Positions 1-64,000 of a stretch of 64,000 nt of DNA are shown here, piece after piece. The notes below the pieces were generated by a model. The model did no database searches and was not told the origin of the DNA. It saw nothing but the letters and a program-made list of their open reading frames with translations. Source of the DNA: Luteimonas sp. (GTDB taxonomy: Bacteria > Pseudomonadota > Gammaproteobacteria > Xanthomonadales > Xanthomonadaceae); assembly GCA_024707405.1 (NCBI GenBank), contig JANPZU010000008.1:124001-188000 (forward strand), in the 5' to 3' direction. Each line of letters starts with the position of its first letter. The stretch's first letter is position 1. Position numbers and translations under genes: made by a program.

Positions 1-430
1 CATAAACCTCTTCACCGACGTTTACCGCTTGTTCGCGAGCATCCTCGTCCAACTCCGCCCAATACCGTTCGCGCCACGCAATCAGCTGAGGGTATCCTCG
101 CTCCGCGGCCAGATCCATCCATGCATATGCAAGCGCGCGATCCTGCGCTTCGCCTTCGCCATTCCACAGCATCTCCGCGACCATCGCCTGTGATGGCTTG
201 TCGGCATAAAACGAGGCGCGGCGGAAAAACTTCAACGCCTCGTCATGCTTGCCCTGCTTGTAGCGCTCATGCCCAAGGATGCGGAATCTCAAATCCGGAT
301 GTGAGCTGAGAAAGCCGGCCTGGATCATCAGCGGATCCGCCAAGGGATCCGGCGGCGGCCTTGAGCGCTCGGATGCATTGGCTGATGCCAAAAACAACAG
401 CGCGGCCAACGGCAGGAAATAACGGCTCAT
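1..430 (-). CDS. Secreted Sel1/TPR-like repeat protein, C-terminus beyond the window
   Basis: An open minus-strand frame starts at ATG 430 and runs off the window at base 1, giving 143 residues. The N-terminus (MSRYFLPLAALLFLASANAS) is a Sec signal peptide, so the protein should be periplasmic or surface-exposed. After it come helical segments of Sel1/tetratricopeptide type: 'GHERYKQGKHDEALKFFRRA' and then 'AYAWMDLAAERGYP', with the alternating small residues of Sel1 repeats. Such proteins normally act as scaffolds; no catalytic motif is visible. It diverges from rep. Family assignment is by motif only, and the missing C-terminus could change it. Confidence 0.75.
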   Translation of the reverse strand, partial: MSRYFLPLAALLFLASANASERSRPPPDPLADPLMIQAGFLSSHPDLRFRILGHERYKQGKHDEALKFFRRASFYADKPSQAMVAEMLWNGEGEAQDRALAYAWMDLAAERGYPQLIAWRERYWAELDEDAREQAVNVGEEVY

Positions 431-591
431 TTTCACATGCTCCAAAGCAATGACGGCATCGTATCTGTCGTCGAACCCCATTGTCTCCAAGACTGATGGC
501 ACATGGCCACCTCGGAGCCCAACGCCTCCCAGACATGGATGCCCTGCGAGCCCGATCCGTCGCACCCCATGAGCCCGGCGCACGCGCACGA

Positions 592-597
592 TAGAAT
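592..597 (+). promoter_or_regulatory. Candidate -10 box of rep
   Basis: TAGAAT lies 28 bases before the ATG at 625. If real, transcription would start near 603, which rules out the in-frame starts at 503, 569 and 596 and favours 625. No good -35 box was seen. Confidence 0.4.
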
Positions 598-624
598 GCC
601 CGCCGGAACACGCCACGCCACGCA

Positions 625-2599
625 ATGTCCCTCAACCCCCCAGCAACGTGCCGCGGTCATGCACTGCGACGGCCCCCTGCTCGTGCTCGCCGGCGCCGGC
701 AGCGGCAAGACGCGGGTGATCGTCGAGAAGATCGCGCACCTCATCCAGTCCGGTCACTACCCGGCCAAGCGCATCGCCGCGATCACCTTCACCAACAAAT
801 CGGCGAAGGAAATGCGCGAGCGCGTGGCTAGGCGCATCCGCGGCGATGGCGCCGAAGGCCTGACCATCAGCACCTTCCATGCGTTGGGGTTGAAGATCCT
901 GCAGATCGACCACGCCAAGCTCGGGCTGCGCCGCGGCTTCTCGATCTTCGACAGCGACGACACCCTGGCGCAGCTGAAAGACCTGATGCCCGGCGCCAAG
1001 CCCGATGCCGCTCAAGCGATGCAGTCATTGGTGTCGAACATCAAGAACGCCGGGCTCTCGCCGGAACAGGCGGCGGAAGTCGCGCGCACCGCGCGCGAGC
1101 ACGAAGCGGCATCGGTGTATGCGCGTTACCAGAAGCGCCTGTCGACGTTCAACGCCGTGGACTTCGACGACCTGATCCGCCTGCCGGTGCAACTGCTGGA
1201 AACCGACGAGGACGCCATCCTCGGCTGGCGCGAACGCATCGGCTACCTGCTGGTCGACGAGTGCCAGGACACCAACGATGCGCAGTACCGCCTGCTGAAG
1301 GCGCTCGCCGGGCCGAAGGCGAATTTCACCTGCGTGGGCGACGACGACCAGAGCATCTACGCCTGGCGCGGCGCCAATCCCGAGAACCTGATGCAGCTCG
1401 GCAAGGACTACCCGAACCTCGTCGTGGTGAAGCTGGAACAGAACTACCGCTGCAGCAATCGCGTCCTGCGCACGGCCAACGCACTGATCGCCAACAATCC
1501 GCACGAACACCCCAAGACATTGTGGAGCGCGCAGGCGGACGGCGAACGCATCCGCGTGATCGAATGCCGCGACGCGGCGCACGAAGCCGAACGCGTCGCT
1601 GCCGAAATCCAGTTCCAGCACACGCTTCATGAAACGCCATGGAGCGAGTTCTGCATCCTGTTCCGCGGCAACCACCAGTCACGCGCGCTGGAAAAAGCGC
1701 TGCAGATGCTGCGCATCCCCTACCACCTCAGCGGCGGCACTGCGTTCCTCGACCGCGGCGAAGTCAAGGATGCGCTGTCGTGGCTGCGTCTGGTCGCCAA
1801 TCCCGACGACGACGCCGCCTTCCTGCGCGCAGTGCAGTCGCCCAGCCGCGGCATCGGCGCGACCACGCTGGCGAAACTGGCCGAGATGGCGCAGCACGCC
1901 CACCTGCCGCTGTCGCGCGCCGCCGAATCGATGGGGTTGCTGAAGCAACTGCAGCCGCGTGCCGCCAATGCGCTGGGCGCGTTCACCGACATCCTGCGCG
2001 GCCTGCGCAGCGATGCCACGCACCTGCCGCCGAACGAACTGGTGCGCAAGCTCAACGACAAGTCCGGCCTGCTCGCCGCGTTGCGCGAACAGTGCAAGTC
2101 GGAGGAACTGTTCCGCATCCGTCGCGGCAACCTCGACGAACTCGCGGACTGGTTCGAGGGCGCAAAGGGTGCCGGCCCCGGCGACCTTGCCGCGCAACTC
2201 GCGCTGCTCAGCCACGCCGACAAGGGCGATCCCGGCAACCAGGTACGACTGATGAGCCTGCACGCGGCGAAGGGGCTGGAATTCCGCTTCGTCTTCATCG
2301 TCGGCATGGACGACAACACCCTGCCGCACGAAGCCAGCATCGACGAAGGCCGCCTCGACGAGGAGCGCCGCCTGCTCTACGTCGGCATCACCCGCGCCAA
2401 GGAACAACTCTGGCTGTCTTACTCGCTGGAAGCACAGCGCTGGGGTGCCAAGCTGAAACTCGCGCCCAGCCGCTTCTTCGATGAGTTACCCGCCGCCGAA
2501 CTGCAACGCGACGGCGCCGATCCGGTCGCCGATGCCGCACGCAAGCAGGAGCGTGCGAAAGTCGGCCTGGCCAACATCCGCGCGCTCCTGGACGATTGA
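625..2599 (+). CDS. rep: ATP-dependent DNA helicase Rep (UvrD/Rep superfamily 1A), with an apparent frameshift at the start
   Basis: 3'-5' DNA helicase of the Rep/UvrD family, acting at stalled forks and in restart. Visible motifs: Walker A GAGSGKT, motif II VDECQDTN, motif IV QNYRC, motif V LHAAKGLEF and motif VI LLYVGITRAKEQ. The uninterrupted frame opens at 503 and gives 698 residues, about 25-30 more than usual, with an unconvincing N-terminus. The ATG at 625 reads MSLNP and then leaves the frame; dropping one C from the C6 tract (635-640) gives MSLNPQQRAAV, which aligns without gaps to E. coli Rep (MRLNPGQQQAV, with the same distance to Walker A). The true start is therefore probably 625, with one surplus C. 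The helicase body is intact. Confidence 0.9.
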
Positions 2600-2659
2600 T
2601 CCCCGGCAGCGGCCATGCAGGTGGTTTGAAGCCGAGCCTGCCCGGCTGCTCGAAGCCCC

Positions 2660-2744
2660 GTAGAGCCGAGCTTGCTCGGCTACTCGATCCAGCGGAGCGA
2701 GCTCCGCTCTACGGAACGACCTGGCGGAGCAAGCTCGGCTCTAC
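2660..2744. repeat. Cluster of three GTAG-type REP palindromes
   Basis: Three related imperfect palindromes follow each other between rep and yceH: GTAGAGCCGAGCTTGCTCGG at 2660, and two in opposite orientation ending CTCTAC at 2712 and 2744. Each has a GTAG end and can fold into a stem-loop. This matches the REP class known from Stenotrophomonas (SMAG) and relatives, which are spread by RAYT transposases; no RAYT gene lies in the window. A weaker related palindrome may precede at about 2632. The inverted pairs could also end transcription of the two converging genes. Confidence 0.8.
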
Positions 2745-2751
2745 GGTGCGA

Positions 2752-3402
2752 TCAACGCTCGGCAAGCATCTCCGCCAGCTGTCGTCGCAATTCCGCCACC
2801 TCCGCCTCCAGCGCATCCACCCGCGCCGCAAGGCCGGGCGAGGACAACTCGTCGTCGGCATGCGCCGTTGCAACAGCCTGCAATGCGGCCACCTCCACCT
2901 CGCCGCACAACTGATGGGCAAAGCGATCCTCGCGCTGCCCGGAGGCGCGCGGCAGCAACACCACCAACGATTGCGCATGCTGGATCAAGCGGTCGAGGTG
3001 GTGGCGCACGTCGTCGGCATCGGCGAAGGCATGCAGGCGCTCGCTGCGCGCCAGCAATTCGTGCGTCGTCTGTGCGCCACGCAGCAGCAACAACCCGAGC
3101 AACGCGACCTGCGGGCGCGGCAGGCTGAAGAACGCATCGGCGCGATGCTCGTAGCGCTCCGCGCGCGAGGAAAACACCTGTTTCGCCAAGCCCTTGCGTT
3201 CCAGCACGCGCAACGCGTGGTGCACCGCGCCCACGTCCAGCGACAGCACCGGATCGCGCCCGGTCTTCTGGTTGGCCGCGGCGTGCGCGGCATTGACCGT
3301 CAGCGGATAGACGTCGGGCGTGGTCGCCTGCTTTTCGATCAGGCAGCCCAGTGCGCGTGCTTCGGCCACGCTCAACGGCAACGTCGCGGTATCGGTATCC
3401 AT
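2752..3402 (-). CDS. yceH: YceH family protein (DUF480/UPF0502)
   Basis: A 216-residue DUF480 protein. The family has two winged-helix-like domains and no settled biochemical role. Family features seen: '[18 protein letters not shown]' near the N-terminus, '[13 protein letters not shown]' in the first domain, '[15 protein letters not shown]' opening the second, and a C-terminal coiled coil '[20 protein letters not shown]'. ATG 3402 was chosen; a GTG at 3411 would add three residues. The stop at 2752 lies just beyond the REP cluster, so it converges on rep. No operon partner on its strand. Confidence 0.9.
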
Positions 3403-3513
3403 GTGAAACACCCCTGCTCCTGTGGCCGGTCAGGATAGCCGACCCCGCACCGCCGCCGGCCCGCAACATGGGTTCGCTACACTTCGCCCCCACGCCTCCG
3501 ACAGGATCTGCGA

Positions 3514-4440
3514 ATGCGCACGATCGTCCCCGCCGTTTCCCTGCTGGCCGCAGCGCTGGCGCTCTCGGCCTGCAAGCCCACCTCGTATACCGCGCCATCC
3601 GGCGATGCCGCGGCCAAGCCAGCCGCACCCATCGCCGCCACGAAGCCGGCATCAAGCACGCCCGACGACAACCTCAACGCCGTGCTGTGGGTGCAGCGTT
3701 CGGCCGAGTACCAGGCCAACACGATCTCCATCTTCCGTGCAGCCGCCGACCATCTCGATGCCGCGCTGAAGGAACCGCATTGGGATGCACTCATCCCCAG
3801 CGAACGCGAAGCCACGGCGCCGCTGCCGGGCTTGAAGCCCGCGGTCATCATGGACATCGACGAGACCGTGCTCGACAACTCGCCCTACCAGGCGCGTCTG
3901 GTCGCCCACGGACAGGAATACAACGAAGTCAGCTGGGCCGAGTGGGTCAAGGAAGAAAAGGCCAAGCCGCTGCCGGGCGTGCTGGAGTTCGCCAAGGCCG
4001 CCGAGGCCAAGGGCGTGACCATCCTCTACCTGTCCAACCGCGCCCAGGACCTGCAGGACGCCACGCTGGCCAACCTGCGCGCCGAAGGCCTGCCGGTGAA
4101 GGACGACAGCGTGTTCCTCGGCCTAGGCACCTTCGTCGAAGGCTGCGAGCAGCACGGCAGCGAGAAACTCTGCCGCCGCCGCCTCGCCGGTCGCGAATAC
4201 CGCGTGCTGATGCAGTTCGGCGACCAGCTGGGCGATTTCGTCGAGGTCATCGCCAACACCCCAGAGGCCCGCGCCGAGCTGCTGGAGGAATACGGCGACT
4301 GGTTCGGCGAACGCTGGTGGATGCTGGCCAACCCCACCTACGGCTCGTGGGAGCCGGCCGTGTTCAACAATGCGTGGGGCGAGCCCCGCGAGGCCCGGCG
4401 TGGCCACAAGCGCGACGCACTGATCCTTGCGGATCAATAA
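3514..4440 (+). CDS. Class C acid phosphatase / 5'-nucleotidase, lipoprotein e(P4) family
   Basis: A 308-residue HAD-superfamily phosphatase anchored as a lipoprotein: signal peptide with lipobox LSAC (Cys about residue 20). The catalytic DxD motif is PAVIMDIDETVLDNSPY (near residue 110), the second HAD motif is ILYLSNRAQ (about 170), and the last acidic motif is QFGDQLGDF (about 235). Members of this family remove phosphate from nucleotides such as NMN or AMP outside the cytoplasm, usually at the outer membrane. A candidate -10 box TACACT lies at 3478-3483. It appears to be monocistronic, with an intrinsic terminator at 4542-4572. Confidence 0.9.
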   Translation: MRTIVPAVSLLAAALALSACKPTSYTAPSGDAAAKPAAPIAATKPASSTPDDNLNAVLWVQRSAEYQANTISIFRAAADHLDAALKEPHWDALIPSEREATAPLPGLKPAVIMDIDETVLDNSPYQARLVAHGQEYNEVSWAEWVKEEKAKPLPGVLEFAKAAEAKGVTILYLSNRAQDLQDATLANLRAEGLPVKDDSVFLGLGTFVEGCEQHGSEKLCRRRLAGREYRVLMQFGDQLGDFVEVIANTPEARAELLEEYGDWFGERWWMLANPTYGSWEPAVFNNAWGEPREARRGHKRDALILADQ

Positions 4441-4450
4441 AATCAATATC

Positions 4451-4541
4451 TTGTATGGATTTATCTAAGGTATTGCATTAGATTTCACGCCGCGCTAACC
4501 TGCGCCGGCCACAACACAAGTCCTCCGGCCTTGCCGGATTC
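4451..4541 (+). ncRNA. Possible small RNA or long 3' UTR before the terminator
   Basis: Between the phosphatase stop and the terminator lies a strikingly AT-rich stretch (4438-4485) with TTGTAT at 4451 and weak -10-like sequences at 4471-4479. A GC-rich segment follows, holding an unpaired-looking TCCTCC (4521-4526) that could pair with a ribosome binding site. With the terminator at 4542 this would make an RNA of roughly 90 bases. It could equally be just the 3' UTR of the phosphatase mRNA. Confidence 0.25.
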
Positions 4542-4572
4542 AACGGGAAACCAGCGGTTTCCCGTTTTTTTT
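4542..4572 (+). terminator. Intrinsic terminator
   Basis: Perfect 11-bp stem AACGGGAAACC / GGTTTCCCGTT around a 3-base AGC loop, followed by a run of T. The strongest terminator signal in the first 20 kb; it closes the phosphatase transcript or the possible small RNA. Confidence 0.9.
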
Positions 4573-4673
4573 GCCCACCATCCGGCCCGGATGCCCGGAT
4601 CGCGCATCCGGTGGTTGCCCCACCCCGCCGCCCCGGCCAAGATGCGGTCGGGGATCCTTTCAGGGGAACGTGC

Positions 4674-5570
4674 ATGGGCCGACACCGCGTCGCCGTCTTC
4701 CTGTTGCCGGCCATGCTGGCGCTGCTGCTGGCAGGCTGCCGCCGCGAAACCGGCGAGAACGCCACGGCAATCCCCGGCGCCTCGGCACCGGCCGCCGCCG
4801 TGAAGGAGCTGACCACCCATCTGGTTGCCGGCGATTTCGCCGCCTTCGCTCGCGATGCCGTACCGCCCGACCTGCACACCCGGCTCGACACCGCCTGGCG
4901 CGAGGGCCGTACCCGCTGGCCGCTGGACGAACTGCCCCTGTCGGACACCCACCCCCGCGCGCTCGCCGCACTGGCCGCCGACGATGCCGAAGCGTCACTG
5001 CAACGCACCTTTGACCGCCAGTTCGCCAATGCCGGCGCCGAACTGCGCCAGACCGCCGCCGCACTCGGCCTGTTCGGCGTGCAGTTCATCCAGCAACAAA
5101 GCCAATACAGCGAATCCGAACGCCAGCACCTGTCACAGGTCGTCGCCGCCCTCAGCGCATGGGCGGGCCAGGCGCCGCTGACCGACCGCGAGCACGCCGC
5201 CGCCGCCATCGCCCTGCTCACCGACGCCGCGCGCGAAGCTGGACTCACCAGCGCCGAGGATTTCGCGGAAGCCGGCATGGACGATGCCTTGCAACGCATG
5301 ACGCCGGTCGTGGCCGCGGGCAAGCAGGCTCTCAAACTCTACGGGTTGGATCTGGATGCCGACCTGTCGGCGATGGAAACCACCCTGCAATCGCAGACCG
5401 GCGACAGCGCGAAGGTGCGGCTGCAGTACACGCTGGCCGGGCAACCCATCGACACCGTCGTGGACGTCGAACGACGCGACGGACGCTGGTATGTGAGTGA
5501 CTTCATTGCGAATGTGGAAGCCGCGGTTGCGGTTGCGGCTTCTGCTTCGGAACCGGCTGATAACCGATAG
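4674..5570 (+). CDS. Lipoprotein of unknown function
   Basis: A 298-residue protein starting at ATG 4674, behind a purine-rich CAGGGGA. Signal peptide with lipobox LAGC (Cys about residue 22), so an inner- or outer-membrane lipoprotein. The body is mostly helical and rich in Ala. The C-terminus 'QPIDTVVDVERRDGRWYVSDF' looks like the last strands of an NTF2-like or DUF4878-type fold, where a substrate or partner is held in a cone. No catalytic motif was seen and the family was not recognised. Its TAG stop overlaps the sequence GTTATAC, where the integron-like region begins. Confidence 0.7.
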   Translation: MGRHRVAVFLLPAMLALLLAGCRRETGENATAIPGASAPAAAVKELTTHLVAGDFAAFARDAVPPDLHTRLDTAWREGRTRWPLDELPLSDTHPRALAALAADDAEASLQRTFDRQFANAGAELRQTAAALGLFGVQFIQQQSQYSESERQHLSQVVAALSAWAGQAPLTDREHAAAAIALLTDAAREAGLTSAEDFAEAGMDDALQRMTPVVAAGKQALKLYGLDLDADLSAMETTLQSQTGDSAKVRLQYTLAGQPIDTVVDVERRDGRWYVSDFIANVEAAVAVAASASEPADNR

Positions 5571-5576
5571 TTATAC

Positions 5577-5905
5577 GTGGGTGGCGGCTCATTGCGGCTG
5601 CATCGCCACTCATCGGCAACTTTCCGCTAACTGGCCTCGCATTTCGGCACAGCTCGCTTCTTCCGGCATCATGTGCGCGCCGCTTGCGGCTTCATGGTCA
5701 TCGCTTCGTTGTTGCGCTCACGCAGTCCCGCGTCGGATCGTTCTTTGCCTCGCGCATCGGCAAGCAAGTGTGGTGCACTCGGGTTGCGGCGCCCGGTCTT
5801 CGGTGCCACCGGGCCTCTCCGTATCATTGGCTTGCATCCGGTGACAATCGGTTCCCCGGCCTCACCGGCTCCATTGCGGCCGCCGGGCTTCGGGCGTACC
5901 GTGGC
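5577..5905. other. ORF-less integron cassette body
   Basis: These 330 bases between the GTTATAC at 5570 and the first attC contain no convincing gene. Short open frames on both strands run into the attC and would just translate it (ending NNSFKPMPLRGTA). The base composition is mixed and less GC-biased than the host. Gene-less cassettes are known in chromosomal integrons and may carry a promoter or RNA, but neither is evident here. Confidence 0.6.
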
Positions 5906-5965
5906 GCATAACAATTCATTCAAGCCGATGCCGCTTCGCGGCACGGCTTAATTCAGGCGTTAGAC
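5906..5965 (+). repeat. attC site 1
   Basis: About 60 bp: outer box GCATAAC, inner arms built on AAGCCGATGCCGC and GCGGCACGGCTTAATT around a TTC loop, and core GTTAGAC at 5959-5965 where recombination would occur. Follows the ORF-less cassette. Confidence 0.85.
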
Positions 5966-5975
5966 AAAAGGGGAA

Positions 5976-6446
5976 ATGACGGTGGTCGATCACTCCAAAA
6001 GACACAACGTTGCTTTAAATGTCAGATCAACCATTGCAAGTTACGTAATGTACTGGCACAAGTTATGCCTCGAAGTCGGAATCATTATTTCTTCTGGAAT
6101 TGTCGCAGTTAGCACTTTTGGAGTTGATAAATCAGAGCTCTCCACTAACGGAAAACTAGCGCTGATCGTTGGTTTCGCAATAGCAGCAATCGCTGGAACA
6201 ATTCTAATTTTGAAAGCATCGAACCTTGTCCAAGAACTAAGAGGAATTTTGGTTCGAGTCGATCGATATGATGAACTATTCACAGATAGCGCCTTCATAC
6301 CAAATGAAACTTTGTACCCACATAGTTGGGAGAAATTTGACGCCGTTGGAATGGATTTCGTTCCAAAGTGGTCTATATGCCTAATGGTAGCGACTTGGGC
6401 AACTGTTTCTACGATCCTGCTAATTCGTGTGGACGCTGTTGTCTAA
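5976..6446 (+). CDS. Cassette-borne membrane protein of unknown function
   Basis: A 156-residue protein with three predicted membrane segments (about residues 32-49, 61-79 and 132-150) and a hydrophilic region between the second and third. The start at 5976 has AAAAGGGG in front. The codon use is AT-rich and quite unlike the flanking chromosome, and the stop TAA lies inside the next attC (GTCTAAC), so it clearly arrived as a cassette. The layout of two close helices plus a later one is loosely like small SLATT-type membrane effectors of defence systems, but no signature motif supports that. Function unknown. Confidence 0.8.
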   Translation: MTVVDHSKRHNVALNVRSTIASYVMYWHKLCLEVGIIISSGIVAVSTFGVDKSELSTNGKLALIVGFAIAAIAGTILILKASNLVQELRGILVRVDRYDELFTDSAFIPNETLYPHSWEKFDAVGMDFVPKWSICLMVATWATVSTILLIRVDAVV

Positions 6447-6500
6447 CAATTCATTCAAGCCGATGCCGCTTCGCGGCGCGGCTTAATTCAGGCGTTAGGC
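6441..6500 (+). repeat. attC site 2
   Basis: Outer box GTCTAAC (fits RYYYAAC), arms AAGCCGATGCCGC / GCGGCGCGGCTTAATT, core GTTAGGC at 6494-6500. Nearly identical to site 1. A second core-like GTTAGAG follows at 6513. Confidence 0.9.
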
Positions 6501-6525
6501 TGCTCTTGAAGCGTTAGAGGATCTT

Positions 6526-7158
6526 ATGGAAAGCGTAATTGCAGCCTTCAGCGAAGATCAGACCGTACGGCTTACCGGCGTGCGCAAGGGTCAACTTCGC
6601 TACTGGGACAAGTCCGCCTTTTTCTCACCGTCCTATTGCAACGATAAATTTCGGGAAGGATTTGGCCGTATCTACTCGTTTCGCGACATAGTTTCGCTAA
6701 AAGTTCTCGGCATCTTGCGAAACAAACATGATGTGTCGGTGCAGCATCTTCGCGAGGTCAAACAAAACCTTGCAAGTGAGAGCAAAGATGCATGGTCAGG
6801 TGTAAAACTCTATGTAGTGAACAAGCGCGTTCACTGGGTTGAACGGGAAACTGGCCTGCCGCAAGACGTAGCATCAAAGCAGTACGTCCTTCAGCCTATA
6901 GATCTCGACTACGTGGTAAATAAAGTTCGTGGCGACATCCATGAAATCATCAAGCGCGACCCAGGTAAGGTCGGGCAAATCGAGCGTGTACGTTCCTTGA
7001 ATAAAAGCGCGCCGGTAATTGGCGGCACTCGAATTACTGTTCAGGCCATTCAGCGCTTCCACTCGGCTGGATACAGCATTAAACAAATTTTGCTTGAGTA
7101 TCCTGACCTAAAGAAAGCGGACGTGGAAGCCGCCCTTCGTTTCGGAGAGGCGGCCTAA
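6526..7158 (+). CDS. Antitoxin with MerR-like helix-turn-helix and C-terminal DUF433 (VapB-like)
   Basis: A 210-residue protein. The N-terminus 'TVRLTGVRKGQLRYWDKSAF' is a MerR-type DNA-binding helix-turn-helix. The C-terminus 'SAPVIGGTRITVQAIQRF' and 'GYSIKQILLEYPDLKKADVE' is a clear DUF433 domain, the antitoxin partner of PIN-like DUF5615 proteins. Its stop TAA abuts the toxin's ATG, so the two are translationally coupled. By analogy it binds and blocks the toxin and represses its own promoter. The start at 6526 has AGAGG upstream. AT-rich codon use marks it as cassette cargo. The MerR-DUF433 fusion fits the known larger antitoxins of this class. Confidence 0.85.
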   Translation: MESVIAAFSEDQTVRLTGVRKGQLRYWDKSAFFSPSYCNDKFREGFGRIYSFRDIVSLKVLGILRNKHDVSVQHLREVKQNLASESKDAWSGVKLYVVNKRVHWVERETGLPQDVASKQYVLQPIDLDYVVNKVRGDIHEIIKRDPGKVGQIERVRSLNKSAPVIGGTRITVQAIQRFHSAGYSIKQILLEYPDLKKADVEAALRFGEAA

Positions 7159-7557
7159 ATGCCCCGACGGAGCGCAATTCCATTCTTTACAGACCACAAT
7201 GTGCCTGAGTCTGCATGCCATTCATTGAAGGAATTTGGGCACAATCTCACTCGGTTACGTGAGTGCATGGCGACTGATAGCAGAGATCCTCTAGTCGCTC
7301 TCGCCTGCACTAATGCAGGACAAGTTCTTGTAACTCATGACAGGGATTTTAGGGATCTCGCTAAGCGACTCAATATTACGCGTAAGCAGTACCATAATAA
7401 GCTGCACCGATTACAACTTATGTGCGATGAGCCGCTATCTGCTCAACGCCTGAAAGATTGCATCAAATTAGTTGAGAACGAATGGAAACTCGCCAAAGAG
7501 CGTGGGAAGCCGCTGGTCGTTGAGTTATATAACCACTTCATTCGGATATATCGCTAA
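7159..7557 (+). CDS. PIN-like toxin, DUF5615 family
   Basis: A 132-residue DUF5615 protein. PIN-type acidic residues are visible in 'FFTDHNVPESACHSLKEFG' (Asp near residue 11), 'TDSRDPLVALA' (about 50) and 'VLVTHDRDFRDLAKRL' (about 70); these would hold the metal ions of an RNase. The gene begins directly after the antitoxin stop (TAAATG), which is typical of toxin-antitoxin pairs. Its stop falls just before attC site 3, so the pair travels as one cassette. Such pairs are common in chromosomal integrons, where they are thought to stabilise the array. Toxicity is inferred, not shown. Confidence 0.85.
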   Translation: MPRRSAIPFFTDHNVPESACHSLKEFGHNLTRLRECMATDSRDPLVALACTNAGQVLVTHDRDFRDLAKRLNITRKQYHNKLHRLQLMCDEPLSAQRLKDCIKLVENEWKLAKERGKPLVVELYNHFIRIYR

Positions 7558-7562
7558 GAGCA

Positions 7563-7622
7563 ACCTAACAATTCATTCAAGCCAACGCCGCTTCGGGGCG
7601 CGGCCTGATTCAGACGTCAGGC
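7563..7622 (+). repeat. attC site 3
   Basis: Outer box ACCTAAC (fits RYYYAAC), arms AAGCCAACGCCGC / GGGGCGCGGCCTGATT, core GTCAGGC at 7616-7622. The core differs from GTTRRRY at one base, so activity may be lower than for sites 1 and 2. Confidence 0.85.
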
Positions 7623-7630
7623 ACCACATC

Positions 7631-7993
7631 ATGGCCACCAAGTCCGTTCAAGAACTCCTGGATGACGTTCGCCTGCTTGGCGACGAGCAGTTCACGCTGG
7701 TCGAGTCTGTCCGCAAGCTCGTCAAGAAGACCATCCCGTCCGCGACCGAGGAGGTCAAGTACGGTGGCATCCTCTTTGCCTCTGGCGTGCACTTCTGCGG
7801 CGTCTTTGCCTACAAGCAACATGTCTCGGTCGAGTTTGGCAGCGGCGCCAGGATCGCGGACACGCTCGGCCACCTGGAGGGCAGCGGCAAAGGCCGGCGG
7901 CATATCAAGCTGCACGTGGCAACGGACATCAAAGCCAAGAAACTGGCCCACTACCTTCCGCTGGCCCTGGAGGCAGCGGGCAGTGGCACCTGA
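7631..7993 (+). CDS. DUF1801 domain protein
   Basis: A 120-residue protein from ATG 7631, just after the attC core. The pattern 'ESVRKLVKKTIPSATEEVKYGGILF' and later 'FCGVFAYKQHVSVEF' and 'HIKLHVATDIKAKKLAHYL' fits DUF1801 (YdhG/YjbR-like fold, related to Fe-chelatase-like or frataxin-like small proteins). The function of the family is unknown. The stop at 7991-7993 lies within attC site 4, as expected for cassette cargo. GC content is closer to the host than in the preceding cassettes. Confidence 0.75.
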   Translation: MATKSVQELLDDVRLLGDEQFTLVESVRKLVKKTIPSATEEVKYGGILFASGVHFCGVFAYKQHVSVEFGSGARIADTLGHLEGSGKGRRHIKLHVATDIKAKKLAHYLPLALEAAGSGT

Positions 7994-8046
7994 CAATTCC
8001 TTCAAGCCGACGCCGCATCGCGGCGCGGATTGATCAGGGGTCATGT
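7988..8046 (+). repeat. attC site 4 (partly worn)
   Basis: Outer box ACCTGAC, arms AAGCCGACGCCGC / GCGGCGCGGATTGAT, core GTCATGT at 8040-8046. The central palindrome is intact; both outer boxes deviate from consensus. Confidence 0.75.
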
Positions 8047-8546
8047 CGCTCATGCAGATTGCCAACATCTACAAGCTCAAAGACCGGTATCTCGTTCATC
8101 CCGACTCGAGAACGGCGTCCGGCATATGGGTGGCCTGCGATCCATTTCTACCGCTGGCGCTGGACGCAGACGCTGCCGCGATCGGCAATGCGACCCTCTC
8201 GGCGTTGGCCGCATCCTCGAGCGCCGCACCACATCCAAAAGACTGGCGTGCCATCGCCATGCCAAGACTTGTCGCGGCTGGCGTTCGTTCGGAACGTTCA
8301 TTTGTATCGGGTGCTGCGTTGGTGACCGTCACCCGTGACGATACCGGGTACCTGCTGGAGCCACACAAGAACGGTGGGACTTCAGGCAGTGCCAAAGGGT
8401 TTCATCCCGCGCCCGGTTTGCAACGCTCCATCAGCCTTGATTGCGATGCCCGATCCATCGGCGCAGCGGTCATGACTGCATTCGGTTCACCTGGGCCGCA
8501 ACCCGGCAATCCATTCAAGCCGACGCCCCCTGGTCACGCGACCTGA
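8043..8546 (+). CDS. Cassette protein of unknown function
   Basis: A 167-residue open frame starting at ATG 8043, inside the core of attC 4 (an alternative ATG is at 8052). The last dozen residues (NPFKPTPPGHAT) are a translation of attC 5, so the original protein probably ended earlier or the stop was lost. The N-terminal half 'IANIYKLKDRYLVHPDSRT' and 'TASGIWVACDPFLPL' resembles small alpha/beta proteins, possibly immunity-like, but no family was recognised. Compact, cytosolic, no signal peptide or membrane segment. Confidence 0.55.
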   Translation: MSLMQIANIYKLKDRYLVHPDSRTASGIWVACDPFLPLALDADAAAIGNATLSALAASSSAAPHPKDWRAIAMPRLVAAGVRSERSFVSGAALVTVTRDDTGYLLEPHKNGGTSGSAKGFHPAPGLQRSISLDCDARSIGAAVMTAFGSPGPQPGNPFKPTPPGHAT

Positions 8547-8560
8547 TTCAGGCGTCATCC
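8501..8560 (+). repeat. attC site 5 (worn)
   Basis: Recognisable as CCATTCAAGCCGACGCC followed by GCGACCTGATTCAGGCGTCATCC; core GTCATCC at 8554-8560. The central palindrome is damaged (CCCTGGTCACGCG replaces the usual GCTTCGCGGCGCG). Confidence 0.65.
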
Positions 8561-8571
8561 CCGGAAGCGAC

Positions 8572-8898
8572 ATGAAATTCAGCGAACTCGAAACATCGGC
8601 ACTGCATCTCAACACGCTCTACGAACGGCTCGAGATCAAGCGGCATGGTCGCGCCTGGACCACGCAGGAACTCGCCCTGGGTTTCATGGGGGATGTCGGC
8701 GACCTGGCGAAACTGATCCAAGCGCACGTCGGCATCCGCGACATCGACGACAGCCAGGCGAAGCTTGGCCATGAATTGTCGGACTGCCTCTGGTCGATCA
8801 TCGTGCTTGCCAACAAGTGCGGCATCGACCTGGAGGCGGAATTCACCCGCAACATCCGGGAACTGGCCGAATATGTCTCCGGCGAGCTGGACGCATGA
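8572..8898 (+). CDS. MazG-like nucleotide pyrophosphohydrolase domain protein
   Basis: A 108-residue protein with a MazG-type helical fold. 'LGFMGDVGDLAKLIQAH' stands where MazG has its EExxEL metal motif, and 'LGHELSDCLWSIIVLANKCG' and 'IDLEAEFTRNI' match the second conserved block (ELxDxLW). MazG proteins hydrolyse nucleoside triphosphates; small MazG-like forms clean up damaged nucleotides. The first motif lacks the usual paired Glu residues, so activity on NTPs is uncertain. It sits as a cassette directly after attC 5, with an eroded attC behind. Confidence 0.75.
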   Translation: MKFSELETSALHLNTLYERLEIKRHGRAWTTQELALGFMGDVGDLAKLIQAHVGIRDIDDSQAKLGHELSDCLWSIIVLANKCGIDLEAEFTRNIRELAEYVSGELDA

Positions 8899-8950
8899 CC
8901 ACGCATCCAAGCCGATGACATTGCGCGGCACGACATGGCCCGGGCATCAG
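8893..8950 (+). repeat. Eroded attC remnant
   Basis: GCATGAC, then CATCCAAGCCGATGACATTG and CGCGGCACGACATGG, still follow the attC order, but the second arm and core are degraded. A further very weak trace may lie at about 9393-9430. Confidence 0.45.
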
Positions 8951-8967
8951 GACGCAAGGAAACGCCC

Positions 8968-9336
8968 ATGACCGGCAACGAAGCGATCGTGTTCAGATCC
9001 TGGCTGGAGCAGGACGGGCTGTACGGCCACCTTGCTCCCCACGGCCATGCGGCATGTGCACTCCCGACCGAGCAGTCGGTGATCGACGCACTCAATCGTG
9101 CCGAGCGAGCGTTCGGTACCGACCACACGGAAGCCGGCTCGGGCTGGAACGATGACGACTGGATCATCGGCACAGCGGGAAACGGAGACCTGTACGTCAT
9201 CTCCCGCAGCGGCAGTTACGACGGGGTATGGGAATACGCACATGAAACGGGCGACAGGATGCTCCTCTCGCCAACGCTGAGGGATTTCTATGGATTCTGC
9301 ATAGGCATCGAGCGGAATCCCGACGACGCGGCTTGA
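8968..9336 (+). CDS. Small protein of unknown function, possibly SMI1/KNR4 (SUKH)-like
   Basis: A 122-residue protein from ATG 8968 (an upstream in-frame ATG at 8935 lies inside the attC remnant). The C-terminal half 'DDWIIGTAGNGDLYVIS', 'DGVWEYAHETGDRM' and 'TLRDFYGFCIG' recalls the last strands and helix of SMI1/KNR4 (SUKH) immunity proteins, but the N-terminal signature is missing. Function is therefore open. It lies at the decayed end of the cassette array and is probably old cassette cargo. Confidence 0.55.
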   Translation: MTGNEAIVFRSWLEQDGLYGHLAPHGHAACALPTEQSVIDALNRAERAFGTDHTEAGSGWNDDDWIIGTAGNGDLYVISRSGSYDGVWEYAHETGDRMLLSPTLRDFYGFCIGIERNPDDAA

Positions 9337-9530
9337 TCGACCATCGAATCGACGCGCCTTGCCCACCCCATTCTTCCGGGACATGCGCTGCATGTGAAAG
9401 CATTCACAGCCGATGAATCCATGCCGTCGCGCGCGACATGGCATGCGCGTCGCTGTCCTTCGACTGCTTGATCCCACCGCTCGTCGCCCACACACTCATC
9501 CGTCCATCGGCACGGCAACGCAGGCATTTC

Positions 9531-10229
9531 ATGGATCGCGATCAGATCAAGTCCACGTTCGACCAGCAGTCCGCGAACTACGACCAGCAATGGGCGAAGT
9601 TGTCCGCGATCCGCGAATGCCTGTTGCTGCTGGTCGACTCGGTGTTCGGCAAGCGCCCGCCCGACGCACGCGTGCTGTGCGTGGGTGTCGGCACGGGCGC
9701 CGAAATGCAGCACCTCGCCGAACGCTTCCCCGGCTGGACGTTCACCGCGGTGGAGCCGTCGGCCGGGATGCTGGATGCCTGTCGCCAACGCGCTCAGGCG
9801 CATGGCTTCGCGCATCGCTGCACGTTCCACGAGGGTTACCTCGATTCGCTGCCCGACGGCGAGCCGTTCGATGCCGCCACCAGCTTCCTGGTGTCGCAAT
9901 TCCTCCTCGATGCGAGCGAGCGCACGGCCTACTTCCGCGGCATCGCCGATCGCCTGCGTCCCGGCGGACTGCTGGCGAGTTCCGATCTCGCGGCCGACCT
10001 GGCATCACCGGAACAGCAGGATCTGCTGGAGGTCTGGTTCCGCACGATGGCCGCTTCGGATCTTCCGCCAGAAGCGCTGCAGCGCATGCGCGACGCGTAT
10101 GCGCGAGACGTGTCGGTGCGACCGCCGAGCGAGGTCGCTTCGATCATCCAGTCAGGCGGATTCGAGTCGCCGGTGCAGTTTTTCCAGGCCGGACTGATCC
10201 ACGGCTGGTACGCCGCGCGCTCGTCATGA
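9531..10229 (+). CDS. Class I SAM-dependent methyltransferase
   Basis: A 232-residue protein from ATG 9531. The SAM-binding glycine motif is VLCVGVGTGAEMQ (about residue 44), followed by the acidic residue of motif II in FTAVEPSAGMLDACR (about 70) and the later 'FDAATSFLVSQFLLDASER' block. The substrate cannot be read from sequence; a small molecule is likely given the short length. The upstream 190 bases (9337-9530) hold no gene. It stands alone, between the cassette array and the TauE gene on the other strand. Confidence 0.85.
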   Translation: MDRDQIKSTFDQQSANYDQQWAKLSAIRECLLLLVDSVFGKRPPDARVLCVGVGTGAEMQHLAERFPGWTFTAVEPSAGMLDACRQRAQAHGFAHRCTFHEGYLDSLPDGEPFDAATSFLVSQFLLDASERTAYFRGIADRLRPGGLLASSDLAADLASPEQQDLLEVWFRTMAASDLPPEALQRMRDAYARDVSVRPPSEVASIIQSGGFESPVQFFQAGLIHGWYAARSS

Positions 10230-10243
10230 TGGCCGGAACACGA

Positions 10244-10261
10244 CGACCGTCGGGACGGTCG
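10244..10261. terminator. Possible hairpin between converging genes
   Basis: Inverted repeat CGACCGT / ACGGTCG with a 4-base loop between the methyltransferase stop and the TauE stop. There is no T run on either side, so termination is uncertain. Confidence 0.3.
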
Positions 10262-10268
10262 CCCCGAC

Positions 10269-11060
10269 TCACAGCACCATGCTGATCCCCACCAGCAGCA
10301 TGAACACCGCGAACACCATCCGCAGCGCCTTGCCGCTGATCGCATGCGCGATGCGCGTGCCCAGCGGCGCGGCCAGCACCGAGGCCACGGCCACGCCGAT
10401 GGCCGCGGGCAGGTACACGTAGCCGATGGCATTCGCCGGCAACGCGCCCTGCGGCGCGTTGAGCGCGTAACCCGCCGCTGCCGCGATGGCGATGAACACG
10501 CCGCAGGTCGACGAGGTTCCCACCGCGCGCACCGGCGCCACGCCGCGCCACACCAGGTAGGGCACGGTCATGCTGCCACCGCCGATGCCCACCACCGCCG
10601 ACACCGCGCCGATGCCGGTACCGACCGTGGTGACCGGCAACCCGGTCGGCACTGCCTCCTGGCCCAGCACCGCCTTCGTGCGTCCGAATGCCATCTGCGC
10701 GCCGGCCAGCCAGCAATAGATCGCCACGCACCAGCGCAACACGCCGCCATCGAGCGACAGCGCGAACAGGCTGCCGAGCCAGCCACCCACCAGCATGCCC
10801 GGCACCAGCCATTTCACCGAAGGCCACAGCACGCTGCCGCGGCGGTGGTGCGACAGCGCCGACGAAGTGCCGGTGAAGATGATGCTCGCCATCGACGTAG
10901 CCAGCGCCGCATGCACGGCCGCCTCGGGCGGCACGCCGAAACCGGGGAACAGCCAGACCAGCGCCGCCACCAGCACCAGCCCGCCGCCGATGCCGAGCAG
11001 GCCGGCCATGACCCCGGCCGCGACGCCCAGCAACGGGAAGATCCACCAGCCTTCGATCAT
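10269..11060 (-). CDS. Sulfite exporter TauE/SafE family membrane protein
   Basis: A 263-residue inner-membrane protein with about eight hydrophobic segments. The duplicated glycine-rich family motif is visible twice: 'GVAAGVMAGLLGIGGGLVLV' near the N-terminus and 'GAVSAVVGIGGGSMTVPYL' in the middle. Members export small anions such as sulfite, sulfoacetate or taurine-derived compounds; the substrate here is unknown. It starts at ATG 11060 and diverges from the lytic transglycosylase gene 73 bases away. No sulfur-metabolism neighbours are present. Confidence 0.9.
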   Translation of the reverse strand: MIEGWWIFPLLGVAAGVMAGLLGIGGGLVLVAALVWLFPGFGVPPEAAVHAALATSMASIIFTGTSSALSHHRRGSVLWPSVKWLVPGMLVGGWLGSLFALSLDGGVLRWCVAIYCWLAGAQMAFGRTKAVLGQEAVPTGLPVTTVGTGIGAVSAVVGIGGGSMTVPYLVWRGVAPVRAVGTSSTCGVFIAIAAAAGYALNAPQGALPANAIGYVYLPAAIGVAVASVLAAPLGTRIAHAISGKALRMVFAVFMLLVGISMVL

Positions 11061-11133
11061 GCATGCACCCCTTGTATTCGTCGACGTGTGGATCCTGAAT
11101 CCGGGTTCATGGGGGGTTGGCTATAGTCCGCGC

Positions 11134-13059
11134 ATGTCGAAGGATCGCCTGTCCATCTTACTCGCCGCCGCGTGCCTGTTGTCCGCCGCAGGCGTGCACG
11201 CGCAATCGCAGGACGCGCAATTGCGCGCGGCCATCGCCGCCGCCGAACGCGGCCAGCCGACGCAATTGCAGGATCATCCCGCACAGGTCTGGGTGGAGTT
11301 CGCCGCGCTGCGGCGCAACCTCGACACATTGCCTGCCACGCAGGCACGGGCCTTCCTGTCGCGCAACGAAGGTCGCGCGGTGGCCGGCGTGTTCCGCGAA
11401 GCGTGGTTGCGCAGCCTGCTGCGCAAGCAGGACTGGGCCGGCTATCGCGCAGCGTGGTCGCCGGACATCCGCGCGGTCGCGCTGCGTTGCGCCGAGTTGG
11501 AAGCGCGCCTGCGCACCGGCGCGGTGGACGCGACCTGGACGAGCGATGCGCAGGCCATCTGGCGCAGCAGCGGCAAGTCGCTGCCCAACGAATGCAATGC
11601 GCCGTTCGCCACGTTGGCCGAACGCGGCGAGTTGACGCCGGAACTGCGCTGGGAACGCATCGAACTGGCCGCGGTCGAATGGGAGCCCGCGGTGATGCGC
11701 GCCGCCGCACGCGGACTGCCGGCACAGCAACTGGCACAAGCCAACGACTACGCGGCCTTCCTCGATGCACCGCACGCACGCGCACCATCGTGGCCGAAGA
11801 CCGCGCGCAGCCGGCTGATCGCGTCGCATGGCCTGGCCAAGTTCGCGAAATCCGACCCGCTCGCCGGTGAAGCGCGACTGGCACCGCTGGCCGAGGCGCT
11901 GGGCTTCACCGAGGAAGATCGCGGCCGCGTGCTCTACCAGGCGGCGCTGTGGACGGTCGCCTCGTACCTGCCCGATTCGGCGCGACTGTTGAACCTGGTG
12001 CCGGACAGCGCCTACGACGAACGCCTGCACGAATGGCGCGCACGCGAAGCATTGTCGCGCTCGGACTGGCGCGCGGCGCTGGCCGCGATCGGCAAGATGG
12101 GCACCACGCAACGCAACAGTTCGCGTTGGACGTGGTTCGAAGCGCGTACCCGCGAACTCACCGGCGACGCGGCAGGCGCACAGGCGCTGTACGCGCGTGC
12201 CGCACGCGATCCGGATTTCCACGGTTTCCTTGCCGCCGACAAGCTCGGCCAGCCGTATGCGCTGTGCCCGTGGATGCCGGACTGGAACGCAACGCAGAAG
12301 ACCGCCGTGGCCAACGACCCGGCCATGCAGCGCGCGATGGCGCTCTACCGCATCGAACGCGCGGACTGGGCGCTGCGTGAATGGAACGAGGCGCTGTCGC
12401 GCTTCGATGACGCGCAACGCCGCATCGCGGTGGAGATCGCGCAGGACAACCAGTGGTTCGACCGTGCGGTGTTCAACCTGCGTGGCGAAGGCGAAACGCG
12501 GCTGTACACGCTGCGCTTCCCGATCCACCACGAAGGCATCATCCAGCGCGAGGCGAAGAAGAACGGCATCGACCCGGCCTGGGTCGCGGCCGAGATCCGT
12601 GCCGAGAGCACGTTCAACCCGCGTGCGCGCTCGCCGGCGGATGCGCGCGGCCTGATGCAGGTGATGCCCAACACCGGGGCCGCGGTCGCACGCCGCCTGG
12701 GGATGGCCTGGAGCGGCCCGGACAGCCTCTACGATCCCGAGACCAGCATCATCCTCGGCACCGCGTACCTGCGCGAGAAGGAAGACATGTACGCGCATCC
12801 GTACATCGCCATCGCCGCATACAACGCAGGACCGACGCCCACCTCGCGCTGGCTGTCGCAGCGCCCGGCGATGGATCCCGACTTCTGGATCGAGACGATC
12901 AGCTACCGCGAGACGCGCGAGTACGTCGCCCGCATCCTCGCCTTCAGCGTGCTCTACGACTGGCGCATGTACGGCGTCGCCGTACCGGTGACCGACCGCA
13001 TGCGCGGCATCGAGGGCACGGCGCGCAAGAAATTCGCCTGCCCGGCGAACACGGGCTGA
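11134..13059 (+). CDS. slt: Soluble lytic murein transglycosylase (Slt70-like)
   Basis: A 641-residue periplasmic enzyme that cleaves the MurNAc-GlcNAc bond of peptidoglycan, leaving 1,6-anhydro ends. The signal peptide ends VHAQS near residue 23. Residues 25-480 form the helical superhelix typical of Slt70. The C-terminal catalytic domain has the Glu in 'AAEIRAESTFNPRARS', then 'ARGLMQVMPNTG' and 'YIAIAAYNAGPTPTSRWL'. The start at 11134 is preceded by TATAGT (11122-11127), a candidate -10 box with an unusually short leader. cca follows 48 bases downstream on the same strand. Confidence 0.93.
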   Translation: MSKDRLSILLAAACLLSAAGVHAQSQDAQLRAAIAAAERGQPTQLQDHPAQVWVEFAALRRNLDTLPATQARAFLSRNEGRAVAGVFREAWLRSLLRKQDWAGYRAAWSPDIRAVALRCAELEARLRTGAVDATWTSDAQAIWRSSGKSLPNECNAPFATLAERGELTPELRWERIELAAVEWEPAVMRAAARGLPAQQLAQANDYAAFLDAPHARAPSWPKTARSRLIASHGLAKFAKSDPLAGEARLAPLAEALGFTEEDRGRVLYQAALWTVASYLPDSARLLNLVPDSAYDERLHEWRAREALSRSDWRAALAAIGKMGTTQRNSSRWTWFEARTRELTGDAAGAQALYARAARDPDFHGFLAADKLGQPYALCPWMPDWNATQKTAVANDPAMQRAMALYRIERADWALREWNEALSRFDDAQRRIAVEIAQDNQWFDRAVFNLRGEGETRLYTLRFPIHHEGIIQREAKKNGIDPAWVAAEIRAESTFNPRARSPADARGLMQVMPNTGAAVARRLGMAWSGPDSLYDPETSIILGTAYLREKEDMYAHPYIAIAAYNAGPTPTSRWLSQRPAMDPDFWIETISYRETREYVARILAFSVLYDWRMYGVAVPVTDRMRGIEGTARKKFACPANTG

Positions 13060-13107
13060 CACGCGTCCCGCAGGCGGGACGAGGCAAACCCGGGCATCAT
13101 CCACGGC

Positions 13108-14334
13108 ATGAAGACTTTCCTCGTCGGCGGCGCAGTGCGCGACCGGTTGCTGGGCCTGCCGCCCGGCGACCGCGACTGGGTCGTGGTCGGCGAATCGCCG
13201 GAATCCATGCTCGCTGCCGGCTTCAAGCCGGTGGGCCGTGACTTCCCGGTGTTCCTGCACCCCGCGACCGGCGAAGAACACGCACTGGCGCGTACCGAAC
13301 GCAAATCCGCGCCGGGCTACCGCGGCTTCGTGGTGCATGCCGATCCGTCGGTGACGCTGGAGCAGGATCTCGAACGCCGCGACTTCACCATCAACGCGAT
13401 TGCCGAAGACGCGGACGGCCACCTGGTCGATCCCTTCGGCGGTGCGCGCGACATCGAAGCGCGCGTGCTGCGTCATGTCGGCCCGGCCTTCGTCGAGGAT
13501 CCGCTGCGCGTGCTGCGTGCAGCACGGTTCATGGCGCGGCTATCGCCGCTCGGCTTCACCGTTGCGCCCGAGACCATGTCGCTGATGAGGGACGTCGCCG
13601 CCAGCGGCGAACTCGATGCGCTGGTGCCCGAGCGCGTGTGGCAGGAGTTGTGCAAGGCACTGTCGGCGAAGCAGCCATCGGCCTTCCTGCGCACGCTGCG
13701 CGATGCCGACGCATTGCGCGTGGTGCTCCCCGAAGTCGATGCGCTCTATGGCGTGCCTCAGCGCGCCGAATTCCATCCCGAGGTCGACACCGGCGTCCAC
13801 CAGCAGATGGTGAGCGACATGGCCGCGCGACTCGCACCCGGCGACACCGTCGTCGGCTTCGCCGCGCTCACCCATGACCTTGGCAAGGCGTTGACGCCGA
13901 CGGATCGACTGCCCAGGCACACCGGCCACGAACAAGCCGGCCTCGCGCCGCTGGACGCGTTGTGCCAACGGCTGAAGGTGCCGCTGGAGCACCGCGACCT
14001 TGCCGTCATCGCCTGCCGCGAACACCTCAACGTGCATCGCATTGCCGAACTTCGCGATGCCACCCTGCACGACCTGCTGCTGCGCTGCGACGGCTTCCGC
14101 AAGCCCGGGCGAATCGCGAAGCTCGCAATCGCCTGCGAAGCGGACAAGCGCGGCCGGCTCGGCAGCGAGGACGCGCCCTATCCGCAAGCCGATGAACTCC
14201 GCCAGGCACATGCCGCCGCGCTGGCCGTCAATGCGCGCGACATCGCCACCGAAGGACTGACCGGCACCCAGGTCGGCGAAGCGCTACGCAAGGCACGCAT
14301 CGCCGCAATCGGCGCCGCGCGCCGGCAGGACTAG
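13108..14334 (+). CDS. cca: CCA-adding multifunctional tRNA nucleotidyltransferase
   Basis: A 408-residue enzyme that adds or repairs the 3' CCA end of tRNA. The class II nucleotidyltransferase head is clear: '[13 protein letters not shown]' followed by the catalytic DRDW acid pair and '[10 protein letters not shown]'. The C-terminal HD domain is present ('[17 protein letters not shown]'), as in the E. coli type, which carries phosphatase and phosphodiesterase activity. Length agrees with the family. The stop overlaps the lldD stop on the other strand by four bases. Confidence 0.95.
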
Positions 14335-15464
14335 ACGTCGCAGATCGACCGGTCGATCTCGCCGATGGTGCGGACGCCGGTCAATGTCATCGCAACCCGC
14401 ATTTCCTTCTCGAACAGGTCGAGCAGGTGCGCCACGCCGCGCTCGCCTTCGGCGGCCAGCGCATAGACGAACGCACGCCCCAGCAGCACCGCATCGGCAC
14501 CCAGCGCGATCATCCGCACCACGTCGAGCCCGGTGCGGATGCCGGAATCGGCGAGGATCTTCAGGTCGCCCTTCACCGCGTCCGCGATCGCCGGCAAGGC
14601 ATGTGCAGTCGAACGCACGCCGTCGAGCTGCCTGCCGCCATGGTTGGATACCACGATGCCATCGACACCGAAACGCACCGCGTCCTTCGCATCCTCGGGA
14701 TCGAGGATGCCCTTGACCACCATCGCGCCGGTCCAGGTCTCGCGGATCCATTCCAGGTCGCGCCAGGAAATCGACGGATCGAAATTCGCGCCCAGCCAGC
14801 CGATGTAGTCTTCCAGTCCGGTCGGGTCGCCGCGATAGCGGGAGATGTTGCCTAGGTCGTGCGGACGCCCATGCATGCCCACGTCCCACGCCCATCGCGG
14901 ATGCGTGACCGATTGCAGGTAGCGTCGCATCGCCGCATGCGGCCCGCTCATGCCCGAATGCGCATCGCGATAGCGCGCCCCGGGCACGGGCATGTCGACG
15001 GTGAACACCAGCGTGGAGCATCCCGCCGCCTTCGCCCGCTCCAGCGCATCCTTCATGAAGGCGCGGTCGCGCAGCACGTAGAGCTGGAACCACATCGGGC
15101 GATCGATCGCGGGCGCGACTTCCTCGATCGGGCACACGGACACCGTGGACAAGGTGAAGGGAATCCCCTTGCCCGCCGCCGCGCGTGCCGCCTGCACTTC
15201 GCCGCGTCGCGCGTACATGCCGGTCAATCCCACCGGCGCCAATGCGATCGGAAGCGCCATCCGTTCGCCGAACAACGTGATCGACAGGTCGAGGTCGGAC
15301 ATGTCGCGAAGGACGCGCTGCCGCAGCGCGACATCGGACAGGTCGGACACATTCCGCTCCAGCGTGCGCTCGGCGTAGGCGCCGCCGTCGATGTAGTGGA
15401 ACAGGAACGGAGGAAGCCGGGACCTGGCCGCGGCGCGGTAGTCCGTCGAAGAGGAAATGATCAT
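14331..15464 (-). CDS. lldD: FMN-dependent L-lactate dehydrogenase
   Basis: A 377-residue membrane-associated flavoenzyme that oxidises L-lactate to pyruvate and passes electrons to quinone. The N-terminus [20 protein letters not shown] is the family start, so ATG 15464 was preferred over 15473. FMN and substrate motifs: '[16 protein letters not shown]', '[10 protein letters not shown]', '[12 protein letters not shown]', the catalytic His in '[11 protein letters not shown]', and '[21 protein letters not shown]'. No lactate permease or LldR is adjacent, unlike the E. coli operon. The quinone-linked D-lactate dehydrogenase dld lies 30 kb away. Confidence 0.95.
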
Positions 15465-15516
15465 GCGCGACATCCTGTCCCGGTGCGGATCGCGTTGCGT
15501 CCATTGCCATCGATCT

Positions 15517-17649
15517 TCATGGCTGGCTGCGCTCCCAGTTCCAGCGCAGCCCGACCATCAGGCTGCGGCCGGGCGCCGATTCGTAGAACCGTCCGTTGCC
15601 TTCGTTGACGATCACCGCGCCCACGTAGGCCTTGTCGAGCAGGTTGTCGATCCTTGCGAAGCCACGCAACGCACCGGCGTGCCATTCGCGCGCGACCTCG
15701 AGATGGGCGACCCCGTAACCCGGCGCACGGGCGGTGCCGGTATCGTTGGCGTAGACATCGCCCATGCCCACGCCCTCGAGCGCGAAGATCCATTCGGACG
15801 GTTGCCACTGCAGGCGCACGAACCCCTGCTGCCGCACCGTGCCTGGAATGCGCGTACCGGCCGCAACCAGCACGGACGGATCCACGCAACCGCTCGCATT
15901 GCACACCGGGAACGCGTCGCGGAAGCTCGCATCCAGCCAGGTCCATGCCAACTGCAGGCGCCACTCCTGCGCGAACGCGATGTCCGTCCCCAGTTCGAAC
16001 CCCTGCCTGCGCGCGCGGCCGACGTTGCGGAAACTGCTGCGTCCGCCGACGTTGCGCGACACGGCGAGTTCGTCGTCGGTATCGGCGCGGAACATGGCCG
16101 CCTGCACGATCGCGCGGGAGCCGGCACGCCACTTGGCTCCGACCTCGAGGTTGCGGCTGCGTGAGGGCACGAGATCGAAGGCAAGCCCGGCGCCACCATC
16201 CGTGCGATACCCCAGTTCGTTGAACGTCGGCGTCTCGAAACCACGCCCGGTCGAAACGTACAGGCGAAGATCCTCGGTCGGCGCCAAGGTCACGCCGAAG
16301 ACGGGCGTGGTCTCCGCATAATCCACGCGCCCGCTGTCGTCGGGATTGCCGGACGTGACGTAGTGATCGGTGGACCTGAACTTCACGCGGCTGCGGCGGA
16401 CACCGGCCAGCATCGACCAACGCTCGGAAAGCCGCATCCATCCTTGCACGAACTGGTCGAAGTTCGAGACCTGGTTGCGCTCGTCCCGGCGCAATGCGCC
16501 GCGCACGCCAAGCACGCCGTCGAGATGGTTCTCGAATCCCTGCCGATGCTGTTTCTGCCGATCCGCATTGCTGCCCGCGGTGAACTCCACCGCGCGACCG
16601 GCGAGTTGTCCGCTCCAGCTCCAGCGCAGGTCGAGGCCGGAGAACGTATTGTCCAGGTCGATGTTGCCGCCCGCATTGAGCGGATTGATTTGCGCGGCCA
16701 CCGGCAGCGCAAGGAACTGCTCGATCCGGCGCTGCCCGCCATAGGCCATCCACTCGACGGCATGGCCTTCCCCGACGGGTTGCCGATGACGGACACCCAC
16801 CTGGTCCTGGCGCACGGACTTGCGCGTGTTGAACTGCGTGGCCACCGAGGGCGACTGCCGCGGGTTCTCGGTGAACTGCGCCCAGGTCTGGCCCAGTGGA
16901 TCCTGCGCATCGGGTGCATTGAAATGATTGGCCACCACGTCGATGCGCGCGCCGGAAGCCGTGTCGCGATGCAAACGGGCATTGAAGGACTCGCGACGCG
17001 CGGCGGAATGATCGCGCCAGCCATCCGTGTCGAACACGCCTGCCGCAAGCGCGTAGCCCCATGCCTGGCCGGCGTTGCGCAGGCTCGCCGACACGTTGCG
17101 GCTGCCATGCGATCCCGACACGGCTTGCGCGTGCCCATGCATCGGCGCGGTGCCGTCGGCACTCCAGATCTGGATCACGCCGCCGGAAGAATTCCCGTGC
17201 AGGGCCGAGAACGGGCCGCGGATGACTTCGATCCGTTCGGCACCGGCCAGGCTGAAATGTGACAGCTGCCCCTGGCCGTCCGGCATCGTGGCGGGGATGC
17301 CATCCGCGTACAGCCGGATCCCGCGCACGCCGAAGGTGGAGCGCGCACCGAACCCGCGGATCGACAACTGCGTGTCCTGCGCCAGGTTCTGGCGCTCGCG
17401 CGCGGAGACGCCCGGCACGCCATCCAATGCCTCCGACACGCTTGCTCCCATCCTGGAAGCCCGGCCATCCACGTCGATGGTATCGATCGAAGCGGGCACG
17501 TCGAATTCGGGCACGGTCTGCAAGCGCACGGCCGTCACCTTGATCCGGTCGAGCAGGTCGGGGGCCGACGGCGCGTCATTCCCCAGTGCGTGGCCGGAAA
17601 GCAGAAGCGGCAATGCCGCAAGCATCAGTGTCGTGCGAAGGATCATCAT
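15517..17649 (-). CDS. TonB-dependent outer-membrane receptor
   Basis: A 710-residue receptor with a signal peptide (cleavage near 'GHALGND'). Plug domain at about residues 45-160, including '[20 protein letters not shown]', '[16 protein letters not shown]' and '[20 protein letters not shown]'; the 22-strand barrel follows and ends with '[14 protein letters not shown]'. The ligand is not evident. The azurin remnant ends one base upstream of its start, so an intact ancestor probably had azurin and receptor as one operon, which would hint at copper; that is inference. Followed by lldD 52 bases downstream on the same strand. Confidence 0.9.
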
Positions 17650-17650
17650 T

Positions 17651-17894
17651 TCAGCCGAAGAAAAATTTGCCCCTCATGATCGCCCAGTGTCCGGGGAACG
17701 AGCAGAAGAACGTGTAGTCCTCGCCCTTCTTCAGCTTCGCGGTGCTGAACGTGATCGTGTCGGACTCGCCGCCGCCGATGACGCGAGTGTACGCAAGCAC
17801 GCGCGCATCCCCGGCCGGGAGGTAGCTGTTCGCGATGCCTGCCGACGCGCCTGCGGCCGCCCATGGTGGCCGAGGCCGTCGGCGCCACTTCGGT
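17651..17894 (-). pseudogene. Azurin, 3' remnant with a frameshift
   Basis: Read on the minus strand, this stretch encodes the last part of azurin: 'AGIANSYLPAGDARVLAYT', 'RVIGGGESDTITFSTAKLKK' and 'GEDYTFFCSFPGHWAIMRG', ending FFFG-stop at 17651. The Cys, His and Met copper ligands of the C-terminal loop are intact. The N-terminal half (signal peptide and the first His ligand) is missing: the frame runs back into the nagX stop codon. Within the remnant, one surplus base in the CCC at 17860-17862 breaks the frame between '...VAPTASATM' and 'AAAGASAG'. It therefore cannot make a blue copper protein. It was probably cut when the nag operon was brought next to it. Confidence 0.8.
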
Positions 17895-17927
17895 GCCGCC
17901 CGCTTGCCGGCAGCACGCAGCGATGCC

Positions 17928-19001
17928 TCACACCTTGACGTGCCAGCCGCGCTTGTCCATCCAGCGCACGACCAGCCACCACAACGCCACGTAGCACAGC
18001 GCGATGGCGAGCGACGGCAGGTAGGGGCCGAACAGTGGCGTCATCCAGCCGGCGAATGCGCGCTGGTAGATCGCACTCCATGCACCGGTGCCCAGCAACA
18101 CGTAGATCAAGGCGGCGGCACCGGCATACGCGGTGATCGCGTTGACCCCGAAACTGCGACCGATGGCCGGCCAGCCGCGCCTGTCCACGAGCGCGTGCAG
18201 CACGAGCAACGCCAGCAAGGCCCAACCCGCCGTCCACAGCACGTAGGACGATGTCCACAGCGGCTTGTTGAGCGGGAACCACAACGACCAGAGCCACCCC
18301 AGCGCCAGCATCAGCACCGACGCGACCACCATCGTGCGCAGTTCGCCGCGGCGCAGCCATGCGCCTGCACGCACGCCAAGCAACGTGGTGGCCAGCGCCG
18401 GCAAGGTGCTCAGCAGGCCTTCGGGTTCCTGGCCGAGGCCGGTGGCGGGATCGAAGATGTACTGGAACCTGCCGAGTACGGCGGTATCGAAACGGTTGGC
18501 CAGGTTCTCGCCCGGCGCATACGTGCCGCCAGCCGCCATCAACGCCCAGTAACCGACCAGCAGGATCGCGATGAGGATCCACTGCACGCGCGGCTTGACG
18601 TGCATCGCGACCAGCGCGGCGAACAGGAAGCACACGCCGATCCGCTGCAGTACGCCCATGATGCGCAGCACCGGACGGTCGAGCAGCCACATCGCCAATG
18701 CGTGCAGCAGCAGCCCGATGGCGATGATCTTCAGCGCGCGCACCACGATGCCGCGCTGCAGCTTCCCGGTATCGCCTCCCGCTTCCACGCGCGGCACGAT
18801 GCCGAGTGCGATCGACACGCCGACCACGAACAGGAAGAACGGGAAGATCAGGTCGGTCGGCGTGCAGCCGTGCCAATCGGCGTGCAGCAATGGCGCATAG
18901 ACATGGCCCCAGTCGCCGGGGTTGTTGACCAGCAGCATCGCCGCGACGGTGATGCCGCGCAGCGCGTCGACCGATGCGAAACGCTGCGGCGCGGCACTCA
19001 T
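17928..19001 (-). CDS. nagX: NagX-like inner-membrane acyltransferase (DUF5009/HGSNAT-like)
   Basis: A 357-residue membrane protein with about ten hydrophobic segments. The start 'FASVDALRGITVAAMLLVNN' and 'CTPTDLIFPFFLFVVGVSI' are typical of the NagX family, related to heparan-alpha-glucosaminide N-acetyltransferase. In GlcNAc regulons of Xanthomonadales and Alteromonadales, NagX is tied to GlcNAc uptake or acetylation at the inner membrane; its exact reaction is unsettled. The start at 19001 overlaps the nagA stop by four bases (ATGA), so it is the last gene of nagR-nagB-nagA-nagX. A truncated azurin follows. Confidence 0.88.
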   Translation of the reverse strand: MSAAPQRFASVDALRGITVAAMLLVNNPGDWGHVYAPLLHADWHGCTPTDLIFPFFLFVVGVSIALGIVPRVEAGGDTGKLQRGIVVRALKIIAIGLLLHALAMWLLDRPVLRIMGVLQRIGVCFLFAALVAMHVKPRVQWILIAILLVGYWALMAAGGTYAPGENLANRFDTAVLGRFQYIFDPATGLGQEPEGLLSTLPALATTLLGVRAGAWLRRGELRTMVVASVLMLALGWLWSLWFPLNKPLWTSSYVLWTAGWALLALLVLHALVDRRGWPAIGRSFGVNAITAYAGAAALIYVLLGTGAWSAIYQRAFAGWMTPLFGPYLPSLAIALCYVALWWLVVRWMDKRGWHVKV

Positions 19002-20146
19002 GCGTGGTGTTCCACGTTGCCTGCGATCCAGGTCGCGCGCACCGCGAGGTCGGCGTCGAGCAGGGCGAGATCCGCGACATGTCCCGGCGCGATGCGGCCT
19101 CGCTGGTGGTCGATGCCAAGGAACTCGGCCGGATAGCGCGATGCCATCCGCGCCGCTTCGTCGAGCGGCAGGCCCAGCAGGTGCACGCAATTGCGCACGG
19201 CGGTGATCATGTCCAGCGCCGATCCCGCCAGCGCGCCGGCGGCATTGCGCACCACGCCATCGACCGCGGTGATGGTTTCACCGTACAGCGTGAAGGATGG
19301 ATCATCCGCGCCGACCATCGGCATCGCATCGGTCACCAGGAACAGTTTGCCGCGCGGCTTGGCCGCCAGCGCGACGCGCAGGCTGGCCGGGTGCACGTGC
19401 ACGCCATCGACGATGATCCCGCACCAACTGCCTTCGTCTTCGAGCGCAGCGCCCACCGCGCCCGGCTCCCGCCCTTGCAGCGGCGACATCGCGTTGTAGA
19501 GGTGGGTGAAACCGCGGATGCCGGCGTCGAGTCCGGCACGGATCTCGTCGTAGTTGCCTGCGGTATGTCCGGCGGCGACGATCGCGCCGCGTTCGACGAA
19601 GGCACGAATCGCCTCCACCGGCACCTGCTCCGGCGCCAACGTGAGCAAGGTGGGGCCACCACGCAACGAGGTGGCGAGTTCGATTTCGCCTGCGTCGGGC
19701 ACGCGGAACACCGCTGCATCGTGCGTGCCCTTGCGTGCAGGCGCGAGGTACGGCCCTTCGAGATGGATGCCGAGCACGCCGGGCGCATGTTGCGCGATGG
19801 CTTCGCTGGCAGCGGCGACGGCGGCGCGCATCACCTCGATGCGGTCGCTGATCAGCGTCGGCAACAGGCCGGTCACGCCGAAGCGGCGATGCGCGCGCGC
19901 AATGGCTGCGATGCCGTCGACCGTCGGCGTGTTGTTGAACAGAACGCCGCCACCGCCGTTGACCTGCACGTCGATGAAGCCGGGCACGAGGTATCCGCCT
20001 TCGAGATCGACTCGCGTTGCCGCATGCGCGCGTCGGTCGCCGCCATCGAGCACGTCGACGATGCGTCCGTCTTCGACCAGCACCACGAGATCGTCGCGGA
20101 AACCATCGTCGAGCAACACGCGACCATTGACGAGTGCCGTGGACAT
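18998..20146 (-). CDS. nagA: N-acetylglucosamine-6-phosphate deacetylase
   Basis: A 382-residue amidohydrolase that turns GlcNAc-6-P into glucosamine-6-P and acetate. Visible motifs: 'GFIDVQVNGGGGVLFNN', 'GIHLEGPYLAPARKGTHD' with the metal-binding Glu, 'IVAAGHTAGNYDEI' and 'GFTHLYNAMSPL' with the metal His residues, and 'LFLVTDAMPMVG' with the catalytic Asp. The start at 20146 overlaps the previous stop (TGATG), so translation is coupled to nagB-II. The upstream extension of the open frame was rejected because it lies inside nagB-II. Confidence 0.95.
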   Translation of the reverse strand: MSTALVNGRVLLDDGFRDDLVVLVEDGRIVDVLDGGDRRAHAATRVDLEGGYLVPGFIDVQVNGGGGVLFNNTPTVDGIAAIARAHRRFGVTGLLPTLISDRIEVMRAAVAAASEAIAQHAPGVLGIHLEGPYLAPARKGTHDAAVFRVPDAGEIELATSLRGGPTLLTLAPEQVPVEAIRAFVERGAIVAAGHTAGNYDEIRAGLDAGIRGFTHLYNAMSPLQGREPGAVGAALEDEGSWCGIIVDGVHVHPASLRVALAAKPRGKLFLVTDAMPMVGADDPSFTLYGETITAVDGVVRNAAGALAGSALDMITAVRNCVHLLGLPLDEAARMASRYPAEFLGIDHQRGRIAPGHVADLALLDADLAVRATWIAGNVEHHA

Positions 20147-21222
20147 CACACCGTTTCCGTCACCTTGTTGAGGTGCGGCGGCTTGTCCGGATCGTGCCCG
20201 CGCCGCAACGACAGCGCGTTCACCGCGCGATAGAAACTCTGCACCAGCAACAGCGGCGCGCATGCGGGATGCGGCGCTTCGGCCACGGGCAGGTTGCCGC
20301 CGAGTCCTTCATCGGATGGCGGGTTGCGCGAAGCGACCCACACCTGCGCACCGCGCGCACGGAACTCGTGCGCCAGCGCCAACGTGCCACCTTCGGTTTC
20401 ATCGGGCTGCGCGAGGATCAAGACCGGGAAGCCCGGCCCGACCAGCGCCATCGGCCCGTGCTTCACTTCCGCCGAGCTGTAGGCTTCGGCATGCAGTCCG
20501 CAGGTTTCCTTGAACTTGAGCGCGGCTTCCTGCGCGGCGCCAAGCCCCACGCCGCGACCAAGCACGAACAGGTTGCGCTTGGACTCCAGCCCCCATTCCA
20601 GGTGCGACCAGTCGCATTGCCATGCCGCGCGCATCGCATCGGGCAGCCTGCCGAGCGCATCGAGCAACGCGGCTTCGCCTTTCCAAAGCGCGGCAAGCTG
20701 CAGCACGGCCGACAGCGAGGCGAGGTAACTCTTGGTCGCCGCGACGCTGCGTTCCGGCCCGGCATGCAGCGGCACCACCACGTCGGACAACTGTGCGAGC
20801 GGCGAGTCCTCGACGTTCACCAGCGCGACCACGCGCGCACCGGCCTCGCGGGCGGCTTCGACATTGCGCAGCAGGTCGGGGCTCTTGCCCGACTGCGAGA
20901 TCGCGATGAACAGCGACCCGCGCAATTGCTGCCTGACGCCATAGACCGAACCGACCGAAGGCGAGACCGACGCGGTCACCACGCCCAGCTGGGTCTCGAA
21001 CAGGTATTTCGCATAGGTGGCGGCATGGTCGGAACTGCCGCGCGCGCAGGTGGCGACGAACGGCGGCGGGTTCTTGCGCAGGTCGTCGGCCAGCGCCGCG
21101 AGCACGTCGCGGTTGCGTGCGAATTGCCGCTCGACCACGTCGGCCGCTTCCGCGGCTTCGCGGAACATCCAGGTCGTCGTCGCGCGTTCCGCCACGTCGG
21201 CATCCCCCTTCACTGCGTTCAT
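20146..21222 (-). CDS. nagB-II: Glucosamine-6-phosphate deaminase of the SIS type (NagB-II)
   Basis: A 358-residue protein with two SIS domains: 'FVATCARGSSDHAATYAKYL' with 'ISQSGKSPDLLRN' in the first, and 'LFVLGRGVGLGAAQEAALKF' with 'EAYSSAEVKHGPMALVG' in the second. This is the isomerase half of GlmS without its glutaminase domain, known in Shewanella and Xanthomonas as NagB-II. It converts glucosamine-6-P to fructose-6-P and ammonia, feeding glycolysis. It overlaps nagR upstream by four bases. An AgaS-type role is the alternative, but the nag context decides. Confidence 0.92.
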   Translation of the reverse strand: MNAVKGDADVAERATTTWMFREAAEAADVVERQFARNRDVLAALADDLRKNPPPFVATCARGSSDHAATYAKYLFETQLGVVTASVSPSVGSVYGVRQQLRGSLFIAISQSGKSPDLLRNVEAAREAGARVVALVNVEDSPLAQLSDVVVPLHAGPERSVAATKSYLASLSAVLQLAALWKGEAALLDALGRLPDAMRAAWQCDWSHLEWGLESKRNLFVLGRGVGLGAAQEAALKFKETCGLHAEAYSSAEVKHGPMALVGPGFPVLILAQPDETEGGTLALAHEFRARGAQVWVASRNPPSDEGLGGNLPVAEAPHPACAPLLLVQSFYRAVNALSLRRGHDPDKPPHLNKVTETV

Positions 21223-22286
21223 GCCTCTCCCTGCGATGGCGCGCGCGGGCGAACCGGCGCAGTCGAGCCGCGCACCACCAGTTGCGGCACGAAGCCCTGG
21301 TTGCGCACCGGCGTGTTGGCGTCCTGGCGCAAGCCGGCGATCAACATGCGTGCGGCATGGCGCGCGATGTCTTCGGTGGCCTGCTTGGCGGTGGTGAGCG
21401 CCGGCCACGACTGCCGCGAGAACGGGCTGTCCTCGAAGCCGGCGATCGACAGGTCATACGGGACGTTCATGCCTGCCGATTTCGCCGCGGCCAGCACGCC
21501 GGCCGCGACCTCGTCGTTGGAACCGAAGATCGCCGTCGGCGGATCACGCAGGGCCAGCAGGCGCCGCGCGCCGCGGAAGCCGTCGTCGAAGGTGTAGTCG
21601 CCGGGGATCACCAGGTGCTTGTCGAGGGTGATGCCGTAATCCTTCAGCGCCTGCTCGTAGCCGAGGTAACGCTCGGAACTGGAGCGGTGCTCCTCCCCGC
21701 CCCAGAGGAAACCGATGCGCTGGTGGCCGAGCTGTATCAGGTGCTCGGTGATTTCGTAGGCGGCATCGCGATCGTCCACGTAGACGCAGGGATGGCCGTC
21801 CTGCGGATCCTCCGCGGCGGCGATGATGCGCGCGACGCGGATGCCGCGCGCAGCGAGCACTTCGATCAGGTCGAGCCGTTCCGACATCGGCGCGGTCAGC
21901 ACCAGGCCGGCAAGCCGCGACCGCTGCGCCAGTTCGGCGAGCTCTTCCGCCAGCAGCGGCGAGGTCGCGTCGCAGGGATGGATCTGCAGGCCGAAGCCGG
22001 TCTCGCGGCACGCGGCGAGCACGCCGTTCTGCACCGCGATGATGTGGTACGGGTTGGGGTTGTCGTAGACCAGCCCGATCACGTAGGCGCTGGAACTGCG
22101 CAGGTTGCGCGCGGACGGGTCGGGCTCGTAATCCAGTTCGGCGATGGCCTGCAGCACCCGCGCCCGGGTCGCCGGCAGCACCGACGGCTCGTTGTTGATC
22201 ACCCGCGAGACGGTCTTCAGGGACACCCCGGCCAGCTCCGCGACGGTGCGGATGGTCGGTTTGCGCTGGTTGCCGTGCTCGACCAT
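21219..22286 (-). CDS. nagR: LacI-family regulator of GlcNAc use, NagR
   Basis: A 355-residue LacI/GalR repressor. The DNA-binding head 'PTIRTVAELAGVSLKTVSRV' is followed by the hinge 'DYEPDPSARNL' and a periplasmic-binding-protein-like effector domain ('AYVIGLVYDNPNPYH', 'AIFGSNDEVAAGVL'). ATG 22286 puts the helix-turn-helix at the normal distance from the N-terminus. It heads the nag operon and diverges from the kinase gene; palindromes fitting a LacI operator lie at 22330-22343 and 22563-22578. In relatives the effector is GlcNAc-6-P or a near metabolite. Confidence 0.93.
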   Translation of the reverse strand: MVEHGNQRKPTIRTVAELAGVSLKTVSRVINNEPSVLPATRARVLQAIAELDYEPDPSARNLRSSSAYVIGLVYDNPNPYHIIAVQNGVLAACRETGFGLQIHPCDATSPLLAEELAELAQRSRLAGLVLTAPMSERLDLIEVLAARGIRVARIIAAAEDPQDGHPCVYVDDRDAAYEITEHLIQLGHQRIGFLWGGEEHRSSSERYLGYEQALKDYGITLDKHLVIPGDYTFDDGFRGARRLLALRDPPTAIFGSNDEVAAGVLAAAKSAGMNVPYDLSIAGFEDSPFSRQSWPALTTAKQATEDIARHAARMLIAGLRQDANTPVRNQGFVPQLVVRGSTAPVRPRAPSQGEA

Positions 22287-22329
22287 GTCGCCTCTCCTGT
22301 CGCCCCGATGTCCCATTGCAGGACATGAA

Positions 22330-22343
22330 GACTAACGTTGTCA
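22330..22343. promoter_or_regulatory. Candidate NagR operator, nagR side
   Basis: GACTAACGTTGTCA: the right half AACGTTGTCA matches the palindrome TGACAACGTTGTCA completely, while the left half is poor. It lies 44 bases before the nagR start, where binding would give autorepression of the nag operon. Confidence 0.55.
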
Positions 22344-22562
22344 TACTTTCACGGCAATTGCCACGGGATCCCGCTTCCGGCATGACAGCGCCGCTGCATG
22401 TTGTCTGCTGCCATGCAGCATGGGCCATCGAGACAACGGCAGCGCAGCGACGAGATTTTGCCTGATTAACTGCATATCAGGATTAAATTTTGGCTTGAAT
22501 GGCAGTTTGTTGTCGAATTCAGGACGCTCGGCCTGTATCCGCAACGTCTCTGCAAAATTTCC

Positions 22563-22578
22563 TTGACATCGTTGTCAA
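22563..22578. promoter_or_regulatory. Candidate NagR operator, kinase side
   Basis: TTGACATCGTTGTCAA is a near-perfect 16-bp palindrome with a central CG, as LacI-family operators have. It contains TTGACA, so binding would cover a -35 box for the kinase gene 58 bases downstream. The rest of the 350-base divergent region (22287-22635) is AT-rich around 22450-22560 and holds no gene. Confidence 0.65.
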
Positions 22579-22635
22579 ACAATTCCAACACTCCATCGAC
22601 ACCCCGCCCTTCCGGGCCGGATCGCCGGAGCCGCA

Positions 22636-23655
22636 GTGACCGCCCTCAGCCGCACACAGCCCACCCCCCATGACGCGACGACCGGTGCGCCGTTCATCGC
22701 CGCCGATGTCGGAGGGACGCATGTCCGCCTCGGACTGGTGCGTGGGAACGGCGGCCGGGTCGAGGTGCTGGAGTACGACAAGTTCGCCTGCGCCGACTAT
22801 CCCGGTCTGGCCGAAGTGATCGAAACCTTCCTGGCGCGCCTGCCGTCGCAGCCCGCGATCCGCACCGGCGTGATCGCCTGCGCCGGCCACGCCCTGCCCG
22901 ACGGCACCCTGCTCACCGTCAACCTGCCGTGGCCGGTTTCGCTGGCACGGATCAAGTCCCGGCTGGGCCTGGACGACTTTCGCCTGGTCAACGACTTCGA
23001 AGCCGTGGCCCACGCCATGGGGCAGGTCGGCGCACAGGCACTGGTTCGCCTGTCCGGCCCCACCACGGCACCGGAAGGCCCGGTGCTGGTGGTCGGCCCC
23101 GGCACCGGACTTGGCGCGGCCGTCCGCATCCCGACGCCGCACGGCGCGGTGGTGCTGGCCACCGAAGCAGGCCAGTCCGCGCTGACCGTGGGCAACGACC
23201 TGGAAATGGCGGTGCTGCGCGAATTCCTGAAGGAACGCAGCCACGTGCCGATCGAACACGCACTCTCCGGCCCCGGCCTGGTGCGGTTGCACCACGCGCT
23301 CGCGGCGGTGCGCGGCGTGCCCGCGTCGCACGAAACGCCGGGCGCGATCAGCGCGGCGGCGGCCTCGGGCGATGACGCGCTCGCGCGCGAAACGCTCGAC
23401 CTGTTCTGCGGCCTGCTCGGCAGCGCGATCGGCGACATGGCGCTGCTGTACGGCGCGCACGGCGGCATCCACCTCGCCGGCGGCGTGTTGCCGCAGATCC
23501 GCGAGTTCCTGTTGCAAAGCGACTTCGTCGCCCGGTTCCTCGACAAGGGGCCGATGCGCGAGGCGCTCGAAGGCATTCCCGTGACGCTGGTCGAGCACGG
23601 GCAGCTTGGCGTGCTTGGCGCCGCCGGCTGGTACCTCGGCCTGGACGAAGACTAA
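22636..23655 (+). CDS. Glucokinase-family sugar kinase, probably GlcNAc kinase
   Basis: A 339-residue Glk-type hexokinase-fold kinase. The phosphate-1 motif is 'FIAADVGGTHVRLGLV', the catalytic Asp is in 'LVNDFEAVAHAMG', and 'VLVVGPGTGLGAAV' is the second nucleotide motif; no ROK-type zinc motif is present. In Xanthomonas nag regulons Glk-like enzymes (NagK) phosphorylate incoming GlcNAc, and its position opposite nagR behind an operator-like palindrome supports that over plain glucokinase. Start at 22636 is a GTG after a short leader (GCCGCAGTGACC); no better start was seen upstream. The NagP-like receptor follows. Confidence 0.88.
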   Translation: MTALSRTQPTPHDATTGAPFIAADVGGTHVRLGLVRGNGGRVEVLEYDKFACADYPGLAEVIETFLARLPSQPAIRTGVIACAGHALPDGTLLTVNLPWPVSLARIKSRLGLDDFRLVNDFEAVAHAMGQVGAQALVRLSGPTTAPEGPVLVVGPGTGLGAAVRIPTPHGAVVLATEAGQSALTVGNDLEMAVLREFLKERSHVPIEHALSGPGLVRLHHALAAVRGVPASHETPGAISAAAASGDDALARETLDLFCGLLGSAIGDMALLYGAHGGIHLAGGVLPQIREFLLQSDFVARFLDKGPMREALEGIPVTLVEHGQLGVLGAAGWYLGLDED

Positions 23656-23803
23656 CGAGTGAACGGACGCCCGCCCCGCAACGCGATGCACCACCTGCGC
23701 ATGCCACCGCACACGACGGAAGGATGCGACGGCCACGCCACTGGCACCACCGGGATCCATGCCGGCTGCCGCAGCCAATCCCATCATGATGGAGAGAACC
23801 GCC

Positions 23804-26695
23804 ATGAACCATAAGAAGACCATGCTCTCGGCCGCGATCGCCGTCTGCCTGGGCGTCGCGCCGCAACTGCACGCGCAAGAGGCCGCCCCGCAGGACGACA
23901 CGACGACAACGGCGTCCAACGCCAACGAACTCGACCGCGTGGTCGTCACCGGCATCCGCGCCAGCCTGCAGCAGGCACTGGGCGCGAAGCGAAACGCCGA
24001 CGCGATCATCGACGTGATCACCGCCGAGGACGTGGGCAAGTTCCCCTCCACCAACGTCGCCGAGGCCATCACCATCCTGCCGGGCGTGACCATCGACAAG
24101 GCCTTCGGCCAGGGCGAAAAAGTCAGCATCCTTGGTACCGATCCGGCACTCAACCGCACCGTGCTCAATGGCCAGACCGTCGCCTCCGCGGACTGGTTCA
24201 TTTCCGACCAGCCGGGCCGCACGTTCAACTATTCGCTGCTTTCGCCGCAATTGGTCGGCAAGGTCGAGGTCTACAAGTCGCCGGAAGCATGGCTGGACGA
24301 AGGCTCGATCGGCGGCACGGTGAACATCTCCACGCGCAAGCCGCTCGACCTGGACGGCACCACGATCTCCGGCAGCCTCAGCTACCTGGAGAACGATCGC
24401 ATCGGCAGCGGCGATCCGTCGGTCTCCGCACTCGTGGGCTGGAAGAACCAGGCCGGCAACTTCGGCGTGATCGTGTCGGCACAGCGCTCGAACGAGAGCA
24501 TCCGCCGCGACGGCATCGAGTCCTACGGCACGGTGACGGGCGACCACTACATCCGTGGCAGGGAAGGCGCGCCCAACTCCATCAGCACCACCGGCACCGA
24601 CTGGTCCACCGATCCGCCGGGCGTCGTGCCGCCGAGCTGCGTCGGCGCCTGCGCCACCACCTTGCTGGCCAATCCGAACGCGGTGGCCCCGAACTCGATC
24701 AGCGCGCACTATTTCGAGCAGACGCGCGATCGCGACACGCTGTCGGTGGCGCTGCAGTTCAAGCCGCACGAAAAGCTGGACATCGAGTTCAACTCGCTCA
24801 ACGTGAAGGCCGACTACGACAACATCAGCCACTCGATGTTCGCCTTCAACGGCAACGTCTGGAACTCGCTGGGCAACATGACCGACCTGACTGTGGACGG
24901 CGGCGTCATCACCCGCGCCTCGTTCCGCAACGCGCTGACGGTCTACGACCTGATCAACCGCCAGGCGACGGTGGACACCGATTCCTACGACCTGAAGTTC
25001 ACGTGGAAGGACGAGCGCTGGTTCGCGTCAGCGCACGCAGGCACCTCGAAAGCCGGCGGCGGCACGGGACGACAGGTGTATGGCTCGTTCCTAAACAAGG
25101 CCAGCTACAGCTACGACCTGACCGGCAAAGTCCCCAGGCTGAATTTCAGCGGCTACCAGACCGATGCCATCCAGGACGTCGCGGCCCACTTCCCGTCCGC
25201 CCAGACCGGAAGCCCGTTCAACGACCCGACCGCCTACAGCTTCGATCGCGGCGAACCTTGCGAACCGTACTCCTGGGGCTGTGGCTGGCACGCCAATCCG
25301 GCCACTGCCGAGAACTGGCGTCCTGGCTGGGGTGGCAACATCGTCACCAAGCCGACGCACGACGAAGAGTTGTATGCACAGGTCGACTTCGGCATCCAGT
25401 TCGATGCGCCGATCTACCAGGTTCGCTTCGGCCTGAAGCGGCGCGAGCATGAAACCGGGCAGTCGATGGCCGGCGTGTCGCTCGCGTCGATCAAGGGCTA
25501 CGGCGATTTGAGCGCCGACATGTTCGACCCGCGCTCGCTGCCGAGCAACTACCTCAGTGGCTTCGGCGACGTCGGCGATCTCGACACCCGCTTCATGATC
25601 GACGGTTGGGCACTGGCCGACTACATCCTCAGCGGCGACTGGCTGGCACCGTGGCAGACGATGCCGGTACCGAGCACCTTTGCAGACCCCTCGTTCGCGG
25701 CGAACACCTGGACGGTGACCGAGGACGTCAACGCTGCCTACGTGCAGGCCGACTACAGCTGGAACGGTTTCCGCGGCAACATCGGCCTGCGCTACGTGCA
25801 GACCGAATCCGACAGCATGAGCTGGGCCTGCGCGGTCAACGTCAGCCCGTGCCCGGTCACCGGCTACGAGCAGGTCAGCGTCAAGAAGAAGTACAACGAC
25901 ATCCTGCCCAACATCAACGTCGTGTACGACCTGAGCGACACGGTGGTGCTGCGCGGCTCGGCGGCGAAGGTCATCGCCCGCCCGAACTACGGCGACATGT
26001 CGAGCTACCTGTGGCTGGGCGACCAGACCCTGACCGGCGGCGGCGGCAATCCCCAACTCGATCCGTACGAGTCCACCAACCTGGACTTCTCGGCCGAGTG
26101 GTACTTCACCGACAACGCCATCCTCGCCGGCACGCTGTTCCACAAGAAGGTCGACAACTACATCCTGGTGACGACGCAGAAGGAAACGCATTTCAACCAG
26201 GCGATGAACCGTGATGCCGAGTACGACGTTTCCCGTCCCAACAACGCGGGCGGCGCGAAGATCCAGGGTGCATCGCTGGCCTTCCAGACCAACTTCGCCA
26301 ACGGCTTCGGCCTTGTCACCAACTACACCTATGCCGATGCCAAGGCCGACAACGGCGACCACCTGCCGTACAACTCGAAGAACCAGGTCAATGTCAGTCC
26401 GTTCTTCGAGAACGACCGCTTCAGCGCGCGCCTGACCTATGCCTGGCGTTCGAAGTACTACACCCAGGTCGACCGCGGCAACTACCTGGTCACCGACGAC
26501 TACGATTCGCTGGATGCGAGCCTGAACTTCAAGATCAACGAGAACCTCAGCATCGGCCTGGACGGCATGAACCTGCTCGACAGCGAGTACCGGTCGTATG
26601 CCGAAGTGCCGGGCGTCGCCAACACCGAGATGCTGGTGCGCGGCTTGTACAGAACCGGCCGTCGCTACATGGCATCGCTGCGGTTCCAGTTCTGA
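23804..26695 (+). CDS. NagP-like TonB-dependent receptor for (chito-)oligosaccharides
   Basis: A 963-residue outer-membrane receptor. The signal peptide ends QLHAQE (about residue 26). The N-terminus 'ELDRVVVTGIRASLQQALGA' with 'NADAIIDVITAEDVGKFPST' is the hallmark of the large sugar-type receptors of Xanthomonas, Caulobacter and Alteromonas, of which NagP imports GlcNAc or chitin oligomers. The plug continues to about residue 170, and the barrel ends 'YMASLRFQF' with the terminal aromatic residue used for assembly. ATG 23804 has GGAGAGAA upstream. It follows the kinase by 148 bases and is closed by a terminator. Confidence 0.9.
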   Translation: MNHKKTMLSAAIAVCLGVAPQLHAQEAAPQDDTTTTASNANELDRVVVTGIRASLQQALGAKRNADAIIDVITAEDVGKFPSTNVAEAITILPGVTIDKAFGQGEKVSILGTDPALNRTVLNGQTVASADWFISDQPGRTFNYSLLSPQLVGKVEVYKSPEAWLDEGSIGGTVNISTRKPLDLDGTTISGSLSYLENDRIGSGDPSVSALVGWKNQAGNFGVIVSAQRSNESIRRDGIESYGTVTGDHYIRGREGAPNSISTTGTDWSTDPPGVVPPSCVGACATTLLANPNAVAPNSISAHYFEQTRDRDTLSVALQFKPHEKLDIEFNSLNVKADYDNISHSMFAFNGNVWNSLGNMTDLTVDGGVITRASFRNALTVYDLINRQATVDTDSYDLKFTWKDERWFASAHAGTSKAGGGTGRQVYGSFLNKASYSYDLTGKVPRLNFSGYQTDAIQDVAAHFPSAQTGSPFNDPTAYSFDRGEPCEPYSWGCGWHANPATAENWRPGWGGNIVTKPTHDEELYAQVDFGIQFDAPIYQVRFGLKRREHETGQSMAGVSLASIKGYGDLSADMFDPRSLPSNYLSGFGDVGDLDTRFMIDGWALADYILSGDWLAPWQTMPVPSTFADPSFAANTWTVTEDVNAAYVQADYSWNGFRGNIGLRYVQTESDSMSWACAVNVSPCPVTGYEQVSVKKKYNDILPNINVVYDLSDTVVLRGSAAKVIARPNYGDMSSYLWLGDQTLTGGGGNPQLDPYESTNLDFSAEWYFTDNAILAGTLFHKKVDNYILVTTQKETHFNQAMNRDAEYDVSRPNNAGGAKIQGASLAFQTNFANGFGLVTNYTYADAKADNGDHLPYNSKNQVNVSPFFENDRFSARLTYAWRSKYYTQVDRGNYLVTDDYDSLDASLNFKINENLSIGLDGMNLLDSEYRSYAEVPGVANTEMLVRGLYRTGRRYMASLRFQF

Positions 26696-26731
26696 CCTGC
26701 GCCGAACATTCGACCTGATACGGTTCCCTCC

Positions 26732-26764
26732 ACGGGCCTGGCTTCGTCCGGGCCCGTTTTTTTT
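26732..26764 (+). terminator. Intrinsic terminator after the receptor
   Basis: Stem ACGGGCC / GGCCCGT with a 12-base loop, followed by eight T. It separates the receptor from the hexosaminidase gene, which starts 25 bases later. Confidence 0.88.
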
Positions 26765-26788
26765 GCACGCGACAAAGAGGACGACGAG

Positions 26789-29122
26789 ATGACCCGACCA
26801 TTCCCGACGCCCATGCGAACGCTGCTGGCACCTTGCCTGCTGGCATTGCTGGCCGCCTGCTCCAAGGGCACGCCCGCGCCGTCTCAGGCCGAAGTGGTGG
26901 CAAAGCCCGCGTTGATCCCGGCACCGGCGAGCCTGCAGCCGGCCGAAGGCAGCTTCCGCTTCGATGCCGCGACGCCGGTCTTCGCCGACAGCGAGGCCGA
27001 GCGCCGCGTCGCCGACCGATTCACCGAACTGGTGGCGGCGACCAACGGCGTCGAGGGCGGGATACGCGCGGATGATCCCGGGACGGCCAACGGCATTGTC
27101 TTCGCCATCGATCCCGCCGTGTCCATCGATGCCCCCGAGGGCTACACCCTCGACGTCAGCTCGCAGGGCGTGCGCGTGGCTGCATCGGACGAGCGCGGCC
27201 TGTCCCATGGCGCCACCACGCTGTGGCAATTGATTTCATCCGCGCAAGGCGCTGCGGTTCGCATCCCCGCGATGCGCATCGAGGATGCACCGCGCTTCGG
27301 CTGGCGCGGGCTGATGCTCGATTCCGCGCGCCACTTCCAGTCCGTCGACGAGATCAAGCAACTGCTCGACGCGATGGCGCTGCACAAGCTCAACACCTTC
27401 CACTGGCACCTGACCGACGACCAGGGCTGGCGCATCGAGATCCGCAAGTATCCGCGGCTGGCCGAAATCGGCGGCTGCCGCATCCCAGCCGGCGAAGCCG
27501 GCGTCGACCCGAAGACCGGCGAGCCGCGCCCCTATTGCGGCTATTACACGCAGGAACAGATCCGCGACGTGGTCGCCCATGCCGCGCGGCGCCACATCAC
27601 CGTAGTACCGGAGTTCGACATGCCCGGGCATGTGCAGGCCGTCGTCGCCGCGTATCCGCAATACGGTTCGCTCGGCGACACGCCGCCGGTGTCGAACGAA
27701 TGGGGCGTGCACCAGTACCTGTTCAACGTCGAGGAAGACACCTTCGGCTTCATCGAGGACGTGCTCGACGAAATCCTCGAACTGTTCCCGTCCACCTACA
27801 TCCACATCGGTGGCGACGAAGCGGTCAAGGATCAGTGGAAGGCATCGGCCAGCGTGCAGGCACGCATGCGTGAACTGGGCATCGCGGACGAAACCGCGTT
27901 GCAGAGTTGGTTCATCAAGCGCATCGAAGTCTACCTGTCCGGCAAGGGACGACGCCTGCTCGGATGGGACGAGATCCTCGATGGCGGCATCGCACCGAAC
28001 GCGACCGTCATGTCGTGGCGCGGCACCGAGGGCGGCATCGCCGCGGCGCGTTCCGGCCACGACGTGGTGATGTCGCCGGGCAGCCATCTCTACCTCGATT
28101 TCCTGCAAACGGCCTCGCCGAACGAACCGCCGGGACGACCGATGCAGGTGCCGCTGGAGAAGGTCTACGGCTTCGAACCGGTGCCGGAAGAGCTGACCAC
28201 CGAGCAGGGCAGGCACATCCTCGGCGTGCAGGCCAACGTGTGGACGGAACACATGCGCACCTGGTCGCGCATGCAGCACGCGATCTTCCCGCGCATCGCC
28301 GCGCTGGCCGAAACCGCATGGTCGCCGCAAGACAAGAAGAACTACGCCGACTTCCTGACACGACTGCCGGCGCAACTGCCGCGCTACCGCGCCTTCGGCA
28401 TCGACTATGCGAAGACGCCGTTCGAAGTGCTCGCGAGCGCCGAAGACGATCGTGCCGCAGGCACGGTGCGGGTATCGCTGGAGAATCCGCTCGGCTATGC
28501 CGTGCGCTACACCACCGACGGCAGCGAGCCCGATGCGGATTCGCCGCTGTACGAAACGCCGGTCGATGCCACGCTGCCGCTCGAGATCCGCGCCGCGGCC
28601 TTCGCCGGCACCACGCCGCTCGGCCCGGCATCGCGCCATGCCTTCGATGCCGCCAACCTGCTGTTGCGCACCGACGAACAACTCGCGACGTGCCCGGATA
28701 CCGGTCGCCTGCTGCTGCGCCTGGAAGACGACGGCCCGGTCGAGGGCGAGCGCGCGATCTTCAACGTCACCATCTTCTACCCTTGCTGGCTGTGGCAGGA
28801 CGCCAACCTCGATGGCATCGGTGCAATGCAAGTGCGCCTGGGGCGGCTGCCTTACTACTTCCAGCTGGCACACGACGAACCTGCGCGCCGGTTCATGCCG
28901 GCCGACACCGAGCATGGCGAACTGCTGGTGCAGGCTGGTGGCTGCACTGGCGAGACACTCGCACGCATCCCGCTGCCGGTGCAGGCCAACGCCGACGGAT
29001 TCGTCGACATCGACGTGCCGCTGTCCGATGTGTCCGGCCACAGCGACCTGTGTTTCACCGCCACCGGCGACACGCGCCCGGAGATGTGGGTGCTCGATCG
29101 CGTTGAGCTGGTAGCGCGTTGA
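26789..29122 (+). CDS. hex: Beta-N-acetylhexosaminidase, GH20 lipoprotein
   Basis: A 777-residue enzyme that removes terminal GlcNAc from chito-oligomers or glycans. Lipobox LAAC (Cys about residue 28) indicates membrane anchoring. A GH20b domain lies at residues 40-160, then the catalytic barrel with 'FHWHLTDDQGWRIEIRKYP' and the catalytic Asp-Glu pair in 'YIHIGGDEAVKDQW' (about residue 335-345), ending with 'NVWTEHMRTWSRMQHAIFPR'. After it comes a CHB_HEX_C-like domain ('YTTDGSEPDADSPLYETPV') and a C-terminal extension of about 170 residues without a recognised family. It supplies GlcNAc to the nag pathway. Confidence 0.93.
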   Translation: MTRPFPTPMRTLLAPCLLALLAACSKGTPAPSQAEVVAKPALIPAPASLQPAEGSFRFDAATPVFADSEAERRVADRFTELVAATNGVEGGIRADDPGTANGIVFAIDPAVSIDAPEGYTLDVSSQGVRVAASDERGLSHGATTLWQLISSAQGAAVRIPAMRIEDAPRFGWRGLMLDSARHFQSVDEIKQLLDAMALHKLNTFHWHLTDDQGWRIEIRKYPRLAEIGGCRIPAGEAGVDPKTGEPRPYCGYYTQEQIRDVVAHAARRHITVVPEFDMPGHVQAVVAAYPQYGSLGDTPPVSNEWGVHQYLFNVEEDTFGFIEDVLDEILELFPSTYIHIGGDEAVKDQWKASASVQARMRELGIADETALQSWFIKRIEVYLSGKGRRLLGWDEILDGGIAPNATVMSWRGTEGGIAAARSGHDVVMSPGSHLYLDFLQTASPNEPPGRPMQVPLEKVYGFEPVPEELTTEQGRHILGVQANVWTEHMRTWSRMQHAIFPRIAALAETAWSPQDKKNYADFLTRLPAQLPRYRAFGIDYAKTPFEVLASAEDDRAAGTVRVSLENPLGYAVRYTTDGSEPDADSPLYETPVDATLPLEIRAAAFAGTTPLGPASRHAFDAANLLLRTDEQLATCPDTGRLLLRLEDDGPVEGERAIFNVTIFYPCWLWQDANLDGIGAMQVRLGRLPYYFQLAHDEPARRFMPADTEHGELLVQAGGCTGETLARIPLPVQANADGFVDIDVPLSDVSGHSDLCFTATGDTRPEMWVLDRVELVAR

Positions 29123-30419
29123 TCGGGCGGGCGCGGCGGCACACGCCGTCACGCCCCGTCCTTGTGCCGGATAAATACAGCAGGTAGTCGCGACGCACGG
29201 CCTCGAACCGGCGCAAGTCGTCCTGCCAGCGCGCCTCGATGGCGTCGAGTCGCTCGCCATCGAGGATCATCCCGCGCACCCAGCCATTGCCTGCAAGCTT
29301 GTCGAAGAACGGCGATTCGCCGGGCAGGAACGCGAAATCGTCCGGATGCATCGCGCGCATCGCCAGCAGCAGCGCAATGCCGGTACGGACGGGACGGAAC
29401 GCATCGCGGTCGGTGACGTGCAACTGCACGCCACCGCACAACTCACCGGCATGCTTGGAAAACGTCGGCGTGAACCACGTCGGACGGAACCGCACGCCCG
29501 GCAACGCCAATGCATTCATGCGCTCGGCCAATGCTTCGGCATCGACGAACGGCGCACCGATGGTCTCGAACGGGCGCGTGGTGCCGCGTCCTTCCGACAC
29601 GTTGGTGCCTTCGAACAACGCGGTGCCAGGATAGACCAGCGCGGTGTCGGGCGTGGGCATGTTGGGCGACGGCAGTATCCAGGGCAGCGCCTGGCCTGGC
29701 TCGCGCATGTCACGACGCCATCCGCGCATCGGCACGACATGCAGTTCCGCGCCGATGCCGAATGCATCGTTGAACAGCATCGCCAGTTCGCCGATGGTCA
29801 TGCCATGGCGGATCGGGATCGGAAACATGCCGACGAAGGAAGCGTATTCCGCCTCCAGCACCGGCCCTTCGACGTGCTTGCCGCCGATCGGATTCGGACG
29901 ATCCGGCACCACCACGGGGATGCCTGCGCGCCGTGCCGCGCGCATCACGTTCGCCAACGTGTAGGGATAGGTATAGAAGCGCGCGCCGACGTCCTGGATG
30001 TCGAACACCAGAACATCGATGCCTTCGAGCATCGCCGCGGTCGGTTCGCGATGCTCATCGTAGAGGCTGTGCACCGGCAGGCCGGTCTTGCGGTCATGCG
30101 AAGAGTCGACGCGATCGCCCGCCTGCACATCGCCGCGCACGCCATGCTCCGGCCCGAACAAGGCCACGAGCCGCACGTCCGGATGCGCGGCCAGCAGGTC
30201 GACGCTGCTGCGCAGGTCGCGATCAATGCCGGTGGGATTGGTGACAAGTCCCACTCTCTTCCCGGCCAACAGATCGATGCGTTCTTCCAGCAGCACTTCG
30301 ATGCCCGGTACGACATGACCCCCGCTGCAATCGCAGGCATCATCCGCCGCCATTGCGATCGCGGGCGCAAGCAGCATGGCGGCGGCGAGCATGACGGCGG
30401 CCCGGCACAGGATGCGCAT
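29055..30419 (-). CDS. namZ: Exo-beta-N-acetylmuramidase NamZ-like (DUF1343)
   Basis: A secreted DUF1343 protein of 454 residues (ATG 30419; 30449 would add ten). Signal peptide 'MLLAPAIAMAADD'. Family motifs: 'LAGKRVGLVTNPTGIDRD', 'LVALFGPEHGVRGDVQAG', 'VFDIQDVGARFYTYPYT', 'VVPDRPNPIGGKHVEGPVL' and 'RHGMTIGELAMLFN'. NamZ of Bacillus releases MurNAc from the non-reducing end of peptidoglycan fragments. Family members end near 'RRDYLLY'; here the frame runs on for about 38 more residues and overlaps the hex 3' end by 68 bases tail to tail, so a late frame error or lost stop is possible. It diverges from the MurQ-like gene. Confidence 0.88.
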   Translation of the reverse strand: MRILCRAAVMLAAAMLLAPAIAMAADDACDCSGGHVVPGIEVLLEERIDLLAGKRVGLVTNPTGIDRDLRSSVDLLAAHPDVRLVALFGPEHGVRGDVQAGDRVDSSHDRKTGLPVHSLYDEHREPTAAMLEGIDVLVFDIQDVGARFYTYPYTLANVMRAARRAGIPVVVPDRPNPIGGKHVEGPVLEAEYASFVGMFPIPIRHGMTIGELAMLFNDAFGIGAELHVVPMRGWRRDMREPGQALPWILPSPNMPTPDTALVYPGTALFEGTNVSEGRGTTRPFETIGAPFVDAEALAERMNALALPGVRFRPTWFTPTFSKHAGELCGGVQLHVTDRDAFRPVRTGIALLLAMRAMHPDDFAFLPGESPFFDKLAGNGWVRGMILDGERLDAIEARWQDDLRRFEAVRRDYLLYLSGTRTGRDGVCRRARPINALPAQRDRAPTSPGACRRWR

Positions 30420-30544
30420 CGCGGTCACGCTTGGGACATTTCGTGTCATCGCGCAGGAACCCCGGGGCGCGAAGCGCTGCCGCCGTCGCGCTCTGTTATC
30501 GTTGCGCCGGTTTATAGCACGGGTTCACGACCGGTCGCGTCGCT

Positions 30545-30558
30545 GCGCGACGTTGTCA
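30545..30558. promoter_or_regulatory. Candidate NagR operator between namZ and the MurQ-like gene
   Basis: GCGCGACGTTGTCA: the right half ACGTTGTCA is identical to both candidates near nagR, the left half is weak. It lies in the 268-base divergent region (30420-30687), which otherwise holds no gene. If real, it would place both genes under NagR. Confidence 0.4.
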
Positions 30559-30687
30559 TGCATATGCCGACCACGCCAACCAGCAGCCACGCACGATGAA
30601 CGAAGACAGGGGGCACATGCGGTGTCGAGAGGCGTGCGCCATGCCGCGCCGCACGCACGCCCCGATGCAAACGAGGATGCCAACGCC

Positions 30688-32772
30688 ATGCCCGAACACC
30701 GTCGCCTCCGCCATCTCGTGTTGTGCATCGCCGGCATGATGGGCATCGCGCACGCCGCCGACGTCACTCCCCCATCCGACAGCGTCTCCACGCTGCTCGG
30801 CATATCGCCCTCCGCGGAATCAAGCGATTACGTGGAGACCAAGCAGCAGTTCCAGCTACACACGTTGCTCACCGAGCAGCGCCATCCGGAGACGATGGAT
30901 CTCAGCCGCCGCATCGGCGCCGACACCATGGCCGGCCTGCAGGCGCTGTTCGCGGTGGATCGCGATGTCGCCCGCACCATGGAGGCCGTCGCCGACGACC
31001 CGGCACGACTGCAATTGCTGCAACAGGCCTCGCAATCGATCCAGCGTGCGTTGCGCGACGGCCATCGCATCTATTTCTACGGCACCGGCTCGACCGGCCG
31101 TCTCGCGGAAACGCTGGAAAGCGGCCTGTGGCGACCGTTCTGGCAACGCGCGGCTACCCAGCCTTCCTGGCCGAAGATCGAAGCGGCGCTGCCCGGCATC
31201 GCCGATCGCGTGCGCGGCGAGATCACCGGGGGCGACCGCGCGCTGATCAGCTCGCTCGAAGGATTCGAAGACCTGCAACTGATCGGTCGCCTGCAACTGC
31301 AGGATCACGGCATCGGCGCCGGCGACGTGGTGTTCGCGGTCACCGAGGGCGGCGAGACATCCGCCGTGATCGGAACCGCGTTGCGCGGCAGCGAAGTGAA
31401 CGCCAACGATCCCTCGCGCACGTGGTTCGTGTACAACAATCCCGATGCGGTATTGCTGCCGTTCGAGCGCAGCCGCAGCGTGATCGAACACGCCGGCATC
31501 ACCAAGGTCAACCTCGCCACCGGGCCGCAGTCGATCACCGGCTCCACGCGCATGCAGGCCACCACGACCAGCCTGTACGCACTGGGCGTGGTGATGGAGG
31601 ACGCCATCCGCGCACTGCTGTCGCCGCTGCTCGACGCCGACGAAATGCGCGCGCTCGGGTTCGGCGAGGACACCGGGATCGCCGCGCGGCTGCGCGATTT
31701 CTCGCAACTGCAGCGCGACGTCGCGTCCACCGCGCCTTCGCTCGCCGCATGGACGGATCTGGAAGCCACGGCCTATGCCGAGGGCAAGCACGCGACCTAC
31801 CTCGCTGCGCGTGCACTGATGCCGGTGTTCGTGGACGTTACCGAACGCGCGCCGACGTTCCGTCTGGCGCCGCTGGATCGCATCGACGCCAGCGAACGCC
31901 GTTCGTGGATCCAGGTCTGGACGCCCGCCGACGATGCCGCGCAAGCGTGGCAGGCACTGCTGCACCGGCCATTTCACGGGCTCGACCCGGCGCTGTACGA
32001 AGCGCCGTTCACCGATGGCATCGACGATCCCTACCTGCGCCGTGCTGCGCTGCGCAGCCTCGCGCTGGCCGGGGAAGAGCAGCAGCATCTCTACGACCTG
32101 TCGTGGTCGCAGGACAACATGCGCCGAGGTGGCCCTGTCGAAGGCGACGTGGGCGTGTCGATCCTGCTCGGCGACGAACTGCCGGACGACGGCAGCCTCG
32201 ACTGGCTGCGCATGTTCGATGCCGCGGGCGCCTCCACCCTCCTCGTGCGCGTCTCGAGGTCGTCCCTTCCCGATGGCTTCGCCCAGACACTCGCGACGAC
32301 ATCGCAGGGGACACGGATCCTACAATTGACGCTGCCCGCGGACGATCCGCTCGAACTCAACCAGACCATCGCGCTGAAGATGCTGCTCAACGCGCACTCG
32401 ACCGGGATCATGGCCAAGCTGGGCCGCGTGGTCGGCAACACCATGACCGCGGTGCAGCCGGGCAACCTCAAGTTGATCGGGCGCGCCACCTACCTGCTGC
32501 AGTCTCACGTCAACGCGGTGCTGGCCAGCGATGCCTGGCACCGGGCGAACGGTACGCGCACGCCGTTGTCCTACGCCGATGCCAATGCGGTGCTGTTCGA
32601 CGTGATCGAACAACGTCGCGGCGATGCCGCGCTGTCCGCACATCCGGAAGTCGAATTGTGCATCGTGCGCGTGCTGGAAAGCCTGCGCCTGGGTCGCGCG
32701 ATCGGATGGAACGATGCCGCGGCGTTGTTGCGCGAACGCAAGCTGGACGATTACCTCGCCGCCTACGATTGA
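30688..32772 (+). CDS. Tandem MurQ-like double-SIS protein (GKRP-like), possibly exported
   Basis: A 694-residue protein. The first half follows MurQ, the MurNAc-6-P etherase: 'LLTEQRHPETMDLSRR', 'IYFYGTGSTGRLAETLESG', a Glu in 'SLEGFEDLQ', 'VFAVTEGGETSAVIGTAL' and 'GPQSITGSTRMQATTTSLYA'. The second half repeats the C-terminal part: 'NQTIALKMLLNAHSTGIMAK' and 'LGRVVGNTMTAVQPGNLKLI'. Two MurQ units in one chain is the architecture of vertebrate glucokinase regulatory protein, which derives from MurQ. The two etherase Glu residues appear kept (about 144 and 191). The start at 30688 gives a signal-like N-terminus 'HLVLCIAGMMGIAHA', odd for an enzyme of a phosphosugar; an internal Met would remove it. 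Its substrate is unproven. Confidence 0.8.
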   Translation: MPEHRRLRHLVLCIAGMMGIAHAADVTPPSDSVSTLLGISPSAESSDYVETKQQFQLHTLLTEQRHPETMDLSRRIGADTMAGLQALFAVDRDVARTMEAVADDPARLQLLQQASQSIQRALRDGHRIYFYGTGSTGRLAETLESGLWRPFWQRAATQPSWPKIEAALPGIADRVRGEITGGDRALISSLEGFEDLQLIGRLQLQDHGIGAGDVVFAVTEGGETSAVIGTALRGSEVNANDPSRTWFVYNNPDAVLLPFERSRSVIEHAGITKVNLATGPQSITGSTRMQATTTSLYALGVVMEDAIRALLSPLLDADEMRALGFGEDTGIAARLRDFSQLQRDVASTAPSLAAWTDLEATAYAEGKHATYLAARALMPVFVDVTERAPTFRLAPLDRIDASERRSWIQVWTPADDAAQAWQALLHRPFHGLDPALYEAPFTDGIDDPYLRRAALRSLALAGEEQQHLYDLSWSQDNMRRGGPVEGDVGVSILLGDELPDDGSLDWLRMFDAAGASTLLVRVSRSSLPDGFAQTLATTSQGTRILQLTLPADDPLELNQTIALKMLLNAHSTGIMAKLGRVVGNTMTAVQPGNLKLIGRATYLLQSHVNAVLASDAWHRANGTRTPLSYADANAVLFDVIEQRRGDAALSAHPEVELCIVRVLESLRLGRAIGWNDAAALLRERKLDDYLAAYD

Positions 32773-33176
32773 TCGCGACGACCGTCGATCCACAGCAGCA
32801 GGTCGCGCAAGGGCGTCAATCGCGTCGCCAGCCCGGCGGCCACGCCCAGCGTGTTGGCCAGAGCATCCTTGGCCTCGATCATGCGGGTGTCGGTGAATGC
32901 ATCCTGCGCATACTCCAGCCCGATGCCCACCAGCACCAAGGCCACCCCCGCACCCAGCAACGCCGTCCAGCTGCGGAACAATTGCACGGCGCACGCGGCC
33001 AACACGAAGTAAGCCGCGAAATGCGACACCTTGTCGCTGGAATCGAAGTCCGGCATCGGCGGCGGCGGCAACAACGAGAACGCCACTACCCCCGCGATCG
33101 CCAGGCACCACAGCCCGCACCAGAACCATGGATGCCTGAGCGGCTTCAGCGAACGTCCGAAACGGTAATTCTTCAT
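32763..33176 (-). CDS. VanZ-like family membrane protein
   Basis: A 137-residue protein with four hydrophobic segments and the VanZ pattern 'SSDKVSHFAAYFVLA' and 'IGLEYAQDAF' with 'EAKDALANTLGVAAG'. VanZ gives low-level teicoplanin resistance in enterococci, but most members have no known role. Its stop overlaps the end of the converging MurQ-like gene by ten bases, and its start overlaps the midA stop by four, so it is translated from the midA message. Confidence 0.88.
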   Translation of the reverse strand: MKNYRFGRSLKPLRHPWFWCGLWCLAIAGVVAFSLLPPPPMPDFDSSDKVSHFAAYFVLAACAVQLFRSWTALLGAGVALVLVGIGLEYAQDAFTDTRMIEAKDALANTLGVAAGLATRLTPLRDLLLWIDGRRDQS

Positions 33177-34351
33177 AGACGGAAACTCAGGTCGCCCAGC
33201 AGGAATGCGGTGCCGAATTCGACATCGCGCGCGAAACCCATCGCCTGGAAACGCTCGCCCATCTCACCCGGCAACGTCAGCGCCTTGACCTGCTGGCGCA
33301 ACGCATGGCGTGCGGCCTCGTCCGGCGCGTGCGACTCGTGTTCGGCCAGGCGCTGTTCCAGCCCGTTGCCGATCAGGAAGCTGGCCTGAGAACAGTAGCC
33401 GGCGAAATCGAAACCCGCGCCGCTGCCCGCTTCGGCCAGCGCGGTGAAATCGACCGAGGCGGTGATGTCCTGCAGGCCGACACGCGCGAACACGTCCTCG
33501 ACCACGTGGTGCCGGTGGAAGGCGCGCAGGGTGCCATCGCTGCGCCGCGGGTCGTAGTACTCGCCACGCGGATGGCCGTAGTCGACGAACAGCATCGCAC
33601 CGGCCTTCATGCCTCCGGCGACCGCCTGTACCCAGTACGGCAGCTGTGGCAGCAGTTCGGAGCGGTAGCCCTCGGCGAACGGCGCGTCGAGCTGGCGCTC
33701 GACATGGCGCACCGCCGCCGACAACAGCGCATCGGCGGGTAATTCCGCGCGCACGAAGGCATCACCATCGATGGCGACATATTCCTCGAAGACCTCGCCG
33801 TCGCGGATCGCGAAGCGCGGCGTCGGCAAGGCATCGACCACCTCGTTCGCGAACAGCACGCCGTTCCAGTCATCCGACATCGGCCCGTCGAGCCACTGCA
33901 CGCGATCGAACACCGGCGGCGTCAAACGGCGCGACAGGTGTTCGCGCTGGCGTTCGCGCAGGTCGGCGCTCGGCTCGAGGATCGCGTAGCGCGCCGGCAT
34001 GGCGTCGAGCGCCATCAGTCGCTTGATCGCGTACTCGGCGAACAGGCCGCTCCCCGCACCCAGCTCCAGGAACGCGGCGTCCTCGCCAAGTTGCCGGATC
34101 ACCGGGGCCACCGCCTCGGCGACGCACTCGGCGAACAGCGGGCCAAGCTCGGGCGCGGTAACGAAGTCCCCGGCACCGCCGAATTTCGCCGCGCCGGCGC
34201 TGTAGTAGCCCAGCCCGGGCGCGTAAAGCGCCAGCTCCATGAAGCGCCAGAACGGGATCGCCCCGCCGGCCGCCACGATCTGTTCGCGGATCAACGCATG
34301 CAGGTGTTCGCTGTGCGCACGCGCATCGTCGGAGGTCGGGGGGACGGACAT
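33173..34351 (-). CDS. MidA/NDUFAF7-family SAM-dependent methyltransferase
   Basis: A 392-residue DUF185 protein. Motifs: 'IPFWRFMELALYAPGLGYYS', 'FVTAPELGPLFAECVAEAV', the SAM motif 'FLELGAGSGLFAEY', 'NEVVDALPTPRF' and 'MLFVDYGHPRGEYYDPRR'. The eukaryotic member NDUFAF7 methylates an arginine of complex I; the bacterial target is not known. ATG 34351 was chosen because the longer frame reaches into the SDR gene region. It diverges from the SDR at 34404 and is coupled to the VanZ-like gene. Confidence 0.9.
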   Translation of the reverse strand: MSVPPTSDDARAHSEHLHALIREQIVAAGGAIPFWRFMELALYAPGLGYYSAGAAKFGGAGDFVTAPELGPLFAECVAEAVAPVIRQLGEDAAFLELGAGSGLFAEYAIKRLMALDAMPARYAILEPSADLRERQREHLSRRLTPPVFDRVQWLDGPMSDDWNGVLFANEVVDALPTPRFAIRDGEVFEEYVAIDGDAFVRAELPADALLSAAVRHVERQLDAPFAEGYRSELLPQLPYWVQAVAGGMKAGAMLFVDYGHPRGEYYDPRRSDGTLRAFHRHHVVEDVFARVGLQDITASVDFTALAEAGSGAGFDFAGYCSQASFLIGNGLEQRLAEHESHAPDEAARHALRQQVKALTLPGEMGERFQAMGFARDVEFGTAFLLGDLSFRL

Positions 34352-34403
34352 CGGCAGCGGGAAAGAAGACAATGCACAGGATAACGGCAATCCGGAGCAG
34401 GAC

Positions 34404-35141
34404 ATGCCATCGCCACGCAAGGTCGCCCTGGTCACCGGCACCGCGCGCCGCCTCGGCGCCACGATCGCCCGGACATTGCACGATGCCGGGTACGACATCG
34501 TGCTGCATTGTCATCGTTCCCGTGGCGAAGCCGATGCGCTCGCCGCCGGGCTGGAATCGACACGCGCGGGCAGCACACTGGTGCTGCAGGCCGACCTGGC
34601 GCAGTTCGACCGCCTGCCGGAGCTGGTCGCACACGCCATCGGCCGTTTCGGCCGGCTCGATGCACTGGTCAACAACGCCGCCGCATTCTTCCCGACGCCC
34701 ATCGGCACGGTGACGCCGACGCAGTGGGACGACCTGTTCAACACCAACCTGCGCGCACCGTTCTTCCTGTCGCAGGCCGCCGCGCCGCACCTCAAGGCCA
34801 CGCAGGGCGCGATCCTCAACCTGTCCGATGTCTACGCACGACAACCGCGCGCCGACCTGTCGGCCTACGCGATCAGCAAGGGCGCGCTGGAATCGATGAC
34901 ACGGGCACTGGCCGTTGCACTGGCACCCGACATTCGCGTCAATGCCATCGCCCCCGGCGCGATCCTGTGGCCGGAAGACGCGCCGGACGCATCGCTGCAG
35001 GCACGCATCCTGTCGCACACAGCGCTGGGTCGCATCGGCAGCGTCGATGAAATCGCCGCCACCGCACTGTGGCTACTGCGAGATGCCAGCTACACCACCG
35101 GCAGCGTCATCGCCGTCGACGGCGGCCGCGAACGACTCTGA
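34404..35141 (+). CDS. Short-chain dehydrogenase, pteridine reductase (FolM/PTR1)-like
   Basis: A 245-residue SDR. The cofactor motif is 'ALVTGTARRLGATIARTL', with the TGxxxRxG form and following Arg residues that mark NADPH-dependent pteridine reductases. 'LDALVNNAAAFFPTP' is the NNA motif and YAISK is the catalytic Tyr-Lys pair. Members reduce dihydrobiopterin or dihydrofolate. folB and folK lie 1-3 kb away, so a pterin or folate link is plausible. A promoter-like TACGGC/GACAAT signal lies near 34370. An imperfect terminator follows at 35155. Confidence 0.88.
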   Translation: MPSPRKVALVTGTARRLGATIARTLHDAGYDIVLHCHRSRGEADALAAGLESTRAGSTLVLQADLAQFDRLPELVAHAIGRFGRLDALVNNAAAFFPTPIGTVTPTQWDDLFNTNLRAPFFLSQAAAPHLKATQGAILNLSDVYARQPRADLSAYAISKGALESMTRALAVALAPDIRVNAIAPGAILWPEDAPDASLQARILSHTALGRIGSVDEIAATALWLLRDASYTTGSVIAVDGGRERL

Positions 35142-35154
35142 TCGCCACATGCAA

Positions 35155-35178
35155 AGCGGCCGCCCGGAGGCGGCCGCT
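35155..35178. terminator. Probable bidirectional hairpin
   Basis: Stem AGCGGCCGCC / GGCGGCCGCT with a 4-base loop between the converging SDR and DUF6159 genes. No proper T run follows on the plus strand (TCATCATTGCTT), so it may need help to terminate. Confidence 0.5.
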
Positions 35179-35207
35179 CATCATTGCTTGCGCATCCTGC
35201 CTCGCGG

Positions 35208-36041
35208 TCAGGAGCCCTTCGGCAGGAACGCATGCTCGAGATCGGTACCGCGGAACGCAGCCGGCGTCTCGTGCGACACGGCGTAGCGGTACAGCGCCGC
35301 AGAATAGATGCCGCTCAGTGCCGCCTGATAGATGCCGAGCAGCAGCACGCCGAGCCCGAACACCACGCCCACCGCGATCGCCAGCGCCCACGCCACCTGC
35401 GCCGCCAGCACGGTCAGCAGCACGCCCAGCATCACCACGCCGAAGGTAAGCAGGCCGAACGCCGCGCCGATGCCGATCTGACCGACCGCGTTCTCACCCC
35501 AGGTGCGCTTGAGCAGGGTCACGCTTTCCTTGAGCGCATCGATCGGGCCGATGTTGCGGCTGACCAGCACCGGCACCACCAGGAAGGTCGCCAGCGTCCA
35601 TGCCGCACCCAGACCGCTGCCCAGCAGGCGCACCAGGAAGTTGTCCTTGCTCTTGAGCGACTGCAGCAGCACGCCGACCGTGGCCGAGATGGCCGCGTAG
35701 CCGAGGATCTGCGGGATGCGCGACTTGGCGACGTTGAAGCCATCGGCCAGCGATGGGTCGCCACCTTCAAGCCGGATCATCGCCGCGCCGATCAGGGCGC
35801 AGTTGAAGAAGATGATCACGCTGTACTGCACGAAGTAGAACAGGAAGCCGAACACCGCCGCGCCCACGCCGAAGCCGTCGGCGAACACCCGCAGCGCGAA
35901 CATCGGGATGAGGAACGTGGCCAGCACCACCAGCGTGGCCAGGCCGGAGATCAACGGGAACAGCATCAGTTCCTTGTCCGAGCGCAGCACCGCCGCGCTG
36001 GCCTTGACCAGTTCCCAGCTCCGCGAAAACTTCTCGAACAT
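35208..36041 (-). CDS. DUF6159 family membrane protein
   Basis: A 277-residue protein with the start 'MFEKFSRSWELVKASAAVLR' and 'SDKELMLFPLISGLATL', typical of DUF6159. About six membrane segments are visible, and a middle loop 'LEGGDPSLADGFNVAKSRIP' faces one side. The function is unknown. ATG 36041 was chosen on this family start; the longer frame adds residues read from the repeat region upstream. It stands alone, facing the SDR gene. Confidence 0.85.
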   Translation of the reverse strand: MFEKFSRSWELVKASAAVLRSDKELMLFPLISGLATLVVLATFLIPMFALRVFADGFGVGAAVFGFLFYFVQYSVIIFFNCALIGAAMIRLEGGDPSLADGFNVAKSRIPQILGYAAISATVGVLLQSLKSKDNFLVRLLGSGLGAAWTLATFLVVPVLVSRNIGPIDALKESVTLLKRTWGENAVGQIGIGAAFGLLTFGVVMLGVLLTVLAAQVAWALAIAVGVVFGLGVLLLGIYQAALSGIYSAALYRYAVSHETPAAFRGTDLEHAFLPKGS

Positions 36042-36218
36042 GTCGTTGCTCCCCTGCCTGGCTACATCGATGGTGTCATGCTCCCGCCACGCCGACCTGT
36101 CCGGCAATTGACGAAAGTCACCTCCCAGACGTGGGTGGCACGGGAAATGTGACGGCACGGCTGGCGGCATCCGGCTGTAGCGCGCAATGCAGCCAGCAGA
36201 ACGATCCGGAAGGAACGA

Positions 36219-36303
36219 CCGTCATCCCGGCGCAGGCCGGGAGCCATTGGCTTTCGCGATGAGTTCCAGAAGGGCTGGATCCCGGCCTGCGCCGGGATGA
36301 CGG
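36219..36303. repeat. 24-bp perfect inverted repeat element
   Basis: CCGTCATCCCGGCGCAGGCC (continuing GGGA) at 36219-36242 is repeated in inverse at 36280-36303, with a 37-base spacer. The arms are the 'cgtcatcccggc' type found between genes of many GC-rich proteobacteria. A single related half, GCCGTCATCCCGGCAAACG, occurs at about 51009. It fills the 290-base gap between DUF6159 and folK, which holds no gene. Confidence 0.8.
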
Positions 36304-36331
36304 CTTCGGGGGATACCGGCACGCGGGCAGA

Positions 36332-36826
36332 TCAGGGCTCAGACGACAGCGCGACCACCTCGAACGGCTGCCCATGCTCCGGATGCGCCGCCCACAGCGC
36401 CTCCAGCGTCCTGCCCGACAGCGGCTCCACCACCTCCGGCGCAATCTCCGCCAGCGGCTTGAGCACGAAGGCGTGGCGCAATTCGTCACGCGGCAAGCGG
36501 AGGTTCCCAGGGCCTTCCAGCACCAGCGCGTCGAACAGCACGATGTCGATATCGAGCGTGCGGTCACCGAAACGCGGCCCGCTGCGATCGCGTCCGTGGG
36601 CGTCTTCCAGCGCGTGCAGCCAGTCGTTGAGCGCCTGTGGGTCGAGGTCGGTTTCGACCACGGCAGCGGCATTGACGAAATCCGGGCCGTCGAACCCCAC
36701 CGCCGGGAAACGGTAGGCCGCGGACATGCGCACGTCGCCGAAGCGTTCGCGCAACGCCGCCACCGCCAATCGCAGGTAGCGCTCGGCGTCCACGTTGCTG
36801 CCCAGGCTCAGACAGGCTTGGCTCAT
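36332..36826 (-). CDS. folK: 2-amino-4-hydroxy-6-hydroxymethyldihydropteridine pyrophosphokinase
   Basis: A 164-residue HPPK that transfers pyrophosphate from ATP to hydroxymethyl-dihydropterin in folate synthesis. Motifs: 'CLSLGSNVDAERYLRLAV', 'VGFDGPDFVNAAAVVET', 'RFGDRTLDIDIVLFDALVLE' (the DxD metal pair) and 'LRLPRDELRHAFVLKPLAEI'. It is the last gene of tsaD-folB-mscS-folK and its start overlaps the mscS stop by four bases. folB of the same pathway is two genes upstream. Confidence 0.95.
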   Translation of the reverse strand: MSQACLSLGSNVDAERYLRLAVAALRERFGDVRMSAAYRFPAVGFDGPDFVNAAAVVETDLDPQALNDWLHALEDAHGRDRSGPRFGDRTLDIDIVLFDALVLEGPGNLRLPRDELRHAFVLKPLAEIAPEVVEPLSGRTLEALWAAHPEHGQPFEVVALSSEP

Positions 36827-38187
36827 CCGTGCGTGGCGGCCTCCGCGCTGCGCTCGTCTTCGCTTTCGCCGCGCCTGCGATCACGCAGGTTCACGTCCAG
36901 CGGCGCATCGCTGCTGCGCTGGAACACGCGCAGTCCGAACTCCGGCAGGATTGCCAGCAGGTGGTCGAAGATGTCCGACTGCGTGTCCTCGTACGGCCCC
37001 CAGCGCACGTCGTTGGTGAAGCACCAGATCTCCAGCGGCAGGCCGGTTTCGGTCGGCTGCTGCTGGCGCACCAGCGTGGTCAGGCCCTTGTGGATGCCGG
37101 GGTGGTTGTCGATGTAGTGCTTCACGTAGGCGCGGAACGTACCGAGGTTGGTCACGCGCCGCTGGTTGACCGGCTCGGCGCCGACTTCGGCCAGCTTCGC
37201 ATTCCATGCACTCAGTTCTTCCGCCTTCTTGTCGAGGTACTCGTCGAGCAAGGCGAATCGATGGAAACGCGCCACTTCGTCCGGCTCAAGGAAACGCACG
37301 CTGCGCTGGTCGATGTGCAGCGAACGCTTGATCCGCCGCCCCCCGGTCTCGGTCATGCCGCGCCAGTTCTTGAACGAATCGCTGATCAGCTTCTTGGTGG
37401 GGACGGTGGTGATGGTCTTGTCCCAGTTGCGCACGGTGACCGTGTGCAGCGCGATGTCGATGACGTCACCGTCGGCGTTCTGCCCAGGCATCTCGATCCA
37501 GTCGCCAATGCGCACGCGGCCGTCGTTGCTGATCTGCACGCTGGCCACCAGCGACAGGATGGTGTCCTGGAAGATCAGCATCAGCACCGCGGTCATCGCG
37601 CCGAGGCCGGTGAGGATATGCAGGAACTCGGCACCGATCAGCGTGGCGATGATCGAGATCGCGACCAGCGCGAACATCACGATCTTGGCGACCTGGATGT
37701 AGCCCTTGATCGGCTTGTTCTGCGCGTCGGGGCGGCGTTCGTAGACGCGGTTCACCGAGTCGAGTGCGCGCGAGATCGACAGCGCGATGGTGAGCACGAT
37801 GAAGGCCTGGCACAGCGCCCGCACCACCACCACCACCTGCGGCGGCAGGTCGGGCACCACCGAGATACCCGCGGCGATCACCAGCGCCGGCACCACGTTG
37901 GCCAGGCGCGGGATCACCCGCAGTTGCACGTCGTGGTCGTGGTGCGGGCCGCCCAGCGGCGAGGCCCGCAGCGCGCGCTTGATGCCGCGCACCAGCACGC
38001 GCTTGGTCAGGAAGTTCGCCACCCATGCCAACAGCAGCAGCACGCCGATGGCCAGCAGCGTGTAGGCCCAGGGATACGGCTCCAGCGCAGTGCGCACCGA
38101 CTGCAGCAGTTCAAGCTGCGCCAGGTATTCGGCGGATCGCGACGGTTGTTCCTGCACGACGGGTGTCTGTACGGCTTGTTCCTGCAC
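36823..38187 (-). CDS. MscS-family mechanosensitive channel, YbdG-like
   Basis: A 454-residue inner-membrane protein with about five membrane segments before the MscS pore and beta domains. The pore helix region 'LTGLGAMTAVLMLIFQDTIL' and the beta-domain start 'GDWIEMPGQNADGDVIDIAL' with 'TITTVPTKKLISDSFKNW' match the YbdG (miniconductance) branch. The start is GTG 38187, preceded by AGAGGAG; no ATG is available near it. It would open under turgor stress and guard against lysis. Located between folB and folK without functional link to them. Confidence 0.9.
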   Translation of the reverse strand: MQEQAVQTPVVQEQPSRSAEYLAQLELLQSVRTALEPYPWAYTLLAIGVLLLLAWVANFLTKRVLVRGIKRALRASPLGGPHHDHDVQLRVIPRLANVVPALVIAAGISVVPDLPPQVVVVVRALCQAFIVLTIALSISRALDSVNRVYERRPDAQNKPIKGYIQVAKIVMFALVAISIIATLIGAEFLHILTGLGAMTAVLMLIFQDTILSLVASVQISNDGRVRIGDWIEMPGQNADGDVIDIALHTVTVRNWDKTITTVPTKKLISDSFKNWRGMTETGGRRIKRSLHIDQRSVRFLEPDEVARFHRFALLDEYLDKKAEELSAWNAKLAEVGAEPVNQRRVTNLGTFRAYVKHYIDNHPGIHKGLTTLVRQQQPTETGLPLEIWCFTNDVRWGPYEDTQSDIFDHLLAILPEFGLRVFQRSSDAPLDVNLRDRRRGESEDERSAEAATHG

Positions 38188-38201
38188 GGTTTCGGGCTCC
38201 T

Positions 38202-38558
38202 CTATGGTGCGCGCTCACGCTGGATCATCACGCCCACCGCCTTGGCACCGCGCACCGCACCGGGCTTGCTCAGCTTGAGCCGCACCTGCGACACGCCGAA
38301 CTCCTCCAGCACGATCGCCGCACAGCGCTCGGCCAGCGTTTCCACCAGGCCAAAATCGGATGCGCCCACGTATTCGATCAGGCGCTTGCTGACGGCCTTG
38401 TAGTCGAGCGTGTCGGCGATGTCGTCGCTGGCGGCCGGCACTCGGTTGTCGAAGGACATCTCCAGGTCGAACACCAGCGTCTGCCGGATGCGTCGCTCCC
38501 AGTCGTAGATGCCGATCAGCGCCTCGATCTCGAGGCCTTCGATGAAAACCTTGTCCAT
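38202..38558 (-). CDS. folB: Dihydroneopterin aldolase
   Basis: A 118-residue FolB that splits dihydroneopterin to hydroxymethyl-dihydropterin and glycolaldehyde. Motifs: 'VFIEGLEIEALIGIYDWERR' with the family Glu, 'DTLDYKAVSKRLIEYV', and 'LVETLAERCAAIVLEEFGV' with 'LKLSKPGAVRGAKAVGV'. ATG 38558 fits the family start MDKVFIEGLEI. It follows tsaD by about 110 bases and precedes mscS by 14. The product feeds FolK, encoded two genes on. Confidence 0.95.
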   Translation of the reverse strand: MDKVFIEGLEIEALIGIYDWERRIRQTLVFDLEMSFDNRVPAASDDIADTLDYKAVSKRLIEYVGASDFGLVETLAERCAAIVLEEFGVSQVRLKLSKPGAVRGAKAVGVMIQRERAP

Positions 38559-38666
38559 GCGGGCCGTGGGTTCGTGATTCGTGCCACGCATGGTAACGGC
38601 TGCGGTGTGGACGCGCGTTCTACGCGGGCGTCGATGTCGCGTTGCGCAGCATGATCCGCTGGCGGA

Positions 38667-39704
38667 TCAACCCGCCGACGCCACTGCGGGCAATGTCGAC
38701 ATGTCCCAGCGCGGCGTGACATGCACCGCCGCATCGTCGCGTTGGCCCGCCTGCAGGCGCAACGCGCCGGCGAAGGCGATCATCGCGCCGTTGTCGGTGC
38801 ACAGCGAAGGCCGCGGGAAACAGGCACGGCCACCACGCTCCGCCGCCATCTCCTGCAGCTTCGCGCGCAGGCGCTTGTTGGCGCCGACGCCACCGGAGAC
38901 CACGATCACGTCGCTGCCGGCGGCATCGAGCGCACGCTGGCACTTGATCGCCAGCGTGTCGACCACGGCATCCTCGAAACCGCGCGCGATGTCGGCCCGC
39001 GTCTGCTCGGACTGGTCGCTGTTGCGCCAAGCCAGCAACACCTGCGTCTTCAGGCCGCTGAAACTGAAATCCAGCCCCGGCCGGTCAGTCATCGGGCGGG
39101 AGAACTTGAACGCACCCGGCCGGCCCTGCTCCGCCAGCGCCGCCAGTTGCGGCCCGCCCGGATACGGCAGGCCCATCAGCTTGGCGGTCTTGTCGAAGGC
39201 CTCGCCGGCGGCATCGTCCAGCGTCTCGCCCAGCAGCCGGTAGCGGCCGATGCCATCGACCGCGATCAATTGCGTGTGTCCGCCCGACACCAGCAGGGCC
39301 ACGAACGGCGGTTCCGGCGGGTCGTCTTCCATCAGCGGGGCCAGCAGATGGCCTTCCATGTGGTGCACGCCCACGGCCGGCACGTCCAGCGCCCACGCCA
39401 GCGACCGTGCTACCCCGGCGCCCACCAGCAGCGCACCCACCAGCCCGGGGCCGGCGGTATAGGCCACGCCCTCGATCTCATCGATCTTGAGACCGGCTTC
39501 GCCGAGCGTCTGCCGCACCAGCGGCAGCAATTTGCGCACGTGGTCGCGGCTGGCCAGCTCCGGCACCACCCCGCCGTACTCGGCGTGCAGGGCGATCTGG
39601 CTGTACACCGCATGGGCGCGCAGGCCCGCGGCGCCGGGCAGGGTGGTGTCGTAGACGGCCACGCCGGTTTCGTCGCAGCTGGATTCGATGCCGAGGACTT
39701 TCAT
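38667..39704 (-). CDS. tsaD: tRNA N6-adenosine threonylcarbamoyltransferase
   Basis: A 345-residue TsaD that, with TsaB and TsaE, puts threonylcarbamoyl on A37 of ANN-decoding tRNAs. Motifs: '[19 protein letters not shown]', the metal-binding HxxxH in '[12 protein letters not shown]', '[19 protein letters not shown]' and '[18 protein letters not shown]'. Full family length. It diverges from rpsU, an arrangement conserved in gammaproteobacteria, and opens the tsaD-folB-mscS-folK run. Confidence 0.97.
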
Positions 39705-39724
39705 GGGGGCAGGATGGGGGTCGG

Positions 39725-39754
39725 TTGCACCATGGCAAGGGCCGCAGCTATCAT
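39725..39754 (+). promoter_or_regulatory. Sigma-70-type promoter of rpsU
   Basis: TTGCAC (39725-39730), an 18-base spacer and TATCAT (39749-39754), 52 bases before the rpsU start. The best-formed promoter in the window. Confidence 0.6.
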
Positions 39755-39805
39755 ACGCGGCTCGCCCGGCCCCAAAGGCCGGATCACCCGATCCAGAGAT
39801 TTCCC

Positions 39806-40021
39806 ATGCCCAGCGTCAAAGTCCGCGAAAACGAGCCCTTCGAGTTTGCCCTCCGCCGCTTCAAGCGCACCTGCGAAAAGGCCGGCGTGCTGGCCGAGAC
39901 CCGCAAGCGCGAGTTCTACGAGAAGCCGACCCAGGAGCGCAAGCGCAAGGCCGCTGCCGCCGTGAAGCGCCAGGCGCGCCGCAGCTCGCGCGACGTCACC
40001 AAGCGCCAGCGCCTGTACTGA
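39806..40021 (+). CDS. rpsU: 30S ribosomal protein S21
   Basis: A 71-residue basic protein of the small subunit, needed for pairing of the mRNA leader with 16S rRNA. The sequence '[20 protein letters not shown]' and the basic C-terminus '[13 protein letters not shown]' are typical. ATG 39806. In E. coli it heads the rpsU-dnaG-rpoD operon; here it has its own terminator directly behind, and dnaG is about 7 kb away. Confidence 0.97.
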
Positions 40022-40037
40022 GCCGCGACGCTTCGCG

Positions 40038-40071
40038 AAAAGCCGGCACGCGCGAGCGTCGCCGGCTTTTT
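40038..40071 (+). terminator. Intrinsic terminator after rpsU
   Basis: Stem AAAAGCCGGC / GCCGGCTTTT with a 13-base loop, ending in five T. It separates rpsU from yqeY, at least partly. Confidence 0.88.
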
Positions 40072-40129
40072 GCATTTCTGACCCGACCATTTCTTGCCTG
40101 ATACCGTGGCCACGAGCCGGAGAACGACC

Positions 40130-40576
40130 ATGTCCCTCAAGCAGCAACTCACCGACGACATGAAGGCCGCGATGAAGGCCGGCGAGAAGGATCGCCTGGG
40201 CGTCATCCGCCTGGTCAACGCCGCGATCAAGCAGAAGGAAGTCGATGAGCGCATCGAACTCGACGACGCCGCCGTGCTGGCCGTGCTCGAGAAGATGGTC
40301 AAGCAGCGCAAGGATTCGGTCAGCCAGTACGAAGCCGCCAACCGTGAAGACCTCGCCGCCATCGAGCGCGCCGAGATCGTGGTGATCGAGGCCTACCTGC
40401 CGGCCAAGCTCGGCGAAGCCGAGATCGCCGCCGCCATCGACGAGGCCGTCGCCGCGACCGGCGCCGCCGGCCCGGCCGACATCGGCAAGCTGATGGGCGT
40501 GCTCAAGCCGAAGCTGGCCGGACAGGCCGACATGGGCCTGGTGTCGAAGCTGGTGAAGCAGAAGCTCGCCGGCTGA
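40130..40576 (+). CDS. yqeY: GatB/YqeY domain protein
   Basis: A 148-residue YqeY protein. 'LKQQLTDDMKAAMKAGEKDR' and 'LGVIRLVNAAIKQKEVDER' open the N-terminal part; 'QYEAANREDLAAIERAEI' and 'GPADIGKLMGVLKPKLAG' with 'DMGLVSKLVKQKLAG' form the helical C-terminal module shared with GatB, where it contacts tRNA. Function is not settled; a role in amidotransferase-like tRNA handling is suggested. ATG 40130. Its place behind rpsU is conserved. Confidence 0.93.
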   Translation: MSLKQQLTDDMKAAMKAGEKDRLGVIRLVNAAIKQKEVDERIELDDAAVLAVLEKMVKQRKDSVSQYEAANREDLAAIERAEIVVIEAYLPAKLGEAEIAAAIDEAVAATGAAGPADIGKLMGVLKPKLAGQADMGLVSKLVKQKLAG

Positions 40577-40865
40577 GCCACGCGCCGGCACGCGATCCGC
40601 CCGCATGGGCACGCCCGGGAGACGTGCCATGCAGCGCAATCGCAACGACCACGACGCCGATCCCTGCTCCTGTGCTTCGACCCGGAGGTCAAGGCGTTGC
40701 TGCCTGCATGCCACGCGGGATGACGGCTCGCAGCGCCACTAAGACGCGAGGGATTGAATCCACGGCGCGATCCGGATTACCCGGGTCGCATCGACCACGA
40801 CGCTGACCTTGCCGTCACGGCAGCGCTGCTGAAATGATCGCCACTTCCCGTGGAAGCGACCCGAC
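40577..40865. other. Intergenic stretch without a supported gene
   Basis: 289 bases between yqeY and the acyltransferase. Short frames exist on both strands (for example minus 40739 onwards, ending IRIAPWIQSLAS), but none has a family resemblance or a ribosome binding site. No tRNA, terminator or repeat was recognised. It may hold remains of a lost gene. Confidence 0.5.
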
Positions 40866-42020
40866 ATGACGGTGGACACTCCACCGCGCGCCGTGGCCGG
40901 CAACGCCCGCGCGCCGCGGCAACGCATCGATGCCATCGACCTCGCACGCGGCCTGGCCGTGTGCCTGATGATCGTCGCGCATGGCACCAACGGGCTGATG
41001 CCCTACATCGACTTCCCCGATTGGGGACAGGTGCCGGTGCACGCGATCACCAAGTTCTCCTCGTCGCTGTTCTTCATCGTGTTCGGGGTGGCGCTGGCGG
41101 TGGCCTTCGTGCCGAAGACCGCGTCGCCCGATTGGCCGCAACGGCGCAACCGGTTGCTGTGGCGCGGGCTGGTGGTGCTGTTCTGGTACAAGGTGCTGAC
41201 GGTGGTGGAGTTGTGGGATCGCAGCCGCGACGAAATCGTCGACACGCTGCTGTACCGGAACTTCCCGTCGTTCGTCGAGATCCTCGGCTTCTATGCCATC
41301 GCGCTGCTGTGGATCCCGTGGCTGCTGCCGCTATGGGCGAAGACGCCCGCGTGGCTGCGCTGGCTGAGTCCGCTGCCGATCATCTGGTTGTCGTGGTGGC
41401 TGCTCAACCATGCCGGTTTCGGCGGCGTGCCCCAGGTGCAGGCGCTGTTCGTCGAACACGGCAATTACTACACCTGGGGACAACTCTCGCGACTGCCGCT
41501 GGTGCTGATCGGCTTGCTGGTCGGGGGCCTGCTGCTGCGCTGGCACGAAGACCGCACCCGCCGCCTGCTGCTGGCTGGCGGCATCGCGCTCGCCGCGCTC
41601 GCGTTGCTGGCATGGTTCGCCATCCGCGCGGGCGACGGCATGCAGGCCGCGCTGGTCGCCATCGGCCGCAACGACGGCAAGCATCCGCCCGGCCTGCTGT
41701 TCTCGCTCTTCAGCGTCGGCGGCGCATTGGCACTGCTGGCGCTGTGCATCGCCGGAGGCAACCTGCTCGCGCGATTGCTGCGCCCGATCGCCGTGGTCGG
41801 CAGCGATGCGTTGATGGCGTTCATCGTGCACATCAGCGTGATCTTCGTGTTGTTCCGCAACACCTTCGGCTGGTACCAGGCCGTGTCGTACGAACGCGCG
41901 TTGGCGCTGTCATTGATCCTGGTGGCCGCCACCGCGCTCTGGATCTGGCTGTGGGGCGCGGCCATGCGCGCGCTGCGAACGTCTTCACGCAGCCCAACGG
42001 CAGCCGCACGGCCGGGTTGA
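40866..42020 (+). CDS. Membrane acyltransferase, HGSNAT/DUF1624-like
   Basis: A 384-residue inner-membrane protein with about ten hydrophobic segments. The start 'RIDAIDLARGLAVCLMIVAH' followed by a segment with 'FSSSLFFIVFGVALAVAF' is the pattern of DUF1624/heparan-glucosaminide acetyltransferase-like and OpgC-type acyltransferases. The last part, 'VGSDALMAFIVHISVIFVLF', also fits. The acceptor is unknown; a cell-envelope sugar is likely. The N-terminus resembles nagX in this window, but they are clearly different proteins. The beta-lactamase-fold gene follows 44 bases downstream. Confidence 0.82.
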   Translation: MTVDTPPRAVAGNARAPRQRIDAIDLARGLAVCLMIVAHGTNGLMPYIDFPDWGQVPVHAITKFSSSLFFIVFGVALAVAFVPKTASPDWPQRRNRLLWRGLVVLFWYKVLTVVELWDRSRDEIVDTLLYRNFPSFVEILGFYAIALLWIPWLLPLWAKTPAWLRWLSPLPIIWLSWWLLNHAGFGGVPQVQALFVEHGNYYTWGQLSRLPLVLIGLLVGGLLLRWHEDRTRRLLLAGGIALAALALLAWFAIRAGDGMQAALVAIGRNDGKHPPGLLFSLFSVGGALALLALCIAGGNLLARLLRPIAVVGSDALMAFIVHISVIFVLFRNTFGWYQAVSYERALALSLILVAATALWIWLWGAAMRALRTSSRSPTAAARPG

Positions 42021-42064
42021 TGTTCAGTGGCGATCCGGTGCGTGCGCGCGAGACTCGATCCCCG

Positions 42065-43192
42065 ATGAAACAGGCGCTCGCCCTCGTGTTCGCCATGGCG
42101 TTGCTGGCGGCATCGCCCGGATCGGCCTTGGCACTGGAACCATCCGATGCCGGACGCTTGCGCGTACCGGCGTGGACGCTTGCGCTGGAGCAGGGACTGG
42201 CATCGGTGGACGAGCGCCATGCCGGCGACATCGGCGTCTACGTGCGCCACCTCGGACGCGATGAATCGTTCTCGTACCGCGCCGAGGAACCGTGGTACCT
42301 CGCGTCCGGGGTCAAGGTGCCGATCGCGATCGCGGTGATGCGTGCCATCGAACGCGGTACGTTGTCGCTCGACACGCGGGTGACGCTCCGCGAGGACGAT
42401 TACGTCGATGGTGCCGGCGGCACCAATGCCTTCGCAGCGGGCACGCGGCTGCGCGTGTCGTACCTGCTCGCACAGATGATCGTCTTCAGCGACAACACCG
42501 CCAGCGACGTGTTGATCCGCACCGTCGGCATCGACCGCGTCAACGCCGTCGCCGCCGAACTCTCGGATACGCCCGGCCTGCACATCACCACCCTGGCCGA
42601 CGTGCGCCGGCTCGCCTACGGCCAGTTCCACCCGTCGGCATCCGGGTTGCGCTCCGGCGACCTGCTGGCGCTGCAGCGCAGCGGCACCGGCCAGGCGCGA
42701 GTGCGCAAGCTGATGCAACTGCTCTCGATCACGCCCGCCCAATTGCGCCAGCCGGATCTCGACGGTGCCTTCGAGGCCTATTACGCCACGCATGCCAACA
42801 GCGCGACGCTGGTCGACTTCGGGCGCATGCTCGCGGCACTGGCCGACGGTCGCGCGCTTGCGCCGCCGCAGACCGCGTACCTGCTCGACCTCATGGCCCG
42901 CGTGCAGACCGGGCATCGCCGCATCCGCGCAGGGCTGCCCGCCGGCACGCGCTTCGAACACAAGACCGGCACCCAGCATCGACGCACCTGCGACCTCGGC
43001 ATCGCCACCGTGCCGTCGATGGTGCGCGACCGGCCGCCGGCGCGCGTGGTGATCGCGGCGTGCACGCGCGGCACGGGCACCGCCGCAGGCGAACGCACGT
43101 TGCGCGACGTTGCCGCCGCCATCACCGCCTCCGGGGTATTCATGGACGCCCCGCCGCGCCCGACGGTGTCGCCACCCGATCCCGCACGATGA
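42065..43192 (+). CDS. Beta-lactamase-fold serine hydrolase 1 (class A-like), secreted
   Basis: A 375-residue protein with a signal peptide (cleaved after 'PGSALALE'). Class A motifs: SxxK as SGVK (Ser about 81), SDN in 'FSDNTASD' (about 142) and KTG in 'HKTGTQ' (about 300). The Glu of the omega loop (ExxLN), which deacylates in true class A enzymes, is not seen, and about 60-70 extra residues sit between SDN and KTG. That argues for a slow or different hydrolase, for example acting on envelope peptides. The true start is ATG 42065; the long upstream frame is a shadow of the acyltransferase. Its stop overlaps the next gene (ATGA). Confidence 0.85.
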   Translation: MKQALALVFAMALLAASPGSALALEPSDAGRLRVPAWTLALEQGLASVDERHAGDIGVYVRHLGRDESFSYRAEEPWYLASGVKVPIAIAVMRAIERGTLSLDTRVTLREDDYVDGAGGTNAFAAGTRLRVSYLLAQMIVFSDNTASDVLIRTVGIDRVNAVAAELSDTPGLHITTLADVRRLAYGQFHPSASGLRSGDLLALQRSGTGQARVRKLMQLLSITPAQLRQPDLDGAFEAYYATHANSATLVDFGRMLAALADGRALAPPQTAYLLDLMARVQTGHRRIRAGLPAGTRFEHKTGTQHRRTCDLGIATVPSMVRDRPPARVVIAACTRGTGTAAGERTLRDVAAAITASGVFMDAPPRPTVSPPDPAR

Positions 43193-44298
43193 ACACGCCG
43201 CCACGTCCCGCCGCATTCGTCCTCACGTTGCTGTTGCCGCTGGCCCTGCTGGCCGGATGCCGTGGCGAACCCGCAGGCCCGGTCGAACTGCAGTCGCAGG
43301 CAGCGACCGTCGATCCCGCATGGATCGCACCGCTCGGCGATGCCGTCGCCATGATCGACTCACGAATGCCCGGCGACTTCGGGGTCTACGTTGCGCGTTT
43401 CGGCGAATCGGCCGGCATCCTCGACCGTGGCGACGACCGCAGCTGGTACCTGTCATCGACGATCAAGGTGCCGGTCGCGATCGCCGTGCTGGAAGAAGTG
43501 GATGCCGGGCGGATCTCGCTCGACGAAGAACTGGAGCTGGCGCGCACGGATTTCGTCGACGGTGCCGGCGACATGCTGCAGCACAAGCCCGGCGAACGCT
43601 TCAGCATCGCCACGCTGCTGGAAAAGTCGCTGCGCGACAGCGACAGCACCGCGACCGACATGCTGATCCGCCGGATCGGCGAACGCCACCTCAACCAGCG
43701 CATCCAGGCCTGGGTGGGCGGAGGCTTCGGCCCGATCACCACGATCCTGCAGGTGCGTTACGACGCCTACGGGCCACTGCACCCCGGCGTCGCCGATCTC
43801 GACAACATGCAGTTGCTGGCCTTGCGCAATGCGCCGGCGGGCGAGCCGCGACTGCAGGCGCTGGCCCGCGCGCTCGACGTGCCGCGCGAGGCATTGCGCA
43901 CCGAGTCGCTCGAGGCCGCGTTCGACGACTACTACCGCACCGGCACCAACGCGGCCACGCTGCCGGCGTTCGCACGCCTGCTCGAGCGCGTCGCCACCGG
44001 CGAGCTGCTGTCGCCGCAAGGCACGCAAACCCTGCTCGCGCACATGCGCACCATCAGCACCGGCGACCGCCGCATCGCAGCGGGATTGCCCGCAGGCACG
44101 GACTTCGCGCAGAAGACCGGCACGCAACTGGCGCGCGCCTGCAACGTCGGCATCGTCGATCCCGAACTCGGAACCCAAGGCGCCACCGTGGTCGTGGCCT
44201 GCGCCGAAGGTTTCGATGAGCTTGCGCAGGCCGAACAGGCATTCCAGTCGTTGGGGCGGGCGCTGTCGGAGACTGCGCTGGCGTCGCCTCCTTCCTGA
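43189..44298 (+). CDS. Beta-lactamase-fold serine hydrolase 2 (class A-like), lipoprotein
   Basis: A 369-residue paralogue of the preceding protein, with a lipobox LAGC (Cys about 24), so it is membrane-anchored while its partner is soluble. Motifs: STIK (Ser about 90), SDS in place of SDN ('LRDSDSTATD', about 151) and KTG in 'QKTGTQ' (about 309). No ExxLN Glu was found. The same insertion with 'ALRTESLEAAFDDYYRTGTN' occurs in both ('DGAFEAYYATHAN' in the first). ATG 43189 overlaps the previous stop, so the two are made together, in equal amounts or as a complex. Confidence 0.85.
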   Translation: MNTPPRPAAFVLTLLLPLALLAGCRGEPAGPVELQSQAATVDPAWIAPLGDAVAMIDSRMPGDFGVYVARFGESAGILDRGDDRSWYLSSTIKVPVAIAVLEEVDAGRISLDEELELARTDFVDGAGDMLQHKPGERFSIATLLEKSLRDSDSTATDMLIRRIGERHLNQRIQAWVGGGFGPITTILQVRYDAYGPLHPGVADLDNMQLLALRNAPAGEPRLQALARALDVPREALRTESLEAAFDDYYRTGTNAATLPAFARLLERVATGELLSPQGTQTLLAHMRTISTGDRRIAAGLPAGTDFAQKTGTQLARACNVGIVDPELGTQGATVVVACAEGFDELAQAEQAFQSLGRALSETALASPPS

Positions 44299-44346
44299 CC
44301 CGCGTCTCGACGCCATCGCCATCCCCGGTGCGCGATGATGCGTGGC

Positions 44347-45213
44347 ATGCAATCCGTCGACCGCTTCCGCCGGCTCGCCGCTCGCCTGCAGGACAGCCTG
44401 CCGGGCGAGATGGCGCGCCGTTTCGTCGAAACCGACCTGCTGACCCATGCCGCGTCGCTCACCTTCTTCGCCTTGGTATCGCTGGCACCGCTGCTGGTGC
44501 TGGTGCTGTGGCTGGCGGCATCGCTGCATCCGGACGCGCAACAGTCATTGCTGCTGCAGATCGAGGAGCTGGCCGGCACCGAGGCGGGGATGGTCGCGCG
44601 CACGGTGCTCGACAATGCCCGCGCCGAACCCGACGTGGGTTCGCTGGCGGGACTGTGGAGCACGATCCTGCTGTTCGTCGGCGCGACCACCGTGTTCGCG
44701 CGCCTGCAGGGCACGCTGAACCTCATCTTCCGCACCGATGGCGACCAGCTCGGCGGCATCCTCGCCTGGCTGCGCAAGCGCGTGTTTTCGTTCGGCGTAG
44801 TGTTCGCACTCGGCTTCCTGATCATCGTGTCGACGCTGCTCACCACCGCGGTCGATCTGCTGCTGGCGGAAATCCCGCTCTTGGTCAGCCTGGCCGGTGA
44901 CCTGGCCTCGCTGCTGGTGTACGTGCTCGGGTTCACCCTGCTGTACCACTACCTGCCCGATCGTCGCGTGCACTGGCGACAGGCCTTCCTCGGCGGGCTG
45001 ATCACCACGGCGCTGTTCGTGCTGGGCCGCTGGCTGATCGGGATGTACCTCTCGGAAGCCGCGCCGGGCAGCGCCTACGGCATGTTCGGCACCCTGGTGA
45101 TCACGTTGATGTGGATCTATTACGCAGCACTGGTGTTCTTCGTCGGCGCGTTGGTGACGGCGGTGATCGACGAGCGCATCCTGGCGAAACGGCGACCGCA
45201 GCAAGCCGCCTGA
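44347..45213 (+). CDS. YihY/BrkB family inner-membrane protein
   Basis: A 288-residue protein (ATG 44347; an ATG at 44335 would add four residues) with six membrane segments. 'TDLLTHAASLTFFALVSLAP' is the family start, and 'HYLPDRRVHWRQAFLGGLIT' with 'SAYGMFGTLVITLMWIYYAA' the conserved second half. It was once called RNase BN, which is an error in the literature; the function is now open, perhaps lipid flipping or transport. It ends 28 bases before the dld stop on the other strand. Confidence 0.93.
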   Translation: MQSVDRFRRLAARLQDSLPGEMARRFVETDLLTHAASLTFFALVSLAPLLVLVLWLAASLHPDAQQSLLLQIEELAGTEAGMVARTVLDNARAEPDVGSLAGLWSTILLFVGATTVFARLQGTLNLIFRTDGDQLGGILAWLRKRVFSFGVVFALGFLIIVSTLLTTAVDLLLAEIPLLVSLAGDLASLLVYVLGFTLLYHYLPDRRVHWRQAFLGGLITTALFVLGRWLIGMYLSEAAPGSAYGMFGTLVITLMWIYYAALVFFVGALVTAVIDERILAKRRPQQAA

Positions 45214-45241
45214 AGCAGGCCTGGCACAAGCTGATGTTGCG

Positions 45242-46954
45242 TCAGCCCCAGTCCCGGCGTTTCGAGGTCTGCCCGATGCCGGGATTGAAGCTGTTGGTCG
45301 GGTCGAGCCTGCGATAGAAGCCGGCGAGTTCCGGCTTTGCGCGATACAGGTGGCCGACGTTGTGCTCGGCCGGATATTCCGCACCGCGCACGTCGAGCAA
45401 GTCCCACATGCGGTGCTCGATTGCCAGCGGATCGGCACCCTTGCGCACGATGTAGTCCTGGTGGAACACATGGCACAGGAAGTGGCCGTAGTACAGCTTC
45501 GACACCAGCTTGTCGTCGATGTCGGCCGGCAACGCCTCCAACCACTCGCGGTCGTCGCGACGCAGGGCGACATCGAGCGCAACGATGTCCTCGACTGTGT
45601 CGCGATGCACTTCGCGGTAACGCACCGCCGCGCCGGCCACGGCGAAGCGATGCAGGAACGCCCTGCGGCCCTCGTCGGCATCGCAGGCAAAGAAGCTGCC
45701 CTCGCGCGTGAAGAAGAACGCGTCGAGGAAAGTTCGGGTCGCGTCGGCATCGCATGCGGACACCTTCAGCAGCAGGTGGTGCGCGTAGCGATCGCGATAA
45801 TCGCGCAGTCGTGGCGGCAGGTGATCCGGCAGCAGTGTCGACAGCCACTGCAGGGCACGGTCGGGGAGACCTCGCAGGCCGATACGCTCGCACCAGCCGT
45901 CGACGCGGCTCTTCCACGCGAACGCGGCGGGCACCTTGTCGGTGCCGAATCGGTCGATCAGCAGGAAGGTGTCCTTGCCATAGCGGTCGCCGATGTCGAA
46001 GGCGTCGCGATGGATGTATTCACCCGCGATGGGCAGGCGCTCGAATGCGGTCAGCAGGTGGCGGCGCACCTCGGTGAGATCGTGCGGATCGTTGCTGCCG
46101 ATGTAGAACACGGCCGCGTCTTCCTTCTCGAACGTGTCGAGCCGCACCGCGAAGACGGCGATCCGGCCCGCCGAACCGGACGCTTCGTGCAAGCGTGACG
46201 GATCGGCGTTGTAGCGCGCGGGTGTATCCGCATCGACCTGGCGCACGTGGCCGGCGTAGCGATGGTCGCAGGCGGCGTGCGCGGGATCGTGCACCACATC
46301 CATCGCGTCCCAGTCGCCCGCCTGCAATCGCGACAGGATCTGCTCCGGCGCATCGCCCAGCGCGATCCCGAGGTGATTCACCAGCCGCAGCACCCCGTCT
46401 TCGCCCAGTTGCGCGTACAGCGCGAGTTCGGTGTATGCCGGCCCGCGCCGCACGAGCGCACCGCCGGAGTTGTTGCACACACCGCCCATCACCGAGGCGC
46501 CGATGCAGGACGAACCGATTACCGAATGCGGCTCGCGCCCCAGTGGTGCCAATGCCTTCTCCAGCGCATCGAGCGTGGCGCCGGGCAGGCAGAGCACCTG
46601 GCGACCACCGTCGAGCAGGTGCACGCCGGCCAGCCGCAGCGTGCTGACCAGCACCACGCCGCGGTCGTAGTCGTCGCCATCGGGGGTGGAGCCGCCGGTC
46701 AGGCCGGTGTTGGCCGCCTGCAGGATCACGATGCGGCCCGCGCCCACGGTCGCCAGCAGCACCCGCCACAGCTCCAGTAGCGTGCCCGGCCGCACCACCG
46801 CCAGCACCGGGCCCTCGCCGAAGCGGTAGCCCTTGCGAAAGCGCCGGGTGGCACGGGTGCCGGTCAGCACATGGCGCCGGCCCACCACAACACGCAGGCG
46901 CGCCAGCAGGTCGCCATCGGTCGCCGGATCAAGGGTTTGCCGCAGGGATGCCAT
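45242..46954 (-). CDS. dld: Quinone-dependent D-lactate dehydrogenase
   Basis: A 570-residue peripheral membrane flavoenzyme that oxidises D-lactate to pyruvate. The FAD-binding part has 'GTRATRRFRKGYRFGEGP', 'IVILQAANTGLTGGSTPDGD', 'LPGATLDALEKALAPLGREP' and 'IGASVMGGVCNNSGGALVRR'; the C-terminal membrane-binding domain includes 'HHLLLKVSACDADATRTFLD'. The start is ATG 46954; a GTG at 46957 is also possible. Length equals the E. coli enzyme. Its neighbours are unrelated; L-lactate is handled by lldD at 14.3 kb. Confidence 0.93.
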   Translation of the reverse strand: MASLRQTLDPATDGDLLARLRVVVGRRHVLTGTRATRRFRKGYRFGEGPVLAVVRPGTLLELWRVLLATVGAGRIVILQAANTGLTGGSTPDGDDYDRGVVLVSTLRLAGVHLLDGGRQVLCLPGATLDALEKALAPLGREPHSVIGSSCIGASVMGGVCNNSGGALVRRGPAYTELALYAQLGEDGVLRLVNHLGIALGDAPEQILSRLQAGDWDAMDVVHDPAHAACDHRYAGHVRQVDADTPARYNADPSRLHEASGSAGRIAVFAVRLDTFEKEDAAVFYIGSNDPHDLTEVRRHLLTAFERLPIAGEYIHRDAFDIGDRYGKDTFLLIDRFGTDKVPAAFAWKSRVDGWCERIGLRGLPDRALQWLSTLLPDHLPPRLRDYRDRYAHHLLLKVSACDADATRTFLDAFFFTREGSFFACDADEGRRAFLHRFAVAGAAVRYREVHRDTVEDIVALDVALRRDDREWLEALPADIDDKLVSKLYYGHFLCHVFHQDYIVRKGADPLAIEHRMWDLLDVRGAEYPAEHNVGHLYRAKPELAGFYRRLDPTNSFNPGIGQTSKRRDWG

Positions 46955-47012
46955 CACGCGATGTTACCGGGCCGGCACGCCGGCTTGACCGCCGTGGCAT
47001 GCTTGTCGGCCC

Positions 47013-47033
47013 ATGGCACGCATTCCCGACGCC
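47013..47033 (+). repeat. Partial copy of the dnaG start
   Basis: ATGGCACGCATTCCCGACGC at 47013 matches the first seven codons of dnaG (47134) at 19 of 21 bases, 121 bases upstream. The copy's frame is not continued in the DnaG frame. Probably a short local duplication. Confidence 0.6.
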
Positions 47034-47133
47034 GCGCCCCCGTGCACCCTGGTTGCAACTCAGCCGGACGCGCCGCTGCGCGCGGCGGATCCGCGGGTCG
47101 CATCGCCCCTCTTCTCCGATCGGGGCCGCTGAG

Positions 47134-48867
47134 ATGGCACGCATCCCCGACGCATTCATCGATGACCTCCTCGCACGCACCGACATCGTCGAGGTGATCA
47201 ACGCGCGCGTGCCGCTGAAACGGCAGGGCAAGGAATACGCATCGCGCTGCCCGTTCCACGACGAGCGTTCGGCCTCGTTCACCGTCTCGCCGACCAAGCA
47301 GTTCTACCATTGCTTCGGCTGTGGCGCGCACGGCACCGCCATCAGCTTCCTGATGAACTACGAGCGGCTCGAATTCCTCGATGCCGTGGATGAACTGGCC
47401 AAGCGCGTCGGCATGGAAGTGCCGCGCGACACCCAGCAGCGCAACCAGAACCCGGAAACCAAGGATCTCTACGGCGCGATGGAAGCGGCGTCGACCTTCT
47501 TCCAGCGCCAGCTGGTCGGCAGCACCAAGGCACGCACGTACCTCGATGGCCGCGGTGTCGGCGATGCGATCCGCGAACAGTTCGCGATCGGCTACGCGCC
47601 GGATGGTTTCTCCGCGCTCAAGGACACGCTGGGCACGGATGAGCGCCGCATGCGCCTGCTCGAACGCGGCGGCATGTTTTCGAAGAACGACCGCGGCCAC
47701 ATCTACGACAAGTTCCGCGACCGGGTGATGTTCCCGATCCACGACCGTCGCGGCCGCACCATCGCGTTCGGCGGACGCGTGCTCGACAAGGACGACGGCC
47801 CGAAATACCTCAACTCGCCCGAGACCGCGCTGTTCCACAAGGGTCGCGAACTCTACGGCCTGTGGCAGGTGCGGCAGGCCAACCAGAAGATCGAACGCCT
47901 GATCGTGGTGGAAGGCTACATGGACGTGGTGGCGCTGTTCGAGCATGGCGTCACCCAGGCCGTGGCCACGCTCGGCACCGCGACCACGCCCGACCACGCC
48001 GAACTGCTGTTCCGCAACGCACCGGATGTGTATTTCTGTTTCGATGGCGACCGCGCCGGGCGCAGCGCTGCGTGGAAGGCGGTGGAATCGGTGCTGCCGC
48101 GCATGCGCGATGGCCGCCAGGCGTTCTTCCTGTTCCTGCCCGACGGCGAGGATCCGGACACCATCGTGCGGCAGGAAGGCGCGGCAGGCTTCGACGTGCG
48201 CCTGCAGCAGGCCACGCCGTTGTCGCAGTTCTTCTTCGACACGCTGTCGGACGGCATCTCACTGTCCACGCTAGACGGCAAGGCGCGACTGGCCGAGCGC
48301 GCCAAACCGCTGCTGGCGCAGATCCCCGATGGCGCCTTCGGCGACCTGATGCGACAGCGGCTGACCGAACTCACCGGCGTCGGCACGCGCAGCGCATCGC
48401 CTGACACCCACGTGCCCACGCAGCGCACGCGCAACGCACCCGCCACGCCCGCCCCCAAGCGCAGCCTGGTGCGCGCGGCGATCTCGCTGCTGCTGCAGCA
48501 ACCGGCGCTGGCGCTCGAACTGCAGCCGCCCTACCGCTTCGTCGCACTGCGCCAGCCGGGCATCGCGCTGCTGGTGGACGTGATCGGACTGGTGCATGCA
48601 CGCAATGACATCACCACCGGCGCATTGATCGAACATTTCTCGGATCGCGAGGAAGGCGTTGCACTGCAGAAGCTGGCAAGCCAACCCGTCCCGGGCGACG
48701 AGCAGTCGTGGCGCGATGCGTTCTTCGATGCGATGAACCAACTCGATCGACAGACGCTGCAACAGCGTATCGACGAATTGCAGGACAAGCAGCGCACGAC
48801 CGGCCTCGACGACGACGACAAGAGCGAACTGCGCGAACTGCTGCAGGCGCGAGTAGCGGTTCGCTGA
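47134..48867 (+). CDS. dnaG: DNA primase
   Basis: A 577-residue primase that lays RNA primers at the fork. The zinc-binding domain is at residues 38-65 ('CPFHDERSASF' and 'YHCFGCGAHGTA'), the RNA polymerase core follows ('RVMFPIHDRRGRTIAFGGRV'), with the TOPRIM motif 'LIVVEGYMDVVALF' and 'FCFDGDRAGRSAAWKA'. The C-terminal 150 residues hold the DnaB-binding helical bundle. ATG 47134 gives the family start 'ARIPDAFIDDLLARTDIVEV'. It is away from rpsU and no rpoD follows, unlike the usual macromolecular synthesis operon. Confidence 0.97.
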   Translation: MARIPDAFIDDLLARTDIVEVINARVPLKRQGKEYASRCPFHDERSASFTVSPTKQFYHCFGCGAHGTAISFLMNYERLEFLDAVDELAKRVGMEVPRDTQQRNQNPETKDLYGAMEAASTFFQRQLVGSTKARTYLDGRGVGDAIREQFAIGYAPDGFSALKDTLGTDERRMRLLERGGMFSKNDRGHIYDKFRDRVMFPIHDRRGRTIAFGGRVLDKDDGPKYLNSPETALFHKGRELYGLWQVRQANQKIERLIVVEGYMDVVALFEHGVTQAVATLGTATTPDHAELLFRNAPDVYFCFDGDRAGRSAAWKAVESVLPRMRDGRQAFFLFLPDGEDPDTIVRQEGAAGFDVRLQQATPLSQFFFDTLSDGISLSTLDGKARLAERAKPLLAQIPDGAFGDLMRQRLTELTGVGTRSASPDTHVPTQRTRNAPATPAPKRSLVRAAISLLLQQPALALELQPPYRFVALRQPGIALLVDVIGLVHARNDITTGALIEHFSDREEGVALQKLASQPVPGDEQSWRDAFFDAMNQLDRQTLQQRIDELQDKQRTTGLDDDDKSELRELLQARVAVR

Positions 48868-48994
48868 GGCCAGCACGTCGCGCCGCGCCACATCCGGCCC
48901 CATTGGCGACAGGCGACGATATCCGTGACTATCGGACTAACCCATGCGCCCCGGCGTGGGCTAGGCTTCAGGCACGCCAATCCGGGGACATTCC

Positions 48995-50986
<1,992 letters not shown>

Positions 50987-51096
50987 TCGACGGCGTCAGT
51001 CACGTGAGCCGTCATCCCGGCAAACGCAAGGATACGGCTCAGCCGTCTTGATTGCAGACGCAAGGCAAGGGCAAGGCGGACGGCAGGCTCTGCCCT

Positions 51097-51162
51097 GTAG
51101 AGCGGAGCTTGCTCCGCTGCCTTCATCCATGGACAGGAGCAGCGGAGCAAGCTCCGCTCTAC
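51097..51162. repeat. Inverted pair of GTAG-type REP palindromes
   Basis: GTAGAGCGGAGCTTGCTCCG at 51097 and its inverse GCGGAGCAAGCTCCGCTCTA (ending C at 51162), 21 bases apart, make a REP dimer. Same family as the cluster at 2660. It lies between the S9 peptidase and ctaB, which converge. Confidence 0.85.
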
Positions 51163-51202
51163 GCCGGGGCGGGAAACTTGCCCGGGCTGGATGACGCTCG
51201 CT

Positions 51203-52129
51203 TCAGCCCACGCGTTGCCAGTCGAACGCAGGCGACGGGTCGAACCACGGCAGCAGCCAGTGGTCGACCAGCAGGAAGGCGAACAGCGCCATCAGGTACA
51301 CGACCGAGTAATTGAACACGCGCATCGCGAAGAACTCGTCCGGCGGATCGAGCAGGCGCCACGCGTACCACAGGAACATCAGCCCAAGCACGACCGCGCC
51401 GCCGAGGTAGAACAGTCCGCTCATGCCGATGATCACGGGCAGCAGCGTCACCACGCACAGCAGCACGGTGTAGAACAGGATCTGCCAGCGCGTGTATTGC
51501 ACGCCATGCGTCACCGGCAGCATCGGTACCAGCGCGCGTGCGTAGTCGTCGCGGCGGAAAATCGCCAGCGCCCAGAAATGCGGCGGCGTCCACACGAAGA
51601 TGATCAGCACCAGCAACAGCGCATGCGCCCAGTCCCACTGGCCCTGCATGTTGGTCACCGCGGCCCAGCCCAGCAGCGGTGGAGCCGCACCGGCGATGCC
51701 GCCGATGACGATGTTCTGCGGCGTGGCGCGCTTGAGCCAGCCGGTGTAGACGATGGCGTAGCCGATCAGCGACGCGAACGTGAGCGCAGCGGTGATCGGA
51801 TTGACCAGCGCGATCAGGATCGTCATCGACAGCGCGCCGAGGAACACCGCGAACGCCAGCACCTGCGCCGGCTTGAGCGCACCGGTGGCGAGCGGGCGAT
51901 CCATGGTGCGCGCCATCACCTTGTCGATGCGCTGGTCGATCAGGTGGTTGATCGCGGCCGCCGATGCCGCCGCCAGCCAGATGCCAAGCAGCCCGAACAC
52001 GGACTCGCGCAACGGCGGCAGGCCGGGCACGGCGAGGAACATGCCCACCAGCGCGGTGAACACGATCAGCGCGACCACGCGCGGCTTGGTCAGCGTCCAG
52101 TACTGCGGGAAATCCTTCACGAATGACAT
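51203..52129 (-). CDS. ctaB: Protoheme IX farnesyltransferase (heme O synthase)
   Basis: A 308-residue polytopic UbiA-family prenyltransferase that puts a farnesyl group on heme B. The prenyl-diphosphate motif is '[20 protein letters not shown]', and the second Asp-rich loop includes '[20 protein letters not shown]'. About nine membrane segments. It supplies heme O to ctaA just upstream, for the aa3 oxidase encoded further up. Last gene of the surf1-SCO-ctaA-ctaB operon. Confidence 0.96.
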
Positions 52130-52136
52130 GGCGGCC

Positions 52137-53312
52137 TCAACCCGGCTTGCGCAATCGCGCCAGCAGCGTGACCAGCAGCAACAGCAACAGCGCGGCGCCG
52201 CCGTTGTGCAGTACCGCCACGTGCAAGGGCAACGACAGCTTGACGTTGAGGATGCCCAGCAGCACCTGCGCGCAGGTCAGCAACGCCAGCAACACCGCCC
52301 AGCCGCGCAGGCCCGGCGTGCGCAGCAACCGCCACGACAGCAGCATCAGGTAGGCGAAGACCGCGATGGCGAAGATGCGGTGTGCCATCTGGATGGCGAT
52401 GCGCGCGGCGCCATCCAGCACGCCCCCTTCGTAATCCACGCCCACGCCGCGCCAGAGCACGAAGCCTTCGCGGAAATCCGACGGCGGCCACCATTGGCCG
52501 ACGCACTTGGGGAAATCGATCCAGTGCGGTGTCGTCGTCGTCCAGCCGCCTGCGCCGCAGGCCAGCGCGGCATAGTTGGCGCTGACCCAGCCGCCGAGCG
52601 CGATCTGCACCGCCAGCACCACGATGCCGCCCAGTACCCAGCGTCGCAGTGTCGGCGCGTCCGACAGCACGATGGGCAGATGCGTCGCGCGCCACGCCAT
52701 CCATGCCAGCAGCGAGAACGTGAGCATGCCGCCCAGCAGGTGGCCCATCACGATCACCGGCTTGAGCAGCATCGTGACCGTCCACTTGCCCAGCAAGGCC
52801 TGGAAGATCACCACCGCCAGCGTGAGCGCCGCCGCGCGTGCGAGGTCGATGTTCGACCAGCGCATCGCCGCGAACAGCAGGATCGCTTCACCCAGTCCGG
52901 CGGTCACCAGCGCCGCGGTCGTGTATCCCTGCATGTACAGCGGGATCGCCGACGCGACCAGCGCCGACGCGCCGAGGATCTGTGCGATGCCATGCTTGCG
53001 CTTGCGCACCGCCAGCAACGCCAGCACCAAGACCAGCACGCCGAGGATGGCGGCGAGGTGGCGGTGTACCTGTTCGCGCCAGGCCTTGTGCGTCTCGAAC
53101 GGACGGATCGCACTCGCGGCGTGGTCGCTGACGTCCTGCGTGGCCTGTGGCCATGCCGCTCGGCCATAGCAGGTCGGCCAATCGGGGCAGCTCAAGCCGG
53201 CATCGGACAGGCGCACGAACGCGCCGAACACGATCACGCAGAAGGTCAGCGCGACCGCCAGCCAGGCGATGCGATGGAAGTGTCGATACAGGTTGGGACG
53301 AGGTGCGTTCAT
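52137..53312 (-). CDS. ctaA: Heme A synthase (COX15/CtaA)
   Basis: A 391-residue membrane protein with eight segments that oxidises the methyl of heme O to heme A. Family features: '[19 protein letters not shown]', '[20 protein letters not shown]' with a heme His, '[20 protein letters not shown]' and '[19 protein letters not shown]' with further His ligands. ATG 53312 overlaps the preceding stop by one base. The upstream extension of the frame is a shadow of the SCO-like gene. Confidence 0.95.
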
Positions 53313-53881
53313 CACTTCAGCTTGAGCAGGCGGGCCACGTCTTCGCGCAGATGCGCCGGATCGAACCCGGGAGCGTAGCGCAGGATGGCGAAGCCGTTCG
53401 GATCGATCACGTACACCGGCACGCCGGCCGGATCGTCCAGTCGCGGCAGGCCCGCGCGCAACGCGGGATCGTTGTCCAGCACCCGCCACGATTCGTTGCG
53501 CACCACGCCGTCGGGCGGCGTGCCGACCCACAGCGTGTGCACATGGTCGGCGCGATGACCGAACAGCCGCCAGACGGTGTCGAGGCTGCGCGACAGCTCG
53601 ACGCAAGGCGTATCGCATGCAGCTGGTGGGGCGACCACGATGCGCCAGGTGCGCTCGACCGGATTCCACGCGTACTCGCCGCCATCGGCGAGCGAAGGCG
53701 TGGCATTGCGCAGGTCACCGGGTGGCTGCAGCAGTTCGCCGTGGTTCTTCATGCCCGAAGGCCGCCAACCGGAGAAGCGCAACGCCCCGGCAACCAGTGC
53801 GCTGCCGAGGAACATCACGACGATGAAAACCAGCAACGCGCGGTTGCGGTTGCGCTGCTGCTCGGACACGGGGGCATTCAT
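53312..53881 (-). CDS. SCO-like membrane-anchored thioredoxin-fold protein of the oxidase operon
   Basis: A 189-residue protein with one N-terminal membrane anchor ('ALLVFIVVMFLGSALVAGAL') and a periplasmic thioredoxin-like domain. 'WRIVVAPPAACDTPCVELSR' holds a CxxxC pair like the copper site of Sco1, and 'VPVYVIDPNGFAILRYAPGF' is the typical C-terminal strand-helix. The distal His of Sco is not clearly placed, so copper delivery is likely but unproven. Coupled to surf1 (four-base overlap) and ctaA (one base). Confidence 0.78.
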   Translation of the reverse strand: MNAPVSEQQRNRNRALLVFIVVMFLGSALVAGALRFSGWRPSGMKNHGELLQPPGDLRNATPSLADGGEYAWNPVERTWRIVVAPPAACDTPCVELSRSLDTVWRLFGHRADHVHTLWVGTPPDGVVRNESWRVLDNDPALRAGLPRLDDPAGVPVYVIDPNGFAILRYAPGFDPAHLREDVARLLKLK

Positions 53882-54603
53882 CTGCGCTTGCTCGACTTCC
53901 GGAACGTGAGGATCAGGGCGGCCACCAGTACCGCGAGCGCCAGGCCGAACCATTGCACGGCATAGCCGAGGTGTTTCTCGGGTGGCAGTGTATTGGGCAG
54001 GATGTCGAAATCGCGCGCATGTCCCAACGGCAGCGACGGATCGAGCTTGAGCACGCGCGGCGGCAGCGCGCCGACGCCGTCGAAATCCGACATCAATTCC
54101 GCATCGAGCCGGGTCACGACGATGTCCGACGCATTGTCCGCCTTCCTGATGTGCTGCGCCACGAGGCCCGGCGACGGCGGCGGCGCCAGCAAGCCCGCTA
54201 CGTGCTGCACGCCTTCAGGCAAGGCGATCGCGGGCGTGGCGCGGTCGGCAGGCAAGGGCAGCCAGCCCAGTTCGACCAGCAGTGGCGCGGCGCCCGCAGG
54301 CTGGAACGCACGGTACACCCGCACGCCCGGCCGGCCGTCGCGCTGCTGGTTGTCGAGCAGGATCGCCGGGGCATCGACGAACACGCCCTCGCCTGCCGCC
54401 CAGTCGTAGCCGCGCACGCGCAAGGCATTGCCCGCCGCCGACAGCGGCAGGGGGTCGCGCGCGGCCAGCGTCGCGGCGACGCCATCGAGCATCGTCTGCT
54501 TCTCGTGCATCCGCCCCAGCTGCCAACGCCCCAGCGACGCGAACGCGACCATCACCAGCAATGCCAGTGTCCAGCCGACCAGCATGGTGGTACGCCGGCT
54601 CAT
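53878..54603 (-). CDS. surf1: SURF1-family oxidase assembly protein
   Basis: A 241-residue protein with a membrane segment at each end. 'ALLVMVAFASLGRWQLGRMH' is the N-terminal motif, and 'HLGYAVQWFGLALAVLVAAL' the C-terminal one. SURF1 helps insert heme A into subunit I of cytochrome c oxidase. First gene of the surf1-SCO-ctaA-ctaB operon; it diverges from the DUF2909 gene, with a 62-base gap holding both promoters. Confidence 0.92.
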   Translation of the reverse strand: MSRRTTMLVGWTLALLVMVAFASLGRWQLGRMHEKQTMLDGVAATLAARDPLPLSAAGNALRVRGYDWAAGEGVFVDAPAILLDNQQRDGRPGVRVYRAFQPAGAAPLLVELGWLPLPADRATPAIALPEGVQHVAGLLAPPPSPGLVAQHIRKADNASDIVVTRLDAELMSDFDGVGALPPRVLKLDPSLPLGHARDFDILPNTLPPEKHLGYAVQWFGLALAVLVAALILTFRKSSKRR

Positions 54604-54665
54604 GCCGGTCGCCCCGGCGCCTGCGATAATGCGCTCACATGCACGCCGCCCGGCGGGAGGACACG

Positions 54666-54896
54666 ATGAACGACTCGCTCAAAACCCTGATCATCATTGC
54701 TTTCCTCGCGCTGATCCTGTGGAACCTCGGCGCGGGCCTCTACTACATGCTGGCCGACAAGGGCCAGACCAAGCGCACCGTCAACGCATTGACCCGGCGC
54801 ATCGCGTTCTCGATCGCGCTGATCGCGCTGGTGATCCTGGCCAACTACATGGGCTGGATCGAATTCCATGGCGTGGGCCGCAACCCGAATCCGTGA
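54666..54896 (+). CDS. DUF2909 twin-transmembrane protein
   Basis: A 76-residue protein with two membrane helices ('LKTLIIIAFLALILWNLGAG' and 'AFSIALIALVILANYMGWI') and a short basic loop. DUF2909 genes regularly sit between ctaE and surf1 in beta- and gammaproteobacteria, so a role in oxidase assembly is likely, though not shown. ATG 54666; GATAAT at about 54625 may be its -10 box. A hairpin terminator follows. Confidence 0.9.
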   Translation: MNDSLKTLIIIAFLALILWNLGAGLYYMLADKGQTKRTVNALTRRIAFSIALIALVILANYMGWIEFHGVGRNPNP

Positions 54897-54944
54897 TTGG
54901 CGATCCATGGCCGGTGATTGAACAATCGGTGATCGGATAAAGCG

Positions 54945-54970
54945 GAAAAGCGCCACGAAGGGCGCTTTTC
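54945..54970. terminator. Bidirectional intrinsic terminator
   Basis: Stem GAAAAGCGCC / GGCGCTTTTC with a short loop (ACGAAG); T-rich on both strands. It serves the DUF2909 gene and, on the minus strand, ctaE. Confidence 0.82.
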
Positions 54971-55025
54971 CTCGAAGCCACGCGGGGCCTTGGCTGCTAC
55001 CGATCACCAATCACCAGTTCGCGGA

Positions 55026-55910
55026 TCACAAGACGTAGACGAACAGGAACAGGCCCAGCCACACCACGTCCACGAAGTGCCAGTACCACGCGGCCGCTTC
55101 GAACGCGAAGTGGTTCTCGCCGGTGAAATGCCCGCGCGCCACGCGCAGCCACATCACCAGCAGCATGATGGTGCCGAGCAGCACGTGCGCGCCGTGGAAG
55201 CCGGTGAGCATGAAGAAGGTCGAGCCGTAGATGCCCGAACCCAGGGTCAGGTTGAGGTCGCGGTAGGCGTGGATGTACTCGTAGCCCTGCACGAAGGCGA
55301 AGATGATGCCCAGGGCGATCGTGGTGCCCAGCCAGAACAGCACCTGGCCGCGATGGTTCGCCTTCAACGCATGGTGCGCGATGGTCAGGGTCACGCCCGA
55401 GGTCAACAGGATCATCGTGTTGAGCAGCGGCAGGCCCCAGGCCGGGATGGTCTGGAACGCGCCACCGATCTCGCCCGGACCGGCGCTCGGCCAGCCGGCG
55501 CTGAAGTTCTCCCACAGCACGCTGTTGGTCAGCATGCCGCTGCCTTCGCCGCCCAGCCACGGCAGCGCGAACTGGCGCGTGTAGAACAGCGCGCCGAAGA
55601 ACGCGGCGAAGAACATCACTTCCGAGAAGATGAACCACACCATCCCCATGCGGAACGAGACGTCGACCTGCTTGTTGTAGTAGCCCGACACGGACTCGAG
55701 GATCACGTCGGCGAACCACTTGAACAGGATCGCCGCCAATCCGGCGAGGCCGACGAAGAACACCGGCTTGCCCCAGGAGATCTCGTTCATCCAGCTGGCC
55801 ACGCCGAGCATGGCCACGAACAGCGCGACCGATGCGTACACCGGCCACTTGCTGTGGTGCGGGACGAAATAGATGTCTTTGTCGTGGTGCTCTGCGTGGG
55901 CCTGTGCCAT
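55026..55910 (-). CDS. ctaE: Cytochrome c oxidase subunit III
   Basis: A 294-residue protein with seven membrane segments. 'HHSKWPVYASVALFVAMLGV' begins the family part, 'MGMVWFIFSEVMFFAAFFGA' carries the conserved Glu, and 'HGAHVLLGTIMLLVMWLRVA' and 'WYWHFVDVVWLGLFLFVYV' complete it. Subunit III stabilises the oxidase and its proton path. Last gene of ctaC-ctaD-(46 aa)-ctaG-ctaE. Confidence 0.97.
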   Translation of the reverse strand: MAQAHAEHHDKDIYFVPHHSKWPVYASVALFVAMLGVASWMNEISWGKPVFFVGLAGLAAILFKWFADVILESVSGYYNKQVDVSFRMGMVWFIFSEVMFFAAFFGALFYTRQFALPWLGGEGSGMLTNSVLWENFSAGWPSAGPGEIGGAFQTIPAWGLPLLNTMILLTSGVTLTIAHHALKANHRGQVLFWLGTTIALGIIFAFVQGYEYIHAYRDLNLTLGSGIYGSTFFMLTGFHGAHVLLGTIMLLVMWLRVARGHFTGENHFAFEAAAWYWHFVDVVWLGLFLFVYVL

Positions 55911-55946
55911 GTGCTTCGGTCCGTCTGTGGATCGTGGAATGCGTCG

Positions 55947-56525
55947 TCAGGGCGATGCGAGCGCCGAGGGCGCCGACGCCGCGACGGCGGCCTGCGCGCG
56001 CTCGGTCAGCACGTCGTTCCTGAAGAAGGTGTAGGAAAGGGTGATCGTGGTGACGCCTTCCGGCAGTGCCGGATCGACGATGAAGCGCACCGGCATGTCG
56101 CGGGTCTCGCCCGCCTGCAGCGTCTGCGCGGTGAAACAGAAGCATTCGGTCTTCTGGAAGTAACCCGAGGCGCGCGCCGGTGCTACCGACGGCGTGGCGC
56201 TGCCGACGATCGGCGCGGTGCCGTCGTTGTGCGCATGGTAGGTCGCCTCGTACTGCTCGCCCGCGCGCACGCGCATGCGGGTTGCATTGGGGCGGAACGA
56301 CCACGGCAGCCGCGAGTTGACGGTACCGTCGAACTCGACCGTCACCCAGCGCTCTTCCTGCGGCGCGGACGTCGTGGCCGGCACGCTGGCGGCGGTGTTG
56401 TCGAGGCGGATACCGAACACCTTCTCGCAGGCGATGCGGTACAGCGGCACCAGCGAGAAGGTGAACGCGAACGCCGCCACCGAGATCGCGACCAGCTTGA
56501 ACACCCCGAACTTCCCGGCGCTCAT
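55947..56525 (-). CDS. ctaG: Cytochrome c oxidase assembly protein CtaG/Cox11
   Basis: A 192-residue copper chaperone that loads the CuB site of subunit I. A single N-terminal membrane helix with '[17 protein letters not shown]' and the copper-binding CFCF in '[18 protein letters not shown]', then '[20 protein letters not shown]'. The start overlaps the stop of the 46-residue gene by four bases. Confidence 0.95.
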
Positions 56526-56662
56526 CGCCCGATCACCCCGGACAGGATGAAGGCGATGTAGATCGCCACGGCAATGCCCCCCACCACCGCGGCGGTGCGC
56601 ACCGCGCGCCTGCGGCGCAGGGCGAGCTCATCGTCGGACGGTGGCAGGGTCATGGTGCGCAT
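56522..56662 (-). CDS. 46-residue membrane protein between ctaD and ctaG
   Basis: ATG 56662 to TGA 56522 encodes 46 residues: a charged N-terminus ([17 protein letters not shown]) and one membrane helix ([18 protein letters not shown]). It starts four bases after the ctaD stop and its own stop overlaps the ctaG start (ATGA), so it is surely translated with them. Small single-helix proteins at this place are known in oxidase operons and may be an assembly factor or subunit; no family was recognised with confidence. Confidence 0.75.
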
Positions 56663-56666
56663 GGCC

Positions 56667-58286
56667 TCAGTGCGTGATGTCGCCATGCGCCAGGTCGCCG
56701 TCCTTGATCACTGGCGGCTTGGTGAAGGTGTGGTGCGGGGCCGGCGACGGCACCGTCCATTCCAGGCCCTTCGCGCTTTCCCACGCACGCGCCTCGGCCT
56801 TGGCACCGTGCTTGAGCGAATGCCACAGCACCGCGGCCATCATGAACGGCGTGACGAACATGCCGAAGGCGCCGATCGAACTGATCAGGTTCCAGTCGGC
56901 GAACACCACGTTGTAGTCCGGGATGCGGCGCGGCATGCCGGCCAGGCCCAGGAAGTGCTGCGGGAAGAACAGCAGGTTGACGAAGATCATCGTCCACCAG
57001 AAGTGGAACTTCGCCCAGAACTCGTTGTACATGCGGCCCGTCCACTTCGGCCACCAGTAGTAGACCGCGGCGATGATGCCGAACAGCGCGCCGGTCACCA
57101 GCACGTAATGGAAGTGCGCGACCACGAAATAGGTGTCGTGGTACTGGAAGTCCGCGGGCACGATGGCCAGCATCAGGCCCGAGAAGCCGCCGATGGTGAA
57201 CAGGATCACGAACGCGATCGACCACAGCATCGGCGATTCGAAGCTGATCGAACCGCGCCACATCGTGGTCACCCAGTTGAACACCTTCACGCCGGTCGGG
57301 ATCGCGATCAGCATGGTCGCGAACATGAAGTAGATCTCGCCGCCCAGCGGCATGCCCACCGTGAACATGTGGTGCGCCCACACGATGAACGACAGGAACG
57401 CGATCGACGCGGTGGCGTACACCATCGCCTGGTAACCGAACAGCGGCTTGCGGCTGAAGGTCGGGATGATCTCCGACACGATGCCGAACGCCGGCAGGAT
57501 CATGATGTAGACCTCGGGATGCCCGAAGAACCAGAAGATGTGCTGGAACATCACCGGGTCGCCGCCGCCGGCCGCGTTGAAGAACGAGGTGGCGAAGAAC
57601 TTGTCGGTCAGCAGCATCGTCACCGCGCCGGCCAGCACCGGCATCACCGCGATCAGCAGGAACGCGGTGATCAGCCAGGTCCAGCAGAAGATCGGCATCT
57701 TCAGCAGGTCGACGCCCGGGGCGCGCATGTTGAGGATGGTGGCGATGACGTTGATCGCGCCCATGATCGAGCTGATGCCCATCATGTGGATGGCGAAGAT
57801 CACGAACGCGACGTTGTAGCCGCCCTGCAGCGACAGCGGCGGATACAGCGTCCAGCCACCGGCGGGGCCGCCGCCTGGCAGGAACAGCGTCATCAGCAGC
57901 ATGGTGAACGCGAACGGCAGGATCCAGAACGACCAGTTGTTCATGCGCGGCAGCGCCATGTCCGGCGCGCCGATCTGCAGCGGGATCATCCAGTTGGCCA
58001 GGCCGACGAAGGCCGGCATCACGCCGCCGAAGATCATCACCAGCGCGTGCATGGTGGTCATCTGGTTGAAGAAGGTGGGGCTGACGTGCTGCAGGCCCGG
58101 CACCATCAGCTCGGTGCGGATGATCACGCTCATGCCCGCGCCGATGATGAACATCACGAACGAGAACAGCAGGTACAGCGTGCCGATGTCCTTGTGGTTC
58201 GTGGAGAAGAACCAGCGCTCGACGAACCCCTGCTTGTGGCCGTGGTGATCGTCGTGGTGGTCTGCGGTTGCGGTGTGCGTGGACAT
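56667..58286 (-). CDS. ctaD: Cytochrome c oxidase subunit I
   Basis: A 539-residue protein with twelve membrane segments that carries heme a and the heme a3-CuB centre. Ligand regions: 'MTTMHALVMIFGGVMPAFVG' (heme a His), 'FWFFGHPEVYIMILPAFGIV' with the CuB His and cross-linked Tyr, 'SFIVWAHHMFTVGM' (CuB His pair) and 'YFVVAHFHYVLVTGALFG' (heme His pair). This is the A1 type of oxidase. Follows ctaC by 24 bases. Confidence 0.98.
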   Translation of the reverse strand: MSTHTATADHHDDHHGHKQGFVERWFFSTNHKDIGTLYLLFSFVMFIIGAGMSVIIRTELMVPGLQHVSPTFFNQMTTMHALVMIFGGVMPAFVGLANWMIPLQIGAPDMALPRMNNWSFWILPFAFTMLLMTLFLPGGGPAGGWTLYPPLSLQGGYNVAFVIFAIHMMGISSIMGAINVIATILNMRAPGVDLLKMPIFCWTWLITAFLLIAVMPVLAGAVTMLLTDKFFATSFFNAAGGGDPVMFQHIFWFFGHPEVYIMILPAFGIVSEIIPTFSRKPLFGYQAMVYATASIAFLSFIVWAHHMFTVGMPLGGEIYFMFATMLIAIPTGVKVFNWVTTMWRGSISFESPMLWSIAFVILFTIGGFSGLMLAIVPADFQYHDTYFVVAHFHYVLVTGALFGIIAAVYYWWPKWTGRMYNEFWAKFHFWWTMIFVNLLFFPQHFLGLAGMPRRIPDYNVVFADWNLISSIGAFGMFVTPFMMAAVLWHSLKHGAKAEARAWESAKGLEWTVPSPAPHHTFTKPPVIKDGDLAHGDITH

Positions 58287-58310
58287 GGACTGTCGACCTC
58301 GGGAATGCGA

Positions 58311-59231
58311 TCAGCCGGCCGGCGTGGCGGCGGGGGCGGAATTGGATTGCGCGGTGGCGTCGGCCGCCTCTTCAACGGCCGGTGCCGCGGGCGTCGGTGC
58401 CGGCGCGGGTGCGTTCTTCGCCTTCTCGGCGGCCAGCCAGGCGTCGTATTCCTCGCGCGGCACGGCCTTCACCACGATCGGCATGAAGCCGTGGTCCTTG
58501 CCGCACAGCTCGGCGCACTGGCCGCGGTAGATGCCGGGTTCGAGGATCTCGGTCCAGGCCTCGTTGACCAGGCCGGGGATGGCGTCCTGCTTCCAGCCCA
58601 ATGCCGGCACCCACCAGGAGTGGATGACGTCGTCGGCGGTGATCACGAAGCGCACCTTGGTGCCGGTCGGCAGCACCAGCGGGTTGTCGACGTCCAGCAG
58701 GTAGTGGCCATGGGCATCGAGCTGGGCACGGGTGGCCGTCTTGTCCTGGCGCAGGCGGTCGCTCTCGCGGTCGAGGCGGCTGGTGACCTGCACGCCCTCG
58801 CCGAGGTACTCGTACTTCCACATCCACTGCACGCCGGTGACCTTGACGGTCATCTCCGATTCGCGGGTGTCGTACATCGCGATCAGCTTGTACGTGGCCG
58901 GGATCGCCATGATCACCAGCAGCAGGATCGGCACCACGGTCCAGATGACCTCGAGCTTGGTGCTGTGGGTGAAGTCGGTGTCCGGCACCGCACCCTTGGA
59001 GTGGCGGAACTTGAACATCGCGTAGCCCATCGCGCCGAACACCAGCACGCCGATGGCCACGCAGATCCACAGGGCCAGCATGTGCGCGTCGTAGGCGTGC
59101 TGGGAGGACGTGGTGACCCCGCGCCCCATGTTCAGCTGCCACGGCTTGGGATCCACCGCCTGGGCCAGTACCGCCAGCGGCGCGCACGCCGCCAATGCCA
59201 CACCCCATCGCAAGAAACGCGCCTGCATCAT
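58311..59231 (-). CDS. ctaC: Cytochrome c oxidase subunit II
   Basis: A 306-residue protein with a signal peptide (cleaved after 'AVLAQA'), two membrane helices and the CuA domain. The CuA ligands are in 'YRGQCAELCGKDHGFMPIVV' and the His of 'VIHSWWVPALGWKQDAIPG'; 'VTGVQWMWKYEYLGEGV' is the aromatic cytochrome c entry patch. The C-terminus is an Ala/Pro-rich tail of about 45 residues. No cytochrome c domain is fused. First gene of the oxidase operon. Confidence 0.97.
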   Translation of the reverse strand: MMQARFLRWGVALAACAPLAVLAQAVDPKPWQLNMGRGVTTSSQHAYDAHMLALWICVAIGVLVFGAMGYAMFKFRHSKGAVPDTDFTHSTKLEVIWTVVPILLLVIMAIPATYKLIAMYDTRESEMTVKVTGVQWMWKYEYLGEGVQVTSRLDRESDRLRQDKTATRAQLDAHGHYLLDVDNPLVLPTGTKVRFVITADDVIHSWWVPALGWKQDAIPGLVNEAWTEILEPGIYRGQCAELCGKDHGFMPIVVKAVPREEYDAWLAAEKAKNAPAPAPTPAAPAVEEAADATAQSNSAPAATPAG

Positions 59232-59531
59232 TGCCTAGACCCCAATGTCATCGGTCGCGGCCGGGCGGCCGCCAGCGGAACCTGGCCAGCAGGTTGCTGG
59301 CCGGAAAAGCAGAAATTGCCTCCCCGGGGGTAGGACAATTCGCCGCACATGGTATCCGGGCGCACAGGGGGGTCACAACCCGGCCCTGCCCGCAATGATC
59401 CCGCGCAATGCCGATTGCGGCTGCCTGGCGCCCGCCCGCAGCGGCATGCGCAGGCCCGATCCGCACAGGCAGCGGCGCGTTCCGCGCTGTCGGCGCCGGT
59501 GCCGCCGCCCTACAATTCGCGATCCCGAAGC
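59232..59531. promoter_or_regulatory. Divergent ctaC/putA region
   Basis: 300 bases without a gene. CCCTACAATTCGCG at 59508-59521 contains TACAAT, a good -10 box only 16 bases before the putA start. The same 14 bases occur before the diguanylate cyclase gene at 62917-62930. For ctaC no clear promoter was seen. An inverted repeat CTGGCCAGC / GCTGGCCGG lies at about 59281-59305. Confidence 0.45.
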
Positions 59532-62500
59532 ATGGCCAGTCCCGTGAGCCCGATCCTGTCGCCGGAACTGCCGGCGCCCCCTTCCCCGCGCCGCGCCGCG
59601 ATCACCGCAGGCTGGGGCCTCGATGAATCGGCCCACCTGCGCGCACTGCTCGACGTGGCGCGACAGCCCACCCCGGACTGGAGCGACGCCGACCGCACCG
59701 CGATCCACGCCACCGCCACCGACCTCGTCCGCCGGGTGCGTGCCCGCACCGCCGACCAGGGCGCCATCGAAGCCTTCATGCGCCAGTACGACCTGGGCAA
59801 CGAGGAAGGCGTGCTGCTGATGTGCGTGGCCGAAGCCCTGCTTCGCATCCCGGACCAGGACACCGCCGACAAGCTGATCCGCGACAAGCTGGGCGAAGCC
59901 GACTGGAAGCGGCACATGGGCCAGTCGGACTCGGTGCTGGTCAACGCCTCGACCTGGGGCCTGATGCTGACCGGCCGCCTCGTCGACCTGGCCGACGACA
60001 CCAAGCGCGACGTGCACAACGCCTTCAAGCGACTGGTGGGTCGCGTCGGCGAGCCGGTGATCCGACTCGCGGTGCGTCAGGCGATGCGGATCATGGGCCA
60101 CCAGTTCGTCATGGGCCGCACCATCGGCGAGGCGCTCACGCGCAGCCGCAAGGGCGGCAACGCGGCGTACCGCTACTCCTTCGACATGCTGGGCGAGGCG
60201 GCGCTGACCCAGCGCGATGCCGACCGCTATCTCAAGGCCTACAGCGACGCGATCGACGCCATCGGCCGCACCGGCCCGTTCGCTGACGAAATCACCGCGC
60301 CCTCGATTTCGGTCAAGCTCTCGGCCCTGCATCCGCGCTACGAACACGCCAAGCGCGCCCGCGTGCTGGCCGAACTGGCGCCGCGACTCAACCAGCTGGC
60401 GCGGCAAGCCAAGGGCTACAACATCGGCCTGACCATCGACGCCGAAGAATCCGACCGGCTCGAACTGTCGCTGGACGTGATCGAGGCCGCGTGGAGCGAT
60501 GCATCGCTCGCCGGCTGGAACGGCTTCGGCATCGTGGTGCAGGCCTACCAGAAGCGCGCGCCGTTCGTGATCGACTGGATCGCCGACCTCGCCCGCCGCC
60601 ACGGCCGACGCATCCCCGTGCGGCTGGTGAAGGGCGCGTACTGGGATTCCGAAGTGAAGCGCGCGCAGGTCGACGGCCACCCGGTCTATCCGGTGTTCAC
60701 GCGCAAGCCCAATACCGACGTAAGCTACCAGGCCAACGCGGTGCGGCTGCTGTCGAACACCGATGCGATCTATCCGATGTTCGCGACGCACAACGCTCAG
60801 ACCATCGCGGCGATCCATCGCATGGCTTCTTTCCTTCTCCCTCCGGGAGAAGGTGCCCGAAGGGCGGATGAGGGTACGCAGCACAGTGCTGGCAATGCTC
60901 GCCCCGAACCCTCACCCCAACCCCTCTCCCGGAGGGAGAGGGGCTCCAGCCATCACTACGAATTCCAGAAGCTGCACGGCATGGGCGACGACCTCTACGC
61001 CGAGGTCATTCCCGCCGACCGTCTCGACGTGCCCTGCCGCGTGTACGCCCCGGTCGGTTCGCACGAAGACCTGCTGCCGTACCTCGTGCGCCGGTTGCTG
61101 GAAAACGGCGCCAACTCCAGTTTCGTCAACCGCATCAGCGACGAGGACGTCAGCATCGACGACCTGGTGCGCGACCCGGTCGAGGTCGTCTCGGCCTTCG
61201 ATTCCATCCCGCATCCGCGCATTCCGCTGCCGGTCGATCTGTACCGCAGCCAGGGCTCCGAAAGGAACAATTCCATGGGCATCAACCTCGCCAACGACGA
61301 CCAACTGCGCACGCTCGCCGAGCAGGTCGCCACGGCCACCACCGACTGGCGCGCCGAGCCGCTGGTGCCGGGCGCGACGATCACCGGCCCCGACATCGCC
61401 GTCACCAATCCCGCCGACCGTCGCCAGCGCGTCGGCCAGTGGAAGGCCGCCGACGGCGCCACCGTCGAACAGGCGCTGCAGAACGCAGTCGCTGCACAAC
61501 CCAAGTGGGATGCCACGCCCGCCGCCTCGCGCGCGGCGATCCTCGAACACGCCGCCGACCTGCTGGAACAGCGCATGCCGCAGTACATCGCGCTGTGCAC
61601 GAAGGAAGCCGGCAAGACCATCCCCGACGGCGTCGCCGAAGTCCGCGAAGCCGTGGACTTCCTGCGCTACTACGCCGCGCAGGCGCGCAAGGAATTCGTG
61701 CCGCATCCGCTGCCCGGCCCGACCGGCGAATCGAACGCGCTGCAGCTCTGCGGTCGCGGCGTGTTCGTCTGCATCAGCCCGTGGAACTTCCCGCTGGCGA
61801 TCTTCGCCGGACAGATCGCCGCCGCGCTTGCCGCAGGCAACAGCGTGATCGCGAAGCCTGCGGAACAGACCAACCTGATCGGCTATTACGCGGTGAAGCT
61901 GCTGCACGAAGCCGGCATCCCGGCCGACGTGCTGCAGTTCCTGCCCGGCGACGGCGCCACCGTCGGCGCTGCGCTGACCAAGGATCCACGCGTCGCCGGC
62001 GTCGCCTTCACCGGCTCCACCGAGACCGCGCGCGCGATCAACCGCGCGATGGCGGCGCGCGATGCCGCGATCGGCGTGCTGATCGCCGAGACCGGTGGCC
62101 AGAACGCGTTGATCGCTGATTCGTCTTCCCTGCCCGAGCAATTGGTCAAGGATGCGCTGGCATCGGCCTTCACCTCCGCCGGCCAGCGCTGCTCGGCCGC
62201 ACGCGTGCTGTTCGTGCAGGACGACATCGCCGACAAGGTGGTGACGATGATCGCCGGTGCGATGGCCGAACTGACCGTCGGCGATCCGGGGCTGCTGTCG
62301 ACCGACGTCGGCCCGGTGATCGATTCCGATGCGTTGAAGCTGCTCGACGACCACGCCGCGAAGATGGCGACGGTCGCCAGGCCCATCGCACAGGCGCCTG
62401 GCAGCGACGCCATCGCCCACGGCACCTTCTTCCTGCCGCGCGCGTGGGAGCTGTCGTCGTTGTCGCAGCTCACCCGCGAGAACTTCGGCCCGGCGCTGCA

Positions 62501-62828
62501 CGTCATCCGCTGGAAGGCAGACGAGCTGGACGCCGTGGTCGATGCCATCAACGCCACCGGCTATGGCCTGACGCTGGGCATCCATTCGCGCATCGACGAG
62601 ACCGTGGAGCGCATCGTGCAGCGCGCGAAGGTGGGCAACGTCTACGTCAACCGCAACCAGATTGGCGCAGTGGTCGGCGTGCAGCCATTCGGCGGCCAGA
62701 ACCTCTCCGGCACCGGCCCCAAGGCCGGCGGCCCGCACTACCTGCCGCGCTTCGCCACCGAGAAGACGGTCACCATCAACACCACCGCGGCCGGCGGCAA
62801 TGCATCGCTGCTGACGCTCGGCGAGTAA
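59532..62828 (+). CDS. putA: Bifunctional proline dehydrogenase / glutamate-semialdehyde dehydrogenase
   Basis: A 1098-residue PutA that oxidises proline to glutamate in two steps. The proline dehydrogenase barrel (about residues 90-540) shows 'TIDAEESDRLELSLDVIEAA', 'VRLVKGAYWDSEVKRAQVDG', 'MFATHNAQTIAAIHRMA' and 'YEFQKLHGMGDDLYAEV'. Between the last two, residues 433-473 are an extra stretch coded by a palindromic repeat. The aldehyde dehydrogenase half has 'CISPWNFPLAIFAGQIAAAL', Glu in 'AETGGQNALIADSSS' and Cys in 'SAGQRCSAARVLF'. No N-terminal ribbon-helix-helix is present, so it is not a self-repressor. ATG 59532 lies shortly after a -10-like TACAAT. Confidence 0.93.
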   Translation: MASPVSPILSPELPAPPSPRRAAITAGWGLDESAHLRALLDVARQPTPDWSDADRTAIHATATDLVRRVRARTADQGAIEAFMRQYDLGNEEGVLLMCVAEALLRIPDQDTADKLIRDKLGEADWKRHMGQSDSVLVNASTWGLMLTGRLVDLADDTKRDVHNAFKRLVGRVGEPVIRLAVRQAMRIMGHQFVMGRTIGEALTRSRKGGNAAYRYSFDMLGEAALTQRDADRYLKAYSDAIDAIGRTGPFADEITAPSISVKLSALHPRYEHAKRARVLAELAPRLNQLARQAKGYNIGLTIDAEESDRLELSLDVIEAAWSDASLAGWNGFGIVVQAYQKRAPFVIDWIADLARRHGRRIPVRLVKGAYWDSEVKRAQVDGHPVYPVFTRKPNTDVSYQANAVRLLSNTDAIYPMFATHNAQTIAAIHRMASFLLPPGEGARRADEGTQHSAGNARPEPSPQPLSRRERGSSHHYEFQKLHGMGDDLYAEVIPADRLDVPCRVYAPVGSHEDLLPYLVRRLLENGANSSFVNRISDEDVSIDDLVRDPVEVVSAFDSIPHPRIPLPVDLYRSQGSERNNSMGINLANDDQLRTLAEQVATATTDWRAEPLVPGATITGPDIAVTNPADRRQRVGQWKAADGATVEQALQNAVAAQPKWDATPAASRAAILEHAADLLEQRMPQYIALCTKEAGKTIPDGVAEVREAVDFLRYYAAQARKEFVPHPLPGPTGESNALQLCGRGVFVCISPWNFPLAIFAGQIAAALAAGNSVIAKPAEQTNLIGYYAVKLLHEAGIPADVLQFLPGDGATVGAALTKDPRVAGVAFTGSTETARAINRAMAARDAAIGVLIAETGGQNALIADSSSLPEQLVKDALASAFTSAGQRCSAARVLFVQDDIADKVVTMIAGAMAELTVGDPGLLSTDVGPVIDSDALKLLDDHAAKMATVARPIAQAPGSDAIAHGTFFLPRAWELSSLSQLTRENFGPALHVIRWKADELDAVVDAINATGYGLTLGIHSRIDETVERIVQRAKVGNVYVNRNQIGAVVGVQPFGGQNLSGTGPKAGGPHYLPRFATEKTVTINTTAAGGNASLLTLGE
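60833..60943. repeat. Palindromic repeat element inserted in frame in putA
   Basis: CCTTCTCCCTCCGGGAGAAG (60833, ending G at 60853) and CCCCTCTCCCGGAGGGAGAG (60921, ending GGG at 60943) are two strong hairpins, joined by GCCCGAAGGGCGGATGAGGG and CCCTCACCCCAACCC. This is the hairpin pair common between genes in Xanthomonadaceae genomes. Here it sits inside a coding region and adds about 41 residues without breaking the frame. Confidence 0.85.
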
Positions 62829-62933
62829 CCCGCGACCGGCGACGGGATCGGAAGCCCGCCGCCATCACACATCCGCGCAGGGACTGGCGCCACATGGCCC
62901 CCGGCCGGCGCTCGCCCCCTACAATTCGCGGAA

Positions 62934-64000
62934 ATGACCACCGACTTCTACAACCTGCTGCTCAGCGACTGCGCGCTTGCGCTGATCCTGCTGGGGTTGT
63001 TCTGGTACGTCTCGCGCATCTCGCGCGGATTGCGCGGCATCGCACTGTGGGGCGTCGCGCATCTGGTCTATTCGCTGGGTGCGTCGATGCTGGACGGCAC
63101 CGCGCAGGAATTCGCACGCACAGGCAACGCCGAGGCGACCTTCTGGATCGCGGGAATCGGCGGGATGCTGGCCTGCGCGGGGCTGGTGGGGTTGGGCTGG
63201 TCGATCGTGCTGTTCGTGCAGCAGCGCCCGTTGAAGGGCCTGGAACTCGCACTGATGCCGCTGTGCGTCGGCCTGTCGCTGGCGGGCTGGGTGTTCTGGG
63301 GCACCGCCGATGCGCAGGGCGCGGCCATGAGCGCGACGGAAGTCGTGGTGCTGGCGCTGATGTTCATGCAGTTGCGCCAGCTCGACACGCCGCCCGACCG
63401 CTTGCCCGCGCAGCTGATGATGGCCGGCTGCGTGGTGCTCTCCCTGCTCTACGGCCGCGACCTGTGGAATGCGCTCACCGGCAACTACGGCCCCAACGAA
63501 GCCTGGGTCAACATCGACCTGTCCACCTGGTACCTGCTCAACTTCTGCATGCTGATGCTGACCAGCTTCCGCGCCGCCGAATCGCTGCGCCAGAGCGCGA
63601 TGTTCGACCCATTGACCGGCGCGCTGAACCGGCGCGGCCTGAATGCGGAACTGGGCAACTTCCGGCGCAAGCCCGCAGGCGCCAAGGGGCTGGCAGTGAT
63701 CGCGCTCGACCTCGACCACTTCAAGTCGATCAACGACCGCCACGGACACCAGACCGGCGACCTGGTCCCTGCAGCGGTTCTCCGATGCCGTCCGCGGCTG
63801 CATCCGCAGCGACGACCTGTTTGCGCGGCTCGGTGGCGAGGAGTTCATCGTGGTGCTCCCCGACATCGAGCCCGCCGATGCGCATCGCATGGCCGAACGC
63901 ATCCGCGAACAGGCCATGTCGCTTGAACTCGATGCCGACCGGGCGGCGATCGGGGTGACCTGCAGCCTGGGCGTCGTCCATGCCACCGGCACGCCGCCGA
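62934..64000 (+). pseudogene. Membrane diguanylate cyclase (GGDEF) with a frameshift, cut by the window end
   Basis: The N-terminal 210 residues contain six to seven membrane segments of the MHYT/7TM sensor kind. 'MFDPLTGALNRRGL' opens the GGDEF domain and 'VIALDLDHFKSINDRHGHQT' is its metal and guanine site. Straight after 'GDLV' the frame changes: removing one base of the CCC at 63767-63769 continues as 'LQRFSDAVRGCIRSDDLFAR' and 'LGGEEFIVVLPDIEPADAHR', the active GGEEF motif. That second frame stays open to base 64000. A cyclase would make c-di-GMP; as written the protein would be inactive. It could be a sequencing error. A TACAAT -10 box lies at 62920-62925. Confidence 0.8.

Follow-up and report, generated by a model that had tools for sequence, protein, structure and literature searches.

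A tandem MurQ-like protein with an export-like leader, encoded beside NamZ in Luteimonas sp., as a candidate etherase for unphosphorylated MurNAc

The stretch of Luteimonas sp. DNA analysed here (the window; 64,000 nucleotides) contains a gene cluster that runs NagA, NagB-II and a LacI-family regulator on the reverse strand, a glucokinase-family (Glk-type) kinase, a TonB-dependent receptor and a GH20 enzyme on the forward strand, NamZ on the reverse strand, and finally, on the forward strand, the gene of a tandem SIS-SIS-lid protein (Table 1). An earlier note on this DNA had placed here a tandem MurQ-type protein, diverging from a NamZ muramidase gene and close to a Glk-type kinase; all three placements hold, with an open reading frame for 694 amino acids at that place, both NamZ domains in the divergent gene, and the kinase gene about 7 kb away. 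The kinase is probably the GlcNAc kinase of the nag cluster. Inspected by eye, the N-terminus of the window's NamZ is hydrophobic and that of the GH20 enzyme is lipoprotein-like.

Table 1. Features of the gene cluster and of the tandem protein; positions are those of the window, residues those of the tandem protein.
Feature	Position	Strand	Evidence or remark
N-acetylglucosamine-6-phosphate deacetylase NagA, start uncertain	18998..20146	-	TIGR00221 4.9e-97, above cut-off
Glucosamine-6-phosphate deaminase, NagB-II-like (SIS), start uncertain	20146..21219	-	NF046059 6.4e-102, below cut-off
LacI-family regulator of the cluster	21219..22316	-	PF00356, PF13377
Glucokinase-family kinase	22636..23655	+	PF02685 9.8e-91; PRK12408 above cut-off
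TonB-dependent receptor	23759..26695	+	TIGR01782 5.5e-194
GH20 beta-N-acetylhexosaminidase	26789..29122	+	PF00728 4.3e-119
NamZ exo-beta-N-acetylmuramidase, divergent neighbour	29055..30449	-	PF07075 5.6e-86, PF20732 1.4e-61
Gene of the tandem SIS-SIS-lid protein, 694 aa	30688..32772	+	ATG 30688, stop 32772
Signal-peptide-like segment, residues 1-24 (MPEHRRLRHLVLCIAGMMGIAHAA)	30688..30759	+	cleavage place put by eye
First SIS domain, residues about 106-291	31003..31560	+	
TEGGET loop, residues 219-224, at the MurQ ASGRT position	31342..31359	+	
Second half: second SIS domain and C-terminal lid, residues 321-694	31648..32769	+	
Segment LKMLLNAHST...GNTMTAVQPGNLKLIGRAT, residues about 563-601	32374..32490	+	matches C-terminal part of MurQ and GKRP

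The possible NagR site of the earlier note proved weak. In a search for regulatory sites a guessed 16-bp motif had one match in the window (0.16 expected), and a second pattern, derived from that match, returned the same single place on both strands (0.26 expected); half-site-like matches number three in the window against 2.93 expected. These three lie just upstream of the LacI gene, upstream of glk, and between NamZ and the tandem gene, and the one before glk is the only fair inverted repeat among them. When the stretch before the tandem gene was examined in 11 closely related loci, no more than 5% of plain shuffles came up to the best match in seven of them. No promoter or terminator pattern was found.

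The closest named relative of the protein is that of Luteimonas aestuarii (82%), and the start at 30688 is backed by this species (L022; 82-83% identity), whose N-terminus, MPRLSPARTLLLCLAGMTAMAHA, aligns with MPEHRRLRHLVLCIAGMMGIAHA of the window protein. The first SIS domain has the loops GTGSTGRL (132-139), LEGFED (190-195), TEGGET (219-224) and GSTRMQ (285-290), and the first half is recognizably MurQ-like by sequence: it matches PDB 4s12 with an E-value of 4e-17, aligns with MurQ over 206 columns at 32% identity in hhalign, and shares 31% identity with 4s12 over 218 residues in a structure alignment. By sequence search the second half matches MurQ and GKRP in just one piece of about 45-48 residues; since a profile comparison of the N-terminal half with the C-terminal half finds no similarity, its identity as a second SIS unit rests on fold. 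An AlphaFold2 model of the whole chain, built from a 49-sequence alignment, has a pLDDT of 92.0 and a pTM of 0.92; its top Foldseek match is GKRP over the full length, and VIA-align superposes it on GKRP 4bba with a Z of 35.6 (524 residues, rmsd 2.9, 19% identity), the remaining SIS proteins among the matches listed scoring a Z of 22.7 or less. The second half predicted alone (residues 321-694; pLDDT 88.9, pTM 0.78) folds as SIS, as the note would have it, and the first 18 of its matches in PDB structures are all MurQ or GKRP chains. The SIS fold is present in both halves of the predicted structures, and the two MurQ-type units that had been claimed are borne out, the first by sequence and the second by fold. 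The alignable parts of the two halves cover MurQ once, with the N-terminal half corresponding to MurQ columns 2-207 and the C-terminal half to 188-282, a single tiling that fits one site built across a pseudo-dimer.

The tandem protein has the SIS fold in common with MurQ (TIGR00274; 4s12, 4lzj, 1nri) and keeps its EGxED motif and KxxLN...lid segment, but it scores 84.1 bits against TIGR00274, for which the curated cut-off is 302. MurQ has one SIS unit per chain, whereas the tandem protein has two plus a lid; unlike MurQ it also has an export-like leader, TEGGET, a Gln for the Lys of TRMK, and no ECPPT Glu. GKRP (4bba, 4bb9, 4ly9, 3w0l) has the same arrangement of tandem SIS domains and C-terminal lid, but keeps Lys in SRMK where the tandem protein has Gln, and the tandem protein differs from it further in the export-like leader. 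Among the Pfam models, GKRP_SIS_N falls below cut-off on the tandem protein, PF22645 scores 24.7 bits against a cut-off of 27, and PF22198 and PF20741 give no match at an E-value of 0.001. GKRP is a non-enzyme that, as the earlier note has it, is held to descend from MurQ. The likeness to GKRP drawn in the earlier note stands as far as fold is concerned; common descent is not supported, because GKRP segments are nearer to MurQ than to the tandem family in a comparison of short segments (identities of 34% for family and GKRP, 37% for family and MurQ, and 45% for GKRP and MurQ), which was made without a tree and with segment patterns that dropped 1 of 12 MurQ and 21 of 80 family rows.

Relatives were collected by scanning genome contigs with a five-sequence alignment and the patterns [NT]K[QRT]QFQLH and SLEGFED[LI], so the conservation of both of these stretches is biased by selection. 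Of the 121 relatives that the scan returned, the 80 best were retained; their records are labelled Lysobacteraceae, Candidatus Aminicenantes/Acidobacteriota, Chlamydiota and Bacteroidales, with one Deferribacterales and one Clostridiales, those outside Lysobacteraceae being MAGs, and there are no actinobacterial records among these best 80 of 121. That such proteins are rare in bacteria, as had been supposed, agrees with genome draws, in which a full-length tandem protein occurs in 5 of 299 genomes of the order and, at an E-value of 1e-30, in 1 of 398 genomes of the phylum (the window's own), but sits less well with 121 relatives in the contig scan. In a tree of 80 rows made by a quick method, 23 rows form one Lysobacteraceae clade, with the window beside L. 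aestuarii. The long branch (0.51) of Luteimonas panaciterrae L061 falls within Aminicenantes rows, the surrounding group having a support of 92; this suggests, though we are unsure of it, a second entry by transfer.

Motifs were counted in 80 rows, one of the 81 loci (L067) being left out for an internal stop. TEGGET replaces the MurQ ASGRT in all 80 family rows (best of 121 relatives), and GSTR[ML]Q, with Gln for the Lys of MurQ GSTRMK, is likewise present in 80 of 80; all 12 single-domain MurQ proteins of the order have [AV]SGRT and GSTR[LM][KR]. In the SIS fold the loop at the ASGRT position binds phosphate, and the presence of two acids in this loop together with the loss of basic residues argues against a phosphosugar substrate. 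The remodelling of the phosphate pocket suggests that the substrate is plain MurNAc, stripped of its lactate outside the cytoplasm. The EGxED motif is kept as LEGFED in 80 of 80 rows, a count biased by the use of SLEGFED as the scan pattern that fetched the loci, and it proves nothing about catalysis, since GKRP keeps EGxED without being an enzyme. Other conserved features include GEMTGxDR (all but 1 of 80 rows), TERxPTFRL (all but 3 of 80), and KxxLNxHST, which is invariant in the 49-sequence alignment; the tighter pattern KxLLNxHST missed 27 of the 80 rows, one position being variable.

The proposed acid of MurQ is Glu83 of E. coli (DAxECPPT), and this Glu is found in 12 of 12 single-domain MurQ proteins of the order. 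The tandem family has no counterpart at its column, where GRLxxxxES...WRPFW stands instead; GRLxxxxES with a nearby invariant Glu is present in 80 of 80 rows, and this Glu may or may not replace the missing acid. Loss of the acid from its column, together with the non-enzymatic nature of GKRP, which has the same architecture, would fit a non-catalytic exported sugar binder, acting as a GKRP-like periplasmic sensor of MurNAc or GlcNAc. We regard this as decidedly unlikely, because the 123 invariant columns among the 49 aligned family sequences suit an enzyme, the gene sits among degradative enzymes, and in another family of the order it is MurQ that fills the slot beside NamZ.

The N-terminus of the window protein, MPEHRRLRHLVLCIAGMMGIAHAADV, has a charged start followed by a hydrophobic stretch and an Ala-rich end. 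Leaders were sought in the best 80 of the 121 relatives plus the window (81 loci) by hydropathy alone, as an 11-residue stretch with a mean Kyte-Doolittle value of at least 1.8 after the upstream-most start; 77 loci were measurable, L024, L072 and L095 being too short and L100 lacking a start. The hydrophobic stretch is present in 70 of the 77 at 1.8 and in 67 at 2.0, against 16 and 8, respectively, of the 154 out-of-frame control readings, out of 160, that were long enough for scoring, and the signal-like N-terminus described in the earlier note is thus a recurrent one. In some AT-rich loci (L049, L052, L071 and L074) one out-of-frame reading is nearly as hydrophobic. The seven loci below 1.8 include L093, which is shortened by the choice of start (the stretch is there in its near copies, L084 and L101), and L067 with its internal stop. 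By the identical rule 2 of 11 measurable single-domain MurQ proteins have the stretch (L009 and L012), and none of 10 when read from the nearest ATG. Two leaders are of lipobox type, LLAAC in L005 and VTAC in L061. Homologues thus do not all start after the leader, although some do lack it: seven rows of the tree are leaderless (L046, L072, L086, L090, L095, L096 and L097) and carry the same TEGGET loop. An SSF symporter gene follows leaderless L090. On these N-termini, some bacteria appear to export this double-length MurQ relative.

Predicted export bears directly on another idea of the earlier note, that the protein is a sugar-phosphate sensor controlling the kinase. A GKRP fold and a glucokinase-family gene in the same cluster would suit a GKRP-like regulator of a cytosolic Glk-type kinase, but a protein outside the cytoplasm could not come into contact with such a kinase, and GKRP-like control of Glk was rejected mainly on these leader data. 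The window's Glk was, moreover, found by tblastn in just 3 of 81 loci (L022, L055 and the window itself, flanks being 8 kb or less except in the window), and the GKRP segments resemble MurQ more closely than they do the tandem family; we consider such a regulator extremely improbable.

The neighbours of the tandem gene were determined by tblastn, in which distant NamZ proteins may escape the window's NamZ as query, and with a codon-position gene caller. Of 81 loci (the window and 80 relatives, near copies included), 27 have NamZ at a distance of 3 kb or less, 14 of 23 in the Lysobacteraceae clade and 13 of 58 elsewhere; when the count is limited to loci with 3 kb or more on either side, NamZ is that close in 23 of 56 and not in 33. 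Three arrangements are seen. In Lysobacteraceae NamZ is upstream on the opposite strand, either directly or with GH20 in between; 12 Aminicenantes-type loci, some of them near copies, have it directly downstream on the same strand; and in the Deferribacterales locus L092 it is convergent. In a second Luteimonas lineage (L005/L122 and L061) a GH3-beta-lactamase gene adjoins the tandem gene, and NamZ was not found in this lineage.

The association extends to ordinary MurQ. In one draw of 299 genomes of the order, NamZ is present in 16 and a MurQ-like match in 18, and the two occur together in 12 against about one expected if they were independent. Three of these 12 have the tandem protein and nine a single MurQ; by match coordinates this MurQ diverges from NamZ at a distance of about 0.3 kb or less in all nine. 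In this other family of the order, the place next to NamZ is occupied by an ordinary MurQ that lacks a leader. A MurQ-like match is missing from four of the 16 genomes with NamZ (G092, G171, G186 and G248), and the NamZ search found none in two of the five tandem genomes of the order (G054 and G284).

Five of the nine single-MurQ genomes were searched further, only L114 of these being scanned by Pfam. L114 has an SSF transporter, NagA, MurQ, a BadF-type kinase and an MFS protein read as AmpG, with NamZ there too; the MurQ genes of L115, L117 and L118 were found by motif, the codon-position caller having missed them. A BadF kinase is present in four of the five single-MurQ genomes (none was found in G049) against one of the five tandem genomes, where it is far from the gene. 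An SSF transporter at 72-100% identity is present in four of the five single-MurQ genomes, one of them the query's own, with no close one found in G042; at that level none of the five tandem genomes has one, four having matches of 26-33% and one having none. Four of the five single-MurQ genomes examined also have a second NamZ. No tandem genome has a match to the MurQ model over its cut-off. From these counts of BadF, SSF and MurQ, the kinase-first route is mostly missing beside the tandem protein. Three genomes have a clear NagP-like GlcNAc permease, namely G268 (the query's own genome), G284 and G054, at 100, 78 and 73%, respectively; in the window's genome no close one was found, with weak matches there and in G235, so that for the window's genome GlcNAc uptake is something we infer.

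The set beside NamZ in L114 resembles MurT-MurK-MurQ of Tannerella forsythia, with which, in the account of that system, MurNAc is taken up, phosphorylated and cleaved as MurNAc-6-P (PMC5790795). The earlier note had likewise offered a cytosolic MurNAc-6-P etherase completing a NamZ pathway, which here would require a non-functional leader. The first half is homologous to MurQ, seven relatives are leaderless, and AnmK is present in 5 of 5 tandem genomes, which may therefore make cytosolic MurNAc-6-P and in none of which a further MurQ exceeds the cut-off. Leader and pocket nevertheless disfavour this reading, the leader being present in most measurable relatives across phyla and the phosphate-loop Ser and the basic residues being replaced in 80 of 80 rows; a MurK-type kinase is also absent from four of the five tandem genomes, and taken together we find it very unlikely that the protein works in this way.

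The third option of the earlier note, an exported enzyme acting on unphosphorylated sugars, fits best with the recurrent leader, the altered loop and the NamZ neighbour. We propose that the tandem protein is probably an exported etherase that converts free MurNAc from NamZ to GlcNAc and D-lactate, with GlcNAc passing to the nag genes; export, substrate, reaction, site of action and means of product uptake are all putative. A signal peptide would take the protein out of the cytoplasm (in the second Luteimonas lineage the leader would be of lipoprotein type) to act in the periplasm or at its membranes. There NamZ would trim wall glycan from its ends, releasing free MurNAc, and the tandem protein would remove the lactyl ether of this unphosphorylated MurNAc, yielding GlcNAc and D-lactate; GlcNAc, which the GH20 enzyme would also release, would be taken into the cell, where the Glk-type kinase would phosphorylate it and NagA and NagB-II would break it down. 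The chain would be a covalent MurQ pseudo-dimer in which the first repeat keeps the SIS loops and EGxED and the second keeps the KxxLNxHST...GNTMT segment and the lid, so as to form one active site from both halves, the other site having been lost, with the pocket rebuilt (ASGRT to TEGGET, TRMK to TRMQ) to bind a plain 6-hydroxyl. The proposed route shares with the Tannerella pathway the conversion of MurNAc to the GlcNAc level plus D-lactate, but differs in that cleavage would precede uptake and phosphorylation. The proposal is weakened by the absence of the MurQ acid, by members that have this pocket but no leader, by the loci that lack NamZ, and by the fact that GlcNAc uptake is presumed.

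Evidence for export and for a pocket that does not bind phosphate would also fit an exported etherase or lyase that has this fold but a different substrate, such as an oligosaccharide with MurNAc at its reducing end, a muropeptide, anhydro-MurNAc or some other 3-O-substituted amino sugar. The second Luteimonas lineage, with its GH3-beta-lactamase neighbour and no NamZ found, and the majority of well-flanked loci in which NamZ is not within 3 kb (33 of 56, as above) speak for such a substrate. NamZ, however, releases free MurNAc, and it recurs as a neighbour in all three arrangements, so that we judge another substrate unlikely. The MurQ mechanism depends on an open-chain aldehyde, and anhydro-MurNAc lacks a free one; because of this, and because NamZ releases the free sugar, free MurNAc is a likelier substrate than anhydro-MurNAc, which the earlier note had named alongside it.

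For the family as a whole we lean, if only a little, towards an etherase for unphosphorylated MurNAc, whose exported branch would act outside the cytoplasm with no call for a MurNAc transporter or kinase, and which would have reached the GKRP architecture independently. A limited literature search brought up no named protein that links MurQ with GKRP and no named exported MurNAc etherase. A 2026 preprint proposes that in mycobacteria MurNAc is likely the substrate of a lactyl etherase that is not MurQ, and the parts of it consulted speculate that this conversion of MurNAc to GlcNAc and lactate is cytoplasmic and name no gene for it (PMC13041923); the link of the tandem family to that etherase is only an analogy.

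The family spans five phylum-level labels, mostly as MAGs outside Lysobacteraceae, and would offer an example, in bacteria, of the GKRP architecture with an enzyme activity that may survive. If the proposal for the tandem protein is true, there would be an export-first route for wall sugar, from NamZ to the etherase to uptake of plain GlcNAc and D-lactate, which would add a route of peptidoglycan feeding through a step not known for the MurQ family. It would also supply a gene model for the type of reaction proposed in mycobacteria in the preprint as consulted (PMC13041923), where the tandem family makes an etherase of this type plausible outside mycobacteria, and no more than that.

In the second Luteimonas lineage, represented by loci L005, L061 and L122, the tandem protein occurs in a lipoprotein-type form, and its gene adjoins one for a GH3-beta-lactamase protein; in the tree, L061 is placed among the Aminicenantes rows. 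In G054, whose matching named record (L028) is Lysobacter silvestris, the tandem gene adjoins an ORF that by eye is phage-terminase-like, and no match to NamZ was found anywhere in that genome.

AnmK is unbroken, as a single piece, in four of the five tandem genomes. In the fifth, the window's own genome, its match, which lies outside the window, is split into two pieces that overlap and differ in reading frame, a frameshift either in the gene or in the assembly.

Three sites in the window—an inverted repeat and two related half sites—form a possible operator for the LacI regulator, with the number of half sites in the window being no higher than expected by chance.

Sites and loci described here (coordinates refer to the window unless a handle is given).
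Feature	Coordinates	Position or content
16-bp inverted repeat, TTGACATCGTTGTCAA	22563-22578	before glk
Related half site	22335-22344	before LacI gene
Related half site	30550-30559	between NamZ and tandem gene
AnmK match, window's own genome	L123:2779-3865 (= G000:C6:202778-203864)	
Tandem gene and adjoining ORF, G054	L121:8497-12690	
Compact MurNAc-type locus	L114:3154-13549	SSF transporter, NagA, NamZ, MurQ, BadF kinase, one more gene, second NamZ, MFS protein
Leaderless family member and SSF symporter gene	L090:7995-11593	

The compact MurNAc-type locus belongs to a different Lysobacterales family, and its MFS protein is read as AmpG.

Members of the tandem-protein family are also present in Chlamydiota MAGs (L045, L048, L049, L052 and L097). 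All of these have a leader-like segment with the exception of L097, although L049 and L052 each have an out-of-frame reading of roughly equal hydrophobicity. A further member, L090, is without a leader and has an SSF symporter gene immediately downstream, and the family may therefore include a cytosolic branch that takes up plain sugar.
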